DNA from: Steroidobacteraceae bacterium | Lineage (GTDB): Bacteria; Pseudomonadota; Gammaproteobacteria; Steroidobacterales; Steroidobacteraceae | Assembly: GCA_017853555.1 (NCBI GenBank) | Contig: JAFMJH010000001.1 | Coordinates: 1 to 64,000, forward strand | Length of the DNA: 64,000 bases | Direction: 5' to 3' | Part shown: one piece after another, positions 1 through 64,000 of the stretch | Numbering within the stretch: position 1 is the stretch's first letter | Layout: every line of letters begins with the position of its first letter | Program-made: the position numbers and the translations under genes | Notes under the pieces: model-generated | Told to the model about the DNA's origin: nothing | What the model saw: only the letters and a program-made list of their open reading frames with translations | Database searches by the model: none

Positions 1-51
1 AAGGACCAAGGGATTATGAGTCCCCTGCACTAACCGCTGTGCTACGGGCCC
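1..51 (-). tRNA. tRNA-Met (CAT), 3' part cut by window edge
   Basis: Read on the reverse strand, the sequence starts GGGCCCG, then TA, a D stem GCAC/GTGC enclosing AGCGGTTA, an anticodon stem GGGGA/TCCCT and the loop CTCATAA with anticodon CAT. This is the 5' two thirds of a tRNA; the T arm and the 3' acceptor strand lie outside the window. The 5' end looks elongator-type rather than initiator, because the acceptor begins with a paired G. A tRNA-Ile2 that reads AUA after lysidine modification also has a CAT anticodon and cannot be fully excluded from this fragment. Confidence 0.85.
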
Positions 52-142
52 GCCGCGGGCGCAAGTTTAGCAACCCTTTGCGCGTCGTGTGGCGACACCG
101 TAGCATCGGGTCTCTCCCGTTGTTTCGCCGAGGATCCCGATC

Positions 143-751
143 ATGAAGCTCTACTACTCGCCGGGCGCCTGTTCGCTCGCTTCCCACATCGCGCTGTACG
201 AAACCGGTCTGCCGTTCGAGGCGGTGAAAGTCGAAGGACGTGCCCAGAAAAAAGCGGGTGGCGAAGACTACGCGAGCGTCACCGCGAAAAATTACGTGCC
301 CGCGTTGCGACTCGACGACGGTCAAGTGCTCACCGAAGGTACGGCGATCCTGCCTTACGTGGCCGATCGCAAGCCGGAGTCGGGGCTGGCGCCCGCCGCG
401 GGCACGATCGAGCGCTATCGATTGCACGAGTGGCTCGGCTACATCAACAGCGAAGTCCACAAGAATTTCGGACCGTTCTTCGCGCCCGGCACGACCGACG
501 AGCAAAAAGCGGCGGCCAAGGCGAACCTCGGCAAGCGCTTCGACTTCGTGCAGGCCGAGCTCGGCGACAAGCCGTTTTTGCTCGGCACGCACTTCACGGT
601 GGCCGACGCGTATCTCTTCACGGTGCTGGGCTGGTGCGGTTATGTCGGCATCGATCTCGGCCAGTGGGCCGGACTCAAGTCCTATCACACGCGCATCGCG
701 GCGCGCCCGGCCGCGCAATCGGCCATGAAAGCCGAGGGTCTCATCAAATGA
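143..751 (+). CDS. Glutathione S-transferase, beta-class-like
   Basis: A 202-residue protein, the normal length for bacterial cytosolic GSTs. These enzymes conjugate glutathione to electrophiles or act as peroxidases. The N-terminal thioredoxin-like domain (about residues 1-80) opens MKLYYSPGACS, and Cys10 sits where beta-class GSTs carry their catalytic cysteine. The all-alpha C-terminal domain contains the N-capping box FTVADAYLF near residue 150. The start is preceded by a GAGGA sequence. Its stop overlaps the next ATG, so it is co-transcribed with the DUF1330 gene, and probably also with the PhoX-like gene. The exact substrate cannot be read from the sequence. Confidence 0.93.
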   Translation: MKLYYSPGACSLASHIALYETGLPFEAVKVEGRAQKKAGGEDYASVTAKNYVPALRLDDGQVLTEGTAILPYVADRKPESGLAPAAGTIERYRLHEWLGYINSEVHKNFGPFFAPGTTDEQKAAAKANLGKRFDFVQAELGDKPFLLGTHFTVADAYLFTVLGWCGYVGIDLGQWAGLKSYHTRIAARPAAQSAMKAEGLIK

Positions 752-1056
752 GCAAACCTGGGTACCTGCTGGTACAAGGATCAGTAACCGATGTGGAAGG
801 CTTCAAGGCCTATGGGGCAGCCTTGCCGCCGATCTACGCGAAGTTCGGTGGCCACTACCTCACGGTCACGCCTGCTTCGAAAGTCGAGATCGCCGAGGGT
901 GACGCACGCAACGAAAGCATCCTGATCGCGAAGTTTCCATCGAAGGAAGCCGCGTGGGGCTTTTGGAAATCGGCCGAGTACGAAGCGGCAAAGAAATTGC
1001 GCGAAGGCAAGGGCCGATTCTTCGTCACCGTGCTCGAGGGACTCGAGGGCGCATGA
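748..1056 (+). CDS. DUF1330 family protein
   Basis: A 102-residue protein matching the DUF1330 pattern: a small ferredoxin-like alpha/beta fold that begins with a short strand, MSKPGYLLVQG, and contains a conserved region around YAKFGGHYL. Members are cytoplasmic and of unknown biochemical role; some sit beside oxidoreductases or stress genes. The ATG overlaps the GST stop codon and the stop overlaps the next start (both ATGA), so translation is probably coupled across the three genes. Nothing in the sequence points to a ligand or active site. Confidence 0.85.
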   Translation: MSKPGYLLVQGSVTDVEGFKAYGAALPPIYAKFGGHYLTVTPASKVEIAEGDARNESILIAKFPSKEAAWGFWKSAEYEAAKKLREGKGRFFVTVLEGLEGA

Positions 1057-3053
1057 AATCCTTCGGCGCGATCCTGCAAGAGCGCTTGTCACGGCGCGGC
1101 TTCGTCGCACTCGGCGCCGCGGGTGTCGCGGCATCGCTGCCGTCGCTGTCGCTCGCCGATGCGCGACGCTCACCGTCGGCGAGTATCGATCTTGTCGGTA
1201 TCGCGCCGTCGCGTCGTGACGACTTGTTGCTGTCGCCCGAACTCAAAAGTTCGCCGCTGCTCGCCTGGGGCGATCCGTTGTGGAGCGATGATACCGGCTG
1301 GCATGCGCGCGATCTGCGCACGCTGGATTGGCTGGATGCGGACTCCGCGGCTCGGCAGGCGCGCCGTTTCGGTGCCAACAACGATGCGATCGTGTTCTTT
1401 CCAGATCCCGGCGAAACTTCGCGCGGACTGTTGTGCGTCAATCACGAGTACGTCACGGCCGAACTGAGTTTTGCCGGCTTGCCGGGCAGCGCCCGCGAGC
1501 GAGCGGCCGCACGCGAGCGATGGATCGCAAGCTATCCGCAAGCCGTGGCGTGGATGCAAGCCGCGCACGGCGTGAGCGTGGTTCGCATCGGTCGCGAGCG
1601 CGACGGCTGGCAGGTGGCGCGGGGCGCACCGCAGACGCGGCGCATCACGGCGACGACACCGATGGACATCATGGGACCTGCGCGCGGACACGCGCTGCTG
1701 CGGACCAATGCGGACCCTTCGGGCACACGCGTGTTCGGCACGTTCGCGAACTGCTCGGCGGGCCGTACGCCCTGGGGCACGTTTCTCACGTCCGAAGAGA
1801 ACATCGACGACTATTTCGGCAAGACTCGCTCGTGGGCGAGCGACACCGAAGAGTTCGTGCTGCTCGACGCATTCGCGCGCTTCCCCACGGGCGAGGCATC
1901 CTTGTACGGCTGGGAGCACGTCGATCGTCGTTTCGACGTGCGGGCGGAACCACGCGAGCAACTACGATTCGGCTGGATCGTCGAGATCGACCCGCAGGAT
2001 CCGACTTCAACGCCGCGCAAGCGCACGGCGCTCGGACGTTTTTCGCACGAGAGCGCGACCACGATCGTCGCGCCCGACGGCCGTGTGGTCGTCTACATGG
2101 GCGACGACGACAAATTCGAATACGCCTACAAATTCGTCTCGCGCGACCGCTTCGATCCGAAAAATGCTGCTGCCAATCGCGACCTGCTCGATCACGGCAC
2201 TTTGTATGCAGCGCGCTTCGATGCGTCGGGCCGCGGCGAGTGGTTGCCGCTGGTGCACGACGAGAAGGGTCCGCTCAATTCGAAAGCGGGCTTCAAAGAT
2301 CAAGGCGCGGTCGTCATCAAGTGTCGTGCGGCGGCGGATCTGATGGGCGCGACGCCGATGGATCGCATCGAAGATTTCGAGCCGAATCCGTTGACTGGTC
2401 GGGTCTACATGGCCTGCACCAAGAATGCGGACCGCGAACAGCGATCGCGTCGCGATCAGTACATGGGTCGCGAAATCGAGCTCGGCGTCGATATCGCGAA
2501 CCCGCGGGCGAAGAATGATTACGGACACATCATCGAAGTCATCGAACGCGGTGACGACCCGACGAGTCGCACGTTCGCGTGGAACGTGTTCATATTGGCC
2601 GGTGATCCGCGCAACGCGGAGACCAAGTTTCTGACGCGGCGCGACGACATCGCGCCCGGCAAGGTCAGCCGCGGTGACACCTACTTCGCCGGTTACGCCG
2701 CACGCGATGCGGTGAGCCCGCTCGCCTGTCCGGACAACGTCGGTTTCGATCCGTCGGGGCGCCTCTGGATCGTGACGGACTCCGATCACGATCTCGCGAA
2801 CGACGGCTGCTTCGTCGTCCCCACGCACGGCGCCGAACGCGGTCGACTGAAACAGATCGTGAGTGCGCCGGTCGGTGCGGAAGTGACCGGTTGCGAGTTC
2901 ACGCCCGACGGCAAGTCCTTGTTCCTGGGCATCCAGCACCCTGGCGAAGGTGGCACGGTCGATGCGCCGGCGAGCCATTGGCCCGATGGCGACGGTTTGC
3001 CGGCGCGATCCGCCCTCGTCGTCATCGAACGCAAGGACGGCAGACCGCTGTAA
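1053..3053 (+). CDS. PhoX-like DUF839 protein with Tat signal
   Basis: A 666-residue protein. The first residues form a twin-arginine signal (LSRRGFVALGAAG, then a hydrophobic Ala-rich stretch and a SLADA cleavage region), so it is exported folded. The body matches the DUF839/PhoX family. It has the stretch NCSAGRTPWGTFLTSEEN near residue 230, where PhoX phosphatases place a metal-binding cysteine and glutamate, and DDDKFEYAYKF further on. PhoX enzymes are Ca/Fe-dependent periplasmic alkaline phosphatases. Many relatives are annotated only by the domain, so phosphatase activity is inferred. The ORF track extends further upstream, but the ATG overlapping the previous stop is the natural start. 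No Pho box is evident upstream because the gene is internal to an operon. Confidence 0.85.
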   Translation: MKSFGAILQERLSRRGFVALGAAGVAASLPSLSLADARRSPSASIDLVGIAPSRRDDLLLSPELKSSPLLAWGDPLWSDDTGWHARDLRTLDWLDADSAARQARRFGANNDAIVFFPDPGETSRGLLCVNHEYVTAELSFAGLPGSARERAAARERWIASYPQAVAWMQAAHGVSVVRIGRERDGWQVARGAPQTRRITATTPMDIMGPARGHALLRTNADPSGTRVFGTFANCSAGRTPWGTFLTSEENIDDYFGKTRSWASDTEEFVLLDAFARFPTGEASLYGWEHVDRRFDVRAEPREQLRFGWIVEIDPQDPTSTPRKRTALGRFSHESATTIVAPDGRVVVYMGDDDKFEYAYKFVSRDRFDPKNAAANRDLLDHGTLYAARFDASGRGEWLPLVHDEKGPLNSKAGFKDQGAVVIKCRAAADLMGATPMDRIEDFEPNPLTGRVYMACTKNADREQRSRRDQYMGREIELGVDIANPRAKNDYGHIIEVIERGDDPTSRTFAWNVFILAGDPRNAETKFLTRRDDIAPGKVSRGDTYFAGYAARDAVSPLACPDNVGFDPSGRLWIVTDSDHDLANDGCFVVPTHGAERGRLKQIVSAPVGAEVTGCEFTPDGKSLFLGIQHPGEGGTVDAPASHWPDGDGLPARSALVVIERKDGRPL

Positions 3054-3070
3054 GCGCGCGCGCCGCGCCG

Positions 3071-3083
3071 TACAATCGGGGGC
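3071..3083 (+). promoter_or_regulatory. Possible -10 element close to start codon
   Basis: TACAAT lies seven bases before the ATG of the MDR gene, after the stop of the PhoX-like gene. A transcript starting at the usual distance would begin at or next to the ATG, giving a leaderless mRNA. The -35 region is weak. Four other gene starts in this window show a similar arrangement. Confidence 0.4.
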
Positions 3084-4115
3084 ATGAACATCCCCGAACG
3101 CCAAGTCCGCTACCAACTCGTCAAACAAGCACAAGGCTTTGCCCTGCAACGCCAGGAGGGTGCAGCCACACGGCCCCCTGGCGCGGGCGAAGTGGTGCTG
3201 CGGGTACGTGCCTGCTCGCTCAACCGGCGCGACGTGATGGTGAAGAAAGGGTTCTATCCCGTCGGCGCCAAAGATTCTCTCGTGCCGCTCTCCGATGGTG
3301 CAGGCGAAATCGTCGCGGTCGGCAGTGGCGTGAAGCATTTCAAAGAAGGTGATCGCGCCGCAGCAATCTTTTTCCAGAACTGGATTTCGGGTCGCCCCAC
3401 GGCGACGACCGGCGCGTCGGCCTTGGGCGGCGCGCTCGACGGCATGCTTGCGCAGTACGTGACGCTGTCGGCCGAGGGTCTGGTGCCGTTGCCCAAGCAG
3501 ATGACTTTTGAAGAAGCGGCTTCGCTGCCCTGCGCCGCAGTGACCGCGTGGCATGCACTCGTCACGCGCGGACACATGCGTGCCGGCGACACGGTACTCC
3601 TGCAAGGCACGGGCGGCGTATCCGTGTTCGGATTGCAATTCGCGTTCGCCGCCGGCGCGCATCCGGTGATCACGAGCTCGAGCGACGAGAAGCTCCTGCG
3701 CGCCAAGGCACTCGGTGCGGCAGCGATCATCAACTACAAGTCCACGCCCGAGTGGTCGAAGGCCATGCTCGCGGCCACGAACGGCGTGGGCGCACACCAT
3801 ATCCTGGAAGTCGGTGGCTCGGGCACGCTCGCGCAATCGCTCGCCTGCGTGGCGCCGGGTGGCAACGTCGCGCTGATCGGCGGTTTGAGCGGTTTCGGCG
3901 GTGACATCCCGGCCGTGAGTCTCATCGGTCGCAACGCGAGCGTGACGGGCATCTTCGTCGGTTCACGCGCCGACTTCGAGGCGATGCTGCAATTCATGAC
4001 CCAGCATGCGATTCGACCCGTCATCGATCGTCGCTTCGCGTTCGACGACGCCGCGGCCGCCTACGATTACATGGATACCGGCAACCATTTCGGCAAACTC
4101 GTGATCGACGTTTGA
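3084..4115 (+). CDS. NAD(P)H-dependent alcohol dehydrogenase/quinone oxidoreductase (MDR, zinc-free)
   Basis: A 343-residue medium-chain dehydrogenase/reductase. The N-terminal GroES-like domain contains ACSLNRRDVMV and the C-terminal Rossmann domain has the nucleotide loop LLQGTGGVSVFG near residue 173. The cysteine and histidine ligands of catalytic zinc are missing, placing it among zinc-independent quinone or enone reductases acting on alpha,beta-unsaturated carbonyls. The final residues GKLVIDV are typical for the family. Its stop codon overlaps the TTG start of the XdhC-like gene, so the two are probably co-transcribed. The physiological substrate is unknown. Confidence 0.9.
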   Translation: MNIPERQVRYQLVKQAQGFALQRQEGAATRPPGAGEVVLRVRACSLNRRDVMVKKGFYPVGAKDSLVPLSDGAGEIVAVGSGVKHFKEGDRAAAIFFQNWISGRPTATTGASALGGALDGMLAQYVTLSAEGLVPLPKQMTFEEAASLPCAAVTAWHALVTRGHMRAGDTVLLQGTGGVSVFGLQFAFAAGAHPVITSSSDEKLLRAKALGAAAIINYKSTPEWSKAMLAATNGVGAHHILEVGGSGTLAQSLACVAPGGNVALIGGLSGFGGDIPAVSLIGRNASVTGIFVGSRADFEAMLQFMTQHAIRPVIDRRFAFDDAAAAYDYMDTGNHFGKLVIDV

Positions 4116-5143
4116 TCGAGAACTTCTTCAATATCCGCCGCGAACGCGACGAGCCGATGGTGGCGGCGTTCGTGATCGAGACGCGCGGCTCGACGTATCG
4201 TAAGCCGGGCGCGTTCATGCTGTTCGACGGCGCCGAAGGCCGATGCGGACTGCTGAGCGGCGGATGTCTCGAAGGCGATCTGCACGATCACGCGCGAGCA
4301 CTGCTGACATCGGAGGCGCGCTGCCTCGAGCGCAGTTACGATTCGCGCGGCTCGGACGACCCGATCTGGGGACTCGGGCTCGGCTGCGAAGGCTTGATGC
4401 GCGTGTTGCTGCTGAAGATCGACGCGACCAACGCCTACGCACCGGTCGCGACCTTGCTCGCCGCCGCGCAGGCGCGGCGCCGAACGGCAGCGGCGATCCA
4501 CATCCGCGACGGTCGAGTGCAGTGCTGCGATGCGGATCACAAACACAGCGACGCGACGCTCGCGCACTGCGCAGCGGTCGCCGGACGCGGTGGCGCAGAA
4601 CTCGAAGCGCCGTGGTTCTTCATTGCCGCCGAACGGACGCCGCGCATTCTGATTTGCGGCGCCGGACCCGACGCTGAGCCGGTTTGCCGTTATGCCGCCT
4701 CGCTCGGATGGCAGGTGACGATCGTCGATCATCGCCCTGCGTACATCGACACGAATCGATTCGTCGACGCCGCGCAGATTTCTTTGGTCGAACTCGACAC
4801 GCTCGCCGACGCTTTGCCGTTGCACGATGTCGATGCGGCGATCGTGATGAGTCATCATCTGATCGCCGACGGTCGATACCTCGCCGCGCTAGCACAAGGG
4901 TCGATGCCGTACGTGGGGTTGCTCGGCCCCGCCGCGCGCCGCGAACGTCTTTATGCGGAAATCGGTGATGCCGCGAGCACCCTGCGCGAGCGCCTGCGGG
5001 CGCCGATCGGGCTCGATCTCGGCGGGCGTACGCCCGAAGCGATTGCGCTATCGATCGTGGCCGAGATTCAGGCGGTGTTGCACGGTCGAAACGGCAGACC
5101 GTTTTCCGCGCAGGATCACCAAGGTACTTTCTCGCCCGTGTAA
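4112..5143 (+). CDS. XdhC/CoxI family protein
   Basis: A 343-residue protein with both XdhC modules. The N-terminal domain contains ETRGSTYRKPGAFML and the hallmark GLLSGGCLEGDL. The C-terminal Rossmann-like domain begins ILICGAGPDAEPV near residue 184 and includes YVGLLGPAARRERL. XdhC proteins bind molybdenum cofactor, promote its sulfuration and insert it into xanthine dehydrogenase/CO-dehydrogenase-type enzymes. No molybdenum hydroxylase subunit gene is visible here, so the client must lie elsewhere. The start is TTG, overlapping the previous stop by four bases. The 3' end overlaps the convergent SDR gene by 28 bases. Confidence 0.9.
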   Translation: MIENFFNIRRERDEPMVAAFVIETRGSTYRKPGAFMLFDGAEGRCGLLSGGCLEGDLHDHARALLTSEARCLERSYDSRGSDDPIWGLGLGCEGLMRVLLLKIDATNAYAPVATLLAAAQARRRTAAAIHIRDGRVQCCDADHKHSDATLAHCAAVAGRGGAELEAPWFFIAAERTPRILICGAGPDAEPVCRYAASLGWQVTIVDHRPAYIDTNRFVDAAQISLVELDTLADALPLHDVDAAIVMSHHLIADGRYLAALAQGSMPYVGLLGPAARRERLYAEIGDAASTLRERLRAPIGLDLGGRTPEAIALSIVAEIQAVLHGRNGRPFSAQDHQGTFSPV

Positions 5144-5832
5144 AGGATGATCTCCGCGTCCTGCGTGAGTTCATCGATGTGTTTCATCACCGCGGCGACG
5201 CTCTGCGTCGCGCTCACCGCCGCCGGCATGCCGCCACCACCCTGGCGGAACAGACGCGTGTCGACCATGCCCGGCGCGAGAATGCCGACCTTGATGCCCC
5301 GCTCGCGCAGCTCGGCCTGCATCACGCGCATCGCCATGTTCACGCCGGCTTTGCTGATGCGATAGAAGAACAACCGTCCGACCTGTCGCGTGTTGGTGAT
5401 CGAAGACAACCCACTCGTGATGGTGACGATTTTCTTTTGTGCGCCGGCCAGCACATGCGGCAAAAACGTCTTGGCCATGGCGAGCGGGCCATAGGTGTTG
5501 ACGCGCATCACCTCTTCGAACGTCGAATAGTCGAGCACGTCGAATGCCTGCTTCTCGCGATCACCCAGCAGACCGGCATTGTTGAGCAGCACGTCGATGG
5601 CCGTACCGGCGTGGCGCGCAGCCGCAGCGTCGATCGAAGCCCCATCGCCGACGTCGAGCGACTCGACCGAGACATTCGGATATTTGGCGGCCAGCGCGAG
5701 CAATTCTGCCGCGTCGTCCAGGTTGCGGGCGGTCGCGATCACGCGCCAACCGCGCGCGGCATATTGCGCCACGAACTCGAGCCCCAAGCCGCGATTGCAG
5801 CCGGTGATCAGAATGACGGGTCGATCGCTCAT
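5116..5832 (-). CDS. Short-chain dehydrogenase/reductase (SDR)
   Basis: A 238-residue classical SDR. The glycine-rich motif TGCNRGLG lies near residue 9, NNAG near 87 and the catalytic pair YRISK near 160 (Tyr and Lys of YxxxK), with a preceding serine region TSGLSS. It should reduce or oxidise a carbonyl/alcohol with NAD(P). The ATG overlaps the stop of hrpB (ATGA), so the longer ORF in the track is not the real start. The C-terminus GEKVPW resembles that of the second SDR at 54.5 kb (ending SELPW), suggesting paralogues of one subfamily. The gene end overlaps the convergent XdhC-like gene. Confidence 0.9.
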   Translation of the reverse strand: MSDRPVILITGCNRGLGLEFVAQYAARGWRVIATARNLDDAAELLALAAKYPNVSVESLDVGDGASIDAAAARHAGTAIDVLLNNAGLLGDREKQAFDVLDYSTFEEVMRVNTYGPLAMAKTFLPHVLAGAQKKIVTITSGLSSITNTRQVGRLFFYRISKAGVNMAMRVMQAELRERGIKVGILAPGMVDTRLFRQGGGGMPAAVSATQSVAAVMKHIDELTQDAEIILYTGEKVPW

Positions 5833-8363
5833 GTTCTCTTTTTCACTCCGCGTACGGGCTCGGCTTCGAGGGGATTCTCGGGCCAATGATGCCGAGGATA
5901 ACGGCCCCGCATGTCCTTGCGTACTTCGACGTAGGCGTTGCGCCAAAAACTCGCCAGGTCGGCGGTGACTTGCAGCGGGCGTTGGGCGGGCGACAGCAAC
6001 TGGAACGTGACCGGCAACTTGCCGAGCGCCAGACGCGGAGTCGCGGCGAGACCGAAGACTTCCTGCATCCGCATCGACGCGGACGGCGCAAGATCACCCT
6101 GATAATCGATGCGCACGCGCGAGCCCGTGGGCAAGCCGAGATGACTCGGCAACCATTCGTCCAGCTTGCGTACGCCGGCATGACCGAGACGGTGCTGCAG
6201 CATCTCGAGCAGAGGGAGTTTGGCGAGATGGCTGCGTCGCGTGACGCCCGACAACCACGGTGCCAGCCAGGCTTCGCGATCGACGAGCAAGGCGTCCGCG
6301 GCAAACGCGGGCCAGGATGCGACGTCGTGCAATTCCAGACGACGGGCCAACTCGACCCGCGCACAAAAACTGCGACAGACCTCGTCCCAAGGCAAGCAGT
6401 CGAGACCCATCTCGGCGATGCCGTCCAGCATCGCCTGTAATGCATGCTCGGGATCGATCTGCGTGAGCGGTCGTTCGTCGATGATGAGCGCGTCGAGCTT
6501 GACCAGGCGGCGCATCACCACGCATTGCTCGCGCGTGGACCACGCGACTTCGTCGACGGTTTGCAGGCGCGCGCCCGCGGCCTGTTCGAGCATCGGGCGA
6601 TCGATCGCGGCCGCCAGTTGAATCCGCGCTTCGCGATCACGATCGTCGAGATCCACGGCGACAAGGTACTCCGCGGACGCCAGACGATCGGTGCGTGCAA
6701 AGTGGGCGCCACGCCCGTTCGCGAGCAGGAATCGACCGTCACTGCCGGCCCGACGTTTGCCGATGCGATCGGGATAGGCGCAGGCGAGCAAGCCTGCGGC
6801 ATCGAGCATCGCGGCCGTCTGCGGTGCGCTCGCGTCCATCCGTCGCTCGTATTGTTTGGCAGCCTCGCGGATGCGCGACCAGGCGCCACGATCGACTTCG
6901 CCGCCCGCGAATCGCGAATCGAGCAAGTCGAGACGGGTCGTGACGTCGAGATCGGTCACGTCGCCCGCTCGCCCGCGCAGCAGATCACGTTCGCTGAGCA
7001 GCGCGGCGAGTTTTGCGCCGAGCGACAAGACGCCGCGTCGTTGCGCCTCGATCAACAGATGCGCGAGTCGCGGATGCATCGGCAAATGCGCGAGCGCTCG
7101 ACCATGGGCCGTGATACGCCCGGCAGCATCAAGGGCACCGAGTCGACTCAGCAGGTCGCGCGCACCATCGAGCGTGGCCGGCGGTGGCGTGTCCAACCAC
7201 GGCATCACGCTCGCCTCGGTCGTTCCCCACTCGGCAAGATCAAGGGCGAGCGGCGCGAGATCCGCTTCCAGAATCTCGGCGCGCGCAAATGCCGCAAGAC
7301 TGCGCTGCGCGCCCTCGCTCCAGAGTCGATAGCAGCGTCCTGCGGCGACGCGACCCGCGCGACCGGCGCGCTGATCGGCCGAGGCGCGTGAGATGCGCTG
7401 CGTTTCAAGTCGACTCATGCCCGATACCGGATCGAACACCGATCGACGTACAAGCCCCGCATCGACCACCACGCGTATGCCGGGCAGCGTGACGCTGGTC
7501 TCGGCGATGTTGGTCGACAGGATGACGCGACGCGGGCTCTTCGGATCAAAGGCGAGTGCAACTTCTTGCGCAGCCGGATCGAGATCGCCGTACAAAGGAA
7601 ACGTCAGCACGCCTTGCTGCAAAACTTCGGGCGCGGCGCCGAGCATGTCGCGGACGCGGCGTATCTCGGCCGCGCCCGGCAAAAACACGAGCACGTCGCC
7701 TTCGGTTTCGCGCAAGGCGCGACGCGTCGTGCTCGTCACTGCGCGCTCGAGGTCACCGCCGCCCGGCAAGAGCGGCAAGCCGGAGCCGACGTACTCGATC
7801 GTCACCGGGAACGCGCGCCCTTGTGACGTGACGATCGGCGTGTGCTCGCCGAGCAATGCGGCGACGGCAACGCCATCGAGCGTCGCCGACATCACGAGCA
7901 GACGCAAATCGCTGTCCAAGGTGCGACGCGCATCGAGACACAGCGCGAGACCGAGATCCGCCTGCAAGCTGCGTTCGTGAAACTCGTCGAACAACACCGC
8001 CGCGACATCCTCGAGCGTCGGATCGGTTTGCAGCATGCGCGTCAATACGCCCTCGGTGATCACTTCGATGCGCGTCGCGCGACTGACGCGCGTGTCGAGG
8101 CGCATGCGATAGCCCACCGTCGCGCCGACGCTCTCGCCCAAGGTCGCGGCCATGCGCTGCGCCACGCCACGCGCCGCGACGCGTCGCGGCTCGAGCATCA
8201 AAATTTTTCGACCCCGCACCCAGGGTTCGTCCAGCAACGCGAGCGGCACGACCGTGCTCTTGCCCGCACCCGGTGGCGCCTGCAACACCGCCGCGGACGC
8301 GGACGCGAGTGCGCCGCGCAAGGCGGGCAACGCTTCGGTGATGGGCAGTTCGGGCAGGCGCAT
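5829..8363 (-). CDS. hrpB: ATP-dependent RNA helicase HrpB
   Basis: An 844-residue DEAH-type helicase. It has Walker A PPGAGKST at residues 30-37, the Walker B box DEFHERS, SATLDG (motif III) and DQRAGRAGR (motif VI), followed by the helicase-associated region and the HrpB C-terminal domain. The order and total length match HrpB of Gammaproteobacteria; the related HrpA is much longer. HrpB is a conserved helicase of uncertain physiological role, probably in RNA metabolism. The chosen ATG lies about 50 bases from the divergent hydrolase start; the ORF track extends through the intergenic region without support. Its stop overlaps the start of the SDR gene. Confidence 0.96.
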   Translation of the reverse strand: MRLPELPITEALPALRGALASASAAVLQAPPGAGKSTVVPLALLDEPWVRGRKILMLEPRRVAARGVAQRMAATLGESVGATVGYRMRLDTRVSRATRIEVITEGVLTRMLQTDPTLEDVAAVLFDEFHERSLQADLGLALCLDARRTLDSDLRLLVMSATLDGVAVAALLGEHTPIVTSQGRAFPVTIEYVGSGLPLLPGGGDLERAVTSTTRRALRETEGDVLVFLPGAAEIRRVRDMLGAAPEVLQQGVLTFPLYGDLDPAAQEVALAFDPKSPRRVILSTNIAETSVTLPGIRVVVDAGLVRRSVFDPVSGMSRLETQRISRASADQRAGRAGRVAAGRCYRLWSEGAQRSLAAFARAEILEADLAPLALDLAEWGTTEASVMPWLDTPPPATLDGARDLLSRLGALDAAGRITAHGRALAHLPMHPRLAHLLIEAQRRGVLSLGAKLAALLSERDLLRGRAGDVTDLDVTTRLDLLDSRFAGGEVDRGAWSRIREAAKQYERRMDASAPQTAAMLDAAGLLACAYPDRIGKRRAGSDGRFLLANGRGAHFARTDRLASAEYLVAVDLDDRDREARIQLAAAIDRPMLEQAAGARLQTVDEVAWSTREQCVVMRRLVKLDALIIDERPLTQIDPEHALQAMLDGIAEMGLDCLPWDEVCRSFCARVELARRLELHDVASWPAFAADALLVDREAWLAPWLSGVTRRSHLAKLPLLEMLQHRLGHAGVRKLDEWLPSHLGLPTGSRVRIDYQGDLAPSASMRMQEVFGLAATPRLALGKLPVTFQLLSPAQRPLQVTADLASFWRNAYVEVRKDMRGRYPRHHWPENPLEAEPVRGVKKRT

Positions 8364-8378
8364 TCGAGATCCAGGGCG

Positions 8379-8407
8379 TTGCAAGTTCGTGGCGGATTGT
8401 ATGCAAT
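8379..8407 (+). promoter_or_regulatory. Candidate sigma70 promoter for the alpha/beta hydrolase
   Basis: TTGCAA and TGCAAT are separated by exactly 17 bases, each matching the sigma70 consensus at four of six positions. The -10 element ends seven bases before the ATG at 8415, so transcription would start at the initiation codon. The -10 region is inside a short inverted repeat, ATTG-TATG-CAAT. Confidence 0.45.
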
Positions 8408-8414
8408 CACGATC

Positions 8415-9365
8415 ATGAAGTTCCTGCGACGTTTGGTACTGGGATTGCTCGCGTCGATCGCGCTCTTGTGGCTTGCGCTCACGGCGTGGGCCTACTGGCC
8501 GGGCGAGCCTGAAATACCGGTCTCGAAGCTCGCGACCGCCGACGACCGCTTCATCGTCGTGAACGGGACCCGCCTGCGCTATCGCGAGTGGGGCGAGTCC
8601 GCCCCGGGGCGCCCGGACCTGCTCCTGCTGCACGGCTTCGGAAATTCCCTGCAGAGCTTTCGCGAGCTCGCGCCACGATTGGCGCCCCACGCCCACGTCA
8701 TCGCCATCGACATGGCGGGCTACGGACTGTCGGACAAACCCGTCGCGTTCGATTACCACAACGGCCCGCAGGCCAAACTCCTGATCGCGGCCGCGCATCA
8801 ACTCGGCCTGCGGCACGTGGTGTACGTCGGGCATTCATTGGGCGGTGCCGTGGCATTGCAAGCTGCCGTATACGACACGGACGCCGGCGGCTTGGTGCTG
8901 CTCAACCCCGGCATCATCAGTACCGGCGTTCCGAAAGTCGTGCAGGTCACGCTGCCGCCGTTGCCCCGCCTGTCGGCGAAATTGTTCGGCAGCCGGGAAT
9001 TCAGAAGTGATTTTTTGAAGAAGTCTTACGTCGATCCGCAGCTCGTCACGCCTGCGGTGATCGACGAGGTGATGCTCGGAGCACGTGCGGAAGGTTACAT
9101 GGCCGGCATGACGTCATTGATGCAGCAATATTCCGAAGGCGAAGAAGTGCGACTTGCCGCACGAGTGAAAGTCCCCACGCTGATTCCGTGGGGCAACGAA
9201 GATCGAAACAAGCCGCGCTCCGAAGCCGACGCCTTGCAGCAACTGATTGCCGGTTCGAAGTTGGTGCGTTTCGACGGCGCGGGGCATTACGTCCACGAAG
9301 AAGCGGCGGCGGGTGTTGCCGCCGCGATCACCGATTGGCTCAGCGAGGTCGACCCCGCCCGTTGA
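8415..9365 (+). CDS. Membrane-anchored or exported alpha/beta hydrolase
   Basis: A 316-residue alpha/beta-fold hydrolase. An N-terminal hydrophobic segment, about residues 7-27 after MKFLRRLV, anchors it to or carries it across the inner membrane. The catalytic pieces are clear: LLHGFG (oxyanion region), nucleophile elbow GHSLGG near residue 140, an aspartate region in PWGNEDRN, and His in GAGHYVHEE. It is likely an esterase/lipase-type enzyme, but substrate specificity cannot be assigned. It stands alone between divergent hrpB and convergent ygiQ, whose end overlaps this gene by 26 bases. The ORF track continues upstream through hrpB; the ATG given follows a promoter-like sequence. Confidence 0.9.
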
Positions 9366-11514
9366 CCGGCAGGCCGGTGTGCTGCGTGCGGAACTTTTGG
9401 GGACGCGCACTCGCACCCCCGCTCTTGCGCACGTCGCCGCGCGCCCGCTCGCCTTCAGCCAAAGTACCGGTACCGGCGGGTTGCCACGGCGGAATGAGAT
9501 GCTGCTTGCCGGGCCCGATCAGATCCGCACGCCCCATGCGACGCAGCGTTTCGCGCAGCATCGGCCAGTTGTTGGCGTCGTGATAGCGCAGGAAAGCCTT
9601 GTGCAACCGGCGTATCTTGAGGCCGCGCGGAATGGCGACGCTCTCGCTGTCGCGCGTGACGCGTCGCAGCGGATTTTTGCCCGAGTGATACATCGCCGTG
9701 GCAGTCGCCATGGGCGACGGCAGGAATGCCTGCACCTGATCGGCGCGAAAACCGTTCTTCTTCAGCCAAAGCGCGAGCTCGAGCATATCCTCGTCCGTCG
9801 TTCCGGGGTGCGCCGCGATGAAGTACGGAATCAAATATTGCTCTTTGCCCGCCTCTTTCGAATAGCGGTCGAACAATTCTTTGAAACGATAGTAGGTACC
9901 GACGCCCGGCTTCATCATTTTGGAGAGCGGGCCCTCGCCGATCGCTTCCGGCGCGATTTTCAGGTAGCCGCCGACGTGATGCTGCGCAAGCTCTTTGACG
10001 TACTCGGGTGATTCGATCGCGAGGTCGTATCGCACGCCCGAGGCAATCAACACTTTTTTGATGCCGGGCAAGGCACGCGCCTTGCGATACAGCTGGATGA
10101 GGGGCGTATGGTCGGTGTTCAGGTTCGGGCATACGCCCGGATACACGCACGAAGGCCGACGACACGCGCTCTCGATCTCGCGGCTCTTGCACGCGAGCCG
10201 ATACATGTTGGCCGTCGGTCCGCCGAGATCGGAAATCACGCCCGTGAACCCCGGCACGGTATCGCGGATGGTTTCGATCTCGCGCAACACGGAAGTTTCG
10301 GAACGACTCTGGATGATCCGCCCTTCGTGCTCGGTGATCGAGCAGAACGTGCAGCCGCCGAAGCAGCCGCGCTGGATGGAAATCGAGAAGCGGATCATCT
10401 TGTACGCCGGGATCTCGGCCGTACCGTAGAACGGATGCGGACGCCGCTGATAAGGCAGCTCGTACACCTGATCCATTTCTTTGGTGGTGAGCGGGATCGG
10501 CGGCGGATTGAGCCAGATATCCTGGTTGCCGTGACGCTGCACCAAAGCCCGCGCATTGCCCGGATTCGCTTCGAGATGCAGGATGCGCGAAGCGTGCGCG
10601 TAGAGCACCGGATCGTCCACGACCTGCTCGAACGCCGGCAACCGTATGACGCTGCGTTCACGATCGACGTTCTTCACCCGACGCACGAATTTCACCACTT
10701 GTTCGGCGGATGCCTCCGCTGCCGGCTCGGCGGCGGCGTTTTTGGTGCCGCCGTTGTCTTCCATGGCATAGGGATCGAGCGGCGGATTCAGCGGCCCCGG
10801 GGTATCGAGATGGGTCGAGTCGATTTCGATCCAGCCCGCGGGCAAGGCACGGCGCGTGAATGCCGTGCCGCGCATGTCGTCGATGTCGCCGACGCGTTCG
10901 CCGGCGGCCAGACGATGTGCGATGTCGACGATCTGACGTTCGCCGTTGCCGTAGACCAGAAGATCGGCCTTCGCATCGAGCAACACCGAGCGACGGACTT
11001 TTTCGGACCAGTAATCGAAGTGCGCGATGCGACGCAGGCTGGCCTCGATGCCGCCGATCACGATGGGTACGTCGGCATACGCCTCGCGTGCGCGCTGCGA
11101 GTAGACGATCACCGAGCGATCGGGTCGCCGGCCACCCTCGCCGCCCGGCGTATAGGCGTCGTCCGAGCGCATGCGTCGGTCGCTGGTGTACCGGTTGACC
11201 ATCGAATCCATGTTGCCGGCCGTGATGCCGAAGAACAGATTCGGTTTGCCCAAGGCTTTGAAAGGGTCGGCAGATTGCCAATCGGGCTGCGCGATGATGC
11301 CGACGCGGAACCCGTGCGCTTCGAGCAGACGACCGACGATCGCCATGCCGAAGCTCGGGTGATCGACATAAGCGTCGCCGGTCACGACGATGACGTCGCA
11401 ACTATCCCATCCCAGCGCATCCATCTCGGCCCGGGACATCGGCAAAAACGGCGCGACACCGAAGCGCGAGGCCCAGTGCTTGCGGTAACCGAACAGGTCG
11501 CGAGCCGTTTGCAT
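9340..11514 (-). CDS. YgiQ family radical SAM protein
   Basis: A 724-residue protein, close to the usual YgiQ length. It starts [14 protein letters not shown], the family's N-terminus, and has the domain with [10 protein letters not shown]. The radical SAM cluster motif [10 protein letters not shown] (CxxxCxxC) is near residue 375, followed by a TIM-barrel-like domain and the YgiQ C-terminal region with PAPM-like text ([12 protein letters not shown]). Radical SAM enzymes cleave S-adenosylmethionine with a 4Fe-4S cluster; YgiQ itself has no agreed substrate. The C-terminal 50 residues are basic, low-complexity and probably disordered. A -10-like TGTAAT lies seven bases before the ATG. Confidence 0.94.
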
Positions 11515-11521
11515 GATGCGA

Positions 11522-11527
11522 ATTACA
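11522..11527 (-). promoter_or_regulatory. Possible -10 element of the ygiQ-type gene
   Basis: On the reverse strand TGTAAT is placed seven bases before the ATG at 11514. The expected transcription start coincides with the start codon, and no Shine-Dalgarno sequence is visible. No convincing -35 match is seen. Confidence 0.35.
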
Positions 11528-11576
11528 ACAGAACCGCGTTGCGGGCGCAGGAGTACGTCGCGACCCGGGTCTGGGA

Positions 11577-11582
11577 TATAGT
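11577..11582 (+). promoter_or_regulatory. uvrA: Possible -10 element of the tandem uvrA
   Basis: GGGATATAGTC contains TATAGT, a five-of-six match to the sigma70 -10 hexamer, 34 bases before the uvrA ATG. It lies in the roughly 100-base region divergent to ygiQ. I see no LexA-type CTGT-N8-ACAG operator in this intergenic region, so SOS control is not supported. Confidence 0.35.
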
Positions 11583-11616
11583 CGCGACCCACTCCACCAC
11601 CCCGTCCCCGCGCCTC

Positions 11617-17172
<5,556 letters not shown>

Positions 17173-17191
17173 TCTGCACGGCGGAGGTTGC

Positions 17192-17491
17192 ATGGCTCAC
17201 GATCTGGTCTGCTGGAAATGCGGCGCGACGCTCGCAAGTTTGTCTTTGCCGCTGCGCAGGCTCGACGTCTGCCCCGGCTGTCGCGCGGAACTGCATGCAT
17301 GCCGCCTCTGCGTCGACTACGACCGAGCCGTCGCCAAACATTGTCGGGAACCCACCGCCGAAGAAGTTCGCGACAAAGAGCACGCGAATTTCTGCGATCA
17401 TTTCAAGCCACGCCCGGGGGCTTACGTCCCGGCCGACACCGCCGCGATCGATGCCGCCAAAGCGGAACTCGAGCGCCTTTTCGGAAAGTGA
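17192..17491 (+). CDS. Small zinc-ribbon-like hypothetical protein
   Basis: A 99-residue cytoplasmic protein. Cysteine pairs are arranged as CWKCG near residue 7 and CPGC near 27, with further CRLC and Cys/His residues (NFCDHF near 67), as expected for one or two zinc-binding knuckles. The C-terminal 25 residues are an Ala/Glu-rich helix. A good ribosome site, GGAGG, precedes the ATG. Its function is unknown to me. It follows the double uvrA by 19 bases and may be co-transcribed with it and the next genes. Confidence 0.75.
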   Translation: MAHDLVCWKCGATLASLSLPLRRLDVCPGCRAELHACRLCVDYDRAVAKHCREPTAEEVRDKEHANFCDHFKPRPGAYVPADTAAIDAAKAELERLFGK

Positions 17492-17508
17492 CCTTTCGGA
17501 CAACCCCC

Positions 17509-17853
17509 ATGAACCGCACCGCATTACGCATACTCTTCGGCGCCATCTTCTTGTCCTTGTTCGCCTACACCACCTATGCGAGCACTCGACAAGCCATCTT
17601 CGATTGGCAAGGGCTGGTGAGCGAGCCGGACAAGTGGTGGACGCTGGCTACGCTGATGGACGCCTACTACGGCTTCCTTACCTTTTACGTCTGGGTGTTC
17701 TACAAAGAACTGCGCTGGTTGCCGCGCGTGGCATGGTTCATTGCGATCATGCTGCTCGGCAACATGGCGATGTCGGTCTACGTCTTGCGTCAAATTGCAA
17801 AGCTGCGCGACGACGAACCCGTCGAACACATCTTGATCCAGCGTAATGCTTGA
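17509..17853 (+). CDS. Small three-helix membrane protein (DUF1475-like)
   Basis: A 114-residue membrane protein with hydrophobic segments at about residues 7-25, 45-65 and 75-95. The central sequence YYGFLTFYVWVFYKE has the aromatic pattern I associate with DUF1475, but this assignment is tentative. Function is unknown. It starts 17 bases after the zinc-ribbon gene and its end overlaps the DUF2062 gene by eight bases, so these belong to one operon running towards the CFA-synthase-family gene. The ORF track's longer version has no better start. Confidence 0.7.
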   Translation: MNRTALRILFGAIFLSLFAYTTYASTRQAIFDWQGLVSEPDKWWTLATLMDAYYGFLTFYVWVFYKELRWLPRVAWFIAIMLLGNMAMSVYVLRQIAKLRDDEPVEHILIQRNA

Positions 17854-18322
17854 TCTGCTCCGCACGCGCATCGTCGAGCCGCTGCTCGGCTTGCTGCGTC
17901 AAGGCACGTCGCCCCGCGAATTGTCGCTCTGCATCGCCATCGGTGCCGGAGTCGGGACCTTTCCGGTGCTCGGCGTTTCCACGCCCGCGCTCACTGCCAT
18001 CGCGCTCTGGCGTCGCCTCAATCTGGTGACCATCCAACTCATGAGTTGGGTCGTCGCGCCGATACAGCTCGTGCTCATCATCCCGTTCATGCGTCTCGGC
18101 GAGCGTATCGTCGGCGTCCCGCCCCAGCCCCTCACCGTGGACGAAGGCATGCGTTTGCTCGAAGACGGCGTGCTGCATGCCATCGTCACCTTGTGGGATG
18201 CGATCGTCCACGCCACGATAGGCTGGCTACTCGTGGCACCGATCGGCATCTGGCTGCTCCATTTGTCGCTGACGCCGTTGCTCACCAAACTCGCCCTGCG
18301 TTTTTCCGGAAGCTCGACATGA
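17846..18322 (+). CDS. DUF2062 domain membrane protein
   Basis: A 158-residue inner-membrane protein matching DUF2062. The N-terminal amphipathic segment is followed by the characteristic AIGAGVGTFPVLGVST, then a helix containing IQLMSWVVAPIQLVLIIP, a soluble loop and a C-terminal helix pair. The family's biochemical role is unknown. Members are often found next to lipid or glycan enzymes. The stop overlaps the ATG of the following methyltransferase gene, which fits a membrane-lipid context. Confidence 0.85.
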   Translation: MLDLLRTRIVEPLLGLLRQGTSPRELSLCIAIGAGVGTFPVLGVSTPALTAIALWRRLNLVTIQLMSWVVAPIQLVLIIPFMRLGERIVGVPPQPLTVDEGMRLLEDGVLHAIVTLWDAIVHATIGWLLVAPIGIWLLHLSLTPLLTKLALRFSGSST

Positions 18323-19395
18323 ATTCGAACTCGACTGCATCCCAATCTCTCGCGATGCGACTACTCGAAGCGGATCGGGTGCCGGACTGGCTGATCCGGA
18401 ATCGGATTCGCGCCTTGCTGGCACAACGGCTGCGTGAAGAAGATCGCGGCGATCCCGAGCGCCAGCAAGCGCACTTGATGGATCTGGTGCGCAGTCTGCG
18501 CGAGAGTCCGATTGCGATTCACACCGCCGAAGCCAACGAGCAACACTACGAAGTGCCGACTGACTTCTATCTGCACGTGCTCGGCAAGCATCTGAAGTAC
18601 TCGAGCTGCTACTACGACGATTTCGACATCACGCGCGCAGCGACGAACCTCGACGCGGCGGAAGCACGCATGCTCGCCCTCACCTGCGAGCGCGCCGGAC
18701 TGCGCGACGGCGATCGCATCCTCGAACTCGGCTGCGGCTGGGGGTCGCTGTCGCTGTGGATGGCAGCGCATTATCCGAATTCACGCATCACCGCCGTGTC
18801 GAATTCGCGCACGCAGAAGCTGCATATCGATGCCCGTGCCGCCGAGCGCGGTTTGCACAACCTCGAAATCGTCACCTGCGATGTCAACCGTCTCGAGTTC
18901 CCCGCCGATACGCGCTTCGACCGCGTGGTGTCGGTCGAGATGTTCGAGCACATGCGCAACTATGAAACGCTGCTGGGCAGAGTCGCGTCGTGGATGAACG
19001 CCAACGCCACCTTGTTCGTGCATATCTTCACCCATCATGAATACGCCTACCCGTTTTTGGTACGCGACGAATCCGACTGGATGGCGCGATACTTCTTCAC
19101 CGGCGGCATCATGCCCAGCGACGACCTGCTGCTGTATTTCCAGAAGGACCTGCGACTGCGCGATCACTGGCAGGTCGACGGTCGTCACTATCAGCTCACC
19201 TCCGAAGCTTGGCTGCAGAAAATGGACGCCAACCGGGCGGCTGTGTTTCCGACTTTGGTGAGCGCGTACGGCGCCGATCAAGCCGTGAAATGGTGGGTAT
19301 ACTGGCGCGTGTTCTTCATGTCTTGCGCGGAACTGTTCGGCTATCGGAGCGGACGCGAATGGCTGGTTTCACACTATCTTTTCGAAAAGCGCTGA
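18319..19395 (+). CDS. Cyclopropane-fatty-acyl-phospholipid synthase family methyltransferase
   Basis: A 358-residue SAM-dependent methyltransferase. The family hallmark HYEVPTDFY appears near residue 75 and is followed by LKYSSCYY. The SAM-binding loop ELGCGWGSLS is near 134, and the motif FDRVVSVEMFEHM carries the acidic and aromatic residues used by CFA synthases. The C-terminal half includes the YFFTGGIMPSDD segment. The family methylates or cyclopropanates unsaturated acyl chains, but this subgroup also includes N-methyltransferases such as coclaurine methyltransferase, so the substrate is uncertain. The ATG overlaps the DUF2062 stop; the gene's last 37 bases overlap the start of the TPR gene. 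Confidence 0.88.
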   Translation: MNSNSTASQSLAMRLLEADRVPDWLIRNRIRALLAQRLREEDRGDPERQQAHLMDLVRSLRESPIAIHTAEANEQHYEVPTDFYLHVLGKHLKYSSCYYDDFDITRAATNLDAAEARMLALTCERAGLRDGDRILELGCGWGSLSLWMAAHYPNSRITAVSNSRTQKLHIDARAAERGLHNLEIVTCDVNRLEFPADTRFDRVVSVEMFEHMRNYETLLGRVASWMNANATLFVHIFTHHEYAYPFLVRDESDWMARYFFTGGIMPSDDLLLYFQKDLRLRDHWQVDGRHYQLTSEAWLQKMDANRAAVFPTLVSAYGADQAVKWWVYWRVFFMSCAELFGYRSGREWLVSHYLFEKR

Positions 19396-20804
19396 TCGCC
19401 ACCACCACCCTGCTCTGGGCGGGCGTGGCGAACGCGCAAACGCCCGCGGGTGCACCCGCTGCCGATGCCGCCGTGCGCGAGCGTGGCGAATCGTTTTTGA
19501 AGTTCAAAGCGGCTCTCGATGCGAACGATCTCGTGGGCGCGCGACTGAGTGGCGAGGAGCTGGTCGCCAGCACCGAACGGCAGTTCGGCCAGGATGCACG
19601 AGAGCTCGTGGCGCCCCTCACCAATCTGGGCACCGTCGCCTATCGTCGCGGTGACTACGCGCTCGCCGAGAAACATTACTTGCGGGCGATACGCATCGTC
19701 GACGGGCGCGAAGCCGGGGCCGACCGGGTGTTGTTGCGACCACTGACGGGCCTCGGTGAAACCTACCTCGCCGAGCGCAAGTTCTTCGAGGGTGCAGCGG
19801 CGCTCAAGCGCGCGCTCGACCTCTCGCGCAATCTCGACGGTTTGTTCAATCCGGAACAGCTCGACATTCTCGATCCGCTGCTCGAGTGCTACGTGGCCCT
19901 CGGTCAAAAAGCGGATGCCGACAAAGAACACCAATACGGATTTCGAGTCGCCGAAGCGGCTTTCGGCAAAAACGATTTGCGGATGATCGAGGCACTCGAT
20001 CGACTTGCCGCCTGGCACGAGGCCAACGATCGCTATGCGACCGCCCGCGGTCTGCACGCGCGCGCCTTGCAAATCGTCGAGCAGTACGCGACGGCGCGAC
20101 CCGTGCTCGGGGTTCCGGCGTTGCGCGGACTTGCACGCACCTATTTGTTCGAAGTGATCGTCGGTCCGGAAGGCGGCGACGAAGCCGCGGAAATCAAACC
20201 GCGCGATCCGTTCGGCATGCCGGCAGTCGAGCAAGGCCGCCTCAATCCCGACGGCGAACGCGCCCTCAAATATGCGCTCGAGGTACTCGGCAACGGGCAG
20301 CCCCTCGATCGACGTACGCGCGCCGACACCTTCGTGCAACTCGGCAATTGGTATTTGATCGGCGGCTCTTTGTCGCGTGCCGCCGCCGAATACAAGCGCG
20401 CCTGGACAGAAGTCGCACCCCTCGGCGAAGCAGCGCTCGCATCGTTGCGCAAGCCTCGACTTCTCGCTTACAAGCCGCCGTCCATCTCCGCGAAACGATC
20501 AGGCGCGACGGACGACGACGCTCACGAAATCGTCGACGTGCGACTCGCCCTGAAGGTTGGACGCGACGGCAAAGTGATCGCGGTGAAAACGGCCGACGAC
20601 AGCATTGCGGAAGCGGCGAGTCGACCGGTGATGACCGCAGCCCGACGCGCACGATTCTCGCCGGCGATCGCCGACGGTGAGCCGATCGAAGTGGACGGCG
20701 TGCCGTTCGAAGATCGAGTGATCGTCAAGTCGAAGGCGAAGCCTGCAGCGACGCCAGCGACCGACGACGCGACGGCCGGATCGGCACCGCCTCGATCGCC
20801 GTAA
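19359..20804 (+). CDS. Exported TPR protein with TonB-C-like end
   Basis: A 481-residue protein with a Sec signal: FRKALIATTTLLWAGVANAQ ends at a clear AxA site. The central part, about residues 60-360, is helical with TPR-like pairs such as LGTVAYRRGDYALAEKHYLRAI. Residues 400-465 resemble the TonB C-terminal fold (VRLALKVGRDGKV then ARFSPAIADGEPI), as found in periplasmic energy-transducer relatives. The C-terminus is Ala/Pro-rich. The start lies inside the upstream methyltransferase gene (37-base overlap, another frame). The 3' end overlaps the convergent lipoprotein gene by 80 bases. Its role is unknown; it may be a periplasmic scaffold. Confidence 0.8.
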   Translation: MAGFTLSFRKALIATTTLLWAGVANAQTPAGAPAADAAVRERGESFLKFKAALDANDLVGARLSGEELVASTERQFGQDARELVAPLTNLGTVAYRRGDYALAEKHYLRAIRIVDGREAGADRVLLRPLTGLGETYLAERKFFEGAAALKRALDLSRNLDGLFNPEQLDILDPLLECYVALGQKADADKEHQYGFRVAEAAFGKNDLRMIEALDRLAAWHEANDRYATARGLHARALQIVEQYATARPVLGVPALRGLARTYLFEVIVGPEGGDEAAEIKPRDPFGMPAVEQGRLNPDGERALKYALEVLGNGQPLDRRTRADTFVQLGNWYLIGGSLSRAAAEYKRAWTEVAPLGEAALASLRKPRLLAYKPPSISAKRSGATDDDAHEIVDVRLALKVGRDGKVIAVKTADDSIAEAASRPVMTAARRARFSPAIADGEPIEVDGVPFEDRVIVKSKAKPAATPATDDATAGSAPPRSP

Positions 20805-21447
20805 CCGCCGCAGCGACCGCGCCTGCGGGCACCGATGCGGCGACCAGCTTTTCGCCTTTGGCCAGCTGCTCGGCCAAAGGCTGACCCTGGAACTGGGCGA
20901 GGAACTTCGCCGCCGCGTCGCGCATCGCGTTGCGCGTCGCGATGGCCATCGGCTCTTCACTGCCGATACCATCGACCAAACTTGCGCCGTAACCCGTGAG
21001 CGTCAATGAATCGAAGCGTGCGCCCTCCGGCGTATGCACGTCGATGCGGTAGCGGATCGTCACGGCCACGTACATGCCGCCGGTCTCGCTCGCCGTGGCG
21101 AACGAATACTGTTCGATTTTTGGCTCGAACACCGCCTGCAGGTTCTCGGCCTTGCGGGCAGCTTCGAAGTCGGGAAATTCACGTGCCTGACGGAACTCGG
21201 CGGTGAAGATTTCGCGCATCAACTTTTGATGTCCGGCGCCGAGCGAGACCTTCCACGGCACTCCGGCACGAGTTTCCGAGTGCACGTAGTTGCGCTGCTC
21301 GCTCGTGAGTACGTAGCCGACGTCGGCGCCGATCGGTTGCACGAGTGCGCGCGGCAACACGGGCTCCGGCGCTATCGTCACCCCGCCGCACGCCGCGAGT
21401 GCCGCCGACGCGACACTCGCCGCCATCAGTCGCTGCCACCCATGCAC
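20725..21447 (-). CDS. Lipoprotein, last gene of the kinase/VWA operon
   Basis: A 240-residue predicted outer-membrane or periplasmic lipoprotein. The signal ends in the lipobox LAAC near residue 20 when the GTG at 21447 is used; that start supplies the positive charge of the n-region. An alternative ATG at 21426 overlaps the VWA gene stop as TGATG but gives an uncharged signal. The mature part has a beta-rich middle (YVAVTIRYRIDV, FDSLTLTGYGASLVDG) and an Ala-rich tail. I recognise no family. It ends the ten-gene operon and its 3' end overlaps the convergent TPR gene by 80 bases, with no terminator visible. Confidence 0.8.
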   Translation of the reverse strand: MHGWQRLMAASVASAALAACGGVTIAPEPVLPRALVQPIGADVGYVLTSEQRNYVHSETRAGVPWKVSLGAGHQKLMREIFTAEFRQAREFPDFEAARKAENLQAVFEPKIEQYSFATASETGGMYVAVTIRYRIDVHTPEGARFDSLTLTGYGASLVDGIGSEEPMAIATRNAMRDAAAKFLAQFQGQPLAEQLAKGEKLVAASVPAGAVAAAVTAIEAVPIRPSRRRSLASLQASPST

Positions 21448-22481
21448 GTGTTGATGCCTCCGATGTTCATGCTGACGGCGCAGGTCTTTTCGTTGGTGAT
21501 GCCGACGAACGTACCGTCATTGCGCTCGACCACCTGCCGCATTAGGGCGGAAAACCGGATATTTGTAAACGGCGTCATGCCCGGCGCTTCCGGGAAGCCG
21601 ATGGCGTGGATCCGTACGCGACGACGCCCGCTCTGGTCGGGTTTGTTGATGCGATCGATCGAATCGAGTGCGGCCTGGATCGATTCACCCGTGAACTCGT
21701 CGCCGAGCACGTAAATGCTGATCCGACGTTCGGCGGACCAATAGTTGCGAATGGCCAACTCCAGACCGTCGACGGGATTCGAATCGCTGAATGCGCGCCA
21801 GTCTTTCATACGCTGCACGATTTGCGTACGCAGGCTGGCCGAATCCGTGAGCCATGTCCCCCGCGTACCCGAAAACATCTCCTTGCCGTTGTCGTCGATG
21901 ATTTGCACCCCTTTCAGCTTGGGGTAAATGTCGAGGATTTCGCGCATCACGGCTTGCGCGGTATCCCAGTGACCACCCTGCATGCTGCCCGAGGTGTCGA
22001 TCAGGAAAATCACGTAATCGGAATCGACCGGAATGCCGCCGACGGCCTCGGTGGAGATGCGCTTGCGGCTGCGCGACACCTGCAGCAACTTTTTGTTTTG
22101 CTCTTCGAGTTCCTGATAGGCGGTGAGCAGTTCGTTCTCCAGAATGTTGCTGACCGCCGCGTTTTGCTTCGAAGCTTTGAACTGCCCACCGAGCGCCGAG
22201 AGTTCGCCGGCAGCGCGGGCGAGGTTCAGACGTTCGCGGGTCAGCTGCTCGGTACGACCGCGCAGCTCGCGCTCGAGGCGATCGGAGTCGCCGCGGATCA
22301 CGAACAGCTCCTCCTGCAGCCGCTTGAGCTGCTGGTTCATATTCTCGCGCGAGACCTCGATCTGCACGGGACGCCCGAACTCGGTGAGCACGAGCAACAG
22401 AATGATCGCCCCGAAACCGCAGCAAACGACGTCCAGGAACGACAGACTGAAAATTTCGGTTTCGCGACGCTTGATTCTCAT
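21426..22481 (-). CDS. Membrane-anchored VWA domain protein (second copy)
   Basis: A 351-residue protein. After a basic start (MRIKRRE) comes one membrane helix, FSLSFLDVVCCGFGAIILLL, of the MotB/ExbD-like layout, then a long coiled coil at about residues 45-130. The C-terminal VWA domain from about residue 150 has the metal-binding motif DTSGSM (MIDAS DxSxS). VWA domains mediate metal-dependent protein contacts. A paralogue with the same N-terminal motif lies directly upstream, and the ATG overlaps that gene's stop. The soluble part is expected to face the periplasm. It may couple the kinase module to the envelope lipoproteins; no partner is proven. Confidence 0.88.
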   Translation of the reverse strand: MRIKRRETEIFSLSFLDVVCCGFGAIILLLVLTEFGRPVQIEVSRENMNQQLKRLQEELFVIRGDSDRLERELRGRTEQLTRERLNLARAAGELSALGGQFKASKQNAAVSNILENELLTAYQELEEQNKKLLQVSRSRKRISTEAVGGIPVDSDYVIFLIDTSGSMQGGHWDTAQAVMREILDIYPKLKGVQIIDDNGKEMFSGTRGTWLTDSASLRTQIVQRMKDWRAFSDSNPVDGLELAIRNYWSAERRISIYVLGDEFTGESIQAALDSIDRINKPDQSGRRRVRIHAIGFPEAPGMTPFTNIRFSALMRQVVERNDGTFVGITNEKTCAVSMNIGGINTCMGGSD

Positions 22482-23575
22482 GGCCAATCCGGGGAGGGCA
22501 TGACGAACGAGCCCTTGGTGAGTCTTGCCAAGCCCCAGAAGCGGTGCGCCGCCTGCACATCGCCTTTCATGGGCAACAGCACGACGTCGATCGGCAGATT
22601 GCGATTGATGCCGCGCACCGCCTCGTCGAACAGTCGCACTCGTCCCGCCGCGTCGACGGTCCGTCGCAAGGCTGGCGGCGTGGCGCCCTGCGTTGGCAAG
22701 CCATCGGTGATCAGCAAAACCTGATCCGGCGGCAATTGCATCTCGCGAATCGCTTTCAAGGCGTTGAACAGACTCGTACCCTCGCGCGGCACCAGTGCAC
22801 CGAGGCCATCGAGCACTTTTGCACGCTGCGCGTCATCATCGACCGACAGCCATTGACCCGCCGTACCGGCGAGCACCGGTGCTGCCGCGGTGTTGAAGCC
22901 GTACACCTGATACTGCGCGCCCGCCGGCAGTTCCGAGATCACCCAACTCGTGATGTCGACGGCGCGACGCCACTTCGGCGCGGACAACTGTGCCGCGCTC
23001 GGCATGTTGCGCAGACGAATGATGTTCACCAAATCGTCATCCAGCATGCTGCCGGACCGATCAAGCAGTACGAGTACGCGCCGACCTTTGAGCGCAAGCC
23101 CCGTGATGTAGCGGCGGCCGACCAGATTTTTGCCGGATCCGACGCGATCGCCGCGCTGCGCAGAAGCGACTTTTGCGCTCGCTTCGAGGCGCCGCGAGTT
23201 CTCCTGCAAGGCCCTGACGTCCGTTTTCAGCTTTTCGATGCGCTCGCGCTTGGCGAGTGTCGTCTGATCGTACGAGGAACTTTCTTCTTTCGACGTGCGC
23301 AACTGCTCGATCAGGACGCTGGCGCGCGAGCTTGCGCTGGCGGTTTCGCTTTCGGTCTTGCGGATCGCATTGCGCAACAAGACGAGGCGTTCGCGACCCT
23401 GCGTCACTTCTTCGTCCAATTTCGCCACTTGCGCGGCGAGTACATCGTTGCGCCGCGAGTTCTGCAGCCCGCTTTGCGCGCTGACGATGGTATAGAACAA
23501 GATCACTGCGCCGAAGCCGCAGCAAATCACGTCGAGAAACGAGAGACTGAAGACCTCGAAACTACGGCGCGCCAT
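22478..23575 (-). CDS. Membrane-anchored VWA domain protein (first copy)
   Basis: A 365-residue protein with the same architecture as its neighbour: short basic N-terminus, helix FSLSFLDVICCGFGAVILFY at about residues 8-27, a coiled-coil region to about 130 rich in Glu, Arg and Ser, and a VWA domain whose MIDAS motif is DRSGSM near residue 174. A second conserved VWA feature, LLITDGLPTQG, is near 295. The paired cysteines in the helix are shared by both copies. The 5' end overlaps the FHA gene by 14 bases and the 3' end overlaps the second VWA gene by four, so translation is coupled. Confidence 0.88.
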   Translation of the reverse strand: MARRSFEVFSLSFLDVICCGFGAVILFYTIVSAQSGLQNSRRNDVLAAQVAKLDEEVTQGRERLVLLRNAIRKTESETASASSRASVLIEQLRTSKEESSSYDQTTLAKRERIEKLKTDVRALQENSRRLEASAKVASAQRGDRVGSGKNLVGRRYITGLALKGRRVLVLLDRSGSMLDDDLVNIIRLRNMPSAAQLSAPKWRRAVDITSWVISELPAGAQYQVYGFNTAAAPVLAGTAGQWLSVDDDAQRAKVLDGLGALVPREGTSLFNALKAIREMQLPPDQVLLITDGLPTQGATPPALRRTVDAAGRVRLFDEAVRGINRNLPIDVVLLPMKGDVQAAHRFWGLARLTKGSFVMPSPDWP

Positions 23576-24920
23576 CGCGCTCCCCGACGGCGAGCAGCGA
23601 CAATTCGACGCCCGGATCGCCGATGCGAATGCGATCGCCCGCGAGTACGGTCAGGCGATCGATCACGCGCTCGCCATTGACGAGCGTGCCGTAACGCGAG
23701 TGGTCGACCAGCGTCACGACTTGTCCGTCGCGGCGCAAACTGCAATGCAAACGCGAGACGCCCGCCAAATCATCCGGCAAGCGCAAACCGCCCTCGCCGG
23801 GCTCGCGACCGATGGGCAGATCGGTCTCCAAAGTCAGCGGCAACGCGACGCCGGCATGCTGCACGTGCGTCGGCGCGATCTTGGGACGCAGGTCCACGAC
23901 CGACTCGCGCGGCGCCTCGCGCGGCTCCTCGATCGGGCGATGCAGCGGGACGCTGCGATGGAAGATCACGGTATCGCTCGATTCAGGATCATCATCCAGC
24001 GACGAGGCGAATCGTGCGCTCAAACCGGTGGGCATGGACACCCAGCGACATGCCGAGAACTCCGTGAACGCCGCTGCGATACCCGGCAGCTCCCAGACCC
24101 ACTCGGGTGCGAGCAAGGTCAGATCGCGGCCCGGCGGTCTTACTTCACGCAGCACCGCAGTGATTTTGCGCAGCACCGCCGCGCCGCTCGCGCCGAATTG
24201 ATCGCGAGTCAGAGAAATGCGCGCCACGTCGTGTGCCGTCGGTATTTCAAGGTGCGCCACTCCGACTCGTGCGGCTTCACTTGCAGCGGGCAACAAGGTG
24301 TCTTCGAGCCGCTGCTCCGCCGAGGCGTCGTACAACGGGTCGTAACGATTGCGCCGCACGAGTGCATCGCGCGACATCGCCATCCATGCATCATGCAACT
24401 CGAGGAGTCCATGGCCGTGGCGCACGGCGCTCGCCCGGCGTCGAGCCTCCAGGTGATCCGCCAGCACGCGTGTCGCCGCGACATGATGCAAGCCCACTTC
24501 CAGCACGAGCACCGTGCCGCTCAAGCCGACGGCCGCGACAGACAACGCCGCAGCATCGTAAAAGCCCAAAACCCGCAGACCCTCCGCACGCGCCGCGGCG
24601 AGCAGGATCGACAAACCGGCGGAATCGATTTGCGCGGACACTCCGATCCGGATGTCGAAAGGCGTTGCGAAGTCGCCGCCGCGATACGGCCAGAGCCGAC
24701 TGCGCAATTCCGCCCGTATCAGATCGACACGGCGTTCGCGCCAGTGCGTAGTGGAAATCGTGGCCGGATACAGGCGGCGCTGGTGCTGCGCATCCGTGCC
24801 GAATCGCACCGGATCGTTGACATCCGCGTGCAGGATCGAACGCGCGCAAGATCGCAAGATCCCGTCACTCGCGACGGCAAGCGCAGCATCGATCGTGCCG
24901 AGTGCGAAACGAGCGCTCAT
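23562..24920 (-). CDS. Hsp70/actin-fold-like protein fused to an FHA domain
   Basis: A 452-residue cytoplasmic protein. Its C-terminal 85 residues form a clear FHA phosphothreonine-binding domain: PIGREPG, then SRLHCSL, then RYGTLVNGE, which are the GR, SxxH and NG positions. The first 170 residues resemble a degenerate Hsp70-type ATPase: AEGLRVLGFYDAAALSV aligns by eye with the Hsp70 INEPTAAAL block, and VLVLEVGLHHVAATRV with the phosphate-2 strand, but without the usual catalytic acid-glycine motif. It could be an adaptor reading phosphorylation by the kinase encoded four genes upstream. The ATG overlaps the preceding small membrane protein gene. Confidence 0.78.
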   Translation of the reverse strand: MSARFALGTIDAALAVASDGILRSCARSILHADVNDPVRFGTDAQHQRRLYPATISTTHWRERRVDLIRAELRSRLWPYRGGDFATPFDIRIGVSAQIDSAGLSILLAAARAEGLRVLGFYDAAALSVAAVGLSGTVLVLEVGLHHVAATRVLADHLEARRRASAVRHGHGLLELHDAWMAMSRDALVRRNRYDPLYDASAEQRLEDTLLPAASEAARVGVAHLEIPTAHDVARISLTRDQFGASGAAVLRKITAVLREVRPPGRDLTLLAPEWVWELPGIAAAFTEFSACRWVSMPTGLSARFASSLDDDPESSDTVIFHRSVPLHRPIEEPREAPRESVVDLRPKIAPTHVQHAGVALPLTLETDLPIGREPGEGGLRLPDDLAGVSRLHCSLRRDGQVVTLVDHSRYGTLVNGERVIDRLTVLAGDRIRIGDPGVELSLLAVGERDGAP

Positions 24921-25219
24921 ATGTCGATTGGAAAACTCGCGTTGTTGTCGGCCGAATCGCGCAACTCTCGCGGATCTTCGTCGGCAGTGCGGGGCGGTGG
25001 TGCACGACGCGGACCGACTTCCGCCTCATTGGTATCGACGTCGCCGGACGTTTGCGCAGCAGCCGCGGGCGCCGTCTTGGCGGCGGGCCGAACCTCTTCC
25101 GGTGGCTCCGCGTTCTGCGCAATGGCGCGCACGCCGAGCGTGGACACCATCCACGCCAGCGTCGCGATCACGACCAAAGAAATCAGCCATTTTGCGATCG
25201 GCATTCGTTCATTCCGCAT
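24917..25219 (-). CDS. Small single-pass membrane protein of the kinase operon
   Basis: A 100-residue protein. A basic start (MRNERMPIAKW) precedes one hydrophobic helix, LISLVVIATLAWMVSTLG, followed by an Ala/Pro/Glu-rich low-complexity tail that probably projects into the periplasm or cytoplasm without folding. No family is recognised. Two starts are possible: ATG 25219, overlapping the upstream stop by 11 bases, and ATG 25204 just after it. The stop overlaps the FHA gene start. Its place between the FGE-like and FHA proteins suggests a linker or assembly subunit, but nothing shows this directly. Confidence 0.7.
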   Translation of the reverse strand: MRNERMPIAKWLISLVVIATLAWMVSTLGVRAIAQNAEPPEEVRPAAKTAPAAAAQTSGDVDTNEAEVGPRRAPPPRTADEDPRELRDSADNNASFPIDI

Positions 25220-27605
25220 ATCGAGCCACCCGGAAACCGATCTCCTGCGTCGCCACCTCGGCACCGTCGCGCCAGGCTGCACGCAATTCGGCATACGTCG
25301 CCGTACGCCAACTGCTGCCCTTGATCACGTGCCGCGACCCGCTCGCCGGACCCAGGTAATCGGTCGACGAGCTTGGCGTGTCATACGAGGCATAGAAGTC
25401 TTGCACCCACTCGGTGACGTTGCCGACCATATCCTGCAAACCCAACGCATTGGGCGCGAACTTCCCGACCGGCGCGACGGCAGGATAGTCGTCCTGCCAG
25501 GCTTCGAGCACCGTCGGCAACGAAGTCGCCGCTTCGCCGCCGGCGAGATTCGCGCTGCCGGCGGGCGGTGGCAAGGTGTCACCCCAATCGTAACGCTTGG
25601 TCTTGCGTTCGGCCCCCGCATAGCGCGCGGCGAGCTCCCATTCACCCTCGGACGGCAAACGATAGCCGCTCGTCACCGGTTGTCGCAGCACCCATTGTCC
25701 ATCGCGTTGCTCGTAGGCCGGCGGCAGACCCTCACGCTCGGAGAGCCAGTTGCAAAACGTCACCGCGTCCGCCCACGTCACACCGGTCACCGGCATCGCG
25801 TCCAGATCAATCGAACGTTTGTCGACGAACCCGGAGGCATGACTGTCGCGAAACTTGCGAAACTGGCCATTCGTGATTTCACGCGTGGCGATGTAGACCG
25901 GTCGCGCAAAGGTGAGTACACGCGGCGTCTCGTTGGCGCGTCGACCCTGCTCGCGTCGCTCGCTGCCGAGTGCGAACGTGCCGCTCGGCAACAGGCGCAA
26001 CGCGATGCCGAGCGGCGACTCCACTTGCGCGGCGGGCGCTTTCCAACCGGCAGGTTTGCCTTGCAGCGTCAGCTCGTAGTCGACCCGGCGCGCGGCGGCC
26101 GCAGACAGATCGATCGTCGTTTCAAAGTCTTGATAGCCGGGTGCCGATACCTTGAGCGTCTGCGCAATCGCCGGCAGCTCGATCTCCAACGGCGCCTTGC
26201 CACGTTCCAGGCCATCGATCTGCACGACGGCGCCGACCGGCTTGCCCTGCACCAAAAGTTTCACGGCGACCACGGGCAACTCGAGCGACCACGCGAGTTT
26301 TTGACCGGCGCCCGGCACGAGGTTGCGCACGATCGAACCGTAACCCGCACGCTCGACGGTGATCTCTTGCGGCAGTCCGGCCGGCAACGACAACACTTGC
26401 GGCGTGCGGCCGCGGAACGTCCCGGCGACCGAGACGTCCGCGCCGCTCGGCGAGGAGACGATGCGCAACGTCGCATCAGGTGCGCCGAGCGTCAGCGGTC
26501 CGATCGAGAGCGTCTGCCCACCTTTGAGCAGCACGGCGCCCTGCCAGACTTTGGCACCGGGCGCCCGAATCGTGAGCCGGCGCAAACCCGCAGGCGCGTC
26601 GACCGTCGCCGGCAAAGTCACGGGCGCTTGATCATCGACGGCCAGCGTCGCCTGCGAAGCATTCACCGACACGGCGATCTTGCCCCAGTGGCTTTGCATC
26701 ACGACGCGCAACGACTCGTGCTCACCCGCCCCTTTGATCTGCAAGCGACGCGTGAGATCGAGATACCGCGGCGCGCGCAACGTCACCGTCCGCGTGCCCG
26801 TCGCGAGCGCAATCTCGCCCGGCGCGCGACCGACTTGCACCCCATCGACGAACACCGTTGCCGCGATGCCGCCGGTGTCGATGGACAAACGTCCCGGCAG
26901 TGGTTGCAAACGCACGCGCAAGATCTCGATACCACCCTGCCCGATTCGCACCGTCTGTTGACTCGATTCGTAACCCTCGCGTGACACGCGAAGGGTGCGC
27001 ATCCCAGGCATGGCATACAGAACGTTGCCGGCATGCCATGAGATGCCGCTCGCGTGTACGCGCGCATCGACGGGATCGACGTCCACGGCGATGCGATGCA
27101 TGCCGAGCGTGACGAGCGCCACCAACAGCGTCAGTGCAATGGCGATGATCCAGCCGACTCGAAAATTTTTGACGGGGCGCTGACTGGGAAAGGGCTGCGC
27201 GTCGACCTCACCGAGATCGGCGGGGACGATTTCCTCGGTCGCGACGTCGTCGTCACCCAGCGCCGTCAATGCCCGCACCGGCTCGATGGTCGCGTTGCTT
27301 GCCGAGTGCGTCACCACGATCGACGGCTCGAGCCCGACGTCACGCAATTGCACGCGCGCCGAACCCAGAAAGATCACGTCGCCGAGCAGCAATTCGCGAA
27401 ACGCACCGGGTGCCATCCAGCCGTTGTTGACGCGCACCGGGACGTCACCGTCGATGCGGATCCGCAATACATCTTCTTGGTGATCGATTGTGACGCGCTC
27501 GGCGTCCTTCGCGCCGGGGACCAGCACGTTGCAAAGCCGGTCGCCACCGATGCGTACCGGAAGATTGAGGGCGCGCTCACCGAAGGGTTCGTGAACGTGG
27601 ATCAT
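25209..27605 (-). CDS. FHA-like/TM/PEGA-repeat protein with C-terminal FGE-like domain
   Basis: A 798-residue membrane protein. Residues 1-95 show the beta pattern of a degenerate FHA domain (LPVRIGGDRLCNV and VNNGW, LLLGDVIFLG) without the SxxH motif. A helix, VGWIIAIALTLLVALVTLG, follows at about 150. The exterior part carries at least three PEGA-like repeats, e.g. VFVDGVQVGRAPG and VQIDGLERGKAPLEI. The C-terminal 240 residues form a formylglycine-generating-enzyme-like (sulfatase-modifying factor) domain: TREITNGQFRKF, GYRLPSEGEWELAAR, DMVGNVTEWVQD, IGFRVAR. The active-site cysteines of true FGE are absent, so this is likely a binding module. The ATG overlaps the kinase stop. Confidence 0.88.
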   Translation of the reverse strand: MIHVHEPFGERALNLPVRIGGDRLCNVLVPGAKDAERVTIDHQEDVLRIRIDGDVPVRVNNGWMAPGAFRELLLGDVIFLGSARVQLRDVGLEPSIVVTHSASNATIEPVRALTALGDDDVATEEIVPADLGEVDAQPFPSQRPVKNFRVGWIIAIALTLLVALVTLGMHRIAVDVDPVDARVHASGISWHAGNVLYAMPGMRTLRVSREGYESSQQTVRIGQGGIEILRVRLQPLPGRLSIDTGGIAATVFVDGVQVGRAPGEIALATGTRTVTLRAPRYLDLTRRLQIKGAGEHESLRVVMQSHWGKIAVSVNASQATLAVDDQAPVTLPATVDAPAGLRRLTIRAPGAKVWQGAVLLKGGQTLSIGPLTLGAPDATLRIVSSPSGADVSVAGTFRGRTPQVLSLPAGLPQEITVERAGYGSIVRNLVPGAGQKLAWSLELPVVAVKLLVQGKPVGAVVQIDGLERGKAPLEIELPAIAQTLKVSAPGYQDFETTIDLSAAAARRVDYELTLQGKPAGWKAPAAQVESPLGIALRLLPSGTFALGSERREQGRRANETPRVLTFARPVYIATREITNGQFRKFRDSHASGFVDKRSIDLDAMPVTGVTWADAVTFCNWLSEREGLPPAYEQRDGQWVLRQPVTSGYRLPSEGEWELAARYAGAERKTKRYDWGDTLPPPAGSANLAGGEAATSLPTVLEAWQDDYPAVAPVGKFAPNALGLQDMVGNVTEWVQDFYASYDTPSSSTDYLGPASGSRHVIKGSSWRTATYAELRAAWRDGAEVATQEIGFRVARYAE

Positions 27606-29881
27606 CCGGGGATCGCCTCCGTGCAACGCAACTCGATCACTGCCGAGTCGTCACCGGGCACCAATACGACTTCGCGCCTTACGTCGCGGAACCCTTCGCG
27701 CGTACCGAGCAACACGTAACGCCCAGGCTTGAGCGCAAGCTCGGTTTTCGACACGGCGCCGATCTCCCGCAATTTCTGGATGACGATCCGGGTCGCCCCG
27801 TCCGATTGGATGACGAGGCGCACCGGGCTGTCGTAGCGCTGCAATTGGGCGCGCAACGCACTCACCTGTGCACGCAGACGCGGCGCCTCGCCGATCACGG
27901 CTGCCGCTTTCGTGATCAAGGCATCCGCCTCGGCGCGCACCTCCGGCGCCGACAATCGTTCCGGTTTCGTCACCATCATCTCGAGCCGACGCGCGAGTTC
28001 CGCGCGCGGCCTCACCCGTATGGCCGACTCACGCGCGAACACCAAAGTCGGATCACGCGTCAGCAAAGATTCGTATTGCGCCAAAGCCTCCGCCCAGCGC
28101 TCGCCGCTCTCGAGCGCGAGCGCGTTGCGGCGCAGCGTGTCGAGATCGGTGCGCGCGCCGAGCGCGTCGAGCGCGATCAAACCTTCACGAACTTCGACGC
28201 CCTCGGGGCGCAGAACCTTGGCGCGCGCCAGAGCGGCACGCGCCTGCTGGGGCTGCCCGGCGCGCAATTGCCGCAGCGCCTCGCCGATCTCGCGCGCATA
28301 GCGATCCGAGCCGAGCAGGTCTCGCGCACGCGCTGCGCCGTTGCGCGCGAGCCGGTTTTCACCGTCGGCGCGCAACACCTGTTCAAACAACTGCAACGCG
28401 TGCAGAGCGTCTTCATTCAACAACGCGGCCTCGGCGTCGGCGAGTCGGTCGAGCACGGGAGCCAATTTCGCGATTCGTGCCAAAGCCTTTGCCGCTTCGG
28501 CATTGCCCGGATCGATTTGCGCGGCGAGCTCGTACGCACTTTTGGCTCGATCGAGTGCGGACTCCTCGAGCGCGCGCGCCGCCGACGACAGCTGCGCATC
28601 CCGCGCAGGAACGCGCTCCGCCTCCACCCGCCCGAGTCGTTGCTGCGCGACCGTCATTCGTTCGATCGCAAGCTCGTATTCACCGGCACGCTCGGCCGCA
28701 TAGGCGCTTTCACCAAGCGCTTTGGCCGCGCCGAACGCCGCACCACCCCACACGCCCGCCGCGCGCTGCTCGAGCGCTTGCAGCGTGGTCTCGAATTGCT
28801 TGCGCGCGTCTCCGAAACGCCGTCGTTGTTCGTCTGCCGATGCCGCCGACAACAACGCACGTGCGGTATCGGGCGACACGCCTTCCGACCGCGCTGTCTG
28901 AGCGACGGTGGTGGTACCGATCGCAAATTTCGGCAACCAAAAAAATACGGCGGCCAGCGCCGCGAGCAATGCGCCAGCACCGAACCACACGTGCCAGCTG
29001 CCGCGAGGACGCATCGCGTCATGGCTACGCAGGGCGTCGAGATCAGCGGGCACGATGCGATCCAGCAATGCGGCTCCATCGACGTCGTGGGCGCTCAAGT
29101 CCACCGCCCGCAACGCCTGCAACACCGCACCCATATCCCGTGGTCGGTCACCCGGCTCCTGCGCCAGCGCCTGCCGCAGCAGCTCGAGCAGCGCAGCGGG
29201 TAAGGGATGCGGGAACGCGCCCTCCTGCAAGTCTGCCGCATCGAGACGCTCATGCGGATATGCGGGCGGATAGCCACGCAGCAGCTCGTACGCGAGCGCA
29301 CCGAATCCGTAGACGTCGTCGGCGACGGACGGCGGCGCGCCGGACGCCTGTTGCGGCGACGTCGAATAACGCGCGTGCGCAGCCTCTGCAGGCGCGACAC
29401 CGTCCAGCGAGGCGACGCCGAAGTCGGTCAGCAATGCGCGACCACGAAAGTCCAGCAGCACGTTGCCGGGTTTGAGATCACGATGGATCACGCCCTGCCG
29501 ATGAGCGGCGCTCAAGGCTTCGGCGACGTCGATCAACACCGACAAAACATGTGCGGCCGGCTTGCCGCGCAGCCGTGTGGCGTCGCCCGATGCCAGCTGC
29601 ATCGGCAACACCCAGACTTCGTCGTCGTGCATCGGTGCATCCGTACGCACGACGCGAATATCTGGAACGGCCGCATGCAAGCGCGACGCAATAGCGTGTT
29701 CGCGTTGCAACGACAAGCATGCCGCATCGGACAATGCATTGCCGGCGACTACCTTCAGCGCGACCTGCACGCCGGAGCTTTCGTCGAGTGCGCGCCATAC
29801 TTGAGCACCGGCATCGCCACCCAGATGCTCGATCAGCGCAAACCGCGCAAGCAGGCGCTTACCTTGTTCGAACACGGTCAC
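27602..29881 (-). CDS. Transmembrane Ser/Thr protein kinase with TPR-rich C-terminal part
   Basis: A 759-residue protein. The N-terminal 260 residues are a Hanks-type kinase: VALKVV (ATP lysine) near 43, HRDLKPGN near 134 and TDFGVAS near 152. The glycine loop is unusual (LGGDAGAQV) and the APE motif reads SPQ. A single helix, GALLAALAAVFFWL, lies near 297. The remaining 440 residues contain helical TPR-like repeats and a C-terminal beta part (LALKPGRYVLLGTREGF) related to PEGA-type domains, probably outside the inner membrane. The start is GTG four bases after the upstream stop; a second GTG two codons later is possible. It is the only kinase in the operon and likely phosphorylates the FHA partners' ligands. 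Confidence 0.93.
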   Translation of the reverse strand: MTVFEQGKRLLARFALIEHLGGDAGAQVWRALDESSGVQVALKVVAGNALSDAACLSLQREHAIASRLHAAVPDIRVVRTDAPMHDDEVWVLPMQLASGDATRLRGKPAAHVLSVLIDVAEALSAAHRQGVIHRDLKPGNVLLDFRGRALLTDFGVASLDGVAPAEAAHARYSTSPQQASGAPPSVADDVYGFGALAYELLRGYPPAYPHERLDAADLQEGAFPHPLPAALLELLRQALAQEPGDRPRDMGAVLQALRAVDLSAHDVDGAALLDRIVPADLDALRSHDAMRPRGSWHVWFGAGALLAALAAVFFWLPKFAIGTTTVAQTARSEGVSPDTARALLSAASADEQRRRFGDARKQFETTLQALEQRAAGVWGGAAFGAAKALGESAYAAERAGEYELAIERMTVAQQRLGRVEAERVPARDAQLSSAARALEESALDRAKSAYELAAQIDPGNAEAAKALARIAKLAPVLDRLADAEAALLNEDALHALQLFEQVLRADGENRLARNGAARARDLLGSDRYAREIGEALRQLRAGQPQQARAALARAKVLRPEGVEVREGLIALDALGARTDLDTLRRNALALESGERWAEALAQYESLLTRDPTLVFARESAIRVRPRAELARRLEMMVTKPERLSAPEVRAEADALITKAAAVIGEAPRLRAQVSALRAQLQRYDSPVRLVIQSDGATRIVIQKLREIGAVSKTELALKPGRYVLLGTREGFRDVRREVVLVPGDDSAVIELRCTEAIPG

Positions 29882-29885
29882 GTTC

Positions 29886-31121
29886 TCAGGGTTGAACGGC
29901 AGGGTCGGCCGGACGTGCGTTTTCTTCCTGATAGATGCCCGCGAGCAGCTTGCGCCATTCGCGATAACGCTCCTCGGCCGTACCCGTGAGCTTCAAAGTA
30001 CGACCCTCGACTTCGACCACCTGCGGCGTCGCCTCGTTCTGGAAGCTGGTGGCGAGTTCCTTCACCTCCTGCGCGGCGACTTTGGCATCGGAATATTTTT
30101 TGATGCCGGACATGACGGCAGCCACGCCGCCGACCGCGCCGGCGGTACGTGCGGCGCTTTCGAGTCGCTGGCAGGCGTAATCGGTCGGTGCGCAGTTGGC
30201 TTTCGCGAGAATGGCCGCGAGTACCGCCGCAGAACCCAGGATGGTGCGGGTGCGTGCTTGCGATTTGACCCGCTCTTCACGCTCGATCGCATCGCGACTG
30301 GTGCGTCGAAAACCGCCGTAAGAATCGAACAGTTTTTCGGAGAAGCCGCTGTTGTAGCCGTCGATGGTGTCGATCAGTGCGGCGTCACGATCACGAATCT
30401 TGTCGATGCGGGCCACCGCAGGGTCGTTCTCGGCAGGCAACCTGACCAGATGCGTCAGGCCATCGGCGCCGCGCGCGAGGTAGGCGGAAAACGTCTGTGG
30501 CGCGAGATCGGCCGCGAAGCGCAGCCGCGCGACTTGACGCAGCTCGGCACGCTGCGTGGCGTCGAGTCTTTCGCGCGCCTGCAGCAAGTCGTTGGCGATC
30601 TGCGCGTAGACGTTCTGGAACGGATCGCGAGCCCGCAGCGAGGCGTCGGTCTTGTACGCGCCGACATCCGCTTCGCCGGAATATATTTTTTTGTTGATCC
30701 AGTTGCGACCGACCGCATCGCTCGCCGTGATCTCGAGCGAGAGACGCATGCCCGTGGATTCGACGATGCGCCCTGTGACCAGCAGGTCGACGAAACGTAC
30801 CGTGCTGGGCACGACGCGTACGGCACCCCATTGACCGGAAGTCTCGAGCGTCGATTTAAGGCGCGTGGCGATCAAGCGCGTCTCGGCTTTTCTGACTTCC
30901 GGATAGATTCGTCGTTTGTCGAGCGCTTCGACGTCATCGGCGAGCGCTGCCGGAATGCCGGGATCGAATTCGTGAATCGCGACGTCGAGCAACTCGACTT
31001 CGGCAATCTGCGTTTTGGCCTGCACGGCATCGACCTTGGCCACCGGACGCACGTCGTTCACGACGCAGCCGGCCAGCAGCGCGAAGAGCGCCGCAAGCAA
31101 TGGTGTCGCGCGACGGATCAT
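29886..31121 (-). CDS. Lipoprotein of the kinase operon (third gene)
   Basis: A 411-residue lipoprotein: MIRRATPLLAALFALLAGC gives a textbook signal with lipobox LAGC, Cys at residue 19. The following residues (VVNDVRPVAK) do not include Asp at +2, compatible with outer-membrane sorting. The mature protein mixes alpha/beta segments such as VDLLVTGRIVESTGMRLSLE and a hydrophobic patch ILGSAAVLAAILAKA near 310 that could be a second membrane contact. No family is recognised; secretin- or CsgG-type relations are conceivable but unproven. Its ATG overlaps the stop of the second lipoprotein gene, and four bases separate it from the kinase gene. Confidence 0.82.
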   Translation of the reverse strand: MIRRATPLLAALFALLAGCVVNDVRPVAKVDAVQAKTQIAEVELLDVAIHEFDPGIPAALADDVEALDKRRIYPEVRKAETRLIATRLKSTLETSGQWGAVRVVPSTVRFVDLLVTGRIVESTGMRLSLEITASDAVGRNWINKKIYSGEADVGAYKTDASLRARDPFQNVYAQIANDLLQARERLDATQRAELRQVARLRFAADLAPQTFSAYLARGADGLTHLVRLPAENDPAVARIDKIRDRDAALIDTIDGYNSGFSEKLFDSYGGFRRTSRDAIEREERVKSQARTRTILGSAAVLAAILAKANCAPTDYACQRLESAARTAGAVGGVAAVMSGIKKYSDAKVAAQEVKELATSFQNEATPQVVEVEGRTLKLTGTAEERYREWRKLLAGIYQEENARPADPAVQP

Positions 31122-31825
31122 CCACCGCCTCCCTTCGAGCCCTTTTTGTACTCGATGTATTCCTTCCACAATTTTTCTTTGAGTTCCGGATCGGTTTCCT
31201 GTTCAGCGGCACGCCGCAAGCGGCGGGCGACGATATCGTCGTCGTCTCCCGAGGGAATCCCGCGATCGGGCGCACCACCACCACCGCCGGTCGTCACGGC
31301 TCCCCGGTCACGACGATCACCTCCGCCGCGCCGCGTTTCGTTGCCCGCTTTGCCTTCCGCGCCGCGCGCACCGCGCTCGGAACGCAAATCGCCTTCGCGA
31401 TCGCCGACATCTTTTCCCGTATCCGCGGTGCGCGAACCCGCGGTGGCGGCGGCACGCGCATCACGCTCGGCGGCGCTGCGTCGCTGCTCGTCACTCAAAG
31501 TTTTGTCGAACTCGCCCAAAGAATCATCAAGCCGGCGATCGAGTGTGCCGCGACGTTCTTCGGCGGTCGTTGCCGCGCCCGCGACATCGCCGGCCGTACC
31601 CGCTTCGGCACCGCCGGAGGCACTCGGGGTGGACATGTCCCCCGCGCCCGAAGTTCCCGCGCTGCCGGAACGCGACGGCGTCGCATCACCACCGGGCGAC
31701 GGCAGACCGCCCGACGTCGGTGCGGACGTGGGCGTACTCGGCGCAGGCAGACCGCCCGACGTCGTCGCGCAACCGCCCAACAATGAAATCAGCCCGGCCA
31801 ACCACCAAGTCGATGCGCGCGTCAT
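31118..31825 (-). CDS. Low-complexity lipoprotein of the kinase operon (second gene)
   Basis: A 235-residue lipoprotein with signal MTRASTWWLAGLISLLGGC, lipobox LGGC and Cys19. The mature chain is Gly/Ser/Ala/Thr-rich at first, then highly charged with Arg, Asp and Glu, and is probably disordered; the N-terminal linker contains a duplicated TSGGLP motif. Near the C-terminus lies a short helix (DPELKEKLWKEYIEYKKG) that may be the only folded part. Such a chain could reach through the periplasm. No family is recognised. Both ends overlap neighbouring genes by four bases (ATGA). Confidence 0.78.
   Translation of the reverse strand: MTRASTWWLAGLISLLGGCATTSGGLPAPSTPTSAPTSGGLPSPGGDATPSRSGSAGTSGAGDMSTPSASGGAEAGTAGDVAGAATTAEERRGTLDRRLDDSLGEFDKTLSDEQRRSAAERDARAAATAGSRTADTGKDVGDREGDLRSERGARGAEGKAGNETRRGGGDRRDRGAVTTGGGGGAPDRGIPSGDDDDIVARRLRRAAEQETDPELKEKLWKEYIEYKKGSKGGGG
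31701..31764. repeat. 19-bp direct repeat in lipoprotein linker
   Basis: GGCAGACCGCCCGACGTCG occurs at 31701-31719 and again, identically, at 31746-31764, 45 bases apart. Both copies are in frame in the second lipoprotein gene and encode the TSGGLP motif of the linker after the lipid-anchored cysteine. Identity at the DNA level suggests a recent duplication or slippage and makes this linker prone to length change. Confidence 0.85.
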
Positions 31826-32484
31826 CCGCCACCTTTGAAGAATGCATGCAATTGATCCGAGAGCCGGTTGCAGGCCGTGCCTTCGACCCGCGCGATGAAC
31901 GGCAACGGCACGATGGCGCCGACGATCGCCGATGTGCCGGTGACGTTCGTGCCGACGCTGCCAGCCGATTTCGCCTGCTTGAGGTCCCAGATCGTCGCCT
32001 CGAACGCCGACTCTTTTTCCCACCACCCGAAGCCGATGCATCCGGCCGCACCCGGTGCCACGCCGCAGGCAAGACTGCCGCCGCCGTCGGTACGGCGCGT
32101 TGCACCATTGAGCCAGACCACGTAGCGCACGCCGGTGCTGGAGACTTTTTCACTGACCCCCGGTTTGCCGAGCAGCTTGGTCACGCCCTCGGGCCGCGAC
32201 GGCGCCGTGCCGGGCTCGAACCACGGAAACAATTGATCGACGAACGCATTGTTGTCGACCACGTCGACGGGGTTTTGATGGGTGCTCAAACCTTTGGCGA
32301 CGCAATCCATGAAACCGTCCGCGGCCGCGGCTCCCTCGATCTGCGGCTTCGCGAGTATCACCACCGCCTCACCCTGCGCGACGGTCGTTTGCAGTTCGCG
32401 CGACTGCTCGACGCGCGCACTCATGCAGCCGCCGAGCAGCAGCAACGAGAGGACGATCAGAGGTGATGTCGAACGAACGCCCAA
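31822..32484 (-). CDS. Lipoprotein, first gene of the kinase/VWA operon
   Basis: A 220-residue lipoprotein starting at a TTG: MGVRSTSPLIVLSLLLLGGC, lipobox LGGC, with Cys20. The start is chosen because GGAG lies seven bases before the TTG and because the signal is complete; the track's 639-residue ORF merely runs on from the MFS gene's other frame. The mature part contains four further cysteines (e.g. FMDCVAKG and LACGVAPGAAGCIGF) that could form periplasmic disulfides. The region AVVILAKPQIEG is a predicted strand. No family is recognised. It is the first gene after a candidate promoter. Confidence 0.75.
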   Translation of the reverse strand: MGVRSTSPLIVLSLLLLGGCMSARVEQSRELQTTVAQGEAVVILAKPQIEGAAAADGFMDCVAKGLSTHQNPVDVVDNNAFVDQLFPWFEPGTAPSRPEGVTKLLGKPGVSEKVSSTGVRYVVWLNGATRRTDGGGSLACGVAPGAAGCIGFGWWEKESAFEATIWDLKQAKSAGSVGTNVTGTSAIVGAIVPLPFIARVEGTACNRLSDQLHAFFKGGG

Positions 32485-32545
32485 CTGGAGTCTCCGCAAG
32501 CGCGCCGCACGCACGCCTCGCGGGCCGTGCCGGCTGACTCGACCA

Positions 32546-32573
32546 AGTTTACCGAACGACGGGCGACTGACTA
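32546..32573 (-). promoter_or_regulatory. Candidate sigma70 promoter of the ten-gene kinase/VWA operon
   Basis: On the reverse strand TAGTCA and TAAACT are separated by 16 bases; each matches sigma70 consensus at four of six positions. The predicted start lies about 50 bases before the TTG of the first lipoprotein gene. The -35 element overlaps the stop codon of the upstream MFS gene. No obvious operator palindrome is present. Confidence 0.4.
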
Positions 32574-33827
32574 GTCGCTTTTGGCCGGATCCGGGAATCG
32601 ATCGAGGCGCCGCAGTTCGGGGAAGACACGCAAATAGGTTGCCACGACCAGTAGACAGGCCACCCCACCGACCGTGACGGCCGCGACCGGCCCCCACCAA
32701 CGGGCCGTGACCCCCGATTCGAATTCGCCGAGCTCGTTGGACGTGCCGATGAACATGGAGCTGACGGCGCTCACGCGACCGCGAATCGCATCGGGTGTCT
32801 CGAGCTGCACCAGCAAGTGGCGCACGAATACGCTCACCATGTCGCCGGTTCCGATCGCGAACAGAGCCAGCGCCGACAGCCAAAAACTCGTGGATTGCCC
32901 GAACACCACGGTCGCGGCGCCGAACACGGCCACACCGCCGAACATCCAGGTCCCGGCGTGGCGCGTGATGGGGCGGTACGCGAGCCACACGGCAACGAGT
33001 GCAGCGCCGACGCCGGGTGCGCTGCGCAACACACCGAGTCCGACCGGGCCCACGTGCAGGATGTCCGCTGCGAAAACGGGCAGCAACGCGGTCGCACCGC
33101 CGAACAGCACCGCGAACAAATCGAGCGAGATCGCGCCCAGCACAGGTTTGCGACGCAAGACGAAACGCAAGCCTTCGAAAAATTCCGTCAAGGTCGCCTC
33201 GCTGCGACCTTTGGCACGCACCGGACGAATGCTCCAGATCAGAAGCGTGACGATCGCCAACAACGCGAGCGCGACGGCATAGACGAGCAGCGCGCCGGAA
33301 TGACCGATCACCGTTTCGCCAAAAGCGTACAACACGCCACCGACGGCGGGGCCCGCGATGGCGGCGCTTTGAAACAAGGTGCTGTTCAACGCGACCGCCG
33401 AGCCGAACACCTCGGGCGGCACCAGGTTGACGGTCATCGCCTGACCGCAGGGCATCCAGAACGCCCGTCCCGCGCCGAACAACGCCATGGCCACGAACAC
33501 GGGCCAAATATCGCGACCGCCGGAGAGCGTGAAAGCCAGCAACACGAAAACGCAGCACGCCTCGACCAGATACGCGCCGACCATCACCAGACGACGATCC
33601 GCGCGATCCGCGACATGCCCACCGGGCATCACCAAAACGAGGAACGGCAGGAATTGCGCGAGACCGATCAGACCAAGGTCGAGCGGGTCGCCGGTGATCG
33701 CATACACCTGCCAGCCCACCGCAACGCCCAGCATCTGCCACGCGATGGTCGCGCAGAAGCGCGCGAGCGCGTAACGACGGAAGTCCTTGATCGCCAAAGC
33801 GGCACGAATGCCGGAAGAAACTGCCAA
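32571..33827 (-). CDS. MFS exporter (DHA3/EntS-like)
   Basis: A 418-residue, 12-helix major facilitator transporter. The family signatures are GGHVADRADRRLVM between helices 2 and 3 and the loop text QLETPDAIRGRVSAVSSMF, both typical of the MFS_3 group that includes the enterobactin exporter EntS and multidrug pumps. The TTG start gives MAVSSGIRAALAIKDFRRY, the usual N-terminus of the group; no ATG is available nearby, and the track's start adds 21 residues without a ribosome site. It precedes the lipoprotein/kinase operon on the same strand; the gap of 86 bases contains a candidate promoter for that operon. Confidence 0.85.
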   Translation of the reverse strand: MAVSSGIRAALAIKDFRRYALARFCATIAWQMLGVAVGWQVYAITGDPLDLGLIGLAQFLPFLVLVMPGGHVADRADRRLVMVGAYLVEACCVFVLLAFTLSGGRDIWPVFVAMALFGAGRAFWMPCGQAMTVNLVPPEVFGSAVALNSTLFQSAAIAGPAVGGVLYAFGETVIGHSGALLVYAVALALLAIVTLLIWSIRPVRAKGRSEATLTEFFEGLRFVLRRKPVLGAISLDLFAVLFGGATALLPVFAADILHVGPVGLGVLRSAPGVGAALVAVWLAYRPITRHAGTWMFGGVAVFGAATVVFGQSTSFWLSALALFAIGTGDMVSVFVRHLLVQLETPDAIRGRVSAVSSMFIGTSNELGEFESGVTARWWGPVAAVTVGGVACLLVVATYLRVFPELRRLDRFPDPAKSD

Positions 33828-33998
33828 AGGACCGCCCCGATCGTGTACCCGAAGAGTCTCATCAGAACACCCGCCACACCGCCCTCGCAAGTTTCATCAC
33901 CCGCCGACCCGCTGGTCGGCCGCAGACCCGTGCAGCCGTGCTTGGCAACCCCGCCCGGGTGTTAACGTGCCGCATCGCCGCGCATGAGGAAGTCCGCG

Positions 33999-35702
33999 AT
34001 GTCCACCGATCAGATCACTCGACACTTTGCCACCATCGAGTCCGGACGCTGGGGAGCACGACAAGTGCACTATCGTCGTGTCGGCTCGGGCCCCGTCGTG
34101 ATCTGCTTTCACCAATCACCCTTGAGCTCGCGCGACATGCTCGCGACCATGGAGCGCTGGAAGTCGCACTTCACCTGCATCGCACCGGATTCACCGGGTT
34201 TCGGTTTGTCGGACCCGCTCGGCGTCGCGAACGCGGAGATGCGCGACTTCGCCGACGCGGCGATCGAATTCATGGACGCGATCGGCGTCGAACGAGCTGC
34301 GGTCTACGGCTTCCACACCGGCGCGATGATTTCGGCTGCGGTTGCCGCGGCATATCCCGAACGTATCGTGTGCGCGGCCGCCAATGGCTACGTGATGCTC
34401 AATGAAGACGAGCGCGCCGACATCGTCGCGCATTATCTGCCCGAACTGAAGCCGAGCTGGGACGGCGCTCATCTGACGTGGTTGTGGGCGCGCATGCGCG
34501 AGCAATTGATTTTCTTTCCGTGGTATCGCAAATCGCTCGCCGATCGCATGTATTTCGATTTGCCGCCACCCGATGCGCTGCACGCCGGCTTGCTCGATTT
34601 CATGCGCTCGGGCGATCACTACCGCGTCGGCTATCGCGCCGCCTTCACCATGCGCTCGGACCTCGCGTTGCGCGAAACCAAAGTGCCGATACTCGTCACC
34701 GCCGCGGCGACCGACGTGCTCGCGAACCAGTTGCCGCGCATCCGTCGGGCGGCTTCCTGCGTGACGGTGCAAATCGGTGGCGACACTCAGGACACGCTCG
34801 ATCTGTGCCGCGACTACATCAAGCGTCACAAACCACCCAAAGCGCCTCGCATCGCCCCGACCAAACCCTTGCCCGGAAAACTTTGGAGCGATTACGTCAC
34901 GCTGCCCAAAGGCCAGTTGCGCGTACGTCGCAACGACGATGCGCAAGGCCGGCCCGTCATCGTGCAGCACGATGCGGCAGGATCGTCCGAAACCGTGCTC
35001 GCACTGGCCAGCGGCTTCATCGGCAAACGACCGGTCATCGCCATCAACCTGCCCGGCCACGGCGAATCCGACAACGTGATGCCGCGCGGCAAAGTCACGG
35101 TGACCGCGTACGCGAAATCCCTCGATGCCGCGCTCGGCGCAATGGGCATCAAAGAGGCCGACTTCATCGGCGTATGGGGTGGCGGACTCGTCGGTCTCGA
35201 GCTCGCGAGCATCGCGCCGCGACGCATCCGTCAACTCGTCATGGCCGACGTGCTGTATCACGACGAGACGCTGCGCCAACAATTGCGCAAGCACTACACT
35301 CCCGACATTCGTCCGAACTGGTATGGCGGACATCTGCTCGAAGCCTGGTACCTGATGCGCGACCAGGGTCTCTTCTGGCCATGGTATGAACAAAATCGCA
35401 AAGGCGCGCTGCGCAAAGAACCGCACGTGGATCCGGTGATGATCCAGCAACGGGTGTTCGAATTGTTCCGCTCGGAAGGGATGTGGCGTCACGCGTATCA
35501 AGCGCACTTCAGCTACCCGCTCGCGCGGCGACTTTCGCAAAGCAAAGTGCCGCTCATGTTCGCGGCGCCGCTCTGGGATCCTCAGTACGAAGCCTCGCAA
35601 GCCGCAGCGCGCGATTTCCCCCGCGCACCGTTCGTCGAGCTGCCCGACGAACCATCGCGCTGGGCACGCACGCTGCTCCCTCTTTTGAACGGAGAACGCT
35701 GA
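33999..35702 (+). CDS. Tandem alpha/beta-hydrolase-fold protein lacking serine nucleophiles
   Basis: A 567-residue protein built from two alpha/beta-hydrolase units (about 1-290 and 300-567). Unit one has VVICFHQSPLSS and the elbow YGFHTGAM, with His where the nucleophile Ser is expected; unit two has INLPGHGESD and an elbow VWGGGLVG with neither Ser, Cys nor Asp. Both carry similar cap helices with FFPWYRK and FWPWYEQ. The start at 33999 has GAGGAAG seven bases upstream; the track's start is 15 bases earlier. It is cytoplasmic (no signal). Catalysis, if any, would be non-canonical; lyase, decarboxylase-like or cofactor-free oxygenase roles exist in this superfamily. Three bases from the MBL gene. 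Confidence 0.82.
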   Translation: MSTDQITRHFATIESGRWGARQVHYRRVGSGPVVICFHQSPLSSRDMLATMERWKSHFTCIAPDSPGFGLSDPLGVANAEMRDFADAAIEFMDAIGVERAAVYGFHTGAMISAAVAAAYPERIVCAAANGYVMLNEDERADIVAHYLPELKPSWDGAHLTWLWARMREQLIFFPWYRKSLADRMYFDLPPPDALHAGLLDFMRSGDHYRVGYRAAFTMRSDLALRETKVPILVTAAATDVLANQLPRIRRAASCVTVQIGGDTQDTLDLCRDYIKRHKPPKAPRIAPTKPLPGKLWSDYVTLPKGQLRVRRNDDAQGRPVIVQHDAAGSSETVLALASGFIGKRPVIAINLPGHGESDNVMPRGKVTVTAYAKSLDAALGAMGIKEADFIGVWGGGLVGLELASIAPRRIRQLVMADVLYHDETLRQQLRKHYTPDIRPNWYGGHLLEAWYLMRDQGLFWPWYEQNRKGALRKEPHVDPVMIQQRVFELFRSEGMWRHAYQAHFSYPLARRLSQSKVPLMFAAPLWDPQYEASQAAARDFPRAPFVELPDEPSRWARTLLPLLNGER

Positions 35703-35704
35703 TC

Positions 35705-36601
35705 ATGTCGTGGACTTCACTGCGCAAGACGATCGTGCCAGTTCTCACCCTCGTCGCGCTCGCGTCGCCGACCTTCGCAACGGCGCAAACGGCACTGCCG
35801 CCACAGATCGAAGGACACGAACTCACGCAGATCGGCCCGGGTTACTACACGTTCCGCAACAAGGGACTGCGCAACGTCTTTCTCGTCACCAGCGCCGGCG
35901 TCATCGCCACCGATCCGATCGAACCCGAAACGGCACGCCTGATGCGCGAAGAGATTCGCAAGATCACGCCGCTGCCGGTCAAATACGTGGTCTACAGCCA
36001 TCAGCATTGGGATCACGTGCGTGGCGGCCGCATCTTCAAAGACGAGGGCGCGATCTTCGTCTCGCACGAAAACTGCGTGCCCCACTTTCGCGACCTGCCC
36101 GACCCCGAGATCGTCATGCCCGACCAGACCTTTTCGGGCGATCGATATTTCTTGAAGCTCGGCGAGCGCACGCTGAAGCTGCGGTATCTCGGCACGAATC
36201 ACGGCGACTGCCTCATCGTCATGACGCCGGACCACGTCAACGTGCCGTTCATCGTCGACCTCGCCACGGCGGGAGGCATGCCCTTGCCGTTCATCGCCGA
36301 TTATTCACTGCACAACTGGGTGCGCAGCCTGCGCGAACTCGAAAGCTGGGACTTCGAGCAATACGTCGGTGGTCACGGCGTTGCACTCGCGCCAAAGAAT
36401 CGAATCGCCGAACGACGCGAATACATCGAAGCACTGCTCATCGAAACCAAACGCGAACTCGATGCCGGTACGCCGCTCGCGAACATTCCCGACGCCGTCG
36501 CGGCGCGCCTGCAAGGTCGCTTCGCGCACCTGCGCGGCTTCAACGGCATCGTGCGCGACAACGTACGCCGCACGATCACCTATTACGGGATGGGCTGGTG
36601 A
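35705..36601 (+). CDS. Exported metallo-beta-lactamase-fold hydrolase
   Basis: A 298-residue protein with a Sec signal (VLTLVALASPTFATAQ). The metal motif YSHQHWDHVRGG near residue 100 is the HxHxDH box that binds two zinc or iron ions. A further ligand region is LGTNHGDCLIVMTP, and GGHGV near residue 222 supplies a late histidine. Substrates in this fold range from beta-lactams to lactones and thioesters; the sequence does not decide. It is two bases after the tandem hydrolase gene and overlaps the LOG gene by four bases (GTGA), so the three are probably one transcript. Confidence 0.88.
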   Translation: MSWTSLRKTIVPVLTLVALASPTFATAQTALPPQIEGHELTQIGPGYYTFRNKGLRNVFLVTSAGVIATDPIEPETARLMREEIRKITPLPVKYVVYSHQHWDHVRGGRIFKDEGAIFVSHENCVPHFRDLPDPEIVMPDQTFSGDRYFLKLGERTLKLRYLGTNHGDCLIVMTPDHVNVPFIVDLATAGGMPLPFIADYSLHNWVRSLRELESWDFEQYVGGHGVALAPKNRIAERREYIEALLIETKRELDAGTPLANIPDAVAARLQGRFAHLRGFNGIVRDNVRRTITYYGMGW

Positions 36602-37179
36602 AGCGGTTGTGCGTGTTCTGCGGCGCCAACGTGGGCCGCAACCCGGCCTACCGCGACGCGGCAGTCGCGCTCGGCGAGGAACTCGCGGCGCGGGACATCG
36701 GCCTCGTATACGGCGGGGCGTCGGTAGGACTCATGGGCGTCGTCGCCGATGCGGCGCGTGCACGCGGCGCCGAGGTGATCGGCGTGATTCCGCAAGCGCT
36801 GGTCGCGCGCGAGCTGGCGCATGGCGGGTTGCGCGACCTGCGCGTCGTCGGTTCGATGCATGAACGCAAAGCGACCATGGCCGAGTTGTCGGACGGCTTC
36901 ATCGCGTTGCCCGGCGGCATCGGCACGCTCGAAGAATTGTTCGAAGTCTGGACCTGGAGTCATCTCGGATTGCACGCCAAGCCCTGCGCCTTGCTCGACG
37001 TCGCGGGCTTCTATTCGGGTTTGGCGAGCTTCCTCGATCACGTGCACGCCGAAGAATTCCTGCGCCCGGGCGTACGTGAAATGCTGCTCGTCGAACGCGA
37101 ACCCGGTCCATTGATCGACGCCATGCACGCCTGGCGCGCACCGCCCACACCGCAATATCTCACCCGCGCGCAAACCTGA
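36598..37179 (+). CDS. LOG family protein (cytokinin riboside 5'-monophosphate phosphoribohydrolase)
   Basis: A 193-residue protein of the LOG/TIGR00730 family. It shows RLCVFCGANVG at the start, LVYGGASVGLMG near residue 40 and the signature PGGIGTLEE near 103 that binds the nucleotide phosphate. LOG enzymes release free base from nucleoside 5'-monophosphates; in bacteria they are linked to purine salvage or cytokinin activation. Length and motifs are complete. The start is a GTG that overlaps the MBL gene's stop. Downstream, a short GCTGCGCGCAGC palindrome separates it from the convergent VOC gene but lacks a T tract. Confidence 0.93.
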   Translation: MKRLCVFCGANVGRNPAYRDAAVALGEELAARDIGLVYGGASVGLMGVVADAARARGAEVIGVIPQALVARELAHGGLRDLRVVGSMHERKATMAELSDGFIALPGGIGTLEELFEVWTWSHLGLHAKPCALLDVAGFYSGLASFLDHVHAEEFLRPGVREMLLVEREPGPLIDAMHAWRAPPTPQYLTRAQT

Positions 37180-37197
37180 GAGGCTGCGCGCAGCGGA

Positions 37198-37665
37198 TCA
37201 AAGATGCTGGTTGATTTCCGAATAGACGCCATTCGGATCGAACATCGACATCGAGCGCAGGTGAATCACGCTCTGGCCGTCGTGCGACGGCACGGTCCAG
37301 TCGGTCGGTGGCATCGAAATCGTGGCGCCCGCGGCGACCGCACGCGCATGCACGGCGCGTACGTCGTCACACTGCACGACCAGAATCGCCTCGCCCATTC
37401 GCACCTTCGTGCGCTGCGAGGGAACAGCCGTATCGAACGGCGCGTTCACGTATTGCAAAAAGCCCACCATGCCGATGCGCGGATCGTCGGCTTTGAGCAG
37501 CACCAATTCGACCGGTTCATCCGCCGGCCCCACGGGCGGAAAGCCCGCTTTGGCGATCAGCGAGTGATCGTAGAAGCGCGTCCAGCCGAAGACGGTTTCA
37601 TAGAACGCAGCGGCACGCCGCGCGTCCGGAACGATGAAAGTCGTACGTCGCAAAATCGAAGACAT
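37198..37665 (-). CDS. VOC family (glyoxalase/bleomycin-resistance-type) protein
   Basis: A 155-residue protein of the vicinal oxygen chelate superfamily. The opening strand FIVPDARRAAAFYETVFGW and the closing MSMFDPNGVYSEINQ, where Glu is a typical metal ligand, frame two beta-alpha-beta-beta-beta modules. Members include glyoxalase I, dioxygenases and resistance proteins; this one cannot be placed further. The start MSSILRR is two bases after the stop of the AI-2E gene. It is the last gene of a cupin/AI-2E/VOC operon on the reverse strand. Confidence 0.87.
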   Translation of the reverse strand: MSSILRRTTFIVPDARRAAAFYETVFGWTRFYDHSLIAKAGFPPVGPADEPVELVLLKADDPRIGMVGFLQYVNAPFDTAVPSQRTKVRMGEAILVVQCDDVRAVHARAVAAGATISMPPTDWTVPSHDGQSVIHLRSMSMFDPNGVYSEINQHL

Positions 37666-37667
37666 GA

Positions 37668-38741
37668 TCAGTTCTCCCTGGGACGCATTGCGCGCCGTTC
37701 TGCATTCCATTCGCGCCAGACCGTCATGATCACCGCCAGCACCACCGGCCCGATGAACAAGCCGACGAGGCCGAATGCGGCCAAACCACCCAGCACGCCG
37801 AACAACACCAACAAAAACGGAATCTGAGTTGCGCCGCTGATGACGAGCGGTCGAACCACGTTGTCGATCCAGCTCACCGCCGTCGCACCCCAGATGAACA
37901 AGCCTGCTGCCGCGACGGGGTCGCCGTTCAAGAACAGCCACAAACTGGCACCACTCCACATGAAAGGAATGGCGAACGGGATCAAACCGACCAGGAACGT
38001 CAACGCTGCGAACAAGACGGGCGCGGGCAGGCCCGCCACCCAGTAACCGAGCCCCGCGAGCGTGGCCTGAGCGAGCGCGGCGAGCACGAGCCCGTACACG
38101 ACCGCTTTGACCGTACCGCCGACGGCCGAAAGATAGTGTTCCACGCGTACTTCGCCAAAGAAACGCTGCAAGGCATGATTGACCTGCACGGTTACCTCGT
38201 CGCCATCGCGATACATGAAGAACAAGGAGATCAAGGCCAACACCAGTTTCGTGATGTTGCGACCGACGCCACCGAACACCGCCGTCAACTGCCCCGAGGA
38301 CTGATCGAAGAAGGACTTCACGGCCAGATCGATCGAGCCGGGATCGCGCGCGATCTGCTCCAGCCAGCTCTGCAATTTCGGACCGACCAAGGGCAGGTTG
38401 CGAACATAGTCCGGCAGCACGACATTCGCCAGCGCAGGTCCGAGTTCACGATAGAAGGGCAGCGCTTCGGTCTTGATCAGAATGGCCAACCAAAACAACG
38501 GCAAGATGATCGCCGCGCTGAGCAGCAAGGTCATGACGAGCGCCGCGGGCACGCGACGTCCGCCGAACTGGCGCACCAGCCATTCGTGCACGGGCCAGGT
38601 GACGTACGCAAGTATGCCGGCCCAGATCACCGGTACGATGAAGGGCTGCAGCACCTGGAAGGCGAGCAACACCAACACCGCCACCAGTGCCACGACCGTC
38701 AGTCTGCGCAACCACTGCGCCATCAACAGTTCTTCGCTCAC
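37668..38741 (-). CDS. AI-2E family transporter
   Basis: A 357-residue inner-membrane protein with about eight helices. It has the family pattern: early helices around VLQPFIVPVIWAGILAY, a long amphipathic middle, FFMYRDGDEV, and a C-terminal conserved block (GLFIWGATAVSWIDNVVRPL followed by LLVLFGVLGGLAAFG). The family includes TqsA and Na+/H+ antiporters, so the AI-2 name is only historical and the cargo is unknown. The GTG start overlaps the cupin gene's stop (GTGA), supporting coupled translation. Confidence 0.93.
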   Translation of the reverse strand: MSEELLMAQWLRRLTVVALVAVLVLLAFQVLQPFIVPVIWAGILAYVTWPVHEWLVRQFGGRRVPAALVMTLLLSAAIILPLFWLAILIKTEALPFYRELGPALANVVLPDYVRNLPLVGPKLQSWLEQIARDPGSIDLAVKSFFDQSSGQLTAVFGGVGRNITKLVLALISLFFMYRDGDEVTVQVNHALQRFFGEVRVEHYLSAVGGTVKAVVYGLVLAALAQATLAGLGYWVAGLPAPVLFAALTFLVGLIPFAIPFMWSGASLWLFLNGDPVAAAGLFIWGATAVSWIDNVVRPLVISGATQIPFLLVLFGVLGGLAAFGLVGLFIGPVVLAVIMTVWREWNAERRAMRPREN

Positions 38742-39292
38742 TTGCGATCCTCACCGGTTACCACCACGAACAACAACAAACACGACTCCGACCAGCGATT
38801 CACCCACGTGTGCAAATTCCCGCCTTGCACCAACGTATCGCCGGCTTCCAGAACGATCTCGCGATCCGGCAAGACGAAGGCGATGCGTCCGGCGAGAATC
38901 GCCATGTAGTCGAGCGTCTGATTGCGGTGCATCGGGATAGCGGGAGCGCGTTCGCCACCGGGGATCTCGGCCACGTAGAAGCTGGTGCCGGAGAATCCTT
39001 CGCGATAGGCGTTTGCGGCCGTTGCGCCCGCGTCGACCGTCAATGGCAACGACACCGGCAGGCCGGAAGATTCCCACAATCGCGAAATCCGCGTGCCGTT
39101 GAGCTCAAAGGCATTGGCGGGCTCACCATCGGCGATCACCCGCGGTCGACCTTCGGCATCCACGCTCGTGACCACTCGACGCAATCGCCGCCAACGATCA
39201 CGAATCACGGGGGCTGCCGCGGCCGGGGTTGCGGCAATGGCGCTTGCGGCGCACAACAACGCGCGGCGGGACAAGGCGGCGCAACGACTCAC
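38738..39292 (-). CDS. Exported cupin domain protein
   Basis: A 184-residue protein starting at a GTG with GGAG seven bases upstream. The first 27 residues (SRRALLCAASAIAATPAAAAP) form a signal with twin arginines. The body has a double-stranded beta-helix: IPMHRNQTLDYMAILAG holds a His and the usual aromatic context, and LEAGDTLVQGGNLHTWVNR contains the second cupin motif with its His. These could bind a metal. Earlier ATGs at 39337 and 39364 are possible, but they lack a ribosome site and run into the divergent thioredoxin promoter. Function is unknown; it is the first gene of the cupin/AI-2E/VOC operon. Confidence 0.78.
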   Translation of the reverse strand: MSRCAALSRRALLCAASAIAATPAAAAPVIRDRWRRLRRVVTSVDAEGRPRVIADGEPANAFELNGTRISRLWESSGLPVSLPLTVDAGATAANAYREGFSGTSFYVAEIPGGERAPAIPMHRNQTLDYMAILAGRIAFVLPDREIVLEAGDTLVQGGNLHTWVNRWSESCLLLFVVVTGEDRK

Positions 39293-39363
39293 GGGGCGAC
39301 TCCGTGCCGGTGTACGGCATGAGAACGAAGCGTGCATTCTCGCAGGGATTCGTGACAACGTCA

Positions 39364-39369
39364 TACAAT
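39364..39369 (+). promoter_or_regulatory. Possible -10 element of tlpA-like gene
   Basis: TACAAT lies seven bases before the ATG at 39377. If used, transcription would begin at this ATG and exclude the ATG at 39368, which lies inside the -10 element. The same spacing occurs upstream of 3084, 8415 and 11514. Confidence 0.4.
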
Positions 39370-39376
39370 GCCGGAC

Positions 39377-39922
39377 ATGAATCGCCGACCGCTGCTCGCC
39401 CGCATCCGCTTTTCGGTCCTGACCGTTATCTTTGGAACGCTGCTCGGCGCGTTGCCGGCGCTTGCTGCCGACGCAAATCCTCCGATGCGCGCCAGCGCAC
39501 CGGCCGCCACGCCCCTGTCGGCGCCGGCTTTCAAAGAGGTGTTGGCCAAGCAACGCGGCAAAGTCGTGTTGCTGAATTTGTGGGGCACGTGGTGCGTGCC
39601 CTGCCTGCGCGAAATTCCCGATCTGGTCGCCGTCGAAAACGAACTCGGTCCACGCGGCATGGTACTGCTCGGCGTGGCGATGGACGAAGCGGCGACGCTG
39701 CAATCGACGGTCGAGCCGTTCCGCCTGAAGTTTTTCCCGCAATTCCGCACTTGGGTGCGCGGCGAGCCGGACATGGATACGTTGGTGAGCGTCGTCGATC
39801 CCGCCTGGAACGAAATCCTGCCCACGAGCTATCTCATCGACCGCAACGGCAAAGTGATCAAAAAAATACAGGGCAAGAAGACGCGCGAAGAATTTCGTGC
39901 GCTGGTCGACGCCGCGCTCTGA
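39377..39922 (+). CDS. TlpA-type thioredoxin-fold protein, exported
   Basis: A 181-residue thiol-disulfide oxidoreductase. A signal sequence (RIRFSVLTVIFGTLLGALPALAA) exports it to the periplasm. The active site WGTWCVPCLREIPDL is near residue 70, the CxxC pattern of TlpA/ResA. The end contains the cis-proline strand LPTSYLIDRNGKVI. Such proteins reduce disulfides in cytochrome c maturation or similar pathways; neighbours give no client. ATG 39377 is preferred because a -10-like TACAAT is seven bases ahead; ATG 39368 would add three residues. Confidence 0.9.
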   Translation: MNRRPLLARIRFSVLTVIFGTLLGALPALAADANPPMRASAPAATPLSAPAFKEVLAKQRGKVVLLNLWGTWCVPCLREIPDLVAVENELGPRGMVLLGVAMDEAATLQSTVEPFRLKFFPQFRTWVRGEPDMDTLVSVVDPAWNEILPTSYLIDRNGKVIKKIQGKKTREEFRALVDAAL

Positions 39923-39923
39923 T

Positions 39924-40805
39924 TCAGTCTTTCGACCAGGCCACGATGGACGCGGCGACGGCTGCCGGATCTTCGTGGTGCATCATGTGACCGAGCCCGG
40001 CGAGCGTGACGAGCGTCGTTGCCGGAAAAGCGCTCGCCAACGAAGCGGCATCACCATCGGCCTGCAAGCGCTGCAGATATTCCGACTCCGCAGCCAGCAC
40101 CAGCAAGGCAGGCGCCGTCACTCGACGCCAGCACGCCTCGGCTTCTTCGCGCCGATACAGCGTGGGGTTGACCAGACGGTGCCAGGGATCAAAACGCAAC
40201 TCCACCGCACCGTCGTCGCCATCGCGCGTCCAGGCACGCGCGATGAAGCTCGCCCGCTCGGACGTCAGACGCGCATTGCGTTGCCGCAACTTGCCCGCCA
40301 GCGCTTCGACCGATGCGTAGCGGCCTTCGCGCGGCGCGAGGCGCAATTGCTGCAACCATTCGGCATAGCGTTGCGGCGCTTGCGTGGCGGGGGTGCGTCG
40401 CAGCCCGAAGCCCTCGAGCGAAATCAGCCGCTCGACGCGCTCGGGGCGGATACCGGCGTACATGCTCACCACGTTGCCGCCCAGGCTGTGCCCGAGCAGA
40501 CGCACCGGTTGTGCCGGCTCGAGCAACTCGAGCAGCGCATCGAGATCGGCAAAGTAATCGGGGAACCAGTAGGGCTGCGCCATACCTTCGCTCGCGCCGA
40601 AGCCGCGCAAGTCGGGCGCGATGAAGCGCCAATCGCGCGGCAACGCGTCGACCAGAAACTGGAAGGTGGCCGCGCAGTCTTGAAAGCCGTGCAGCAAAAA
40701 CCACGTTTGCGCCGCATCGTGCTCGGGACCCCAGTGCAAGACGTGCTGGCGCAGGCCGCGCAGCGTCACGAACGTCGAACGCGGCGTTACCTCGGCGCGA
40801 TACAT
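39924..40805 (-). CDS. Alpha/beta hydrolase
   Basis: A 293-residue cytoplasmic alpha/beta-hydrolase with an intact triad: LLHGFQD, PDLRGFGASEG, nucleophile elbow LLGHSLGGN near residue 106, and the terminal His in LAGLGHMMHHEDP. The cap region is helical with many Arg and Trp. It probably acts on small esters, epoxides or C-C bonds, which the sequence cannot decide. The ATG overlaps the ilvA stop by one base (TGATG), so it is co-transcribed with ilvA; the track's longer form lies within ilvA. Confidence 0.9.
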   Translation of the reverse strand: MYRAEVTPRSTFVTLRGLRQHVLHWGPEHDAAQTWFLLHGFQDCAATFQFLVDALPRDWRFIAPDLRGFGASEGMAQPYWFPDYFADLDALLELLEPAQPVRLLGHSLGGNVVSMYAGIRPERVERLISLEGFGLRRTPATQAPQRYAEWLQQLRLAPREGRYASVEALAGKLRQRNARLTSERASFIARAWTRDGDDGAVELRFDPWHRLVNPTLYRREEAEACWRRVTAPALLVLAAESEYLQRLQADGDAASLASAFPATTLVTLAGLGHMMHHEDPAAVAASIVAWSKD

Positions 40806-42328
40806 CAGGTACCGAGAAACATCCGGTAGGCGGGATTGTTCGTCTCGTCGGTCCACGGATACTGGAGTTCGGTCAAATGCGCCGAAAACGCCGCGTGACT
40901 TGCGGCCGGCACCTGGATGCCGACGAGCACGCGACCGTAATCCGAGCCGTGATTGCGGTAGTGGAACAACGAGATGTTCCAACGGCCGCCGACGGCCTCT
41001 AGAAAGCGCGCCAATGCACCCGGTCGTTCCGGAAACTCGAAACGCAACAGCAATTCGTCACTCAAGCCTCGCGCATGACCACCGACCATGTAACGCACGT
41101 GCAGTTTCGACAACTCGTTGTCGGTCATGTCGACGACCGGGTAGCCCGCGGTACGCAAGGCGGAAATCACCGCCTCGCGATCGGCCACGCCGTCGTTGAG
41201 CGCAAAGCCCACGAAAATCCGCGCCACGGTGCCGGCCTCGTAGCGGTAATTGAATTCGGTGACGGCTCGGCGTCCGAGCACGCTGCAAAAACGCAGGAAG
41301 CTGCCCGGCTGTTCCGGAATCTCGACGGCCAGCAACGCCTCGCGGTGTGCGCCGATCTCGGCGCGCTCGGCCACGTGCCGCAAGCGATCGAAATTCATGT
41401 TCGCGCCGCAGTTGATGGCGACGAATCGACGTCCGCTGCACGCTTCACGCGCCACGTATTTTTTGATCGCGGCCACGGCGAGTGCGCCCGCCGGCTCGAC
41501 GATCGAACGCGTGTCTTCGAAGATATCCTGGATGCCGGCGCACATCTCGTCCGTCGTCACGAGCATCATTTCGTCGACGCAGGTGCTCGCGATCCGGAAA
41601 GTCTCTTCGCCGACGCGACGCACGGCGACACCATCGGCGAACATCCCGACCCGATCGAGCGCGACGCGATGGCCTTTCTGCAACGAATCGTGCATCGCCG
41701 TCGAGTCGGCGGCATTCACGCCGATGATGCGGATCTGCGGATGCAGATATTTGAGGTAGACCGCGATGCCGGCGATCAAGCCGCCGCCGCCCACCGGCAC
41801 GAAGACCGCATCCACGTCGCCTTTGGTTTGTTGAGCGATTTCCAGACCGATGGTGCCTTGGCCCGCGATCACGTCCGGATCGTCGAAAGGATGCACGAAC
41901 ACCAGGTTGCGCTCGCCGGCGAGTCGCGTGGCGTACTCGAACGCGCTGTCGTAGTCGTCGCCGTGCAGAATCGCTTCGCCGCCGAGATCGATGACCGCTT
42001 TAACTTTGATGCGCGGCGTCGTTTGCGGCATGACGATCACCGCCGGGATGCCGCGACGCCCCGCCGCGAGCGCAACGCCTTGCGCGTGATTGCCGGCCGA
42101 CGCGCAAATCACGCCGCGCGCGGCTGCTTCATCGGACAGATTCGCGATCTTGTTGTACGCGCCACGGAGTTTGAACGAGAACACCGGCTGCAGGTCTTCG
42201 CGCTTGAGCAACACCGTGTTGCCCAAGCGGCGCGACAGGCGCCGCGCTTCTTCGAGCGGCGACTCGATCGCCACGTCGTGCACGCGCGCGCGCAGGATCC
42301 GTTCGATGTATTGCGGTGGCGCCATCAT
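40805..42328 (-). CDS. ilvA: Threonine dehydratase, biosynthetic type
   Basis: A 507-residue protein, the length of biosynthetic IlvA. The PLP domain contains KLRGAYNK with the Schiff-base lysine in FSFKLRG near residue 53, ASAGNHAQG near 82 and the phosphate loop VGGGGLIAG near 180. Two C-terminal ACT-like regions (from about 325 and 425; IPEQPGSFLRF and FPERPGALARF) bind isoleucine or valine. It deaminates threonine to 2-oxobutanoate, the first step of isoleucine synthesis. Two adjacent ATGs (42328, 42325) are possible. It lies between a small unknown gene and an alpha/beta hydrolase. No attenuator-like leader is seen in the 22-base gap upstream. Confidence 0.95.
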   Translation of the reverse strand: MMAPPQYIERILRARVHDVAIESPLEEARRLSRRLGNTVLLKREDLQPVFSFKLRGAYNKIANLSDEAAARGVICASAGNHAQGVALAAGRRGIPAVIVMPQTTPRIKVKAVIDLGGEAILHGDDYDSAFEYATRLAGERNLVFVHPFDDPDVIAGQGTIGLEIAQQTKGDVDAVFVPVGGGGLIAGIAVYLKYLHPQIRIIGVNAADSTAMHDSLQKGHRVALDRVGMFADGVAVRRVGEETFRIASTCVDEMMLVTTDEMCAGIQDIFEDTRSIVEPAGALAVAAIKKYVAREACSGRRFVAINCGANMNFDRLRHVAERAEIGAHREALLAVEIPEQPGSFLRFCSVLGRRAVTEFNYRYEAGTVARIFVGFALNDGVADREAVISALRTAGYPVVDMTDNELSKLHVRYMVGGHARGLSDELLLRFEFPERPGALARFLEAVGGRWNISLFHYRNHGSDYGRVLVGIQVPAASHAAFSAHLTELQYPWTDETNNPAYRMFLGT

Positions 42329-42350
42329 GAGTTCCGCGGCGCCCGCAGCG

Positions 42351-42659
42351 TCAGGCGTCTGGCGTGGCCTTCACGGTGTCGCGTGCAAACGCACCGAACA
42401 CGCGTTGCACGAAGGCGTCGCGCTCGGCCTTCGATCGGGCTTGCATCGCTTCGGAAGGTACGTACTGCTCGATCAACTCCGGCGTCACCACGCCTTTTTC
42501 GGCAAGCAGTGCCTCGATGATGCGCGTGCGTTCTTTCTGCACCCACAACTCGGCACCGAGTTCGAGCGTCACCGCGATCAGATTGTCGATCGCCGGGTTG
42601 TCGAAGAACGCGGGCTCCGGCGCCGGAACGGGGACGGCGGATTTTCGGTTGTCGCTCAT
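42351..42659 (-). CDS. Hypothetical protein upstream of ilvA
   Basis: A 102-residue soluble protein without signal or membrane segment. The first 20 residues are Pro/Ala-rich; the rest is helical, with FFDNPAIDNLIAVTLELGAELWVQ and VTPELIEQYVPSEAMQARS. I have no firm family for it. On the reverse strand TATGCT precedes the ATG by nine bases and could be a -10 element for this gene and ilvA, 22 bases downstream. Confidence 0.72.
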   Translation of the reverse strand: MSDNRKSAVPVPAPEPAFFDNPAIDNLIAVTLELGAELWVQKERTRIIEALLAEKGVVTPELIEQYVPSEAMQARSKAERDAFVQRVFGAFARDTVKATPDA

Positions 42660-42724
42660 GGTGCGTCTAGCATAGCGAACGGCGGCACCGCAGAATACCC
42701 GCCCCGCGGCGACCGCGAGCTTCG

Positions 42725-43903
42725 ATGCGCAACGTTTGGCTACTCACCCTCGCCCAGGCATTCGCGGCCTGCGGCACCATCATGCTCGTGACCTTCGGCG
42801 GCATCGTCGGCACGGAGCTCGCGCCCAGCGCCGTCCTGGCGACGCTGCCGGTTTCGATTTCGATCTTCGGCGTCGCCTCGACCTCGCTCCCGGCGGCGCT
42901 GTTGATGCAGCGCATCGGCCGCAAAAGAGCCTTCGTGGGCAGCGCCTTGATCGCCGCCCTCGCGGCGCTCGGCATGGCCGCGAGCATCGCGCTGCATAAT
43001 TTTTGGACCTTCTGCGCCTCGGCCTATTTCATCGGCGCCAACATGGCCTTCGTGCAGCAATATCGATTCGCAGCCGTCGAGTTCGTCGCGCCAGCGCTCG
43101 CCGGGCGCGCGGTGTCGACCGTGATGCTCGGTACGCTGGCCGCCGCGCTGGTCGGGCCGTTCCTCGGTCAGACCGTCGCACATGTCGGCGACTGGCCGGA
43201 GTTCACGGCCACCTACGTCGCGCTGTCGGCGCTCTGCGTGACGGCATCATTGATCCTCACTCGTCTGCCCGACGTGGTGCCGCCGCCGCGCAGTGACTCG
43301 CCGGCCGAAGGTCGATCGCTCTCGACATTGCTGCGCGTGCCGGATTTTCGTCTCGCGGTGTTGTGCGGCCTCGCTTCATATGCCGTGATGAGTTTCATCA
43401 TGACGGCAACGCCGCTCAGCATGCACGTGCATGACGGCTTCGCGACCGCGGATACCACGCGCGTCATCACCGCACATCTGCTCGGCATGTACCTGCCCTC
43501 GCTCGCCGCACCACTGCTCGTACGCGTGCTCGGCGTCAGAGCGATGATGTTGCTCGGCGTCGCCGCGAATCTGGCATGCGTCGCCATCAGCGCCATGTTG
43601 GGACACGCGTTCGTCCATTACTTCGTCGGCCTCGTGCTGCTCGGGCTCGGCTGGAATCTGATGTTCGTCGCGGCGACGACGTTGTTGACGTCGACCTACA
43701 CGCCGCAAGAACGCTTTCGTGCGCAAGGCTTCAATGATCTCGTCGTGTTCGGCTCGCAAGCGACCGCGTCGTTGCTCGCCGGCACGGCGATCGAAACGCT
43801 GGGCTGGGAGTCGCTGAACATCGCAACCCTGCCGTTGCTCGCACTCGTCATTTGGGCCATAGTCAGTCGCTCGTTTTCGAAGTTTTCATCGGGGGAAGCA
43901 TGA
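42725..43903 (+). CDS. MFS transporter
   Basis: A 392-residue protein with 12 predicted helices. Between helices 2 and 3 the MFS motif A variant is MQRIGRKRAFVG; a later block reads GLGWNLMFVAATTLLTSTYTP, common in small-molecule exporters. Specificity is unknown. The stop overlaps the start of a GST gene (ATGA), and GST is followed by an MDR oxidoreductase with a one-base overlap, so transport, conjugation and reduction may serve one xenobiotic or aldehyde response. Confidence 0.87.
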   Translation: MRNVWLLTLAQAFAACGTIMLVTFGGIVGTELAPSAVLATLPVSISIFGVASTSLPAALLMQRIGRKRAFVGSALIAALAALGMAASIALHNFWTFCASAYFIGANMAFVQQYRFAAVEFVAPALAGRAVSTVMLGTLAAALVGPFLGQTVAHVGDWPEFTATYVALSALCVTASLILTRLPDVVPPPRSDSPAEGRSLSTLLRVPDFRLAVLCGLASYAVMSFIMTATPLSMHVHDGFATADTTRVITAHLLGMYLPSLAAPLLVRVLGVRAMMLLGVAANLACVAISAMLGHAFVHYFVGLVLLGLGWNLMFVAATTLLTSTYTPQERFRAQGFNDLVVFGSQATASLLAGTAIETLGWESLNIATLPLLALVIWAIVSRSFSKFSSGEA

Positions 43904-44547
43904 AACTCTACGGATCACTCGTCTCGCCTTACGTCGCACGCGCCGTGTTCGCCGCACGCCTGAAGGGCTTGTCACTCGAAGCTCAAACCCCGCCCGGCGG
44001 CGGTATCAAGTCGCCCGAATTCCTCGCGCTGAATCCGCTCGGAAAAATGCCTGCTCTCGAAGACGCCGGACGCGTCGTTCCGGAATCCATGGTCATTCTG
44101 GATTTTTTGGAAGATGCCCATCCGCAACCCGCGCTGTTGCCCGCCAAGCCCATGGATCGCGCGCAAGCGCGCCTGCTCGGTCGCATCGTCGATCTCTACA
44201 TCATGAATCAGCTCGGGGTGTTCTTCCGCAACATGAACCCGGCCAGTCGCAACGACACCGACATCGAAGCGGCCAAGGCGGCGTTGCACAAGAGCATCGG
44301 TCAACTCGAACACTTCATGGGCGACGGTCGCTATGCCGTGGGCGAAGAACTCGGCTACGGTGACGTTGCCATCTTTCCCTGCCTGATGATGACCCAGAGC
44401 GTGGTCGCGAACTTCGGCATCACCGATCTCTACGCCGGCCACAAGCGATTGACGCGCTGGTGGCAGCAGATGCAGGCCGATCCGCGTACCGCCGCATTCG
44501 TGACCGAATACCAGGCGGCCATCACCGCATTCCTCTCGCGTCGCTGA
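43900..44547 (+). CDS. Glutathione S-transferase family protein
   Basis: A 215-residue GST. The thioredoxin-like N-terminus MKLYGSLVSPYVARAV has a Ser near position 9 as likely glutathione-activating residue, then NPLGKMPALED (cis-Pro loop) and ESMVILDFLED (glutathione-binding Glu-Ser). The C-terminal domain includes ELGYGDVAIFPC. It is a different class from the GST at 143. The ATG overlaps the MFS stop and the TGA overlaps the MDR start (TGATG), supporting a three-gene operon. Confidence 0.9.
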   Translation: MKLYGSLVSPYVARAVFAARLKGLSLEAQTPPGGGIKSPEFLALNPLGKMPALEDAGRVVPESMVILDFLEDAHPQPALLPAKPMDRAQARLLGRIVDLYIMNQLGVFFRNMNPASRNDTDIEAAKAALHKSIGQLEHFMGDGRYAVGEELGYGDVAIFPCLMMTQSVVANFGITDLYAGHKRLTRWWQQMQADPRTAAFVTEYQAAITAFLSRR

Positions 44548-45524
44548 TGAAAGCGTACGGCTGGAACGTCGCCGAATTCGGCGGCCCGGAAACCATGCAA
44601 TGGTGCGAAATGCCATTGCCCGTCCCCGGTCGCGGGCAGTTGCGCGTGCGCGTGCATGCCTCGGGCATCAACTTCGCCGAGACTCGAATGCGCGCCGGGA
44701 CATATTCCGGTCAGGAACTCCCCTTCGTGATGGGCATGGAATCGGCAGGCGTCGTCGAAGCCGTCGGCGAGGGCGTCAAAGATTTCGCGGTCGGAGACCG
44801 TGTCTTCGGTCGCGCGCGCGGCTCGCATGCGACGCACGTGCTGTTCGATGCCCTGCACACCCTGCCGCTGCCCGACTCGCTCGATTTCGTGCAGGGCGCC
44901 GCCATTCCGGTCGGCTGGTTGACCGCGTGGCACGCGTTGGTCACCGTCGGCCGCGCACGTACCGGCGAGCGCGTGCTCATCGAAGCGATCGCCAGCAGCG
45001 TCGGCAGCGCCGCGTTGCAAATCGCCAAGTGGCAAGGCTGCTGGGTCGCCGGCACGGCCAGCCGCGACGACAAATGCGCGCGTTCACGCGCCTCGGGAGC
45101 CGACGCAGCCTACAACTACAAAACCGCGCAGCTCGCCGAAGAAATCATGCGCGACACCGCAGGCCATGGCATCGACGTCGGCCTCATGACCATCGGCGAA
45201 GAAACGGCGGCTTCGCTGTTCGACTCGATGGCCTACGAGGGCCGTATCGTGATGTACGGCAGCACGGGCGGCAGACAGGTGTGCTTCAACCTCAATATCG
45301 GTACGCGGAATCTGCAATTGCTGGCGATGAGCATCTCGACCAGCGCGCGCTTCGTGCCGGAAACCATGCGCAGCTTCAGAGAAGTGGCCGTGCCGGGATT
45401 TGCAAACGGTACGTTCAAAGCCGTCATCGACAAAACGCTGCCGATGAGCGCGCTCGTCGAGGCGCACGCGATGGTCGATTCACGCACGCATTACGGCAAG
45501 ATCGTACTCGTCAACGATTTCTAG
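44547..45524 (+). CDS. Zinc-free MDR oxidoreductase (quinone oxidoreductase-like)
   Basis: A 325-residue medium-chain reductase. The N-terminal half shows INFAETRMRAG and GMESAGVVEAVGEGV; the Rossmann half begins VLIEAIASSVGSAALQIAKW, where the canonical G-G-V loop is altered to ASSVGSA. NYKTAQLAEEI and MYGSTGG follow. Zinc ligands are absent. Probable NADPH-dependent reduction of quinones or enals. One-base overlap with the upstream GST gene; the 3' end overlaps the convergent MDR gene by four bases. Confidence 0.88.
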   Translation: MKAYGWNVAEFGGPETMQWCEMPLPVPGRGQLRVRVHASGINFAETRMRAGTYSGQELPFVMGMESAGVVEAVGEGVKDFAVGDRVFGRARGSHATHVLFDALHTLPLPDSLDFVQGAAIPVGWLTAWHALVTVGRARTGERVLIEAIASSVGSAALQIAKWQGCWVAGTASRDDKCARSRASGADAAYNYKTAQLAEEIMRDTAGHGIDVGLMTIGEETAASLFDSMAYEGRIVMYGSTGGRQVCFNLNIGTRNLQLLAMSISTSARFVPETMRSFREVAVPGFANGTFKAVIDKTLPMSALVEAHAMVDSRTHYGKIVLVNDF

Positions 45525-46507
45525 AACGCGATCACGACTTTGCCGTCGCGATCGCTGCCGGTGCACGCGGCACGATCGCAGGCTTCGAGTATGCGCTCGA
45601 GCGGATAGACGCCGGCGATCTTGGCCACGAGTTCGCCGCGCGACATGAGATCGGCGAGCCGCGCGTACATCGCGCGCACGCCCTCGGGGGTGCGTCGCGT
45701 GGCGAATTGCCGCGCGAAGCTCACGCCGACCAAACGAATGTCTTGTCTGAACATGAGATAGAAATCGAGTTCACAGCGCTGGCTCGTCATCGACCCGTAA
45801 CTGGCCACGATACTGCCGGGCGCGAGACACTCGGCGATGCGCTGCGTTGCAGGCCCTGCGACGGCATCGATGCCGAGTTTGATCGGCGCACCCTGCACGA
45901 CCTCGCGTGCCCGTGCCGCCAGATCGGGGCCGTCGACCAGCACCACGTCGCCACCCAACTCGCGCAGTTCGTCGACCATCTCGGCGCGCCGCACGACGTT
46001 GACGGTGCGCACGCCTTTCAAGCGCGCAAGCCGGATGAGATAGCGGCCGCAACTCGAATTGGCGGCGTTCTGGATCAACCAGTCGCCTCGCTGCAAATCG
46101 GCAAAATCTTCGAGCAACACCTCGGCGGTCGGACCGTTGACCGTGAGCAGACTCAACTGGATCGCATCACCTTCGGGCGCCGGCATGCAGGCGGCGGCTT
46201 TGCAGCGCACTTCTTCGCGAAACGTTCCGCTGGCGAGCGCCGGGAACACGCGGTCACCGACCTTGAGGTGACGCACGGCGCTGCCGACGCGCAGGACGTG
46301 GCCGATGCCCTCGAAGCCAGGCGTACGCGGCACCGGAAAGCGAAACGGCTCGACGCCCTGGATCGTGCGCAGGTCGGCGATGTGCATCGCGGCCGCCTCC
46401 ATGCGCACGACGACCTCATCGTCGGCCGGCTGCTCGGCAGGCAACTCCACCACGCGCAAGACGTCTACCGGGGAACCATAGCTCGACTGTACGGCGGCGC
46501 GCGGCAT
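45521..46507 (-). CDS. MDR family, 2-enoyl thioester reductase-like
   Basis: A 328-residue MDR protein. Its middle, LIQNAANSSCGRYLIRLARL followed by RTVNVVRR, closely follows the MECR/ETR pattern (enoyl-ACP/CoA reductase) rather than alcohol dehydrogenases, and the loop AAAMHIADLRTIQG is like ETR. It would reduce trans-2-enoyl thioesters with NADPH, though other alkene substrates are possible. It lies two bases after the stop of the nitrilase-like gene, as last gene of an MFS/SnoaL/nitrilase-like/MDR operon. Confidence 0.85.
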   Translation of the reverse strand: MPRAAVQSSYGSPVDVLRVVELPAEQPADDEVVVRMEAAAMHIADLRTIQGVEPFRFPVPRTPGFEGIGHVLRVGSAVRHLKVGDRVFPALASGTFREEVRCKAAACMPAPEGDAIQLSLLTVNGPTAEVLLEDFADLQRGDWLIQNAANSSCGRYLIRLARLKGVRTVNVVRRAEMVDELRELGGDVVLVDGPDLAARAREVVQGAPIKLGIDAVAGPATQRIAECLAPGSIVASYGSMTSQRCELDFYLMFRQDIRLVGVSFARQFATRRTPEGVRAMYARLADLMSRGELVAKIAGVYPLERILEACDRAACTGSDRDGKVVIAF

Positions 46508-46509
46508 AT

Positions 46510-47559
46510 TCAGATGACTCCGCGCTCGACCATGCGCGCAATCGCATCGGCCTGACGCTGCTGGAAATAACTGCGATCGGGAATCACGAGCGTGCCGCCT
46601 TGCAACAAACCGTTGCGGCGACGCAGATCGGCATTCGCGAACGAGTCCGCGAACATCTCGAGTGCCTGACGCGACAACATGTTCGACATCGCCGGGCGAC
46701 GACGGTAGGCACGCAATCCGGCCATATCCAAAAATGCATTGGCTACCGACGACTCACCGACGCCGGCGAGAATCATCTGATTGCCGTGATAGTCGAGGAT
46801 GTCGGAAAACCCGTTGCTGGAATCGACCGGCACGTCGATCCCGCGCAGTTCGGCGTTGTTGGCCGACACGACGTAAGCGAGATTTTCGAGCGCACGCGCA
46901 CGACGCGCGATCTGCTTGATGGTGAGATTCGGCGAGGCGACTTCGCTGGTCGAGTGCAAAAACACCTCGGCGCCGCGAATCGCGTGCGCCCGCGCGACCT
47001 CCGGATACAGGATTTCTTCGGAGGCGATCGCGGCCAGTTTTCCGATTGCGGTATCCGCCACCGGGAAAACGGCCTCGATGCCGTAGACGTCCAGATATTT
47101 GTCCCAGACGTCGTGCGGCGTGGGCGCAAAAATCGAGATCAAACGACGATAGGTGAGCACCCGCTTGCCCGACGGATCGAACACCCAACAGGCCTGGAAG
47201 TAGATGCCCGGAAAATGCGCATCCGTTTCATAGCCGTTGCCGGCGAGAAACACGCCGTGTTTCTGCGCGAGTGCGGCGAGCGCATCGTACTCGGGACCCT
47301 CGGGCGCAATCGCGCCCTTGGAAGCCCACTCGGGGATGGTTTCGCCCCAGGGCGGACCGCTCAGAATGTACTCGGGCAACACGACCAGCTTGAGATCCGC
47401 GCCGACCCAGCGCTTCGCGCCGCCGATCGCGGTGTCGATGCGTGCAATCGAAGCGCGCATGCGCGCCGCGGCAGCCTCGCGATCGCGATCGGGATGCACG
47501 CCGTCGCAGTCGATCTGCAAAGCCAGCGCCACGTAGCGATCCAGTTTTTGTATCGTCAT
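46510..47559 (-). CDS. Carbon-nitrogen hydrolase family protein with altered active site
   Basis: A 349-residue nitrilase-fold protein. The first catalytic residue is present (VVLPEYILSG, Glu). The Lys position reads TYRRLIS and the nucleophile region reads ASEEILYPEVAR, where active members have a Cys six residues before the PE. The Glu-Lys-Cys triad thus appears as Glu-Arg-Ser. The fold is otherwise complete, including GAEVFLHSTSE and ENLAYVVSANN. It may be non-hydrolytic or use other chemistry. ATG at 47559 has GGAGA six bases upstream and overlaps the SnoaL-like gene's stop (ATGA). Confidence 0.82.
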   Translation of the reverse strand: MTIQKLDRYVALALQIDCDGVHPDRDREAAAARMRASIARIDTAIGGAKRWVGADLKLVVLPEYILSGPPWGETIPEWASKGAIAPEGPEYDALAALAQKHGVFLAGNGYETDAHFPGIYFQACWVFDPSGKRVLTYRRLISIFAPTPHDVWDKYLDVYGIEAVFPVADTAIGKLAAIASEEILYPEVARAHAIRGAEVFLHSTSEVASPNLTIKQIARRARALENLAYVVSANNAELRGIDVPVDSSNGFSDILDYHGNQMILAGVGESSVANAFLDMAGLRAYRRRPAMSNMLSRQALEMFADSFANADLRRRNGLLQGGTLVIPDRSYFQQRQADAIARMVERGVI

Positions 47560-47984
47560 CCGTTTCTCCGCGCATGCTCGGCGGCATCGCTCCAGGTTTG
47601 TAATTCGACGAGTTTTGCCTCGCGCAACAGGAAGCGATCGCAAAAGCGCGCTTCAAAGGCTGTGCCATCCGGCCAACTGCCCTGCATGTCGCCGTGCAGA
47701 TAGACGGCTACGCCGTTCGAGGCCTCGCAGGCTTCGACGGTCGTGACCTGCTTGCGCACGCTCGCATAGCGCGTGGCACTGAACGAAACGAAGTCTTCGA
47801 GACGCGTATAGCGATGGCCGCCCGAAATCGTCATCACGAAATCCGGCGCCAAAAAACTCGCGGCACGCTGCAAGTCGCGGTGCGCCAAGGCGTCCATGAA
47901 TTCACGGGCGATATCGATGGCTACGGCGCGATCCGAACGCGCCGCCGCCACGACGATACCGCCATCACCCAAAGGTTGCGTCAT
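47556..47984 (-). CDS. SnoaL-like/NTF2-fold protein
   Basis: A 142-residue protein with the NTF2-like pattern: N-terminal helix AIDIAREFMDALAHRDLQRAASFLAPDF followed by curved sheet strands (VAVYLHGDMQGSWPDG, ARFCDRFLLREAKLVELQTW). The family covers small polyketide cyclases, isomerases and dehydratases. Its substrate is unknown. Overlaps of four bases with both the upstream MFS gene and the downstream nitrilase-like gene show that the four genes work as one operon. Confidence 0.83.
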   Translation of the reverse strand: MTQPLGDGGIVVAAARSDRAVAIDIAREFMDALAHRDLQRAASFLAPDFVMTISGGHRYTRLEDFVSFSATRYASVRKQVTTVEACEASNGVAVYLHGDMQGSWPDGTAFEARFCDRFLLREAKLVELQTWSDAAEHARRNG

Positions 47985-49312
47985 GCCGACTTCGCCTGCG
48001 CCGCCTCGAGACTGCGTATCGACTCGCCGTAGGCGCGACGCCCGGTGGACAGATACGCGGTCAACGCACCACCGATCACGAGGACGACCAAGGCGACGGA
48101 AAAGCGGATGCCCTGCGGACCCTCGAATACGCGATCGTTCAAAAGACCGACGACCGGCGGACCGAGCAACATGCCGAGGCCGTTGATGGTGAGGATATAC
48201 AACGAAGAAATGCGCGCGCGGAATTCACCCGGCGTCACGAACACGACGGCGGCAGCACCGCATGCCGTGCTCATCGCGCCGCCGATGCTCGACGGGATCA
48301 GCAGCAGCAAGGCGACTTCCGGTGTCGGCGCGAGCGGCAGCAAAGCGGTCGCGACGACCAACAACACCAGAGCGATCAACGATGCCGTCATCGGACCATC
48401 CGGACGGCCGCGTCGATAGAGGTGTGTCGTGAGCCAGCCGCCGAAGATCGCGCCCGCAGGACCGATGATGAGCAGAATGCAGCCGTAGGCGAACGAAAAT
48501 CGCGGCGCATCCCAACCCCAGACGCGATCGAACATCGCGGGCAACCATTGCAACGCATAGCCGACGAGCGGCGAAGCGACCATGCCGATCAGCAACGGCG
48601 CGTACGCGGCGCGATGGGTGCGCAGATAGGCGACGAATTGCGCGGTGGACGCCGCCTCGGCCGAGTGCGCGAGTCGATCTCGTCGCAGCGGCTCGCGGAT
48701 GCCGAACACGAGCAACGCGACGAGCATCCCGGGCAATCCGGCGGCGACGAACACGACTTGCCAAGGCTCGAGATGCCCCACCACCGGAAAACTCATCGGC
48801 GGCTGGCTGGCCATCCACGCGACGATCAAACCGCCGACGAGATAGGCGAACCCCATCCCGGTCGCCACGCCCATGTTGAGGAACGCGATTGCGCGACTTT
48901 GCTCGGCGCGCGGAAAATGATCGGCGATCAGCGAATTGGCGGCGGGATTGAGCGCGGCCTCGCCGAGCCCGATGCCGAGACGCGCAGTCGCCAGTTGTCC
49001 GAAAGTTTTGGCGAGCCCGCAGGCGGCCGTCATCGAACACCAAAACAGCATCGCGACGCCGATGATCTTCTTGCGGTCGTAACGATCGGCCAGCCAACCG
49101 AAAGGCAAGCCCATCGACACGTAGAACAGCGCGAACACCGGTCCCATCAACAGGCCCATCTGGGTGTCGGTCGCGCCGAAGAATTCTTTGACCGGACCGA
49201 CGAGCAGCGCGAGCACCCAGCGATCGAGCAGCGAGATCGCGTAGGCGAGCGTGAGCAACACCACCACGTACCACGCATAGGCGCGGGAGGGATAAGCAGT
49301 TTCTTCGGACAT
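47981..49312 (-). CDS. MFS transporter (spinster-like)
   Basis: A 443-residue protein with 12 helices. It begins MSEETAYPSRAYAWYVVVLL and has the first-helix Asp/Arg pair AISLLDRWVLALL, motif A GWLADRYDRKKIIG and GLGEAALNPAANSLIADHF, all typical of the spinster-like MFS group often found with degradative genes in Proteobacteria. Probably imports a small organic acid or amide used by the neighbouring genes. An ATG 30 bases upstream (49342) is possible, but neither has a strong ribosome site. Confidence 0.87.
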   Translation of the reverse strand: MSEETAYPSRAYAWYVVVLLTLAYAISLLDRWVLALLVGPVKEFFGATDTQMGLLMGPVFALFYVSMGLPFGWLADRYDRKKIIGVAMLFWCSMTAACGLAKTFGQLATARLGIGLGEAALNPAANSLIADHFPRAEQSRAIAFLNMGVATGMGFAYLVGGLIVAWMASQPPMSFPVVGHLEPWQVVFVAAGLPGMLVALLVFGIREPLRRDRLAHSAEAASTAQFVAYLRTHRAAYAPLLIGMVASPLVGYALQWLPAMFDRVWGWDAPRFSFAYGCILLIIGPAGAIFGGWLTTHLYRRGRPDGPMTASLIALVLLVVATALLPLAPTPEVALLLLIPSSIGGAMSTACGAAAVVFVTPGEFRARISSLYILTINGLGMLLGPPVVGLLNDRVFEGPQGIRFSVALVVLVIGGALTAYLSTGRRAYGESIRSLEAAQAKSA

Positions 49313-49413
49313 GTTGGTGACGAACCCCGCCGATCGGACCATCCAAGGGTCGGCAGGGCGCGCCTGCCTGTCAAGGCGGGCACGAGGACCGCCCGCAGGG
49401 CGCCGATTTTCGT

Positions 49414-49419
49414 TATGTT
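49414..49419 (+). promoter_or_regulatory. Possible -10 element of the racemase operon
   Basis: TATGTT, a four-of-six match to the -10 consensus, lies six bases ahead of the ATG at 49426. It follows a GC-rich stretch between divergent genes with inverted repeats (e.g. GCCTGCC and GGCAGGC), which might form an operator; no regulator gene is adjacent. Confidence 0.3.
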
Positions 49420-49425
49420 TCGCCC

Positions 49426-50253
49426 ATGCGCATCGCGATCATCGGCAGCGGCACCGCCGCCAAGACCTTGCCACCCCACCTGGCCAGCATGGCTACCGAG
49501 GCGGGCGCGGAGGCCGTGCTGGTCAACCCGCGCCTGAGCGCGTTCGCTCTCAGCGCCTACGAGCGCTTGGTGGTGGATGTGGGGTACGTCGACGCCATGC
49601 AATCGGCGGCAGCGCAGTCGGCCGATGCCGTTCTGATCAACTCGTTCGCCGATTACGGCGTCGACGCCGCGCGCGCGGCGACGGCAACGCCGGTGATCGG
49701 TGCCGGTGAGGCGACACTGCGTGCCGCCTCGCAGGACGGCGCTCGTCCGTTCGCGATCGTCACCGTTTGGCCGGCGTCGATGGGATTTTTGTACGAGGAG
49801 CGTTTGCGCGCACTCGGACTCGGCAGCCTCTGTCGCGGCGTGCGGCATCTTTCGCCCGAAGAGGAGCTCGCCCGACTCGGCAGCGAAGATGACGTGATGC
49901 AACGCATGGCGCGTCACGACACCCAAGTGCTCGAGCGTCTCGTCGATGCCTGCCGGCTTGCGGTGCGGCATGACGGAGCGGCGGCGATCGCTCTCGGTTG
50001 CACCTGCATGGCGCCGATCGGTCCGGCGCTCGCCGCGCGCCTCGACGTACCGGTGTACGAGTCGTCGCGCACGGGTCTGCATGCGGCAATCGACGCGGCC
50101 CGTGACGGTGCGCGTCGGGAGCCGACTGCTCGATATCCCGCATTGATACCGAATATCGTCTCGGCATGGGCCGGGACTGTCGAAGCGGTGGCGAACGTCG
50201 GCGTCACCAACACCGACTGCCCCGTCTGCATCACCACGGAAGATCCGACATGA
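49426..50253 (+). CDS. Asp/Glu/hydantoin racemase superfamily protein
   Basis: A 275-residue protein. The second active-site region IALGCTCMAP near residue 190 carries the family cysteine. The first region reads INSFADYGVDAAR, where racemases usually have a Cys in place of this Ser, so two-base racemisation is doubtful. Substrates in the family include aspartate, hydantoins, maleate and allantoin. The gene starts 113 bases from the divergent MFS operon and its stop overlaps the SlyX-like gene (ATGA). It heads the operon with a Tat-exported aminotransferase and a peptidase. Confidence 0.85.
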   Translation: MRIAIIGSGTAAKTLPPHLASMATEAGAEAVLVNPRLSAFALSAYERLVVDVGYVDAMQSAAAQSADAVLINSFADYGVDAARAATATPVIGAGEATLRAASQDGARPFAIVTVWPASMGFLYEERLRALGLGSLCRGVRHLSPEEELARLGSEDDVMQRMARHDTQVLERLVDACRLAVRHDGAAAIALGCTCMAPIGPALAARLDVPVYESSRTGLHAAIDAARDGARREPTARYPALIPNIVSAWAGTVEAVANVGVTNTDCPVCITTEDPT

Positions 50254-50453
50254 GCGACACGACGCGCCTTGAAGCGCTGGAAATCAAGACGGCGCATCTC
50301 GAACACGCCGTACAACAATTGTCGGACGCCCTGTACCGCCAGCAAATCGAACTCGAACGCGTCATCGCGCGCAACGCGCAGTTGCTGGCCGAACTCGACG
50401 CCGCAGCGCCCTCGGATGCGGCGACCCGCCACGAAAAACCGCCTCACTACTGA
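50250..50453 (+). CDS. slyX: SlyX family protein
   Basis: A 67-residue coiled-coil protein: the acidic N-terminus and heptads through LEHAVQQLSDALYRQQ lead to the C-terminus ending KPPHY, a family signature. SlyX function is unknown; it is usually near slyD/fkpA genes, which are absent here. The ATG overlaps the stop of the racemase-like gene and 18 bases separate it from the aminotransferase gene. Confidence 0.9.
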   Translation: MSDTTRLEALEIKTAHLEHAVQQLSDALYRQQIELERVIARNAQLLAELDAAAPSDAATRHEKPPHY

Positions 50454-50471
50454 ACATCGCGGAGTCATGCA

Positions 50472-51581
50472 ATGATCAATCTCAATCGTCGTCGCACTCT
50501 TGCACTCGCCGTCGGTGGCACGGCGCTCGCCACGCAGCTGCCTGCCGTGCTGCGGGCCGCGGAACGTCAAGCCGCGCTGCGCTATCCGCTGCGGCTGTCG
50601 GCCAACGAAAACCCCTGGGGGCCCGGTCCCGCAGCCCGCCTCGCGCTGGCGGCCGCGATCGACGACTCTTGTCGCTATCCGATGGAATCATCGGCGCGAT
50701 TGCTCGCCGCGATCGCGGCCAAAGAAAACTTGTCGGCCGACAACGTGGCGATCGGCTCCGGCTCGGCCGAGTTGCTGAACGTCTTGGCGACCGGCTGGTG
50801 CGCCCGCAAACGTCTGGTGTCGGCCTGGCCCACCTTCAATCAAATCCACACCATGGCAGCGAGCGTCGGTGCGGACATCGTGCATGTTCCGGTCGACGCC
50901 GCGCTGCGACACGACTTGCCGGCACTCGACGCGGCCGTCAACGGCAACACCGGCATCGTGTACGTCTGCAACCCCAATAATCCCACGGGCACCGTCGTCC
51001 CGGCCGCTGCGTTGCGCGACTTCTGCAAGTCGATCGGTGAACGTGCGCTCGTCGTGATCGACGAGGCTTATCTCGATTTCGCGGATCCGGCGGCAACGGG
51101 CAGCATGGTTGAGCTGGTGCGCAGCGGCGCGAACGTGGTGGTGTTGCGCACCTTCTCGAAGCTGCACGGCCTCGCCGGGCTGCGCGTCGGCTATGCACTC
51201 GCCCGTCCCGACCTCATCAAAAAAATCCGCGGCCCGCACCTCGCCATCCCGAATGGCGCAGGGCTCGCCGCTGCGCTCGCGAGCCTCGGCGACCAGCCGT
51301 TCATGCAAACGACGCGCGAAACTCTGCTGGCCGATCGCGCGCGCATCACCTCGGCCTGCCAGGCCCTCGCGATCGAGTGCACGCCCTCGCAGGGCAATTT
51401 TCTGTTCATGAAGACCGGCTTGTCGCTCGAAGAATTCCGCAACCGGATGCGTGCCGAGCGCATCGAAGTCGGACGCCCCTTCGAACCGCTGCTCGATTGG
51501 TGTCGAGTCACGGTCGGCACCACGGCCGAAACCACCGCATTCATCACCGCATTGCAAAAAATCAAGGAAACACGCGCATGA
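50472..51581 (+). CDS. Histidinol-phosphate aminotransferase-like enzyme with Tat signal
   Basis: A 369-residue fold-type I PLP enzyme. Residues 1-30 are a twin-arginine-like export signal (NRRRTLALAVGGTALA). The catalytic domain begins LRLSANENPWGPGP, has CNPNNPTGT near 157, IDEAYLDF near 194, and the lysine motif TFSKLHGLAGLRVGY with the Schiff-base Lys near residue 225. All features are of the HisC group, but export would make it a periplasmic aminotransferase, so it is unlikely to serve histidine synthesis. The stop overlaps the peptidase gene start (ATGA). Confidence 0.88.
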   Translation: MINLNRRRTLALAVGGTALATQLPAVLRAAERQAALRYPLRLSANENPWGPGPAARLALAAAIDDSCRYPMESSARLLAAIAAKENLSADNVAIGSGSAELLNVLATGWCARKRLVSAWPTFNQIHTMAASVGADIVHVPVDAALRHDLPALDAAVNGNTGIVYVCNPNNPTGTVVPAAALRDFCKSIGERALVVIDEAYLDFADPAATGSMVELVRSGANVVVLRTFSKLHGLAGLRVGYALARPDLIKKIRGPHLAIPNGAGLAAALASLGDQPFMQTTRETLLADRARITSACQALAIECTPSQGNFLFMKTGLSLEEFRNRMRAERIEVGRPFEPLLDWCRVTVGTTAETTAFITALQKIKETRA

Positions 51582-53650
51582 ATTCGCTCTCACGCTCGAT
51601 CCTCGCGCTCGCGCTGGTCGCAGGCTGCGTCGTCAACGTCGGCCTCGCCGCGCCGTCGACGGGCGTGCGCGAAACGTTGTCGGCCGAAAAGATGTGGACA
51701 CTCGCCCGTTTGGGCGAGACGAGCCTGTCGCCCGACGGCACGCGCGCCGTGGTCACGGTGACGCGCTACGACGTCAAAGAAAACAAGGGGCAGACCGATC
51801 TCTGGCTGATCGACACGAAAAGCGGCATCACGCGCCAACTCACCAGCGACAAAGCCGCCGACACCTCGCCGACGTTCAGCCCGGACGGGCTGCGGATCGC
51901 GTTTTTGTCCAAACGCGGCGACGACAAGGAAACCCAGCTCTACTTGATCCCGGTCGATGGCGGCGAGGCACGACGCATCACGCAGATTCCCACCGGCGTA
52001 TCGGCGATCAAGTGGTTCCCCGACGGCAAGCGACTCGCGTTCGTCACCCCGATCTGGATCGATCTCGTCAAATGGGAAGATCAGGAGAAGCGTCGCAAGG
52101 AACGCGAAGACAGCAAGATGAACGCGAAAGTGTGGGAGCGCGCCCCCATCGCCTATTGGGACCACTTCGTCGACGACCGCGAACCGCATCTGTTTTCGAT
52201 TTCGGTGGAGGGCGGTGAACCGACCGCCATCACGCGTCAGTCGGGCCACCACCTCTCCAAACGCGCTTATTCCAACGCGTCCTACGACATTTCGCCCGAC
52301 GGTCTTGAAGTCGCGTTCGTGTCGGACGTCGATCGCAGCGGCGCGGATCCGAACGCCGACGTGATCGTGCTCGAAAGCTGCGGCTGCAAACCCGCCCGCG
52401 ATGTCACCAGCGAAAACGGCGCCGACGACGGCATGCCGCTATACAGCCCGGACGGAAAGTGGCTGGCGTACACCGCGCAGACCATCAAAGGTTTTTACGC
52501 CGATCGTGCCCGTCTGCTGCTGATCGATCGCAAAAGCGGTGAACGCCGCGACCTGTCGGGCGATTGGGATCGGTCACCGGGCGAACTCGTCTGGCAAAGC
52601 GATTCGACCTCGCTCTACAGCACGGTCGACGATGCCGCGACGAATCGCGTCTATCAACACGCTCTCGCGAGTCCAGGCAAGCCGCGCGCGATCACCACGA
52701 CCTCGAGTTTCGGAAATCTCGCGATCTCGAAAGGATCCAAACCGATCGCAGTCGCGCTGCGCCAGAGTTTTTCGGAGCCGCCGACGCTGGTGCGGCTGGA
52801 CCTCGGCACCGGGACGGCGAGCGTCCTCACGCGCTTCAACGACGCGGCGCTCGCGACCGTCGATCTAGGCAAGGTCGAGAGCGCCACGTACGCAGGCGCC
52901 AAGGGTGATCCGATCCAGATGTGGGTCGTTTATCCGCCCAATTTCGATCCGACTAAGAAATATCCGGTCTTCATGCTGCTGCACGGCGGTCCGCACAACA
53001 CCATCCAGGATGCCGTGCAGTGGCGCTGGAACGCGCACGTGTTCGCCAGCTGGGGTTACGTCGTCACCTGGCACAACTTCCACGGTTCGAGCGGATTCGG
53101 CAACGCGTTCGGTGACTCGATCAATCCGGATCGCATCACCATGCCGTACGAAGACACCTTGCAGGCGGCTGCGTGGCTGGCGTCGAAACCGTTCGTCGAT
53201 GCAAGCCACATGGTTGCCGGCGGCGGCAGCTACGGCGGTTTCCTCGCCGCGACCTTGCTCGGGCGCGCGCATCCGTTCAAGGCGTTGATCGCGCACGCCG
53301 CCGTCTACAACAATTTCACCCAGATCGGCGCCGACTACGGTGCGGAACGCGATCGATTCTTCGAATTCTGGGAACGACCGGAGGAGTTCGCCCGTTACTC
53401 ACCGCACACTTCGGCCGGCAGTTTCGTCACGCCGACGCTGGTGATTCACGGGCAACTCGACCAGCGCGTGCCCGTCAATCACGGCATCGAGTTGTTCAAC
53501 ACCTTGCAGAAGCGCGGCGTGCCGTCGAAGCTCGTCTATTTCCCCGACGAGAATCATTGGGTCCTGAAGCCGCAGAATTCCTTGTTCTGGTATCAGAACG
53601 TCCGCGAATGGCTGCAACGTTACGCTCCGGCGAACGAACCGACGCATTGA
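51578..53650 (+). CDS. S9 family peptidase (prolyl oligopeptidase/acylaminoacyl peptidase-like), exported
   Basis: A 690-residue serine peptidase. The signal contains LVAGC, a possible lipobox at residues 14-18, but a second hydrophobic run and an AAPS site follow, so it may be a lipoprotein or a soluble periplasmic protein. Residues 40-420 form WD/beta-propeller-like repeats (e.g. PTFSPDGLRIAFLS). The catalytic domain has LLHGGPHNTIQ, nucleophile GGSYGGF near residue 550, an Asp in HGQLDQRVP and His in ENHWV. It degrades peptides, perhaps supplying the neighbouring aminotransferase and racemase-like proteins. Translation is coupled by ATGA. Confidence 0.92.
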   Translation: MNSLSRSILALALVAGCVVNVGLAAPSTGVRETLSAEKMWTLARLGETSLSPDGTRAVVTVTRYDVKENKGQTDLWLIDTKSGITRQLTSDKAADTSPTFSPDGLRIAFLSKRGDDKETQLYLIPVDGGEARRITQIPTGVSAIKWFPDGKRLAFVTPIWIDLVKWEDQEKRRKEREDSKMNAKVWERAPIAYWDHFVDDREPHLFSISVEGGEPTAITRQSGHHLSKRAYSNASYDISPDGLEVAFVSDVDRSGADPNADVIVLESCGCKPARDVTSENGADDGMPLYSPDGKWLAYTAQTIKGFYADRARLLLIDRKSGERRDLSGDWDRSPGELVWQSDSTSLYSTVDDAATNRVYQHALASPGKPRAITTTSSFGNLAISKGSKPIAVALRQSFSEPPTLVRLDLGTGTASVLTRFNDAALATVDLGKVESATYAGAKGDPIQMWVVYPPNFDPTKKYPVFMLLHGGPHNTIQDAVQWRWNAHVFASWGYVVTWHNFHGSSGFGNAFGDSINPDRITMPYEDTLQAAAWLASKPFVDASHMVAGGGSYGGFLAATLLGRAHPFKALIAHAAVYNNFTQIGADYGAERDRFFEFWERPEEFARYSPHTSAGSFVTPTLVIHGQLDQRVPVNHGIELFNTLQKRGVPSKLVYFPDENHWVLKPQNSLFWYQNVREWLQRYAPANEPTH

Positions 53651-53660
53651 GGTGCAGACG

Positions 53661-54461
53661 ATGAAATTCTTCAAACTGCTGCTGAAAACTTTGGGCGTGC
53701 TCGTGCTGCTGCTCGCCGCACTGCTCGCTTCCTACCTGTTCTATTTCAGCGGCTCCTCGCACACGCCGCAGAATTTGCACGCCGCGACCGGCTATCGATC
53801 GCCCGCGGGTCCGATCCTGGTGTTCGGCGGCAACCGCGGCACCGGTCTCGACATCGTGCGCAAGCTGCGCGAACGTGGCGAAGACGTGACGGTCGCCCTG
53901 CGCAAAACGTCGCAGACCGAAGAATTGCGTGCGCTCGGCGTCAAGACCGTCATCGCCGATGCGCTCAACGCCGACGAAGTGCGCGCCGCGTTCCAAGCGG
54001 CTCCGTTCGTCGCCGTGGTGTCGACTTTGGGTACGAGTCGCGGCGAGAACGCGAAGCGCCCCGACTGGATCGGCAATCGCAACGTCATCGACGCCGCCCG
54101 AGCGGCCGGCGTACGACGGTTCGTGTTCGTCACGGTGATCGGTGCGGGCGATTCAAAAGCCACGGCACCCTGGCCGTCGAGCAAATTTCTCGCCGAAGTG
54201 ATGGAACTCAAAACCCGTGCCGAAGATCATCTGCGTGCGAGCGGGCTTGCGTACACCATCATCCGCCCCGGCGGGCTCGGCAACGTCAAAGAAACCGGTA
54301 CGGCCGTGCTCGCCGAGGATCCGCAGGCGTTCAGCTACATCTCGCGCGCAGATCTGGCGACGCTCACCGTCGCCGCGCTCGGCGATGCGCGCACCGAATT
54401 CAAGACGTATTCGGCCTACGATCCGAGCCGCAAGGTCATCTGGAAAATGTTCAACGATTGA
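53661..54461 (+). CDS. Membrane-anchored NAD(P)-binding protein (atypical SDR)
   Basis: A 266-residue protein. It begins with a single hydrophobic helix (KTLGVLVLLLAALLASYLFYF) and continues with a Rossmann domain: ILVFGGNRGTGLDIV near 55 is the nucleotide loop, and FVFVTVIGAGDSK and YTIIRPGGLGN follow the NmrA/atypical-SDR pattern. Whether the domain faces the cytoplasm or periplasm is not clear. GAGG lies upstream of ATG 53661; a GTG nine bases earlier is possible. It is probably the last gene of the racemase operon. Confidence 0.82.
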   Translation: MKFFKLLLKTLGVLVLLLAALLASYLFYFSGSSHTPQNLHAATGYRSPAGPILVFGGNRGTGLDIVRKLRERGEDVTVALRKTSQTEELRALGVKTVIADALNADEVRAAFQAAPFVAVVSTLGTSRGENAKRPDWIGNRNVIDAARAAGVRRFVFVTVIGAGDSKATAPWPSSKFLAEVMELKTRAEDHLRASGLAYTIIRPGGLGNVKETGTAVLAEDPQAFSYISRADLATLTVAALGDARTEFKTYSAYDPSRKVIWKMFND

Positions 54462-54477
54462 GTCGACGACGCGTCGA

Positions 54478-55200
54478 TCACCACGGCAGTTCGCTGCCGT
54501 CGTACATCCAGTAGCGACCGGCGTTCTTCAGCGTCAACTGCGCAATCACCTTGCGCATGCCGGCGGCGCTTTCGGGAGCGTCGATGTCGGCGCGCGGGCC
54601 GCCCATGTCGGTGCGCACCCAGCCCGGATGCAAGGCGGTGGCGGCGATGCCGTGATGCTTGCCGAGATCAATGGCCATCGAACGCATTATGGCGTTCACC
54701 GCAGCTTTGCTGGCCCGGTACGCATACAAGCCGCCGATTTTGTTCAACTCGATCGAGCCGAGGATGCTCGTCAACGTGACGATCTTTTTCTGCTCGGAAC
54801 TCGCCACGTGCTGCACGAACGACTCCGCCATTTTCATCGGTGCCATGACGTTGAGGCGATATACGGCCATCCAGTCGTCGAAATCGGAACTGCCGAACTT
54901 GCCGAAGTCGAGACCGAGCTCGGCGAATTTTCCTTTGCCCATCGTGCCGGCCGAATTGATCAGCACGTCGATCGGCGTGCCGCGCAATTCGAACGCGGCG
55001 CGATCCACGGCCGCGTGATCGGTGACGTCGAGACGACGCGGCACGACCTGCGTCGGATGACGAGCGGCGAGTTCGCGCAACGCCGTGGCGCCGTCGGGAT
55101 CACGGGCTACCGCGAGCACGTTCCAGCCCTCGGCCGCATATTGTCGCGTGAGCTCGAGTCCGAGTCCGCGGGATGCACCAGTGATCAGTACGGTCGGCAT
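54478..55200 (-). CDS. Short-chain dehydrogenase/reductase (SDR)
   Basis: A 240-residue classical SDR with TGASRGLGLE at the start, NSAG near residue 85, TLTSILGS with the catalytic Ser, and YRASKAAVN (YxxxK). The C-terminus DGSELPW resembles that of the SDR at 5.1 kb. The true start ATG has GAGGGAG eight bases upstream; the track extends into the divergent MDR gene. Substrate unknown. An inverted repeat, TCGACG-ACG-CGTCGA, follows the end, between it and the convergent gene, without a T tract. Confidence 0.9.
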   Translation of the reverse strand: MPTVLITGASRGLGLELTRQYAAEGWNVLAVARDPDGATALRELAARHPTQVVPRRLDVTDHAAVDRAAFELRGTPIDVLINSAGTMGKGKFAELGLDFGKFGSSDFDDWMAVYRLNVMAPMKMAESFVQHVASSEQKKIVTLTSILGSIELNKIGGLYAYRASKAAVNAIMRSMAIDLGKHHGIAATALHPGWVRTDMGGPRADIDAPESAAGMRKVIAQLTLKNAGRYWMYDGSELPW

Positions 55201-55218
55201 GACGATCGCTCCCTCGAT

Positions 55219-55224
55219 TAATAT
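55219..55224 (+). promoter_or_regulatory. Possible -10 element of MDR gene at 55234
   Basis: TAATAT lies nine bases before the ATG of the MDR gene in the 33-base gap to the divergent SDR gene. The AT-rich core ATTAATAT is the only such tract and may serve both directions. No Shine-Dalgarno sequence precedes the MDR ATG. Confidence 0.3.
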
Positions 55225-55233
55225 GCGGACATC

Positions 55234-56244
55234 ATGAACGTGCCCGCGCACTACCGCAAACTCGTCATCCACGCGCTCACCGGCGATTTTCGCAGCGCCA
55301 CCACCGTCGTCGAAGAGCCGTGGCGCGATCCCGGCGCCGGCGAGATCGTCATTCGAAATCGCTACGCCGGTTGCAACGCGATCTTCGACAAGAACCTGTG
55401 TCGCAACGCCATACGCTACGTCGACGTACGTCCGCCGTATGACATGGGCATCGAAGCGGTCGGCGAAGTCGTTGCCGTCGGGCCCGGCGTCACCCAATGG
55501 CAGATCGGCGACGCCGTCGCACATAGCAAGCTCGGCTCCGGATATCGCGAATATCAACTCGCCGATGCGCGCCGCGCGATTCGCATCCGCGAAGCCTCGC
55601 CCGAAATCCTGACGCTGATTCCGACCGGCATTTCGGCGATGGTCGGCCTGGAGCGCGTCGGCGACGTGCGTAGTGGCGAGACCGTCGCCGTATCAGCAGC
55701 GGCCGGCGGTCTCGGTCACATCGTCGTGCAGATCGCAAAACTGTCGGGCTGTCACGTGATCGGTCTCACGAGCGATGCACGCAAGATTCCGTTGCTGCGC
55801 AGTCTCGGCGTCGACCGCCCCGTCAACTTGCGCGAAGAATCACTGGCCGAGGTATTGCAGCGCGAATATCCGCGCGGCCTCGACGTCGCCTACGACTCGG
55901 TGGGCGGCGAGGTGTTCGATACCTTTCTCGATCACCTGGCGATGCGGGGCCGCCTGGTGATCAGTGGCCACACCTCCGACTTCGACAAGGCCATCGAGAA
56001 CGTCTCGCAGCCGCGCATCTACCGCAAGCTCTACTGGAAATCGGCTTCCGTCCGCGGCTTTCAGAACCAATCGTTCCCGGAGTTCTTCGACGAGGCCGCC
56101 GCGCGCATTCTGTCTCTCTATTACGCGGGACGTCTGCGGCCGCTGACCGATCCAACCCCCTTTACGGGCCTCGAGCACGCGGCAGATGCGGTCGAATATC
56201 TGCTCTCAGGCCGTAATCTCGGCAAAGTCATCGTCAAACTGTAG
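55234..56244 (+). CDS. MDR oxidoreductase (ZADH2/prostaglandin reductase-3-like)
   Basis: A 336-residue medium-chain reductase. GroES-like domain: YAGCNAIFDKNL and DMGIEAVGEVVAVG; Rossmann domain: VAVSAAAGGLGHIVVQIAKLSG near residue 150, then GLDVAYDSVGGEVFD, a motif common in zinc-free enone reductases and ZADH2-like proteins. It probably reduces alpha,beta-unsaturated ketones with NADPH. It precedes the TonB-dependent receptor by about 100 bases with a separate promoter. In this catabolic neighbourhood it may reduce an intermediate. Confidence 0.89.
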   Translation: MNVPAHYRKLVIHALTGDFRSATTVVEEPWRDPGAGEIVIRNRYAGCNAIFDKNLCRNAIRYVDVRPPYDMGIEAVGEVVAVGPGVTQWQIGDAVAHSKLGSGYREYQLADARRAIRIREASPEILTLIPTGISAMVGLERVGDVRSGETVAVSAAAGGLGHIVVQIAKLSGCHVIGLTSDARKIPLLRSLGVDRPVNLREESLAEVLQREYPRGLDVAYDSVGGEVFDTFLDHLAMRGRLVISGHTSDFDKAIENVSQPRIYRKLYWKSASVRGFQNQSFPEFFDEAAARILSLYYAGRLRPLTDPTPFTGLEHAADAVEYLLSGRNLGKVIVKL

Positions 56245-56261
56245 GGAAAATACAACACGAG

Positions 56262-56290
56262 TCGAAGCGATCGGCGGGAGCAGTTATAGT
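56262..56290 (+). promoter_or_regulatory. Candidate sigma70 promoter of the TonB-dependent receptor gene
   Basis: TCGAAG and TATAGT are 17 bases apart; the -10 matches five of six positions and the -35 only three. This leaves a leader of about 50 bases before the ATG with the weak ribosome site GGGA. No Fur box is obvious. Confidence 0.45.
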
Positions 56291-56346
56291 CCCTCGCCGG
56301 ACGTGGTCGTGTGCCCCGCCGCTTCATTCACCAACAGGGACTCAGC

Positions 56347-58578
56347 ATGTCAAAAAATCGTTTGTTGCATTTGGCCATCGGCCTCGCTGCCCTGCCCGCT
56401 GCCGTCAACGCGCAGCCGGCCAACGAGCAGACGAGCGGCGGTCTTGAAGAGGTCGTCGTCACGGCCGAGCGCCGCGAAGCCTCGTTGCAGTCGGTGCCGG
56501 TGCCGGTCACGGCGCTCACCGCAGAGTCGCTCGAGAAAAAGCAGGTGACCGAAGCTCGCGATCTCGCGCGCTACACCCCGAGCCTCAAGATGCTCAACAA
56601 CATCACGACGCCGACCAACCTGTCGCCCTCGCTGCGCGGCTCGCTGCAGCAAGATGCCTCGTTGATCGTCGCCGAATCGCCTTTCGGCTTGTACGTCGAT
56701 GACGTGTACCTCGCGCGCCTGAACGGCAACAACGTGGCGCTCGCGGACATCGAGCGCGTCGAAGTGCTGCGCGGCCCGCAAGGCACGCTGTACGGCCGCA
56801 ACTCGCTGTCGGGCGCCATAAAATTCATCTCGCGCTCGCCGGGCGACAAAGAGTGGTTCGAAACGAGCTTCGGTGCCGGCAACTTCGATCAGAAGCGCGC
56901 CAGCGTCAGCGTCGGTGGCTCCTTGAGCGATGATTGGGCGGGCTCGTTCTCGGCGCTCTACAACAACAAAAACGGTCAGTTCTACGATCGCAACCCGGCG
57001 ATCGCCCAGAAGACCGGCCTCGAGCGCAACTACGCGGCGCGCGGCAAGCTGCGCTACCGCGGCATCGAAAACCTCGACGTCACGGCGTCGCTGTCCTATT
57101 CGGATGCGAAGAACGATGGCGGCCAGCTGATTCCGGCGACGACCCCCTCGGTGCCGTCGACCAAGCAATACACTTCGGACGATCTCGTGCCGCAGTTCGG
57201 TACGTACATCCTGAACACGCCGCCGCTCTCGCGGCTGGGTGCGCCTTACCGCGATCGCACCGAAGGTTCGACGAAGCAGACGATCGCTTCGCTGAACGTC
57301 TCCTACAAGATCGGCGACATGACGCTGAAGTCCATCACGGGCTACGTGAAGACCAAAGACTTCTTCAACAACGACTTCAGCGGCAACGGCAACGTCGTCG
57401 CGGTGAACACCGCCGACGCGGACCAAATGAGCGAAGAACTTCAGCTCTCCGGTACGGCGGCCGACGGTCGTCTCGACTATCTCGCCGGCGTGTACCTGTT
57501 CAATGAAAAGGGCACGCAGGCGTTCGCATGGGCGACATTCTTCCCGCCCTTGCTGCCGGTCGCGGTACCGATTTCGACCAGCGCGATCCGCGCCAAGACG
57601 GACTCGACCTCGGCGTTCGTGCAGATGAGCTACCACATCACCGACGCCCTCAAGGCGACGGCGGGTGTGCGCTACACCGAAGATCGCAAGACCTTCGACT
57701 TCACCTTCGTCGGCAAGCTGCCGCCGATCACGCCGACCACCGGTGCGGTGAACCTCAAGAACACCTACACCCAGACCACGCCGCGCTTCGGCCTTGACTA
57801 CACGGTCCCCGCGTCGGGCAACGTCGATCGCATGCTGATCTACACCTCGGCGGCGAAGGGCTTCAAATCCGGCGGTTACAACGGCATCAACATCTTCTCG
57901 TTCCAGGATGCGCAGAAAGCGTATTTCCCGGAATCGAACTGGACGTATGAAGCCGGCGTCAAGACGGACCTGTTCGGCAACAATCTGCGCATCAACGCGA
58001 ACTACTACTACGCGAAGGTGTCGGATCTCGCACTCAACGCTCTGGTGACGTTGCCGAATGGCACGACCGCCTTCCCGGTGCAGAACGCCGGCAAGGTCAC
58101 CATTCAGGGTCTCGAGTATGAAATCACGGCCGTCCCGACCGACGGTTTGACGCTGTTCCTGAGCGGCACTGCATTGACCGACGGCAAGTACACCTACTTG
58201 CGTCCGGCCAGCGCGCCGGCGAACGCGCTGCGTGACTTCGGCGTGAATGCGGTTCCGCCGCAGTTGCCGAAGTTCTCCTACAACGCGGGCTTCGAGTACG
58301 GTCACGACACCAGCATCGGTCGTGCGACCGTGGGTGCCGACTGGTTCTACACCGACGACTACATCACCTCTGCGACGAACGACTTCAAGGTGAAGGGCTT
58401 CGGGCAAGGCAATGCGTTCGTGGGAGTCGAGTTGTCGAAGAATTGGAGCACGCGCTTCTCGGTCAAGAACTTCTCGAACAACGACACCATCCCGACCGGC
58501 AGCCGCGGCTTCCTGGGCGGATTCATTCCGGTACGTCCGCGCGAGTATCTGATGTCCTTCAGCTACAAGATGGACTGA
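56347..58578 (+). CDS. TonB-dependent outer-membrane receptor
   Basis: A 743-residue protein. Signal peptide ends at AVNAQPA; the TonB box region reads LEEVVVTAERRE near 32-43. The plug domain includes IERVEVLRGPQGTLYGRNSLSGAIKFISR, and the 22-stranded barrel ends in a short strand YLMSFSYKMD with no final Phe. The plug text and length match receptors of degradative Proteobacteria that import organic compounds such as steroids, lignin-derived or plant compounds, rather than siderophores, but the cargo is not known. Next to it are a permease and catabolic enzymes. Confidence 0.93.
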   Translation: MSKNRLLHLAIGLAALPAAVNAQPANEQTSGGLEEVVVTAERREASLQSVPVPVTALTAESLEKKQVTEARDLARYTPSLKMLNNITTPTNLSPSLRGSLQQDASLIVAESPFGLYVDDVYLARLNGNNVALADIERVEVLRGPQGTLYGRNSLSGAIKFISRSPGDKEWFETSFGAGNFDQKRASVSVGGSLSDDWAGSFSALYNNKNGQFYDRNPAIAQKTGLERNYAARGKLRYRGIENLDVTASLSYSDAKNDGGQLIPATTPSVPSTKQYTSDDLVPQFGTYILNTPPLSRLGAPYRDRTEGSTKQTIASLNVSYKIGDMTLKSITGYVKTKDFFNNDFSGNGNVVAVNTADADQMSEELQLSGTAADGRLDYLAGVYLFNEKGTQAFAWATFFPPLLPVAVPISTSAIRAKTDSTSAFVQMSYHITDALKATAGVRYTEDRKTFDFTFVGKLPPITPTTGAVNLKNTYTQTTPRFGLDYTVPASGNVDRMLIYTSAAKGFKSGGYNGINIFSFQDAQKAYFPESNWTYEAGVKTDLFGNNLRINANYYYAKVSDLALNALVTLPNGTTAFPVQNAGKVTIQGLEYEITAVPTDGLTLFLSGTALTDGKYTYLRPASAPANALRDFGVNAVPPQLPKFSYNAGFEYGHDTSIGRATVGADWFYTDDYITSATNDFKVKGFGQGNAFVGVELSKNWSTRFSVKNFSNNDTIPTGSRGFLGGFIPVRPREYLMSFSYKMD

Positions 58579-58607
58579 TCGACCCGCTGCGCACGACGCA
58601 AGTCGTG

Positions 58608-58644
58608 AAAAAAAAGCCCGGACGGTGACGTCCGGGCTTTTTTT
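58608..58644. terminator. Bidirectional rho-independent terminator
   Basis: A nine-base stem GCCCGGACG/CGTCCGGGC with loop GTGA is flanked by eight A residues on the left and seven T residues on the right. It therefore forms a perfect terminator hairpin for both strands, between the receptor gene (forward) and the permease gene (reverse). Confidence 0.93.
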
Positions 58645-58664
58645 ATGGGCTGCGTTTCAGCGCA

Positions 58665-60011
58665 TCAGGAATTGCCGGTAGCCTTCAGTTCGCGTTCGGT
58701 CAGGCGATAGAAGTACAGCGGGATCATCGACAGCGCGAAGTACAGACACGGCAGGAAAGCCGCGCAGTAGCGAATGCCGTCGATGGCCTCGACCGTCTGC
58801 GTCGGCGCCTTCGACTGGAAACCGAACCAGGCATAGCCGAGACCCAGCAAGGTCGGCGCAAAGCTCGATGCCACTTTTTCCACGATGCTGTAGAGCCCCG
58901 AGAAAATGCCCTCGCGGCGCAGACCGGTCTTGCGAAAATCGTACTCGATCGTGTCGGGCAGCATCGACTGGCCCATCAACAGCAACCCGCCTGCGGCGAA
59001 TCCTTTGATCGTGGCACGCAAGCAGAAAAACTCCATCGACTCGTCGGGGCTGGCGAGCAGCCAGGTGAGCGACGCGACACTGAACATCACCGTCGCGACC
59101 ATATAGGTCGCACGTTTCTCGAAGCGCTTGGTCATGCGCGTCCACAGCGGGATCGACGCGGTCTGCGCCAGGAAACTCACCAACGTGAACAGGATCATCC
59201 ACTCGCCCGGATTTTCTTTGCCGAGCACGTACTTGACGACGAAGATGCTCATCGCCGTCGAGGTGAACAGACCGAACAGTTGCGTGAACTTGGTGCCGAG
59301 CAAGGCGGCGAACGGCTTGTTTTGCAGGCCGAGCCGCAACTGCTCGAAAAACGGCACGGACTGCCGGTCACGCTCGTGCGCACGACCTCCGGCCGTACCC
59401 CAGAACGTCCAGCCCATGAACACCAGAATCGATGCGCCCACGTACAGCGCCATGCGCGCATAACCCTCGGCGCCGTCGCCGAGCAACTCGGCCATGCGCT
59501 GGGTCGACACGCCGACCATCGTGCCGATGCCGATGAAGAAGACGCGCCAGGAAATCATCTTGGTGCGTTCTTTGTAATCGTCGACGAGCTCCGAGGGCAT
59601 CGCCATGTAGGGCACGTTGAAAATGGTGTAGCCCGTGCCGACCAAGGCCAGCGACAAGGCGACGAGCACCAGCGAGCCGGAGATCGGTGTGAGCGCGGAC
59701 GTGAAGAACACGATGAATGCGCCGCCGGCGACGAAGCCGCCGAGCAACAGGTACGGTCGTCTGCGGCCCCAGCGGGTCTGCGTGCGATCACTGATCAATC
59801 CCATCAGCGGATTTGCAATCCAGTCCCAGATTTTTGCCACGAACAGCACGAGCGACGCCGTCGCGATCGCGATGCCTAGCACGTTGGTCAGGTAATAGAG
59901 TTGCAGAGCCGCGAAGCTGTTGAGCAGTATCGACGCACCGAGCGTGCCGATACCCCAGCCGAAGTTCAGTTTCCAGCCAGGCGAGCTGATTTCGCCACGT
60001 TCGTTGGTCAT
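58665..60011 (-). CDS. GPH-family MFS permease (melibiose/glycoside-cation symporter type)
   Basis: A 448-residue, 12-helix transporter. It has the GPH features: WDWIANPLMGLISDRTQTRWGRRRPYLL after helix 2 and LPDTIEYDFRKTGLRREGIFSGLYSIVEK in the central loop. The family moves sugars, glucuronides or steroid-like compounds with cations. It stands opposite the TonB receptor across the terminator and is followed by the FAD-dependent dehydrogenase gene on the same strand with 19 bases between; together they probably import and oxidise one compound. Confidence 0.93.
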   Translation of the reverse strand: MTNERGEISSPGWKLNFGWGIGTLGASILLNSFAALQLYYLTNVLGIAIATASLVLFVAKIWDWIANPLMGLISDRTQTRWGRRRPYLLLGGFVAGGAFIVFFTSALTPISGSLVLVALSLALVGTGYTIFNVPYMAMPSELVDDYKERTKMISWRVFFIGIGTMVGVSTQRMAELLGDGAEGYARMALYVGASILVFMGWTFWGTAGGRAHERDRQSVPFFEQLRLGLQNKPFAALLGTKFTQLFGLFTSTAMSIFVVKYVLGKENPGEWMILFTLVSFLAQTASIPLWTRMTKRFEKRATYMVATVMFSVASLTWLLASPDESMEFFCLRATIKGFAAGGLLLMGQSMLPDTIEYDFRKTGLRREGIFSGLYSIVEKVASSFAPTLLGLGYAWFGFQSKAPTQTVEAIDGIRYCAAFLPCLYFALSMIPLYFYRLTERELKATGNS

Positions 60012-60030
60012 CGAGTTCCCCCCAAAAAAA

Positions 60031-61452
60031 TCAACGCATCATTCGAGCGGCCGCTTCGCCGGCGAGGCGGCCAAAAGTCGTGGCGGTCAGCAAACCGTTG
60101 CCCGCCATGTAGCCCCAGCTCGACGGACCGGAGATGCCGCGCGCCGCACCGCCGCCTGCGAACAGATTCGGCAGCGGCGTGCCGTCTTCGCGCAGCACAC
60201 GCGCTTGCGCATCGACCGCCAAGCCGCCCTGCGTGTGAAACAGAGCGCCCGTCACTTTGACGGCATAAAACGGCGCGCGCAACTCGGGCTTGTTGCGAAA
60301 GTCGCGGCCGAACGCGTCGGATTTCCCGCCGCGCACGCAAGCGGCGACGTCACGCACGGTTGTTGCGAGCCCTGCGGCATCGATGCCCGCGAGCGCGGCG
60401 AGCGCCTCGATCGAGTCGGCGCGCAGCAATGCGCGGCCTTCGATCGCGTCGCGATAATCGTCGAACTCGGTCATGAGTTGATGCAAGCGCTCGTCGTAGA
60501 TGTCCCAGGCGACGCGACCGGGCTGCGCGACGACATCGACCGCCTGCTCGGAATAGCCGCGTGCTTCGTTCGAGAATCGCGCGCCATGCACGTTCACTTG
60601 AAAGCCGCCTTCCATGATCAGCGGCCAAAGAATAGGGATGCCGCGTCCCGCGGCCAACCCGCCATGACCTTGATAGCTGTGGATGTCGCGCACCGCCGCA
60701 CCGAGCGCGAGTCCGAAACGGATCGCATCACCTTTGTTGCCCGGGTGTCCGAAGAACGTCGCACCTTCGATCTCGGGAATGAACTCGCGCACCATCGCGT
60801 CGTTGCCTGCAAAGCCGCAACACGCGAGCACCAGCGCATCGCAGGACAAATCCTCGTGCGAACCATCGGGGCGCTGCACGCGTACGCCGCGGACGCGGCC
60901 ATCCGCATCGGCAAACAATTCCGTAACCAGCGCCTCGGTGAGGATGTCGATGCCGCGGCGCTCGCAGGCTGCGGACAACGCACCCATCAACTCGGCTCCG
61001 GTGCGATTCGGCGTGCCATGCATCCGCTTCACCGAGTGTCCGGGATAGAGGAAGCTGTCGACGAGCGTGAGCGGCACGCGATGATCGTCGATCAACCAAT
61101 CGATCGTGCGTGCCGAGGCACGCGCGAGCTCGAGCGCGATGTCGGCATCGGTTTCACCACGTGTTTTGCGAAGAATGTCGGCCGCGAACATCTCGGGCGT
61201 GTCGACGATGCCCTGTTCGGTCTGCGCCCGCGTACCGGCACCCGGAATCAGACCGGTCGACATCGCGGTCGTACCGAGCGCCGAGGCATCACGCTCGAGC
61301 ACCAGCACTTCCGCACCGCCTTGGTGAGCCGCAAGCGCTGCGGTGAGACCGCAACCGCCGGCACCGACGATCAGAACCGAGACGTGCGCTGAAAAACTGG
61401 CTTGAGCGGGCGGCAGAACGGCAGGCCCGCCCGCAAACGTGGGCGTATCCAT
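60031..61452 (-). CDS. FAD-dependent oxidoreductase (fumarate reductase/ketosteroid dehydrogenase-like)
   Basis: A 473-residue flavoprotein. The FAD-binding loop VLIVGAGGCGLTAALAA begins near residue 26, LERDASALGTTAMSTG follows, and the C-terminal part has LFAGGGAARGISGPSSWGYMAGNG, the common end of FAD-binding_2 proteins. GALFHTQGGLAVD carries a substrate-side histidine. Relatives oxidise or reduce C-C bonds in ketosteroids or dicarboxylates. The chosen ATG at 61452 is without a clear ribosome site; a TTG at 61491 is possible. It is divergent from the ALDH gene. Confidence 0.88.
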   Translation of the reverse strand: MDTPTFAGGPAVLPPAQASFSAHVSVLIVGAGGCGLTAALAAHQGGAEVLVLERDASALGTTAMSTGLIPGAGTRAQTEQGIVDTPEMFAADILRKTRGETDADIALELARASARTIDWLIDDHRVPLTLVDSFLYPGHSVKRMHGTPNRTGAELMGALSAACERRGIDILTEALVTELFADADGRVRGVRVQRPDGSHEDLSCDALVLACCGFAGNDAMVREFIPEIEGATFFGHPGNKGDAIRFGLALGAAVRDIHSYQGHGGLAAGRGIPILWPLIMEGGFQVNVHGARFSNEARGYSEQAVDVVAQPGRVAWDIYDERLHQLMTEFDDYRDAIEGRALLRADSIEALAALAGIDAAGLATTVRDVAACVRGGKSDAFGRDFRNKPELRAPFYAVKVTGALFHTQGGLAVDAQARVLREDGTPLPNLFAGGGAARGISGPSSWGYMAGNGLLTATTFGRLAGEAAARMMR

Positions 61453-61593
61453 GTATGGATGCAGACTATCCGGCACGGCCGCTACGCTCAACCTGTTTCA
61501 TCGGCCACTGATCGGTCGATCGCCTCGGGGACACGGGTTGTGACCGCAGAGTGCCTAGTACGATGCGTCGATGCGCCTACGAGGAGTACACCG

Positions 61594-63090
61594 ATGACCG
61601 CCGCCGACCTCTCGACTGCCACTCTGGATTTTCTGCGCCGCAAGCACGGCCACTTCATCGCCGGGCGCTGGGTGCCCTCGGCTTCGGGACGCAGTTTCGA
61701 TGTGCACGATCCGGCCACGGGACTGACGATCGCGAGCTGCGCGGCGGGCGATGCACACGACATCGATCTTGCCGTGAAAGCGGCGCGCGCCGCGCTCGAA
61801 GGTCCGTGGAGCAAGTTCACGGCGGCGCAACGCAGCGCGATCTTGTGGAAGATCGCCGACCTCGTGCAAGCGAACTTCCAGCAGCTCTGCGAGCTTGAAA
61901 TCCTCGATAACGGTTTGCCCACGCCGCTCGCACAATACGTCTGCGGCATGGTGGTGCCGGAATTCTTCCGTTACTACGCGGGCTGGCCGACCAAAATCGA
62001 AGGCGCGACGATTCCGGCTGCGCCGCAGGGCAAACCGCCCGGCGAAGTTTTCTCGTTCACGTTGCGCGAACCGATCGGCGTGGTCGGTGCGATCACGCCG
62101 TGGAATTCACCCTTGCCGATGGTGATGCTGAAGATCGCGCCCGCCCTCGCCACCGGTTGCACCCTGGTATTGAAGCCCGCCGAACTCACGCCGCTCACGG
62201 CGATGCGCCTCGCCGAACTTTGCCAGGACGCGGGCGTGCCCGACGGCGTGATCAACATCGTCAACGGTTACGGCGCGGATGCCGGCGCTGCGCTCGCGGC
62301 GCATCCGGGTGTCGACAAGATCGCCTTCACGGGCTCGACCGAAGTCGGCAAAGCGATCGTGAAAGCTTCGGTTGGCAACTTGAAGAAAGTCACGCTGGAA
62401 CTCGGTGGCAAATCACCCGTGGTCGTTTTCCCGGATGCCGATCTCGAGCAGGTGATTCCGGGGGCTGCACGTGCCTGCTTTTTCCTGCAGGGGCAAAACT
62501 GCATGGCCGGCACGCGTTTGTTCGTGCACGAAAAAATCCACGACCAGGTGGTCGAGGGGATTGCACAAATCGCCCAGGCGATGAAGATCGGCCCCGGCCT
62601 CGATCCGACGTCCGAATTCGGACCGCTCATTTCCGCCAAGCAACGCGATCGCGTCACGAGCTTCGTCGAAGCCGGGCAGCGCGAAGGCGGCGAGCTCGTC
62701 TGCGGCGGACGCGCCCCGACGCGCCCCGGCTACTTCTTCGAGCCCACGATTTTGACGCGCATGACAAGCGACATGACGCCGGTGAAGAACGAAATCTTTG
62801 GCCCGGTGTTGTGCGTACAGACCTTCGGTGACGGCGATCTCGATGTGGTCGCACGCGAAGCGAACTCGACCATCTACGGTTTGTCGGGCAGCGTCTGGAC
62901 CCGCGATCTCGGCACGGCGATGCAGATGGTGCGCAAGATCGATTCGGGTCAAGTCAGCGTCAACATGCATGCCGCGATCGATCCCGCGATGCCCTTCGGG
63001 GGCAACAAGCAGTCCGGTTGGGGTCGCGAATTCGGCAAGGACGGGCTCGAGCCCTATCTCAAAACAAAAGGGATCTCGATGACGTGGTGA
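61594..63090 (+). CDS. NAD(P)-dependent aldehyde dehydrogenase
   Basis: A 498-residue ALDH. It contains ITPWNSPLPMVMLKIAPAL, KPAELTPL, FTGSTEVGK, the catalytic glutamate in LELGGKSP near 265 and catalytic cysteine in GQNCMAGT near 299, and FGGNKQSGWGREFG near the end. The enzyme oxidises aldehydes to acids. GAGGAG precedes the ATG with good spacing. The stop overlaps the GTG of the hydrolase gene. Neighbours suggest a catabolic role for an imported compound. Confidence 0.94.
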   Translation: MTAADLSTATLDFLRRKHGHFIAGRWVPSASGRSFDVHDPATGLTIASCAAGDAHDIDLAVKAARAALEGPWSKFTAAQRSAILWKIADLVQANFQQLCELEILDNGLPTPLAQYVCGMVVPEFFRYYAGWPTKIEGATIPAAPQGKPPGEVFSFTLREPIGVVGAITPWNSPLPMVMLKIAPALATGCTLVLKPAELTPLTAMRLAELCQDAGVPDGVINIVNGYGADAGAALAAHPGVDKIAFTGSTEVGKAIVKASVGNLKKVTLELGGKSPVVVFPDADLEQVIPGAARACFFLQGQNCMAGTRLFVHEKIHDQVVEGIAQIAQAMKIGPGLDPTSEFGPLISAKQRDRVTSFVEAGQREGGELVCGGRAPTRPGYFFEPTILTRMTSDMTPVKNEIFGPVLCVQTFGDGDLDVVAREANSTIYGLSGSVWTRDLGTAMQMVRKIDSGQVSVNMHAAIDPAMPFGGNKQSGWGREFGKDGLEPYLKTKGISMTW

Positions 63091-63941
63091 GCCTCGAACA
63101 CATCCGCTGCGGCTACGTCGACGGCGCACACGGCCAGGTCCATTATCGCGAGCTCGGCACCGGTACGCCGCTCGTGCTGTTGCACTGGGCACCTTCGAAC
63201 GGCCGGCAGTACGAACATTTGATGCCGCTCTTCGCCGCACGCGGATTTCGCGTGCTGGCGGTGGACATTCCGGGTTACGGCAATTCGCACAAACACACCG
63301 CTGGCTGGAGCTGCGCGGAAATGGGCGCTGAGCTCGCGATCGCTTTGCACAGGCTCGGCGGCGTATCGCGCGGATTTCTTTGTGGCGGACATCTGTCGGC
63401 GGCGGTCGTGGCCGAAATGGCGATCGCGGAGCCTGCGCGCTGGCCGCGCATCGTGCTCGACGGTTCGCCCACGCTGACGCGCGCGCAGTTCGCGACCCTG
63501 ATGGCGAGCTTTGCGGATCTATCGCCCAAATGGTCCGAAGATGGCGCGCACGAGCGTTTCGCTTGGCGCATGACCGAACGCTTTCTGCACGAATGGAATC
63601 CGGACTACCGCGCCACGCCGGAGAACTTCGCCGTGCAATACGCCTACATGGCGGACTATCTGCAAATGGGCTTTGCGCCGATTCGTGCGTTCATCGAACC
63701 GGGCTCGGGCAAACCGGGCGGGCTCGCCACCTATGACGCGCTCGGACGTTGGCCGCTGATCGCATCGAAGGTGCTGGCGCTGACTGCCGAGAGAGAAGCG
63801 TTGCGAGTCGGACACGAAGCGGCGCTCGCGCGACTGCAGCATCACGTCGCGCACGAATTCAAAGGCGCGCATCCGCTGTTGATCCCGGAGCGCGCGACGG
63901 AATACGTCGCGACGATCGCCGACTTTTTGTCAGCCCCCTGA
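63087..63941 (+). CDS. Alpha/beta-hydrolase-fold protein with atypical nucleophile elbow
   Basis: A 284-residue protein. LVLLHWAPSNGRQYEHLMP and VDIPGYGNSHKH follow the fold, but the elbow reads CGGHLSAAVV, with His in the position usually held by the nucleophile Ser. This is similar to the first unit of the tandem protein at 34 kb. The start is a GTG overlapping the ALDH stop (GTGA), so the pair is co-transcribed. A GTG three bases earlier cannot be excluded. The end overlaps a possible convergent gene. Confidence 0.83.
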   Translation: MSLEHIRCGYVDGAHGQVHYRELGTGTPLVLLHWAPSNGRQYEHLMPLFAARGFRVLAVDIPGYGNSHKHTAGWSCAEMGAELAIALHRLGGVSRGFLCGGHLSAAVVAEMAIAEPARWPRIVLDGSPTLTRAQFATLMASFADLSPKWSEDGAHERFAWRMTERFLHEWNPDYRATPENFAVQYAYMADYLQMGFAPIRAFIEPGSGKPGGLATYDALGRWPLIASKVLALTAEREALRVGHEAALARLQHHVAHEFKGAHPLLIPERATEYVATIADFLSAP

Positions 63942-64000
63942 GGTTGCGCGCGACAAAAAATCCGCGATGCCGTCGATCTCCGGCTGAGCCAGTCCGCGCA
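63930..64000 (-). CDS. C-terminal fragment of an unidentified gene
   Basis: The reverse strand has an open frame of 22 codons running off the right edge to a TGA at 63930, reading LAQPEIDGIADFLSRA near its end. The helix-like sequence resembles C-termini of cytochrome c or hydrolase-fold proteins, but is too short to assign. It would overlap the forward hydrolase gene by 12 bases, as other convergent genes here do. Confidence 0.35.
   Translation of the reverse strand, partial: RGLAQPEIDGIADFLSRATSGG

Follow-up and report, generated by a model that had tools for sequence, protein, structure and literature searches.

Organization of the operon

Ten open reading frames, all on the reverse strand, occupy positions 20725-32573 of the window (the whole stretch of DNA analyzed, 64,000 nt in length), and their features are listed in Table 1. 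The ten coupled genes described in the original prediction are all present, and 7–8 of the 9 junctions between them overlap. Overlaps of 4 nt are found at five junctions (LipA/LipB, LipB/LipC, PK/FGE, SM/FHA and VWA1/VWA2), the FHA/VWA1 overlap is 14 nt long, and that of VWA2/LipD is 1 nt. For FGE and SM, the choice of start decides between an overlap of 11 nt and a spacing of 4 nt, and a gap of 4 nt separates LipC from PK. Judging from the gene overlaps, a single transcript over all ten genes is plausible. Consensus scans of the operon for promoters and terminators gave no signal exceeding that of shuffled sequences.

Table 1. Features of the operon in the 64,000-nt window
Feature	Position	Strand	Description
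LipA	31822..32484	-	Lipoprotein, LGGC lipobox; start uncertain (32514/32484/32445)
LipB	31118..31825	-	Lipoprotein, low-complexity, conserved C-terminus; ATGA overlap with LipA
LipC	29886..31121	-	Lipoprotein, small alpha/beta domain and long helical hairpin; ATGA overlap with LipB
PK	27602..29881	-	Cytoplasmic Hanks kinase (~16-247), TM 298-316, periplasmic TPR/PEGA-like C-terminus
FGE protein	25209..27605	-	Cytoplasmic FHA-like N-terminus, TM 150-168, four PEGA, FGE-fold domain (GldK/PorK-like)
SM	24917..25219	-	Small protein, single TM; start 25219 or 25204
SM/FHA junction	24917..24920	-	ATGA (SM stop/FHA start); site of the CHA gene in most relatives
FHA protein	23562..24920	-	N-terminal Hsp70-NBD-like domain, C-terminal FHA domain
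VWA1	22478..23575	-	TM helix with conserved Asp15 (SFLD..CGFG), coiled coil, VWA domain with MIDAS
VWA2	21426..22481	-	TM helix with invariant Asp (SFLD..CGFG), coiled coil, VWA domain with MIDAS; paralogous to VWA1
LipD	20725..21426	-	Lipoprotein, LAAC lipobox; last gene of the operon

The domains listed beforehand (kinase, FHA, FGE, PEGA, the MIDAS VWA pair) and the four lipobox lipoproteins (LipA, LipB, LipC and LipD) were all confirmed. The same gene order is repeated in dozens of related loci, and the gene set is therefore far from a chance assembly. Relatives conserve the genes jointly in their neighborhoods instead of having them scattered, no exact match to a named system was found, and the statement that single protein families do not explain the set stands; the set is one conserved operon. 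A small open reading frame equivalent to SM is found at the same position in relatives; LipA homologs are likewise present in related loci, but some clades lack them. The system is mostly single-copy and nearly universal in one gammaproteobacterial order (123 of 147 genomes), and the operon is also scattered through many other families.

A channel subunit encoded elsewhere

In most relatives, a gene for a channel subunit of the MotA/TolQ/ExbB type (CHA, ~265 aa) lies between the SM and FHA genes. The operon in the window lacks it, a point on which the original prediction has to be corrected. That CHA might have been overlooked is ruled out, since the SM and FHA genes overlap there. The sole copy in this genome lies outside the window, on a different contig (G000:C31:10466-11350, reverse strand; locus L065). 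An assembly artefact was discarded because a relative whose VWA1 is 84% identical (L093/G545) has an operon that likewise lacks CHA, and its relocated CHA sits in the same neighborhood.

CHA belongs to the MotA_ExbB family (PF01618), with E-values of 4e-13 to 4e-15 and 49.5-56.3 bits versus a cut-off of 22.9; for the relocated CHA, the match is 3.6e-11 (43.4 bits). Its best solved relative is TolQ, a weak match (E 0.03). Two threonines that are invariant in A3, T217 and T250, align with threonines of three canonical ExbB/TolQ proteins from the same genome, in which TolQ/TolR-like and ExbB/ExbD-like genes also occur as separate pairs outside the operon.

CHA is present in 120 of the 147 genomes of the order, every one of them VWA1-positive, and the VWA1-negative genomes are all CHA-negative. 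Among 13 further genomes with operons that are CHA-less or incompletely covered, 12 have exactly one CHA elsewhere. Because the relocated CHA is the only copy in the genome, we infer that it serves the operon of the window.

Simple excision of CHA in a single event was rejected, as relocated CHAs are found in several different neighborhoods and the genomes that carry them are dispersed over the VWA1 tree (at least 7 changes). The relocated copies group in a single clade, the exception being L125, whose CHA pairs with L079 through long branches. The near-single clade, the varied neighborhoods and the scattered hosts make it more likely that a distinct CHA lineage, derived by either transfer or an old duplication, displaced the operon CHA.

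The gap between SM and FHA might also be read as a sign that the operon of the window is a decaying remnant left behind by its channel gene. We regard such decay as scarcely credible: all the open reading frames are intact, and the relative L093 shares the arrangement. Moreover, comparison with L093 gave dN/dS ratios of 0.04-0.23 across nine operon genes, with a value of 0.115 for the relocated CHA; hence purifying selection acts on every gene compared, also on the relocated CHA.

A pair of VWA proteins with an aspartate in the membrane helix

VWA1 and VWA2 match the VWA_2 family at 8.6e-6 and 1.8e-4, respectively, just below the Pfam cut-off. The DxSxS motif of the MIDAS is kept in all their homologs (121/121 and 113/113), and VWA2 accompanies VWA1 in 117 of 121 VWA1 loci. 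By pattern count, the transmembrane Asp is found in 106/106 VWA1 and 102/102 VWA2 homologs with a captured N-terminus, and also in A7; sequences without the pattern are mostly those whose called start lies downstream of the Asp, and six others belong to a single family that reads SFLDIISSAF.

With their starting transmembrane helix and conserved Asp, the N-termini of both proteins resemble those of ExbD, TolR and MotB, a likeness of sequence features. Homology to ExbD could not be demonstrated by profile comparison: hhalign probabilities did not exceed 11% and were not significant, though Asp aligned with Asp. The Pfam scan of VWA1 and VWA2 gave no ExbD (PF02472) match, and an ExbD profile built from relatives matched nothing in the operon loci. 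The conserved core of the system is a predicted MotA/TolQ/ExbB-like channel together with two Asp-bearing TM-VWA proteins and periplasmic and lipoprotein partners.

Zorya-type anti-phage defense likewise pairs a MotA-like channel with a TM partner, plus effectors; here, a MotA-family channel goes with a single-TM partner. The CHA of L034, a locus with an intact operon, does have a weak ZorA match (22 bits, in the channel region only), and the kinase resembles PADLOC kinase models. The relocated CHA of this genome, however, has no PADLOC match, and neither VWA protein matches ZorB; nor did ZorB, ZorC or ZorD find a match among the proteins tested. Besides, the genes include no nuclease or helicase effector, and the distribution described above is not the patchy one of a defense system. 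A defensive role thus seems very improbable.

An optional kinase and FHA module

PK has a Pkinase domain (9e-20 in the Pfam scan) whose catalytic motifs are intact in the window protein (the catalytic Lys in VALK, HRDLKPGNV and LTDFG), a motif set that marks it as a putative Hanks kinase of the active type. The conserved portion of PK is, however, its periplasmic C-terminus, and the kinase domain is optional among homologs. The FHA protein matches the FHA domain at 5.6e-11 and retains the canonical residues predicted to bind phosphothreonine, as judged by eye. Its N-terminus has an Hsp70-NBD-like fold in a predicted model (pLDDT 91.5; TM-score of 0.73 against the DnaK NBD) with degenerate nucleotide loops, a domain that had gone unnoticed in the earlier gene inventory.

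Kinase and FHA domains were counted in 83 complete loci only, as contig ends had cut kinase genes elsewhere; eight loci that appeared to be kinase-less and FHA-positive were not accepted as truly discordant, since most of them are such truncations. Both domains are found in 65 of the complete loci and neither in 16, while 2 are discordant. A culturable member in which no kinase domain was found is Haliea sp. E1-2-M8. The view that FHA and kinase belong together is borne out by this concordance (81/83): the two domains are an optional module of the operon, present or absent together. Their association reflects ~4-6 evolutionary switches that are independent of one another, a number at which a sign test does not reach significance. 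The presence of a long cytoplasmic head on the FGE protein follows, for the most part, the same pattern, and in a wider gammaproteobacterial sample most neighborhoods lack both domains.

The original prediction placed the kinase at the center of an envelope-stress signaling system, in which the periplasmic TPR region senses, FHA proteins relay, and VWA proteins and lipoproteins scaffold the sensor. Signaling was preferred to a motor because the channel gene sits on another contig. Intact kinase motifs and FHA binding residues, co-occurrence of the two domains and the membrane-spanning architecture of PK agree with that proposal. However, the 16 loci without kinase and FHA domains still keep the remaining operon, for which reason signaling by the kinase does not seem to be the primary role. 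In addition, pure signaling needs neither a channel nor an Asp-TM VWA pair, and these make up the conserved core. We therefore consider kinase-centered signaling unlikely, while the trans-envelope assembly of VWA proteins and lipoproteins that was part of the same proposal remains plausible.

The FGE protein, the lipoproteins and known systems

The FGE protein shows an FGE-sulfatase match (4e-45) and four PEGA domains. The active-site segment of its FGE domain has no Cys in 97 of 98 family members, and the catalytic cysteines are absent. The LipC model (AF2, mean pLDDT 87.8) has as best Foldseek match TolB/Pal (4r40), with a probability of 0.96 but an E-value of 0.037, a weak TolB-N-like match. 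Comparison with known systems can be summarized as follows:

(i). Tol-Pal shares with the operon a MotA/TolQ/ExbB channel, an Asp-TM partner, and periplasmic and lipoprotein partners, to which the LipC match can be added. In contrast, no match to TolA, the TolB propeller or Pal was obtained for the operon, which has VWA domains instead.

(ii). The predicted motor, the FGE-fold protein and the lipoproteins parallel GldKLMN/PorKLMN of the T9SS, in which a proton motor is combined with an FGE-fold protein and lipoproteins, and the FGE domain resembles GldK (98.7 bits, far below the NCBIfam cut-off of 350) and PorK structures (1e-11). An apparatus for gliding or secretion, as in Myxococcus Agl-Glt or the T9SS, would be a special case of a motor, with another output. 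Yet GldK, a lipoprotein, has neither PEGA nor TM, the operon lacks a GldM-like partner, none of its proteins matches GldL/M/N or SprA, and the GltG match of the FHA protein spans the generic FHA domain only. We find such an apparatus quite unlikely.

(iii). In the PpkA/TagH (Fha) pathway of the T6SS, a Hanks kinase with a periplasmic part and an FHA protein control a trans-envelope machine, and both kinds of protein are found in the operon. No Tss match was detected among the operon proteins, and the TagH match is limited to the FHA domain (23.5 versus a cut-off of 120.25).

(iv). VWA, FGE-fold, PEGA and FHA domains occur, as here, among the components of MoxR-vWA ternary conflict systems (PMC7159879); the operon, however, has no MoxR AAA ATPase, and that article makes no mention of ExbB or a proton channel.

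(v). The literature searched yielded a sole match pairing vWA with TolQ-like motors, a 2025 prediction of TPH-vWA / TolQ-like putative force transducers with TolQ-like pentamers around paired vWA helices (Williams-Jones et al., PMC12204202). Passages of that article describe a family widespread in Proteobacteria in which a TolQ-like gene adjoins two different TM-vWA genes without tolR/exbD, with a conserved Asp in the TM helix and a threonine ring in the TolQ-like subunit. In the genomes analyzed here, TolQ homologs co-occur tightly with VWA1, the vWA genes form heterologous TM-Asp pairs, and no tolR/exbD gene is found at the operon loci. The operon would thus belong with the kind predicted there, likened to its Idiomarina family by gene set and features. 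Differences are that the channel gene has left the operon here, and that the operon has kinase, FHA/Hsp70-like and PEGA-FGE genes; the word 'kinase' has 0 matches in the text of the article, and its passages do not describe the others. Hence the claim that the system is undescribed holds for the larger set but not for TolQ with paired TM-vWA proteins.

A model for an ion-driven envelope machine

We consider it probable, from sequence features, that the operon and CHA specify an ion-driven 5:2 trans-envelope machine of the MotAB/TolQR/ExbBD type, related to Tol and Ton, with an added kinase control module. CHA would be the pentameric wheel, made here from a separate locus, and the diverged pair VWA1 and VWA2 would provide two axle subunits, with their Asp-bearing helices inside the wheel and coiled coils that extend into the periplasm and bear the VWA domains. 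In that compartment, these domains may act on the TPR/PEGA region of PK, on the FGE-fold protein with its PEGA domains, and on LipB, LipC, LipA and LipD, partners that would tie the motor to peptidoglycan and the outer membrane. The kinase would phosphorylate a threonine in one component, and the Hsp70-like protein would bind the phosphothreonine through its FHA domain, thereby switching assembly or activity; the FGE protein might bind phosphothreonine too, through its FHA-like head. The 5:2 assembly, ion flow, rotation, mechanical output and phospho-switch are parts that we infer.

We give about even chances to a broader proposal: that such machines may constitute a distinct ion-driven class with a heterodimeric VWA axle, a periplasmic assembly of TPR/PEGA and dead FGE domains, and, in one large clade, a threonine-kinase/FHA/Hsp70-like switch. 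Such a machine would be a 5:2 motor under phosphorylation control, and an unlinked variant could take the place of its wheel gene.

Only a handful of ion-driven motors of the envelope are understood, namely the flagellar, Ton, Tol, gliding and Zorya motors. The operon names likely partners of a motor otherwise predicted only as a TolQ-vWA pair, and suggests that threonine phosphorylation can control such a motor; the existence of versions with and without the kinase provides a natural comparison. The relocated wheel subunit illustrates that an operon alone can conceal a central component. Near-universal presence in one gammaproteobacterial order, together with occurrence in many other families, points to a probably basic role in the envelope.

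Operon and flanking genes

The ten reverse-strand genes of the original prediction are present in the window as described, and they are indeed tightly coupled, with overlaps at 7-8 of the nine junctions. Pfam and NCBIfam agree on the claimed kinase, FHA, PEGA/FGE and VWA domains, with four PEGA copies; neither scan gave anything meaningful for the lipoproteins LipA-LipD or the small single-TM protein SM. A PADLOC scan of the operon proteins yielded generic kinase similarity only.

Features of the operon region
Feature	Window position	Strand	Description
Operon	20725-32573	-	LipA, LipB, LipC, PK, FGE, SM, FHA, VWA1, VWA2, LipD (transcription order)
Upstream neighbour			MFS transporter
Downstream neighbour			Convergent; TPR protein, weak TonB_C match
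2281-aa ORF	10327-17172	+	Head-to-tail pair of UvrA-type proteins sharing a single frame; matches NCBIfam UvrA over several stretches (2029 bits)

Conservation across genomes

The operon is real and conserved. VWA1, one of two VWA proteins with a TM helix, was matched in 123 of 147 genomes of the same order (E 0.001), including G051 and G075, whose matches (only ~1e-9) are probably not true orthologues. From many VWA1-positive genomes the surrounding region, at most 20 kb, was extracted; 80 named loci were added from genome contigs, and all were annotated by an in-house gene caller followed by iterative HMM searches. Joint conservation of the gene set was borne out: the order LipB-LipC-PK-FGE-small ORF-CHA-FHA-VWA1-VWA2 recurs throughout related loci, with LipA and LipD close by in many, not all. 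Named carriers include Steroidobacteraceae, other gammaproteobacterial MAGs and Halieaceae (Haliea sp. E1-2-M8); other carriers are MAGs labelled Acidobacteria or Desulfobacterales. Steroidobacteraceae-like operons also occur in L101, L104 and L161, MAG records that bear the name Klebsiella pneumoniae or Janthinobacterium lividum and are probably mislabelled bins.

In a phylum sample, clear VWA1 homologues were found in 15 of 399 genomes, 12 of them from one family of another class, and the operons examined in these relatives lack the FHA gene. A query restricted to the TM region matched 35 of 369 gammaproteobacterial genomes, a few weakly; most of these neighbourhoods contain the same core. 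Within the window's own family, VWA1 and CHA are both absent from all sampled genomes of five genera (g4, g5, g6, g10, g11), an apparent loss of the whole system.

A channel subunit encoded elsewhere

The ~265-aa gene that lies between SM and FHA in nearly all relatives encodes CHA, a MotA/TolQ/ExbB channel protein. It is missing from the window operon, where the SM stop overlaps the FHA start. A single copy is present in the window's genome, on contig C31 among unrelated genes, and it keeps all motif residues. CHA was detected in 120 of the same 147 genomes (E 1e-25), all 120 VWA1-positive; the VWA1-positive genomes lacking it are G063 (70% complete) and the doubtful G051 and G075. Of thirteen further genomes checked for their CHA-less or incompletely covered operons, 12 carry exactly one CHA elsewhere; the remaining one (L119/G549, 2.8 Mb) yielded none. 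With the exception of L125, all relocated CHAs group in a single clade, whereas the genomes that carry them do not group together on the VWA1 tree but are dispersed over it. Against L093, a related locus with a CHA-less operon, dN/dS is 0.04-0.23 for nine operon genes and 0.115 for the relocated CHA. Together with the single CHA elsewhere, these values make the system look maintained with an unlinked wheel.

Other arrangements were also detected. CHA follows VWA2, rather than preceding FHA/VWA1, in G108 (L079), L242 and L243. In family f6 (L074, L078, L079, L080) a separate small kinase-domain ORF lies upstream of the TPR/PEGA ORF. Two family-f9 genomes, G022 (L070) and G008 (L071), harbor, beside the standard operon, a second, divergent copy (LipC-PK-FGE-CHA-VWA1-VWA2-LipB) devoid of FHA gene and kinase domain.

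Parts of a putative envelope motor

Two threonines kept in CHA align with threonines of canonical ExbB/TolQ proteins encoded in the same genome. VWA1 and VWA2 are paralogous at their N-termini (hhalign probability 99.8%). In each, a short basic stretch is followed by the predicted TM helix (FSLSFLD..CGFGA..), which has an Asp near its start, and then by a coiled coil and a VWA domain with MIDAS. No ExbD-like gene occurs at operon loci, and kinship of VWA1/VWA2 with ExbD was not demonstrable by profile, which is unsurprising for a single helix. A 2025 paper on other genomes (PMC12204202) arrives at the same idea, with paired vWA helices modelled inside TolQ-like pentamers.

Among the putative periplasmic parts, PK is conserved chiefly in its C-terminal half, a TPR/PEGA region. 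The FGE protein combines a TM segment, four PEGA domains and an FGE fold whose active-site cysteines are absent in 97 of 98 family members; its closest machine-type relatives are GldK/PorK. The predicted LipC model (pLDDT 87.8) shows a small domain, with TolB as best, weak match, and a long helical hairpin.

Kinase and FHA domains

The claim of a kinase signalling system held in part. Kinase and FHA domains do go together: among 83 complete loci, 65 have both and 16 have neither, which leaves two exceptions (Fisher 5.5e-15). The joint pattern reflects only ~4-6 independent events, none in the opposite direction. Because the two domains are present or absent jointly, and the long cytoplasmic head of FGE mostly follows them, phosphorylation looks like an added regulator and not the core of the system. 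Residues 1 to ~310 of the FHA protein are predicted to adopt an Hsp70 nucleotide-binding-domain fold (pLDDT 91.5; TM-score 0.73 to the DnaK NBD), with nucleotide loops that appear degenerate by eye.

Altogether, the operon most likely encodes an ion-driven trans-envelope machine of the kind predicted in 2025, whose function, assembly and phospho-switch we infer. Compared with that prediction, it would have more listed parts, a control module of the kinase/FHA/Hsp70-like type and a wheel subunit whose gene is unlinked.

Follow-up and report, generated by a model that had tools for sequence, protein, structure and literature searches.

A tandem alpha/beta hydrolase-fold protein with histidine at one nucleophile elbow and a variable residue at the other

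The locus and the tandem protein

The window (the whole stretch of 64,000 nucleotides that was analyzed) carries an intact open reading frame at 33999..35702 on the + strand, which encodes P0001, a protein of 567 aa with two alpha/beta hydrolase units; an alternative in-frame ATG at 33984 gives 572 aa. A divergent MFS transporter gene (EntS-like, with TIGR00900 and EntS models matched below cut-off) is located upstream at 32571..33890 (-). The stop of the tandem gene is followed 2 bases later by a gene at 35705..36601 (+), its start codon checked, for a hydrolase of the metallo-beta-lactamase fold (Lactamase_B) that carries a putative signal sequence at its N terminus. A second protein relevant to this study, the single-domain P0002, is encoded at 63087..63941 (+). 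Ordinary alpha/beta hydrolase domains at 39924-40982 (-) and 7827-9362 (+) have intact GHSLGG elbows and can serve as internal controls within the window.

P0001 was recognized as a tandem alpha/beta hydrolase-fold protein from its reading frame, Pfam, an AlphaFold model and its orthologues. The Pfam match was to Abhydrolase_1 (PF00561), at 76 bits (cut-off 25.8) and in two stretches, and the two units align with each other at 28% identity over 217 aa (E 9e-20). The model, for which 22 aligned sequences were the input, had a mean pLDDT of 91.5 and a pTM of 0.90, and was matched by Foldseek to solved hydrolases. Pfam, the model and Foldseek place the fold in the alpha/beta hydrolase superfamily, with the elbow between strand 5 and its helix. 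The model implies that both units are complete alpha/beta hydrolase units and, because the pTM is high, that they are packed in a defined arrangement. Unit 1 (residues 1-285; 33999..34853, +) was classed as catalytic-type by conservation and tree placement, and unit 2 (residues 290-567; 34866..35699, +) as a pseudo-domain by conservation, elbow variability and the tree.

The original prediction described a tandem hydrolase without Ser, Asp or Cys at either elbow, and both the alignment and the model agree with this. In unit 1, strand 100-105 is followed by the turn residue His106 and helix 107-118 (motif YGFHTGA), and the His106 codon (CAC; 34314..34316, +) was assigned from the model and the orthologue alignment. 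In unit 2 the model places Trp393 (TGG; 35175..35177, +) at the nucleophile-elbow position, between strand 387-392 and helix 394-405 and within GVWGGG. Neither unit has the Ser, Cys or Asp of a catalytic hydrolase at this position, and His106 also stands where epoxide hydrolases and haloalkane dehalogenases have their Asp nucleophile. The catalytic His of the strand-8 loop was likewise absent from both units. Strand 255-259 of unit 1 leads through a three-residue loop, Gly260-Gly261-Asp262 (34776..34784, +; model and sequence), directly into helix 263-276, the sequence there being QIGGDTQ, and unit 2 reads PDEPSRW at the corresponding place. The acid after strand 7 was present in both units, as Asp239 (GAC; 34713..34715, +; from the alignment) and Asp527. 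His38 of unit 1 is the ordinary His of the HG motif.

A nucleophile at a shifted position, which the original prediction had named as a finding that would speak against it, was sought across the alignment of the His-elbow clade (described below). No invariant Ser, Cys or Tyr was found except S71, which belongs to the canonical D-x-x-G-x-G-x-S motif, and T107 is itself replaced, by S in four domains and by L in proteins of the 63087 type. At the sequence level this alignment gives no support to a shifted nucleophile in unit 1.

Conservation of the two units and of their neighborhood

The orthologue set comprised 29 proteins including the query, the others being 54-72% identical to it over the whole protein. 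Most of them are from MAGs of gammaproteobacteria, Nevskiaceae and Steroidobacteraceae, with 13 in genome contigs and more in family genomes. One 56% orthologue is on a contig titled as a Klebsiella pneumoniae MAG (L017, CAMAQZ010000035.1) but has a Steroidobacteraceae-type gene order, and this is probably a mislabelled bin.

His106 was invariant in 29/29 orthologues (query included), and the unit 1 elbow always read YG[FY]HTGA. The elbow position of unit 2 was W, G, E, R or Q in the same proteins, with one M-W variant. Mean identity to the query was 71% for unit 1 and 54% for unit 2, the faster evolving of the two, and 87/285 residues were invariant in unit 1 compared with 30/282 in unit 2. 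Because its elbow is free to vary, it evolves faster and it holds fewer invariant residues, unit 2 is best called a degenerate pseudo-domain that has probably lost its active site. The proposal that its VWGGGL elbow lacks Ser, Asp or Cys is correct, but the nucleophile position there is Trp393, which, unlike His106, is not conserved; with W, G, E, R or Q at that position, a deviation common to both units was ruled out. Decay of an ordinary serine hydrolase suits the freely varying elbow of unit 2 but is scarcely credible as an account of the whole protein, and it is already refuted for unit 1, which is the slower evolving unit and whose His is invariant over a wide clade. Since His106 is invariant across 29 orthologues at 71% mean unit 1 identity, the residue is, as judged from these sequences, not a product of chance or random decay.

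In about 26 of the 29 distinct orthologue loci the MFS gene was the direct upstream neighbor, on the opposite strand, and one of the three exceptions was cut by a contig end. In the loci of genus g14 (L039, L040, L041, L046 and L049) the MFS gene was present and the downstream metallo-beta-lactamase-fold and LOG genes were not found. Because these loci keep the MFS gene without the downstream neighbors, its link with the tandem gene exceeds general gene order. The tandem gene of the sphingomonad clusters also adjoins MFS genes. The metallo-beta-lactamase-fold gene was downstream in only a subset of orthologue loci; it was less informative than the MFS gene and was set aside as a functional clue.

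The wider His-elbow clade

Relatives of unit 1 from the same genome, from family genomes and from plasmids have in common a G-x-H-T-G-A elbow, an H-x-S/T/A-P loop and a strand-7 acid. As markers of the clade, an elbow His followed by T/S, the H-x-[S/T/A]-P loop, the strand-7 acid and a lid G-x-[H/Q/Y] were used, and unit 1 belongs to the clade by alignment and by tree. Elbow residues were tabulated for 92 sampled single or N-terminal domains (82 His, 9 Ala and 1 Ser); as the sample was collected with a His-elbow profile, the His frequency describes the clade and not hydrolases at large. The lone Ser-elbow domain is a distant canonical hydrolase. Position 239 was D or E in 82/82 His-elbow domains. 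Lid position 158 was H in 53/82 and Q or Y in most others. Most His-elbow domains, unit 1 among them, were without the usual strand-8 His.

The nine Ala domains form one sub-clade (L002 at C9:6663-8177, L004 at C6:23986-24735, L120, L121, L123, L125, L128, L132 and L134), with elbows GNATGA, GAATGA or GTATGA; the tandem C units there have E, Y or D. At the aligned position 239 the sub-clade had K five times and S twice, with two domains unaligned and no acid, although the rows with K have an Asp two residues on and the alignment there is uncertain. On the tree the joint loss of His and Asp is a single event.

In a tree of 136 domains, N units clustered with single-domain proteins and tandem C units fell together, apart from these, with ten different residues at their elbows. 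The basal split was weak (50%), and the two large C-unit groups had 99% support each. These sequences would be explained most simply by an old fusion, or two, after which the C unit decayed. Two further tandems differ from the P0001 type. One open frame in the same genome (L082/L083, C9:18593-20260) has two His elbows (VMGYHTGS and VLGYHTGA) and is apparently an independent fusion. The tandem of an Azospirillum lipoferum plasmid (L056, 9551-11209) has GTHTGA in its C-terminal unit and a degenerate N-terminal unit, the reverse of P0001, and also looks like an independent fusion.

The original prediction attributed the same His change to the protein at 63087, and this was borne out by the model and the tree. 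The elbow of P0002 has His102 (63390-63392) between strand 97-101 and helix 103-114 (mean pLDDT 77), and the protein falls in the same clade as unit 1. It retains a strand-8-loop His, His262 (GAHPL; 63870-63872), and its strand-7 acid is E instead of Asp. The elbow His of unit 1 and P0002 was most plausibly inherited from a common ancestor in a single clade and not acquired in parallel. The further claim that a shared deviation marks a real subfamily and not decay holds for unit 1 and P0002 and fails for unit 2, where the elbow varies. Between 60031 and 63941 of the window, P0002 is grouped with a FAD_binding_2 flavoprotein and a phenylacetaldehyde-dehydrogenase-like enzyme. Identity of the flavoprotein to its counterparts in His-elbow clusters on pJE1 and on two Novosphingobium plasmids is 41-45%, and the aldehyde dehydrogenase matches one adjoining a Shinella clade member at 46% identity.

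The 2.5-Mb genome holds at least 16 matches to the His-elbow profile at E < 1e-30. In a phylum sample, 2 of 150 genomes, among them the present one, had a match of any kind; in a family sample at least 103 of 200 genomes had one, where counts are lower bounds as at most 12 candidates were scored per genome. Plasmid hosts of the clade were Sphingomonadaceae, Burkholderiales, Azospirillum, Rhodobacterales and Actinomycetota. By these counts the clade is expanded in the genus of this genome. The branch is large, widespread and constrained and apparently uncharacterised.

Genes beside clade members encode acyl-CoA dehydrogenases, adenylate-forming enzymes, amidohydrolases, aldehyde dehydrogenases, flavin reductases, FAD_binding_2 flavoproteins, luciferase-like monooxygenases and transport proteins. 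These neighborhoods are catabolic and argue for an enzyme. On the Novosphingobium plasmids and pJE1 (L053, L058, L059 and L052), a conserved cluster carries single-domain GSHTGA and tandem ATHTSA proteins together with MFS, flavoprotein and CoA-metabolism genes.

Candidate chemistry and alternative explanations

P0001 shares with PF00561 enzymes of the epoxide hydrolase, haloalkane dehalogenase and meta-cleavage-product hydrolase type the fold, the cap position, the D-x-x-G-x-G-x-S motif, the HxxP loop after strand 3 and the acid after strand 7. It differs from them in having His or Trp at the elbow rather than Ser, Asp or Cys, in the absence of a strand-8 His from unit 1, and in being a tandem with one pseudo-unit. 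The single-domain G-x-H-T-G-A proteins (Novosphingobium, Variovorax, Comamonas, Azospirillum, and Rhodococcus and Streptomyces plasmids) have the clade, elbow, loop and strand-7 acid in common with it, and differ in being single-domain or in other fusions (L082 and the Azospirillum tandem). NCBIfam gave P0001 only matches below cut-off and no family name. A close solved relative was sought by profile and by fold and none was found; the names of the listed matches are those of canonical enzymes, and elbow residues were checked for some of the solved-structure matches. A 2024 classification of elbows covers Ser, Cys, Asp and nucleophile-free cases and has no His elbow (PMC11878206), and a search of open-licence papers for the elbow motif and for missing nucleophiles returned no paper on such proteins, which is weak evidence. 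ZenA lactonases were also checked and have a Ser-His-Asp triad.

Two groups of enzymes with altered active sites were compared with unit 1. The cofactor-independent dioxygenases HOD, QDO and AqdC can do without the nucleophile and use a His-Asp pair as base (PMC10548524); they have Ser or Ala at the elbow, and the base is the His of the ordinary triad, located after strand 8. Unit 1 is without that His and has its own on the elbow itself. The methylketone synthase MKS1 lacks the canonical triad and keeps its His base (PMC10548524). MKS1 and the hydroxynitrile lyases carry out non-hydrolytic chemistry on this fold, as is proposed here for unit 1, but they are plant enzymes and an elbow His is not reported for them in the literature examined.

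Unit 1 has neither the elbow Ser nor the strand-8 His, which excludes the ordinary acyl-serine route there, and no acyl-enzyme would form on a Ser. His106 takes the place of the nucleophile and would, with Asp239, most likely serve as a general acid/base. The reaction would be non-covalent, such as C-C or C-heteroatom lysis, decarboxylation, hydration or oxygenation, and the substrate may be a small natural compound that is being broken down and is transported by the divergent MFS protein. Unit 2 would be a catalytically dead copy, kept as the rigid partner of a pseudo-dimer. We infer that unit 1 is an enzyme, that His106 pairs with Asp239, that the reaction is of one of these types and that unit 2 has a scaffold role. 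Taken as a whole, an active, serine-free unit 1 with the elbow His as general base, perhaps together with Asp239, and with unit 2 as scaffold is given an even chance of being right. Of the two possibilities that the original prediction had named, different chemistry is favored over a binding role because the His is strict, the strand-7 Asp or Glu is kept and the neighborhoods are catabolic. Asp527, the equivalent of Asp239 in unit 2, was near-invariant in the orthologues although the C units have no His. Because C units keep the Asp in this way, the acid is probably in part structural, and its conservation does not prove a dyad. The Ala sub-clade is a counterpoint to a His mechanism, as it shows that the fold can do without the His.

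A sensing or binding pseudoenzyme, in which both units would be non-catalytic and His106 would be a ligand contact in a pocket for a small molecule, is possible but rather unlikely. Hydrolase-fold receptors bind a small molecule in this pocket. The joint loss of Ser and strand-8 His fits such a role, as does the persistence of the Ala sub-clade, and the EntS-like MFS neighbor could export the bound substrate. P0001 has no attached DNA-binding or signalling domain, however, its relatives are found in catabolic clusters beside enzymes, and elbow His and strand-7 acid are retained jointly in all 82 His-elbow domains.

Covalent catalysis, with His106 itself replacing Ser as the nucleophile through an acyl-, alkyl- or phospho-imidazole intermediate, is considered still less probable. 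In its favor, the strand-turn-helix elbow has a His at the nucleophile position, and some members, P0002 and L006 among them, keep a strand-8-loop His that could activate it. Against this, unit 1 and most members are without a second His as base, and His is not among the elbow residues of the published classification (PMC11878206). A metal-dependent enzyme, in which the elbow His would hold a catalytic metal together with further residues of the pocket, is very improbable. In principle the ligands could be His106, Asp239 and His158 of the lid, but the lid His is replaced by Q or Y in most of the remaining third or so of domains, His38 belongs to the HG motif, and no further invariant ligand candidate was found.

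To return to the elbow His as general base, a wider proposal is made tentatively and is held to be less likely right than wrong: that a bacterial branch moved its catalytic His from the strand-8 loop to the elbow, giving an elbow-His/strand-7-Asp dyad that would perform general-base chemistry without a Ser-type nucleophile, and that in a large lineage of tandems one such unit was kept while the other became a pseudo-domain. Overall, the sequences point to a real, constrained variant of a known fold that is new, with a putative function and probably with different chemistry.

One of the largest superfamilies of enzymes is defined by its elbow nucleophile. His-elbow proteins are filed as plain 'alpha/beta hydrolase', yet they cannot act as ordinary serine hydrolases. 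Because relatives occur in cultured Novosphingobium, Azospirillum and Variovorax, the question can be put to the test. An elbow His that acts as the catalytic base would be a new catalytic solution on this fold; if it does not act so, many annotations of catabolic genes would be misleading.
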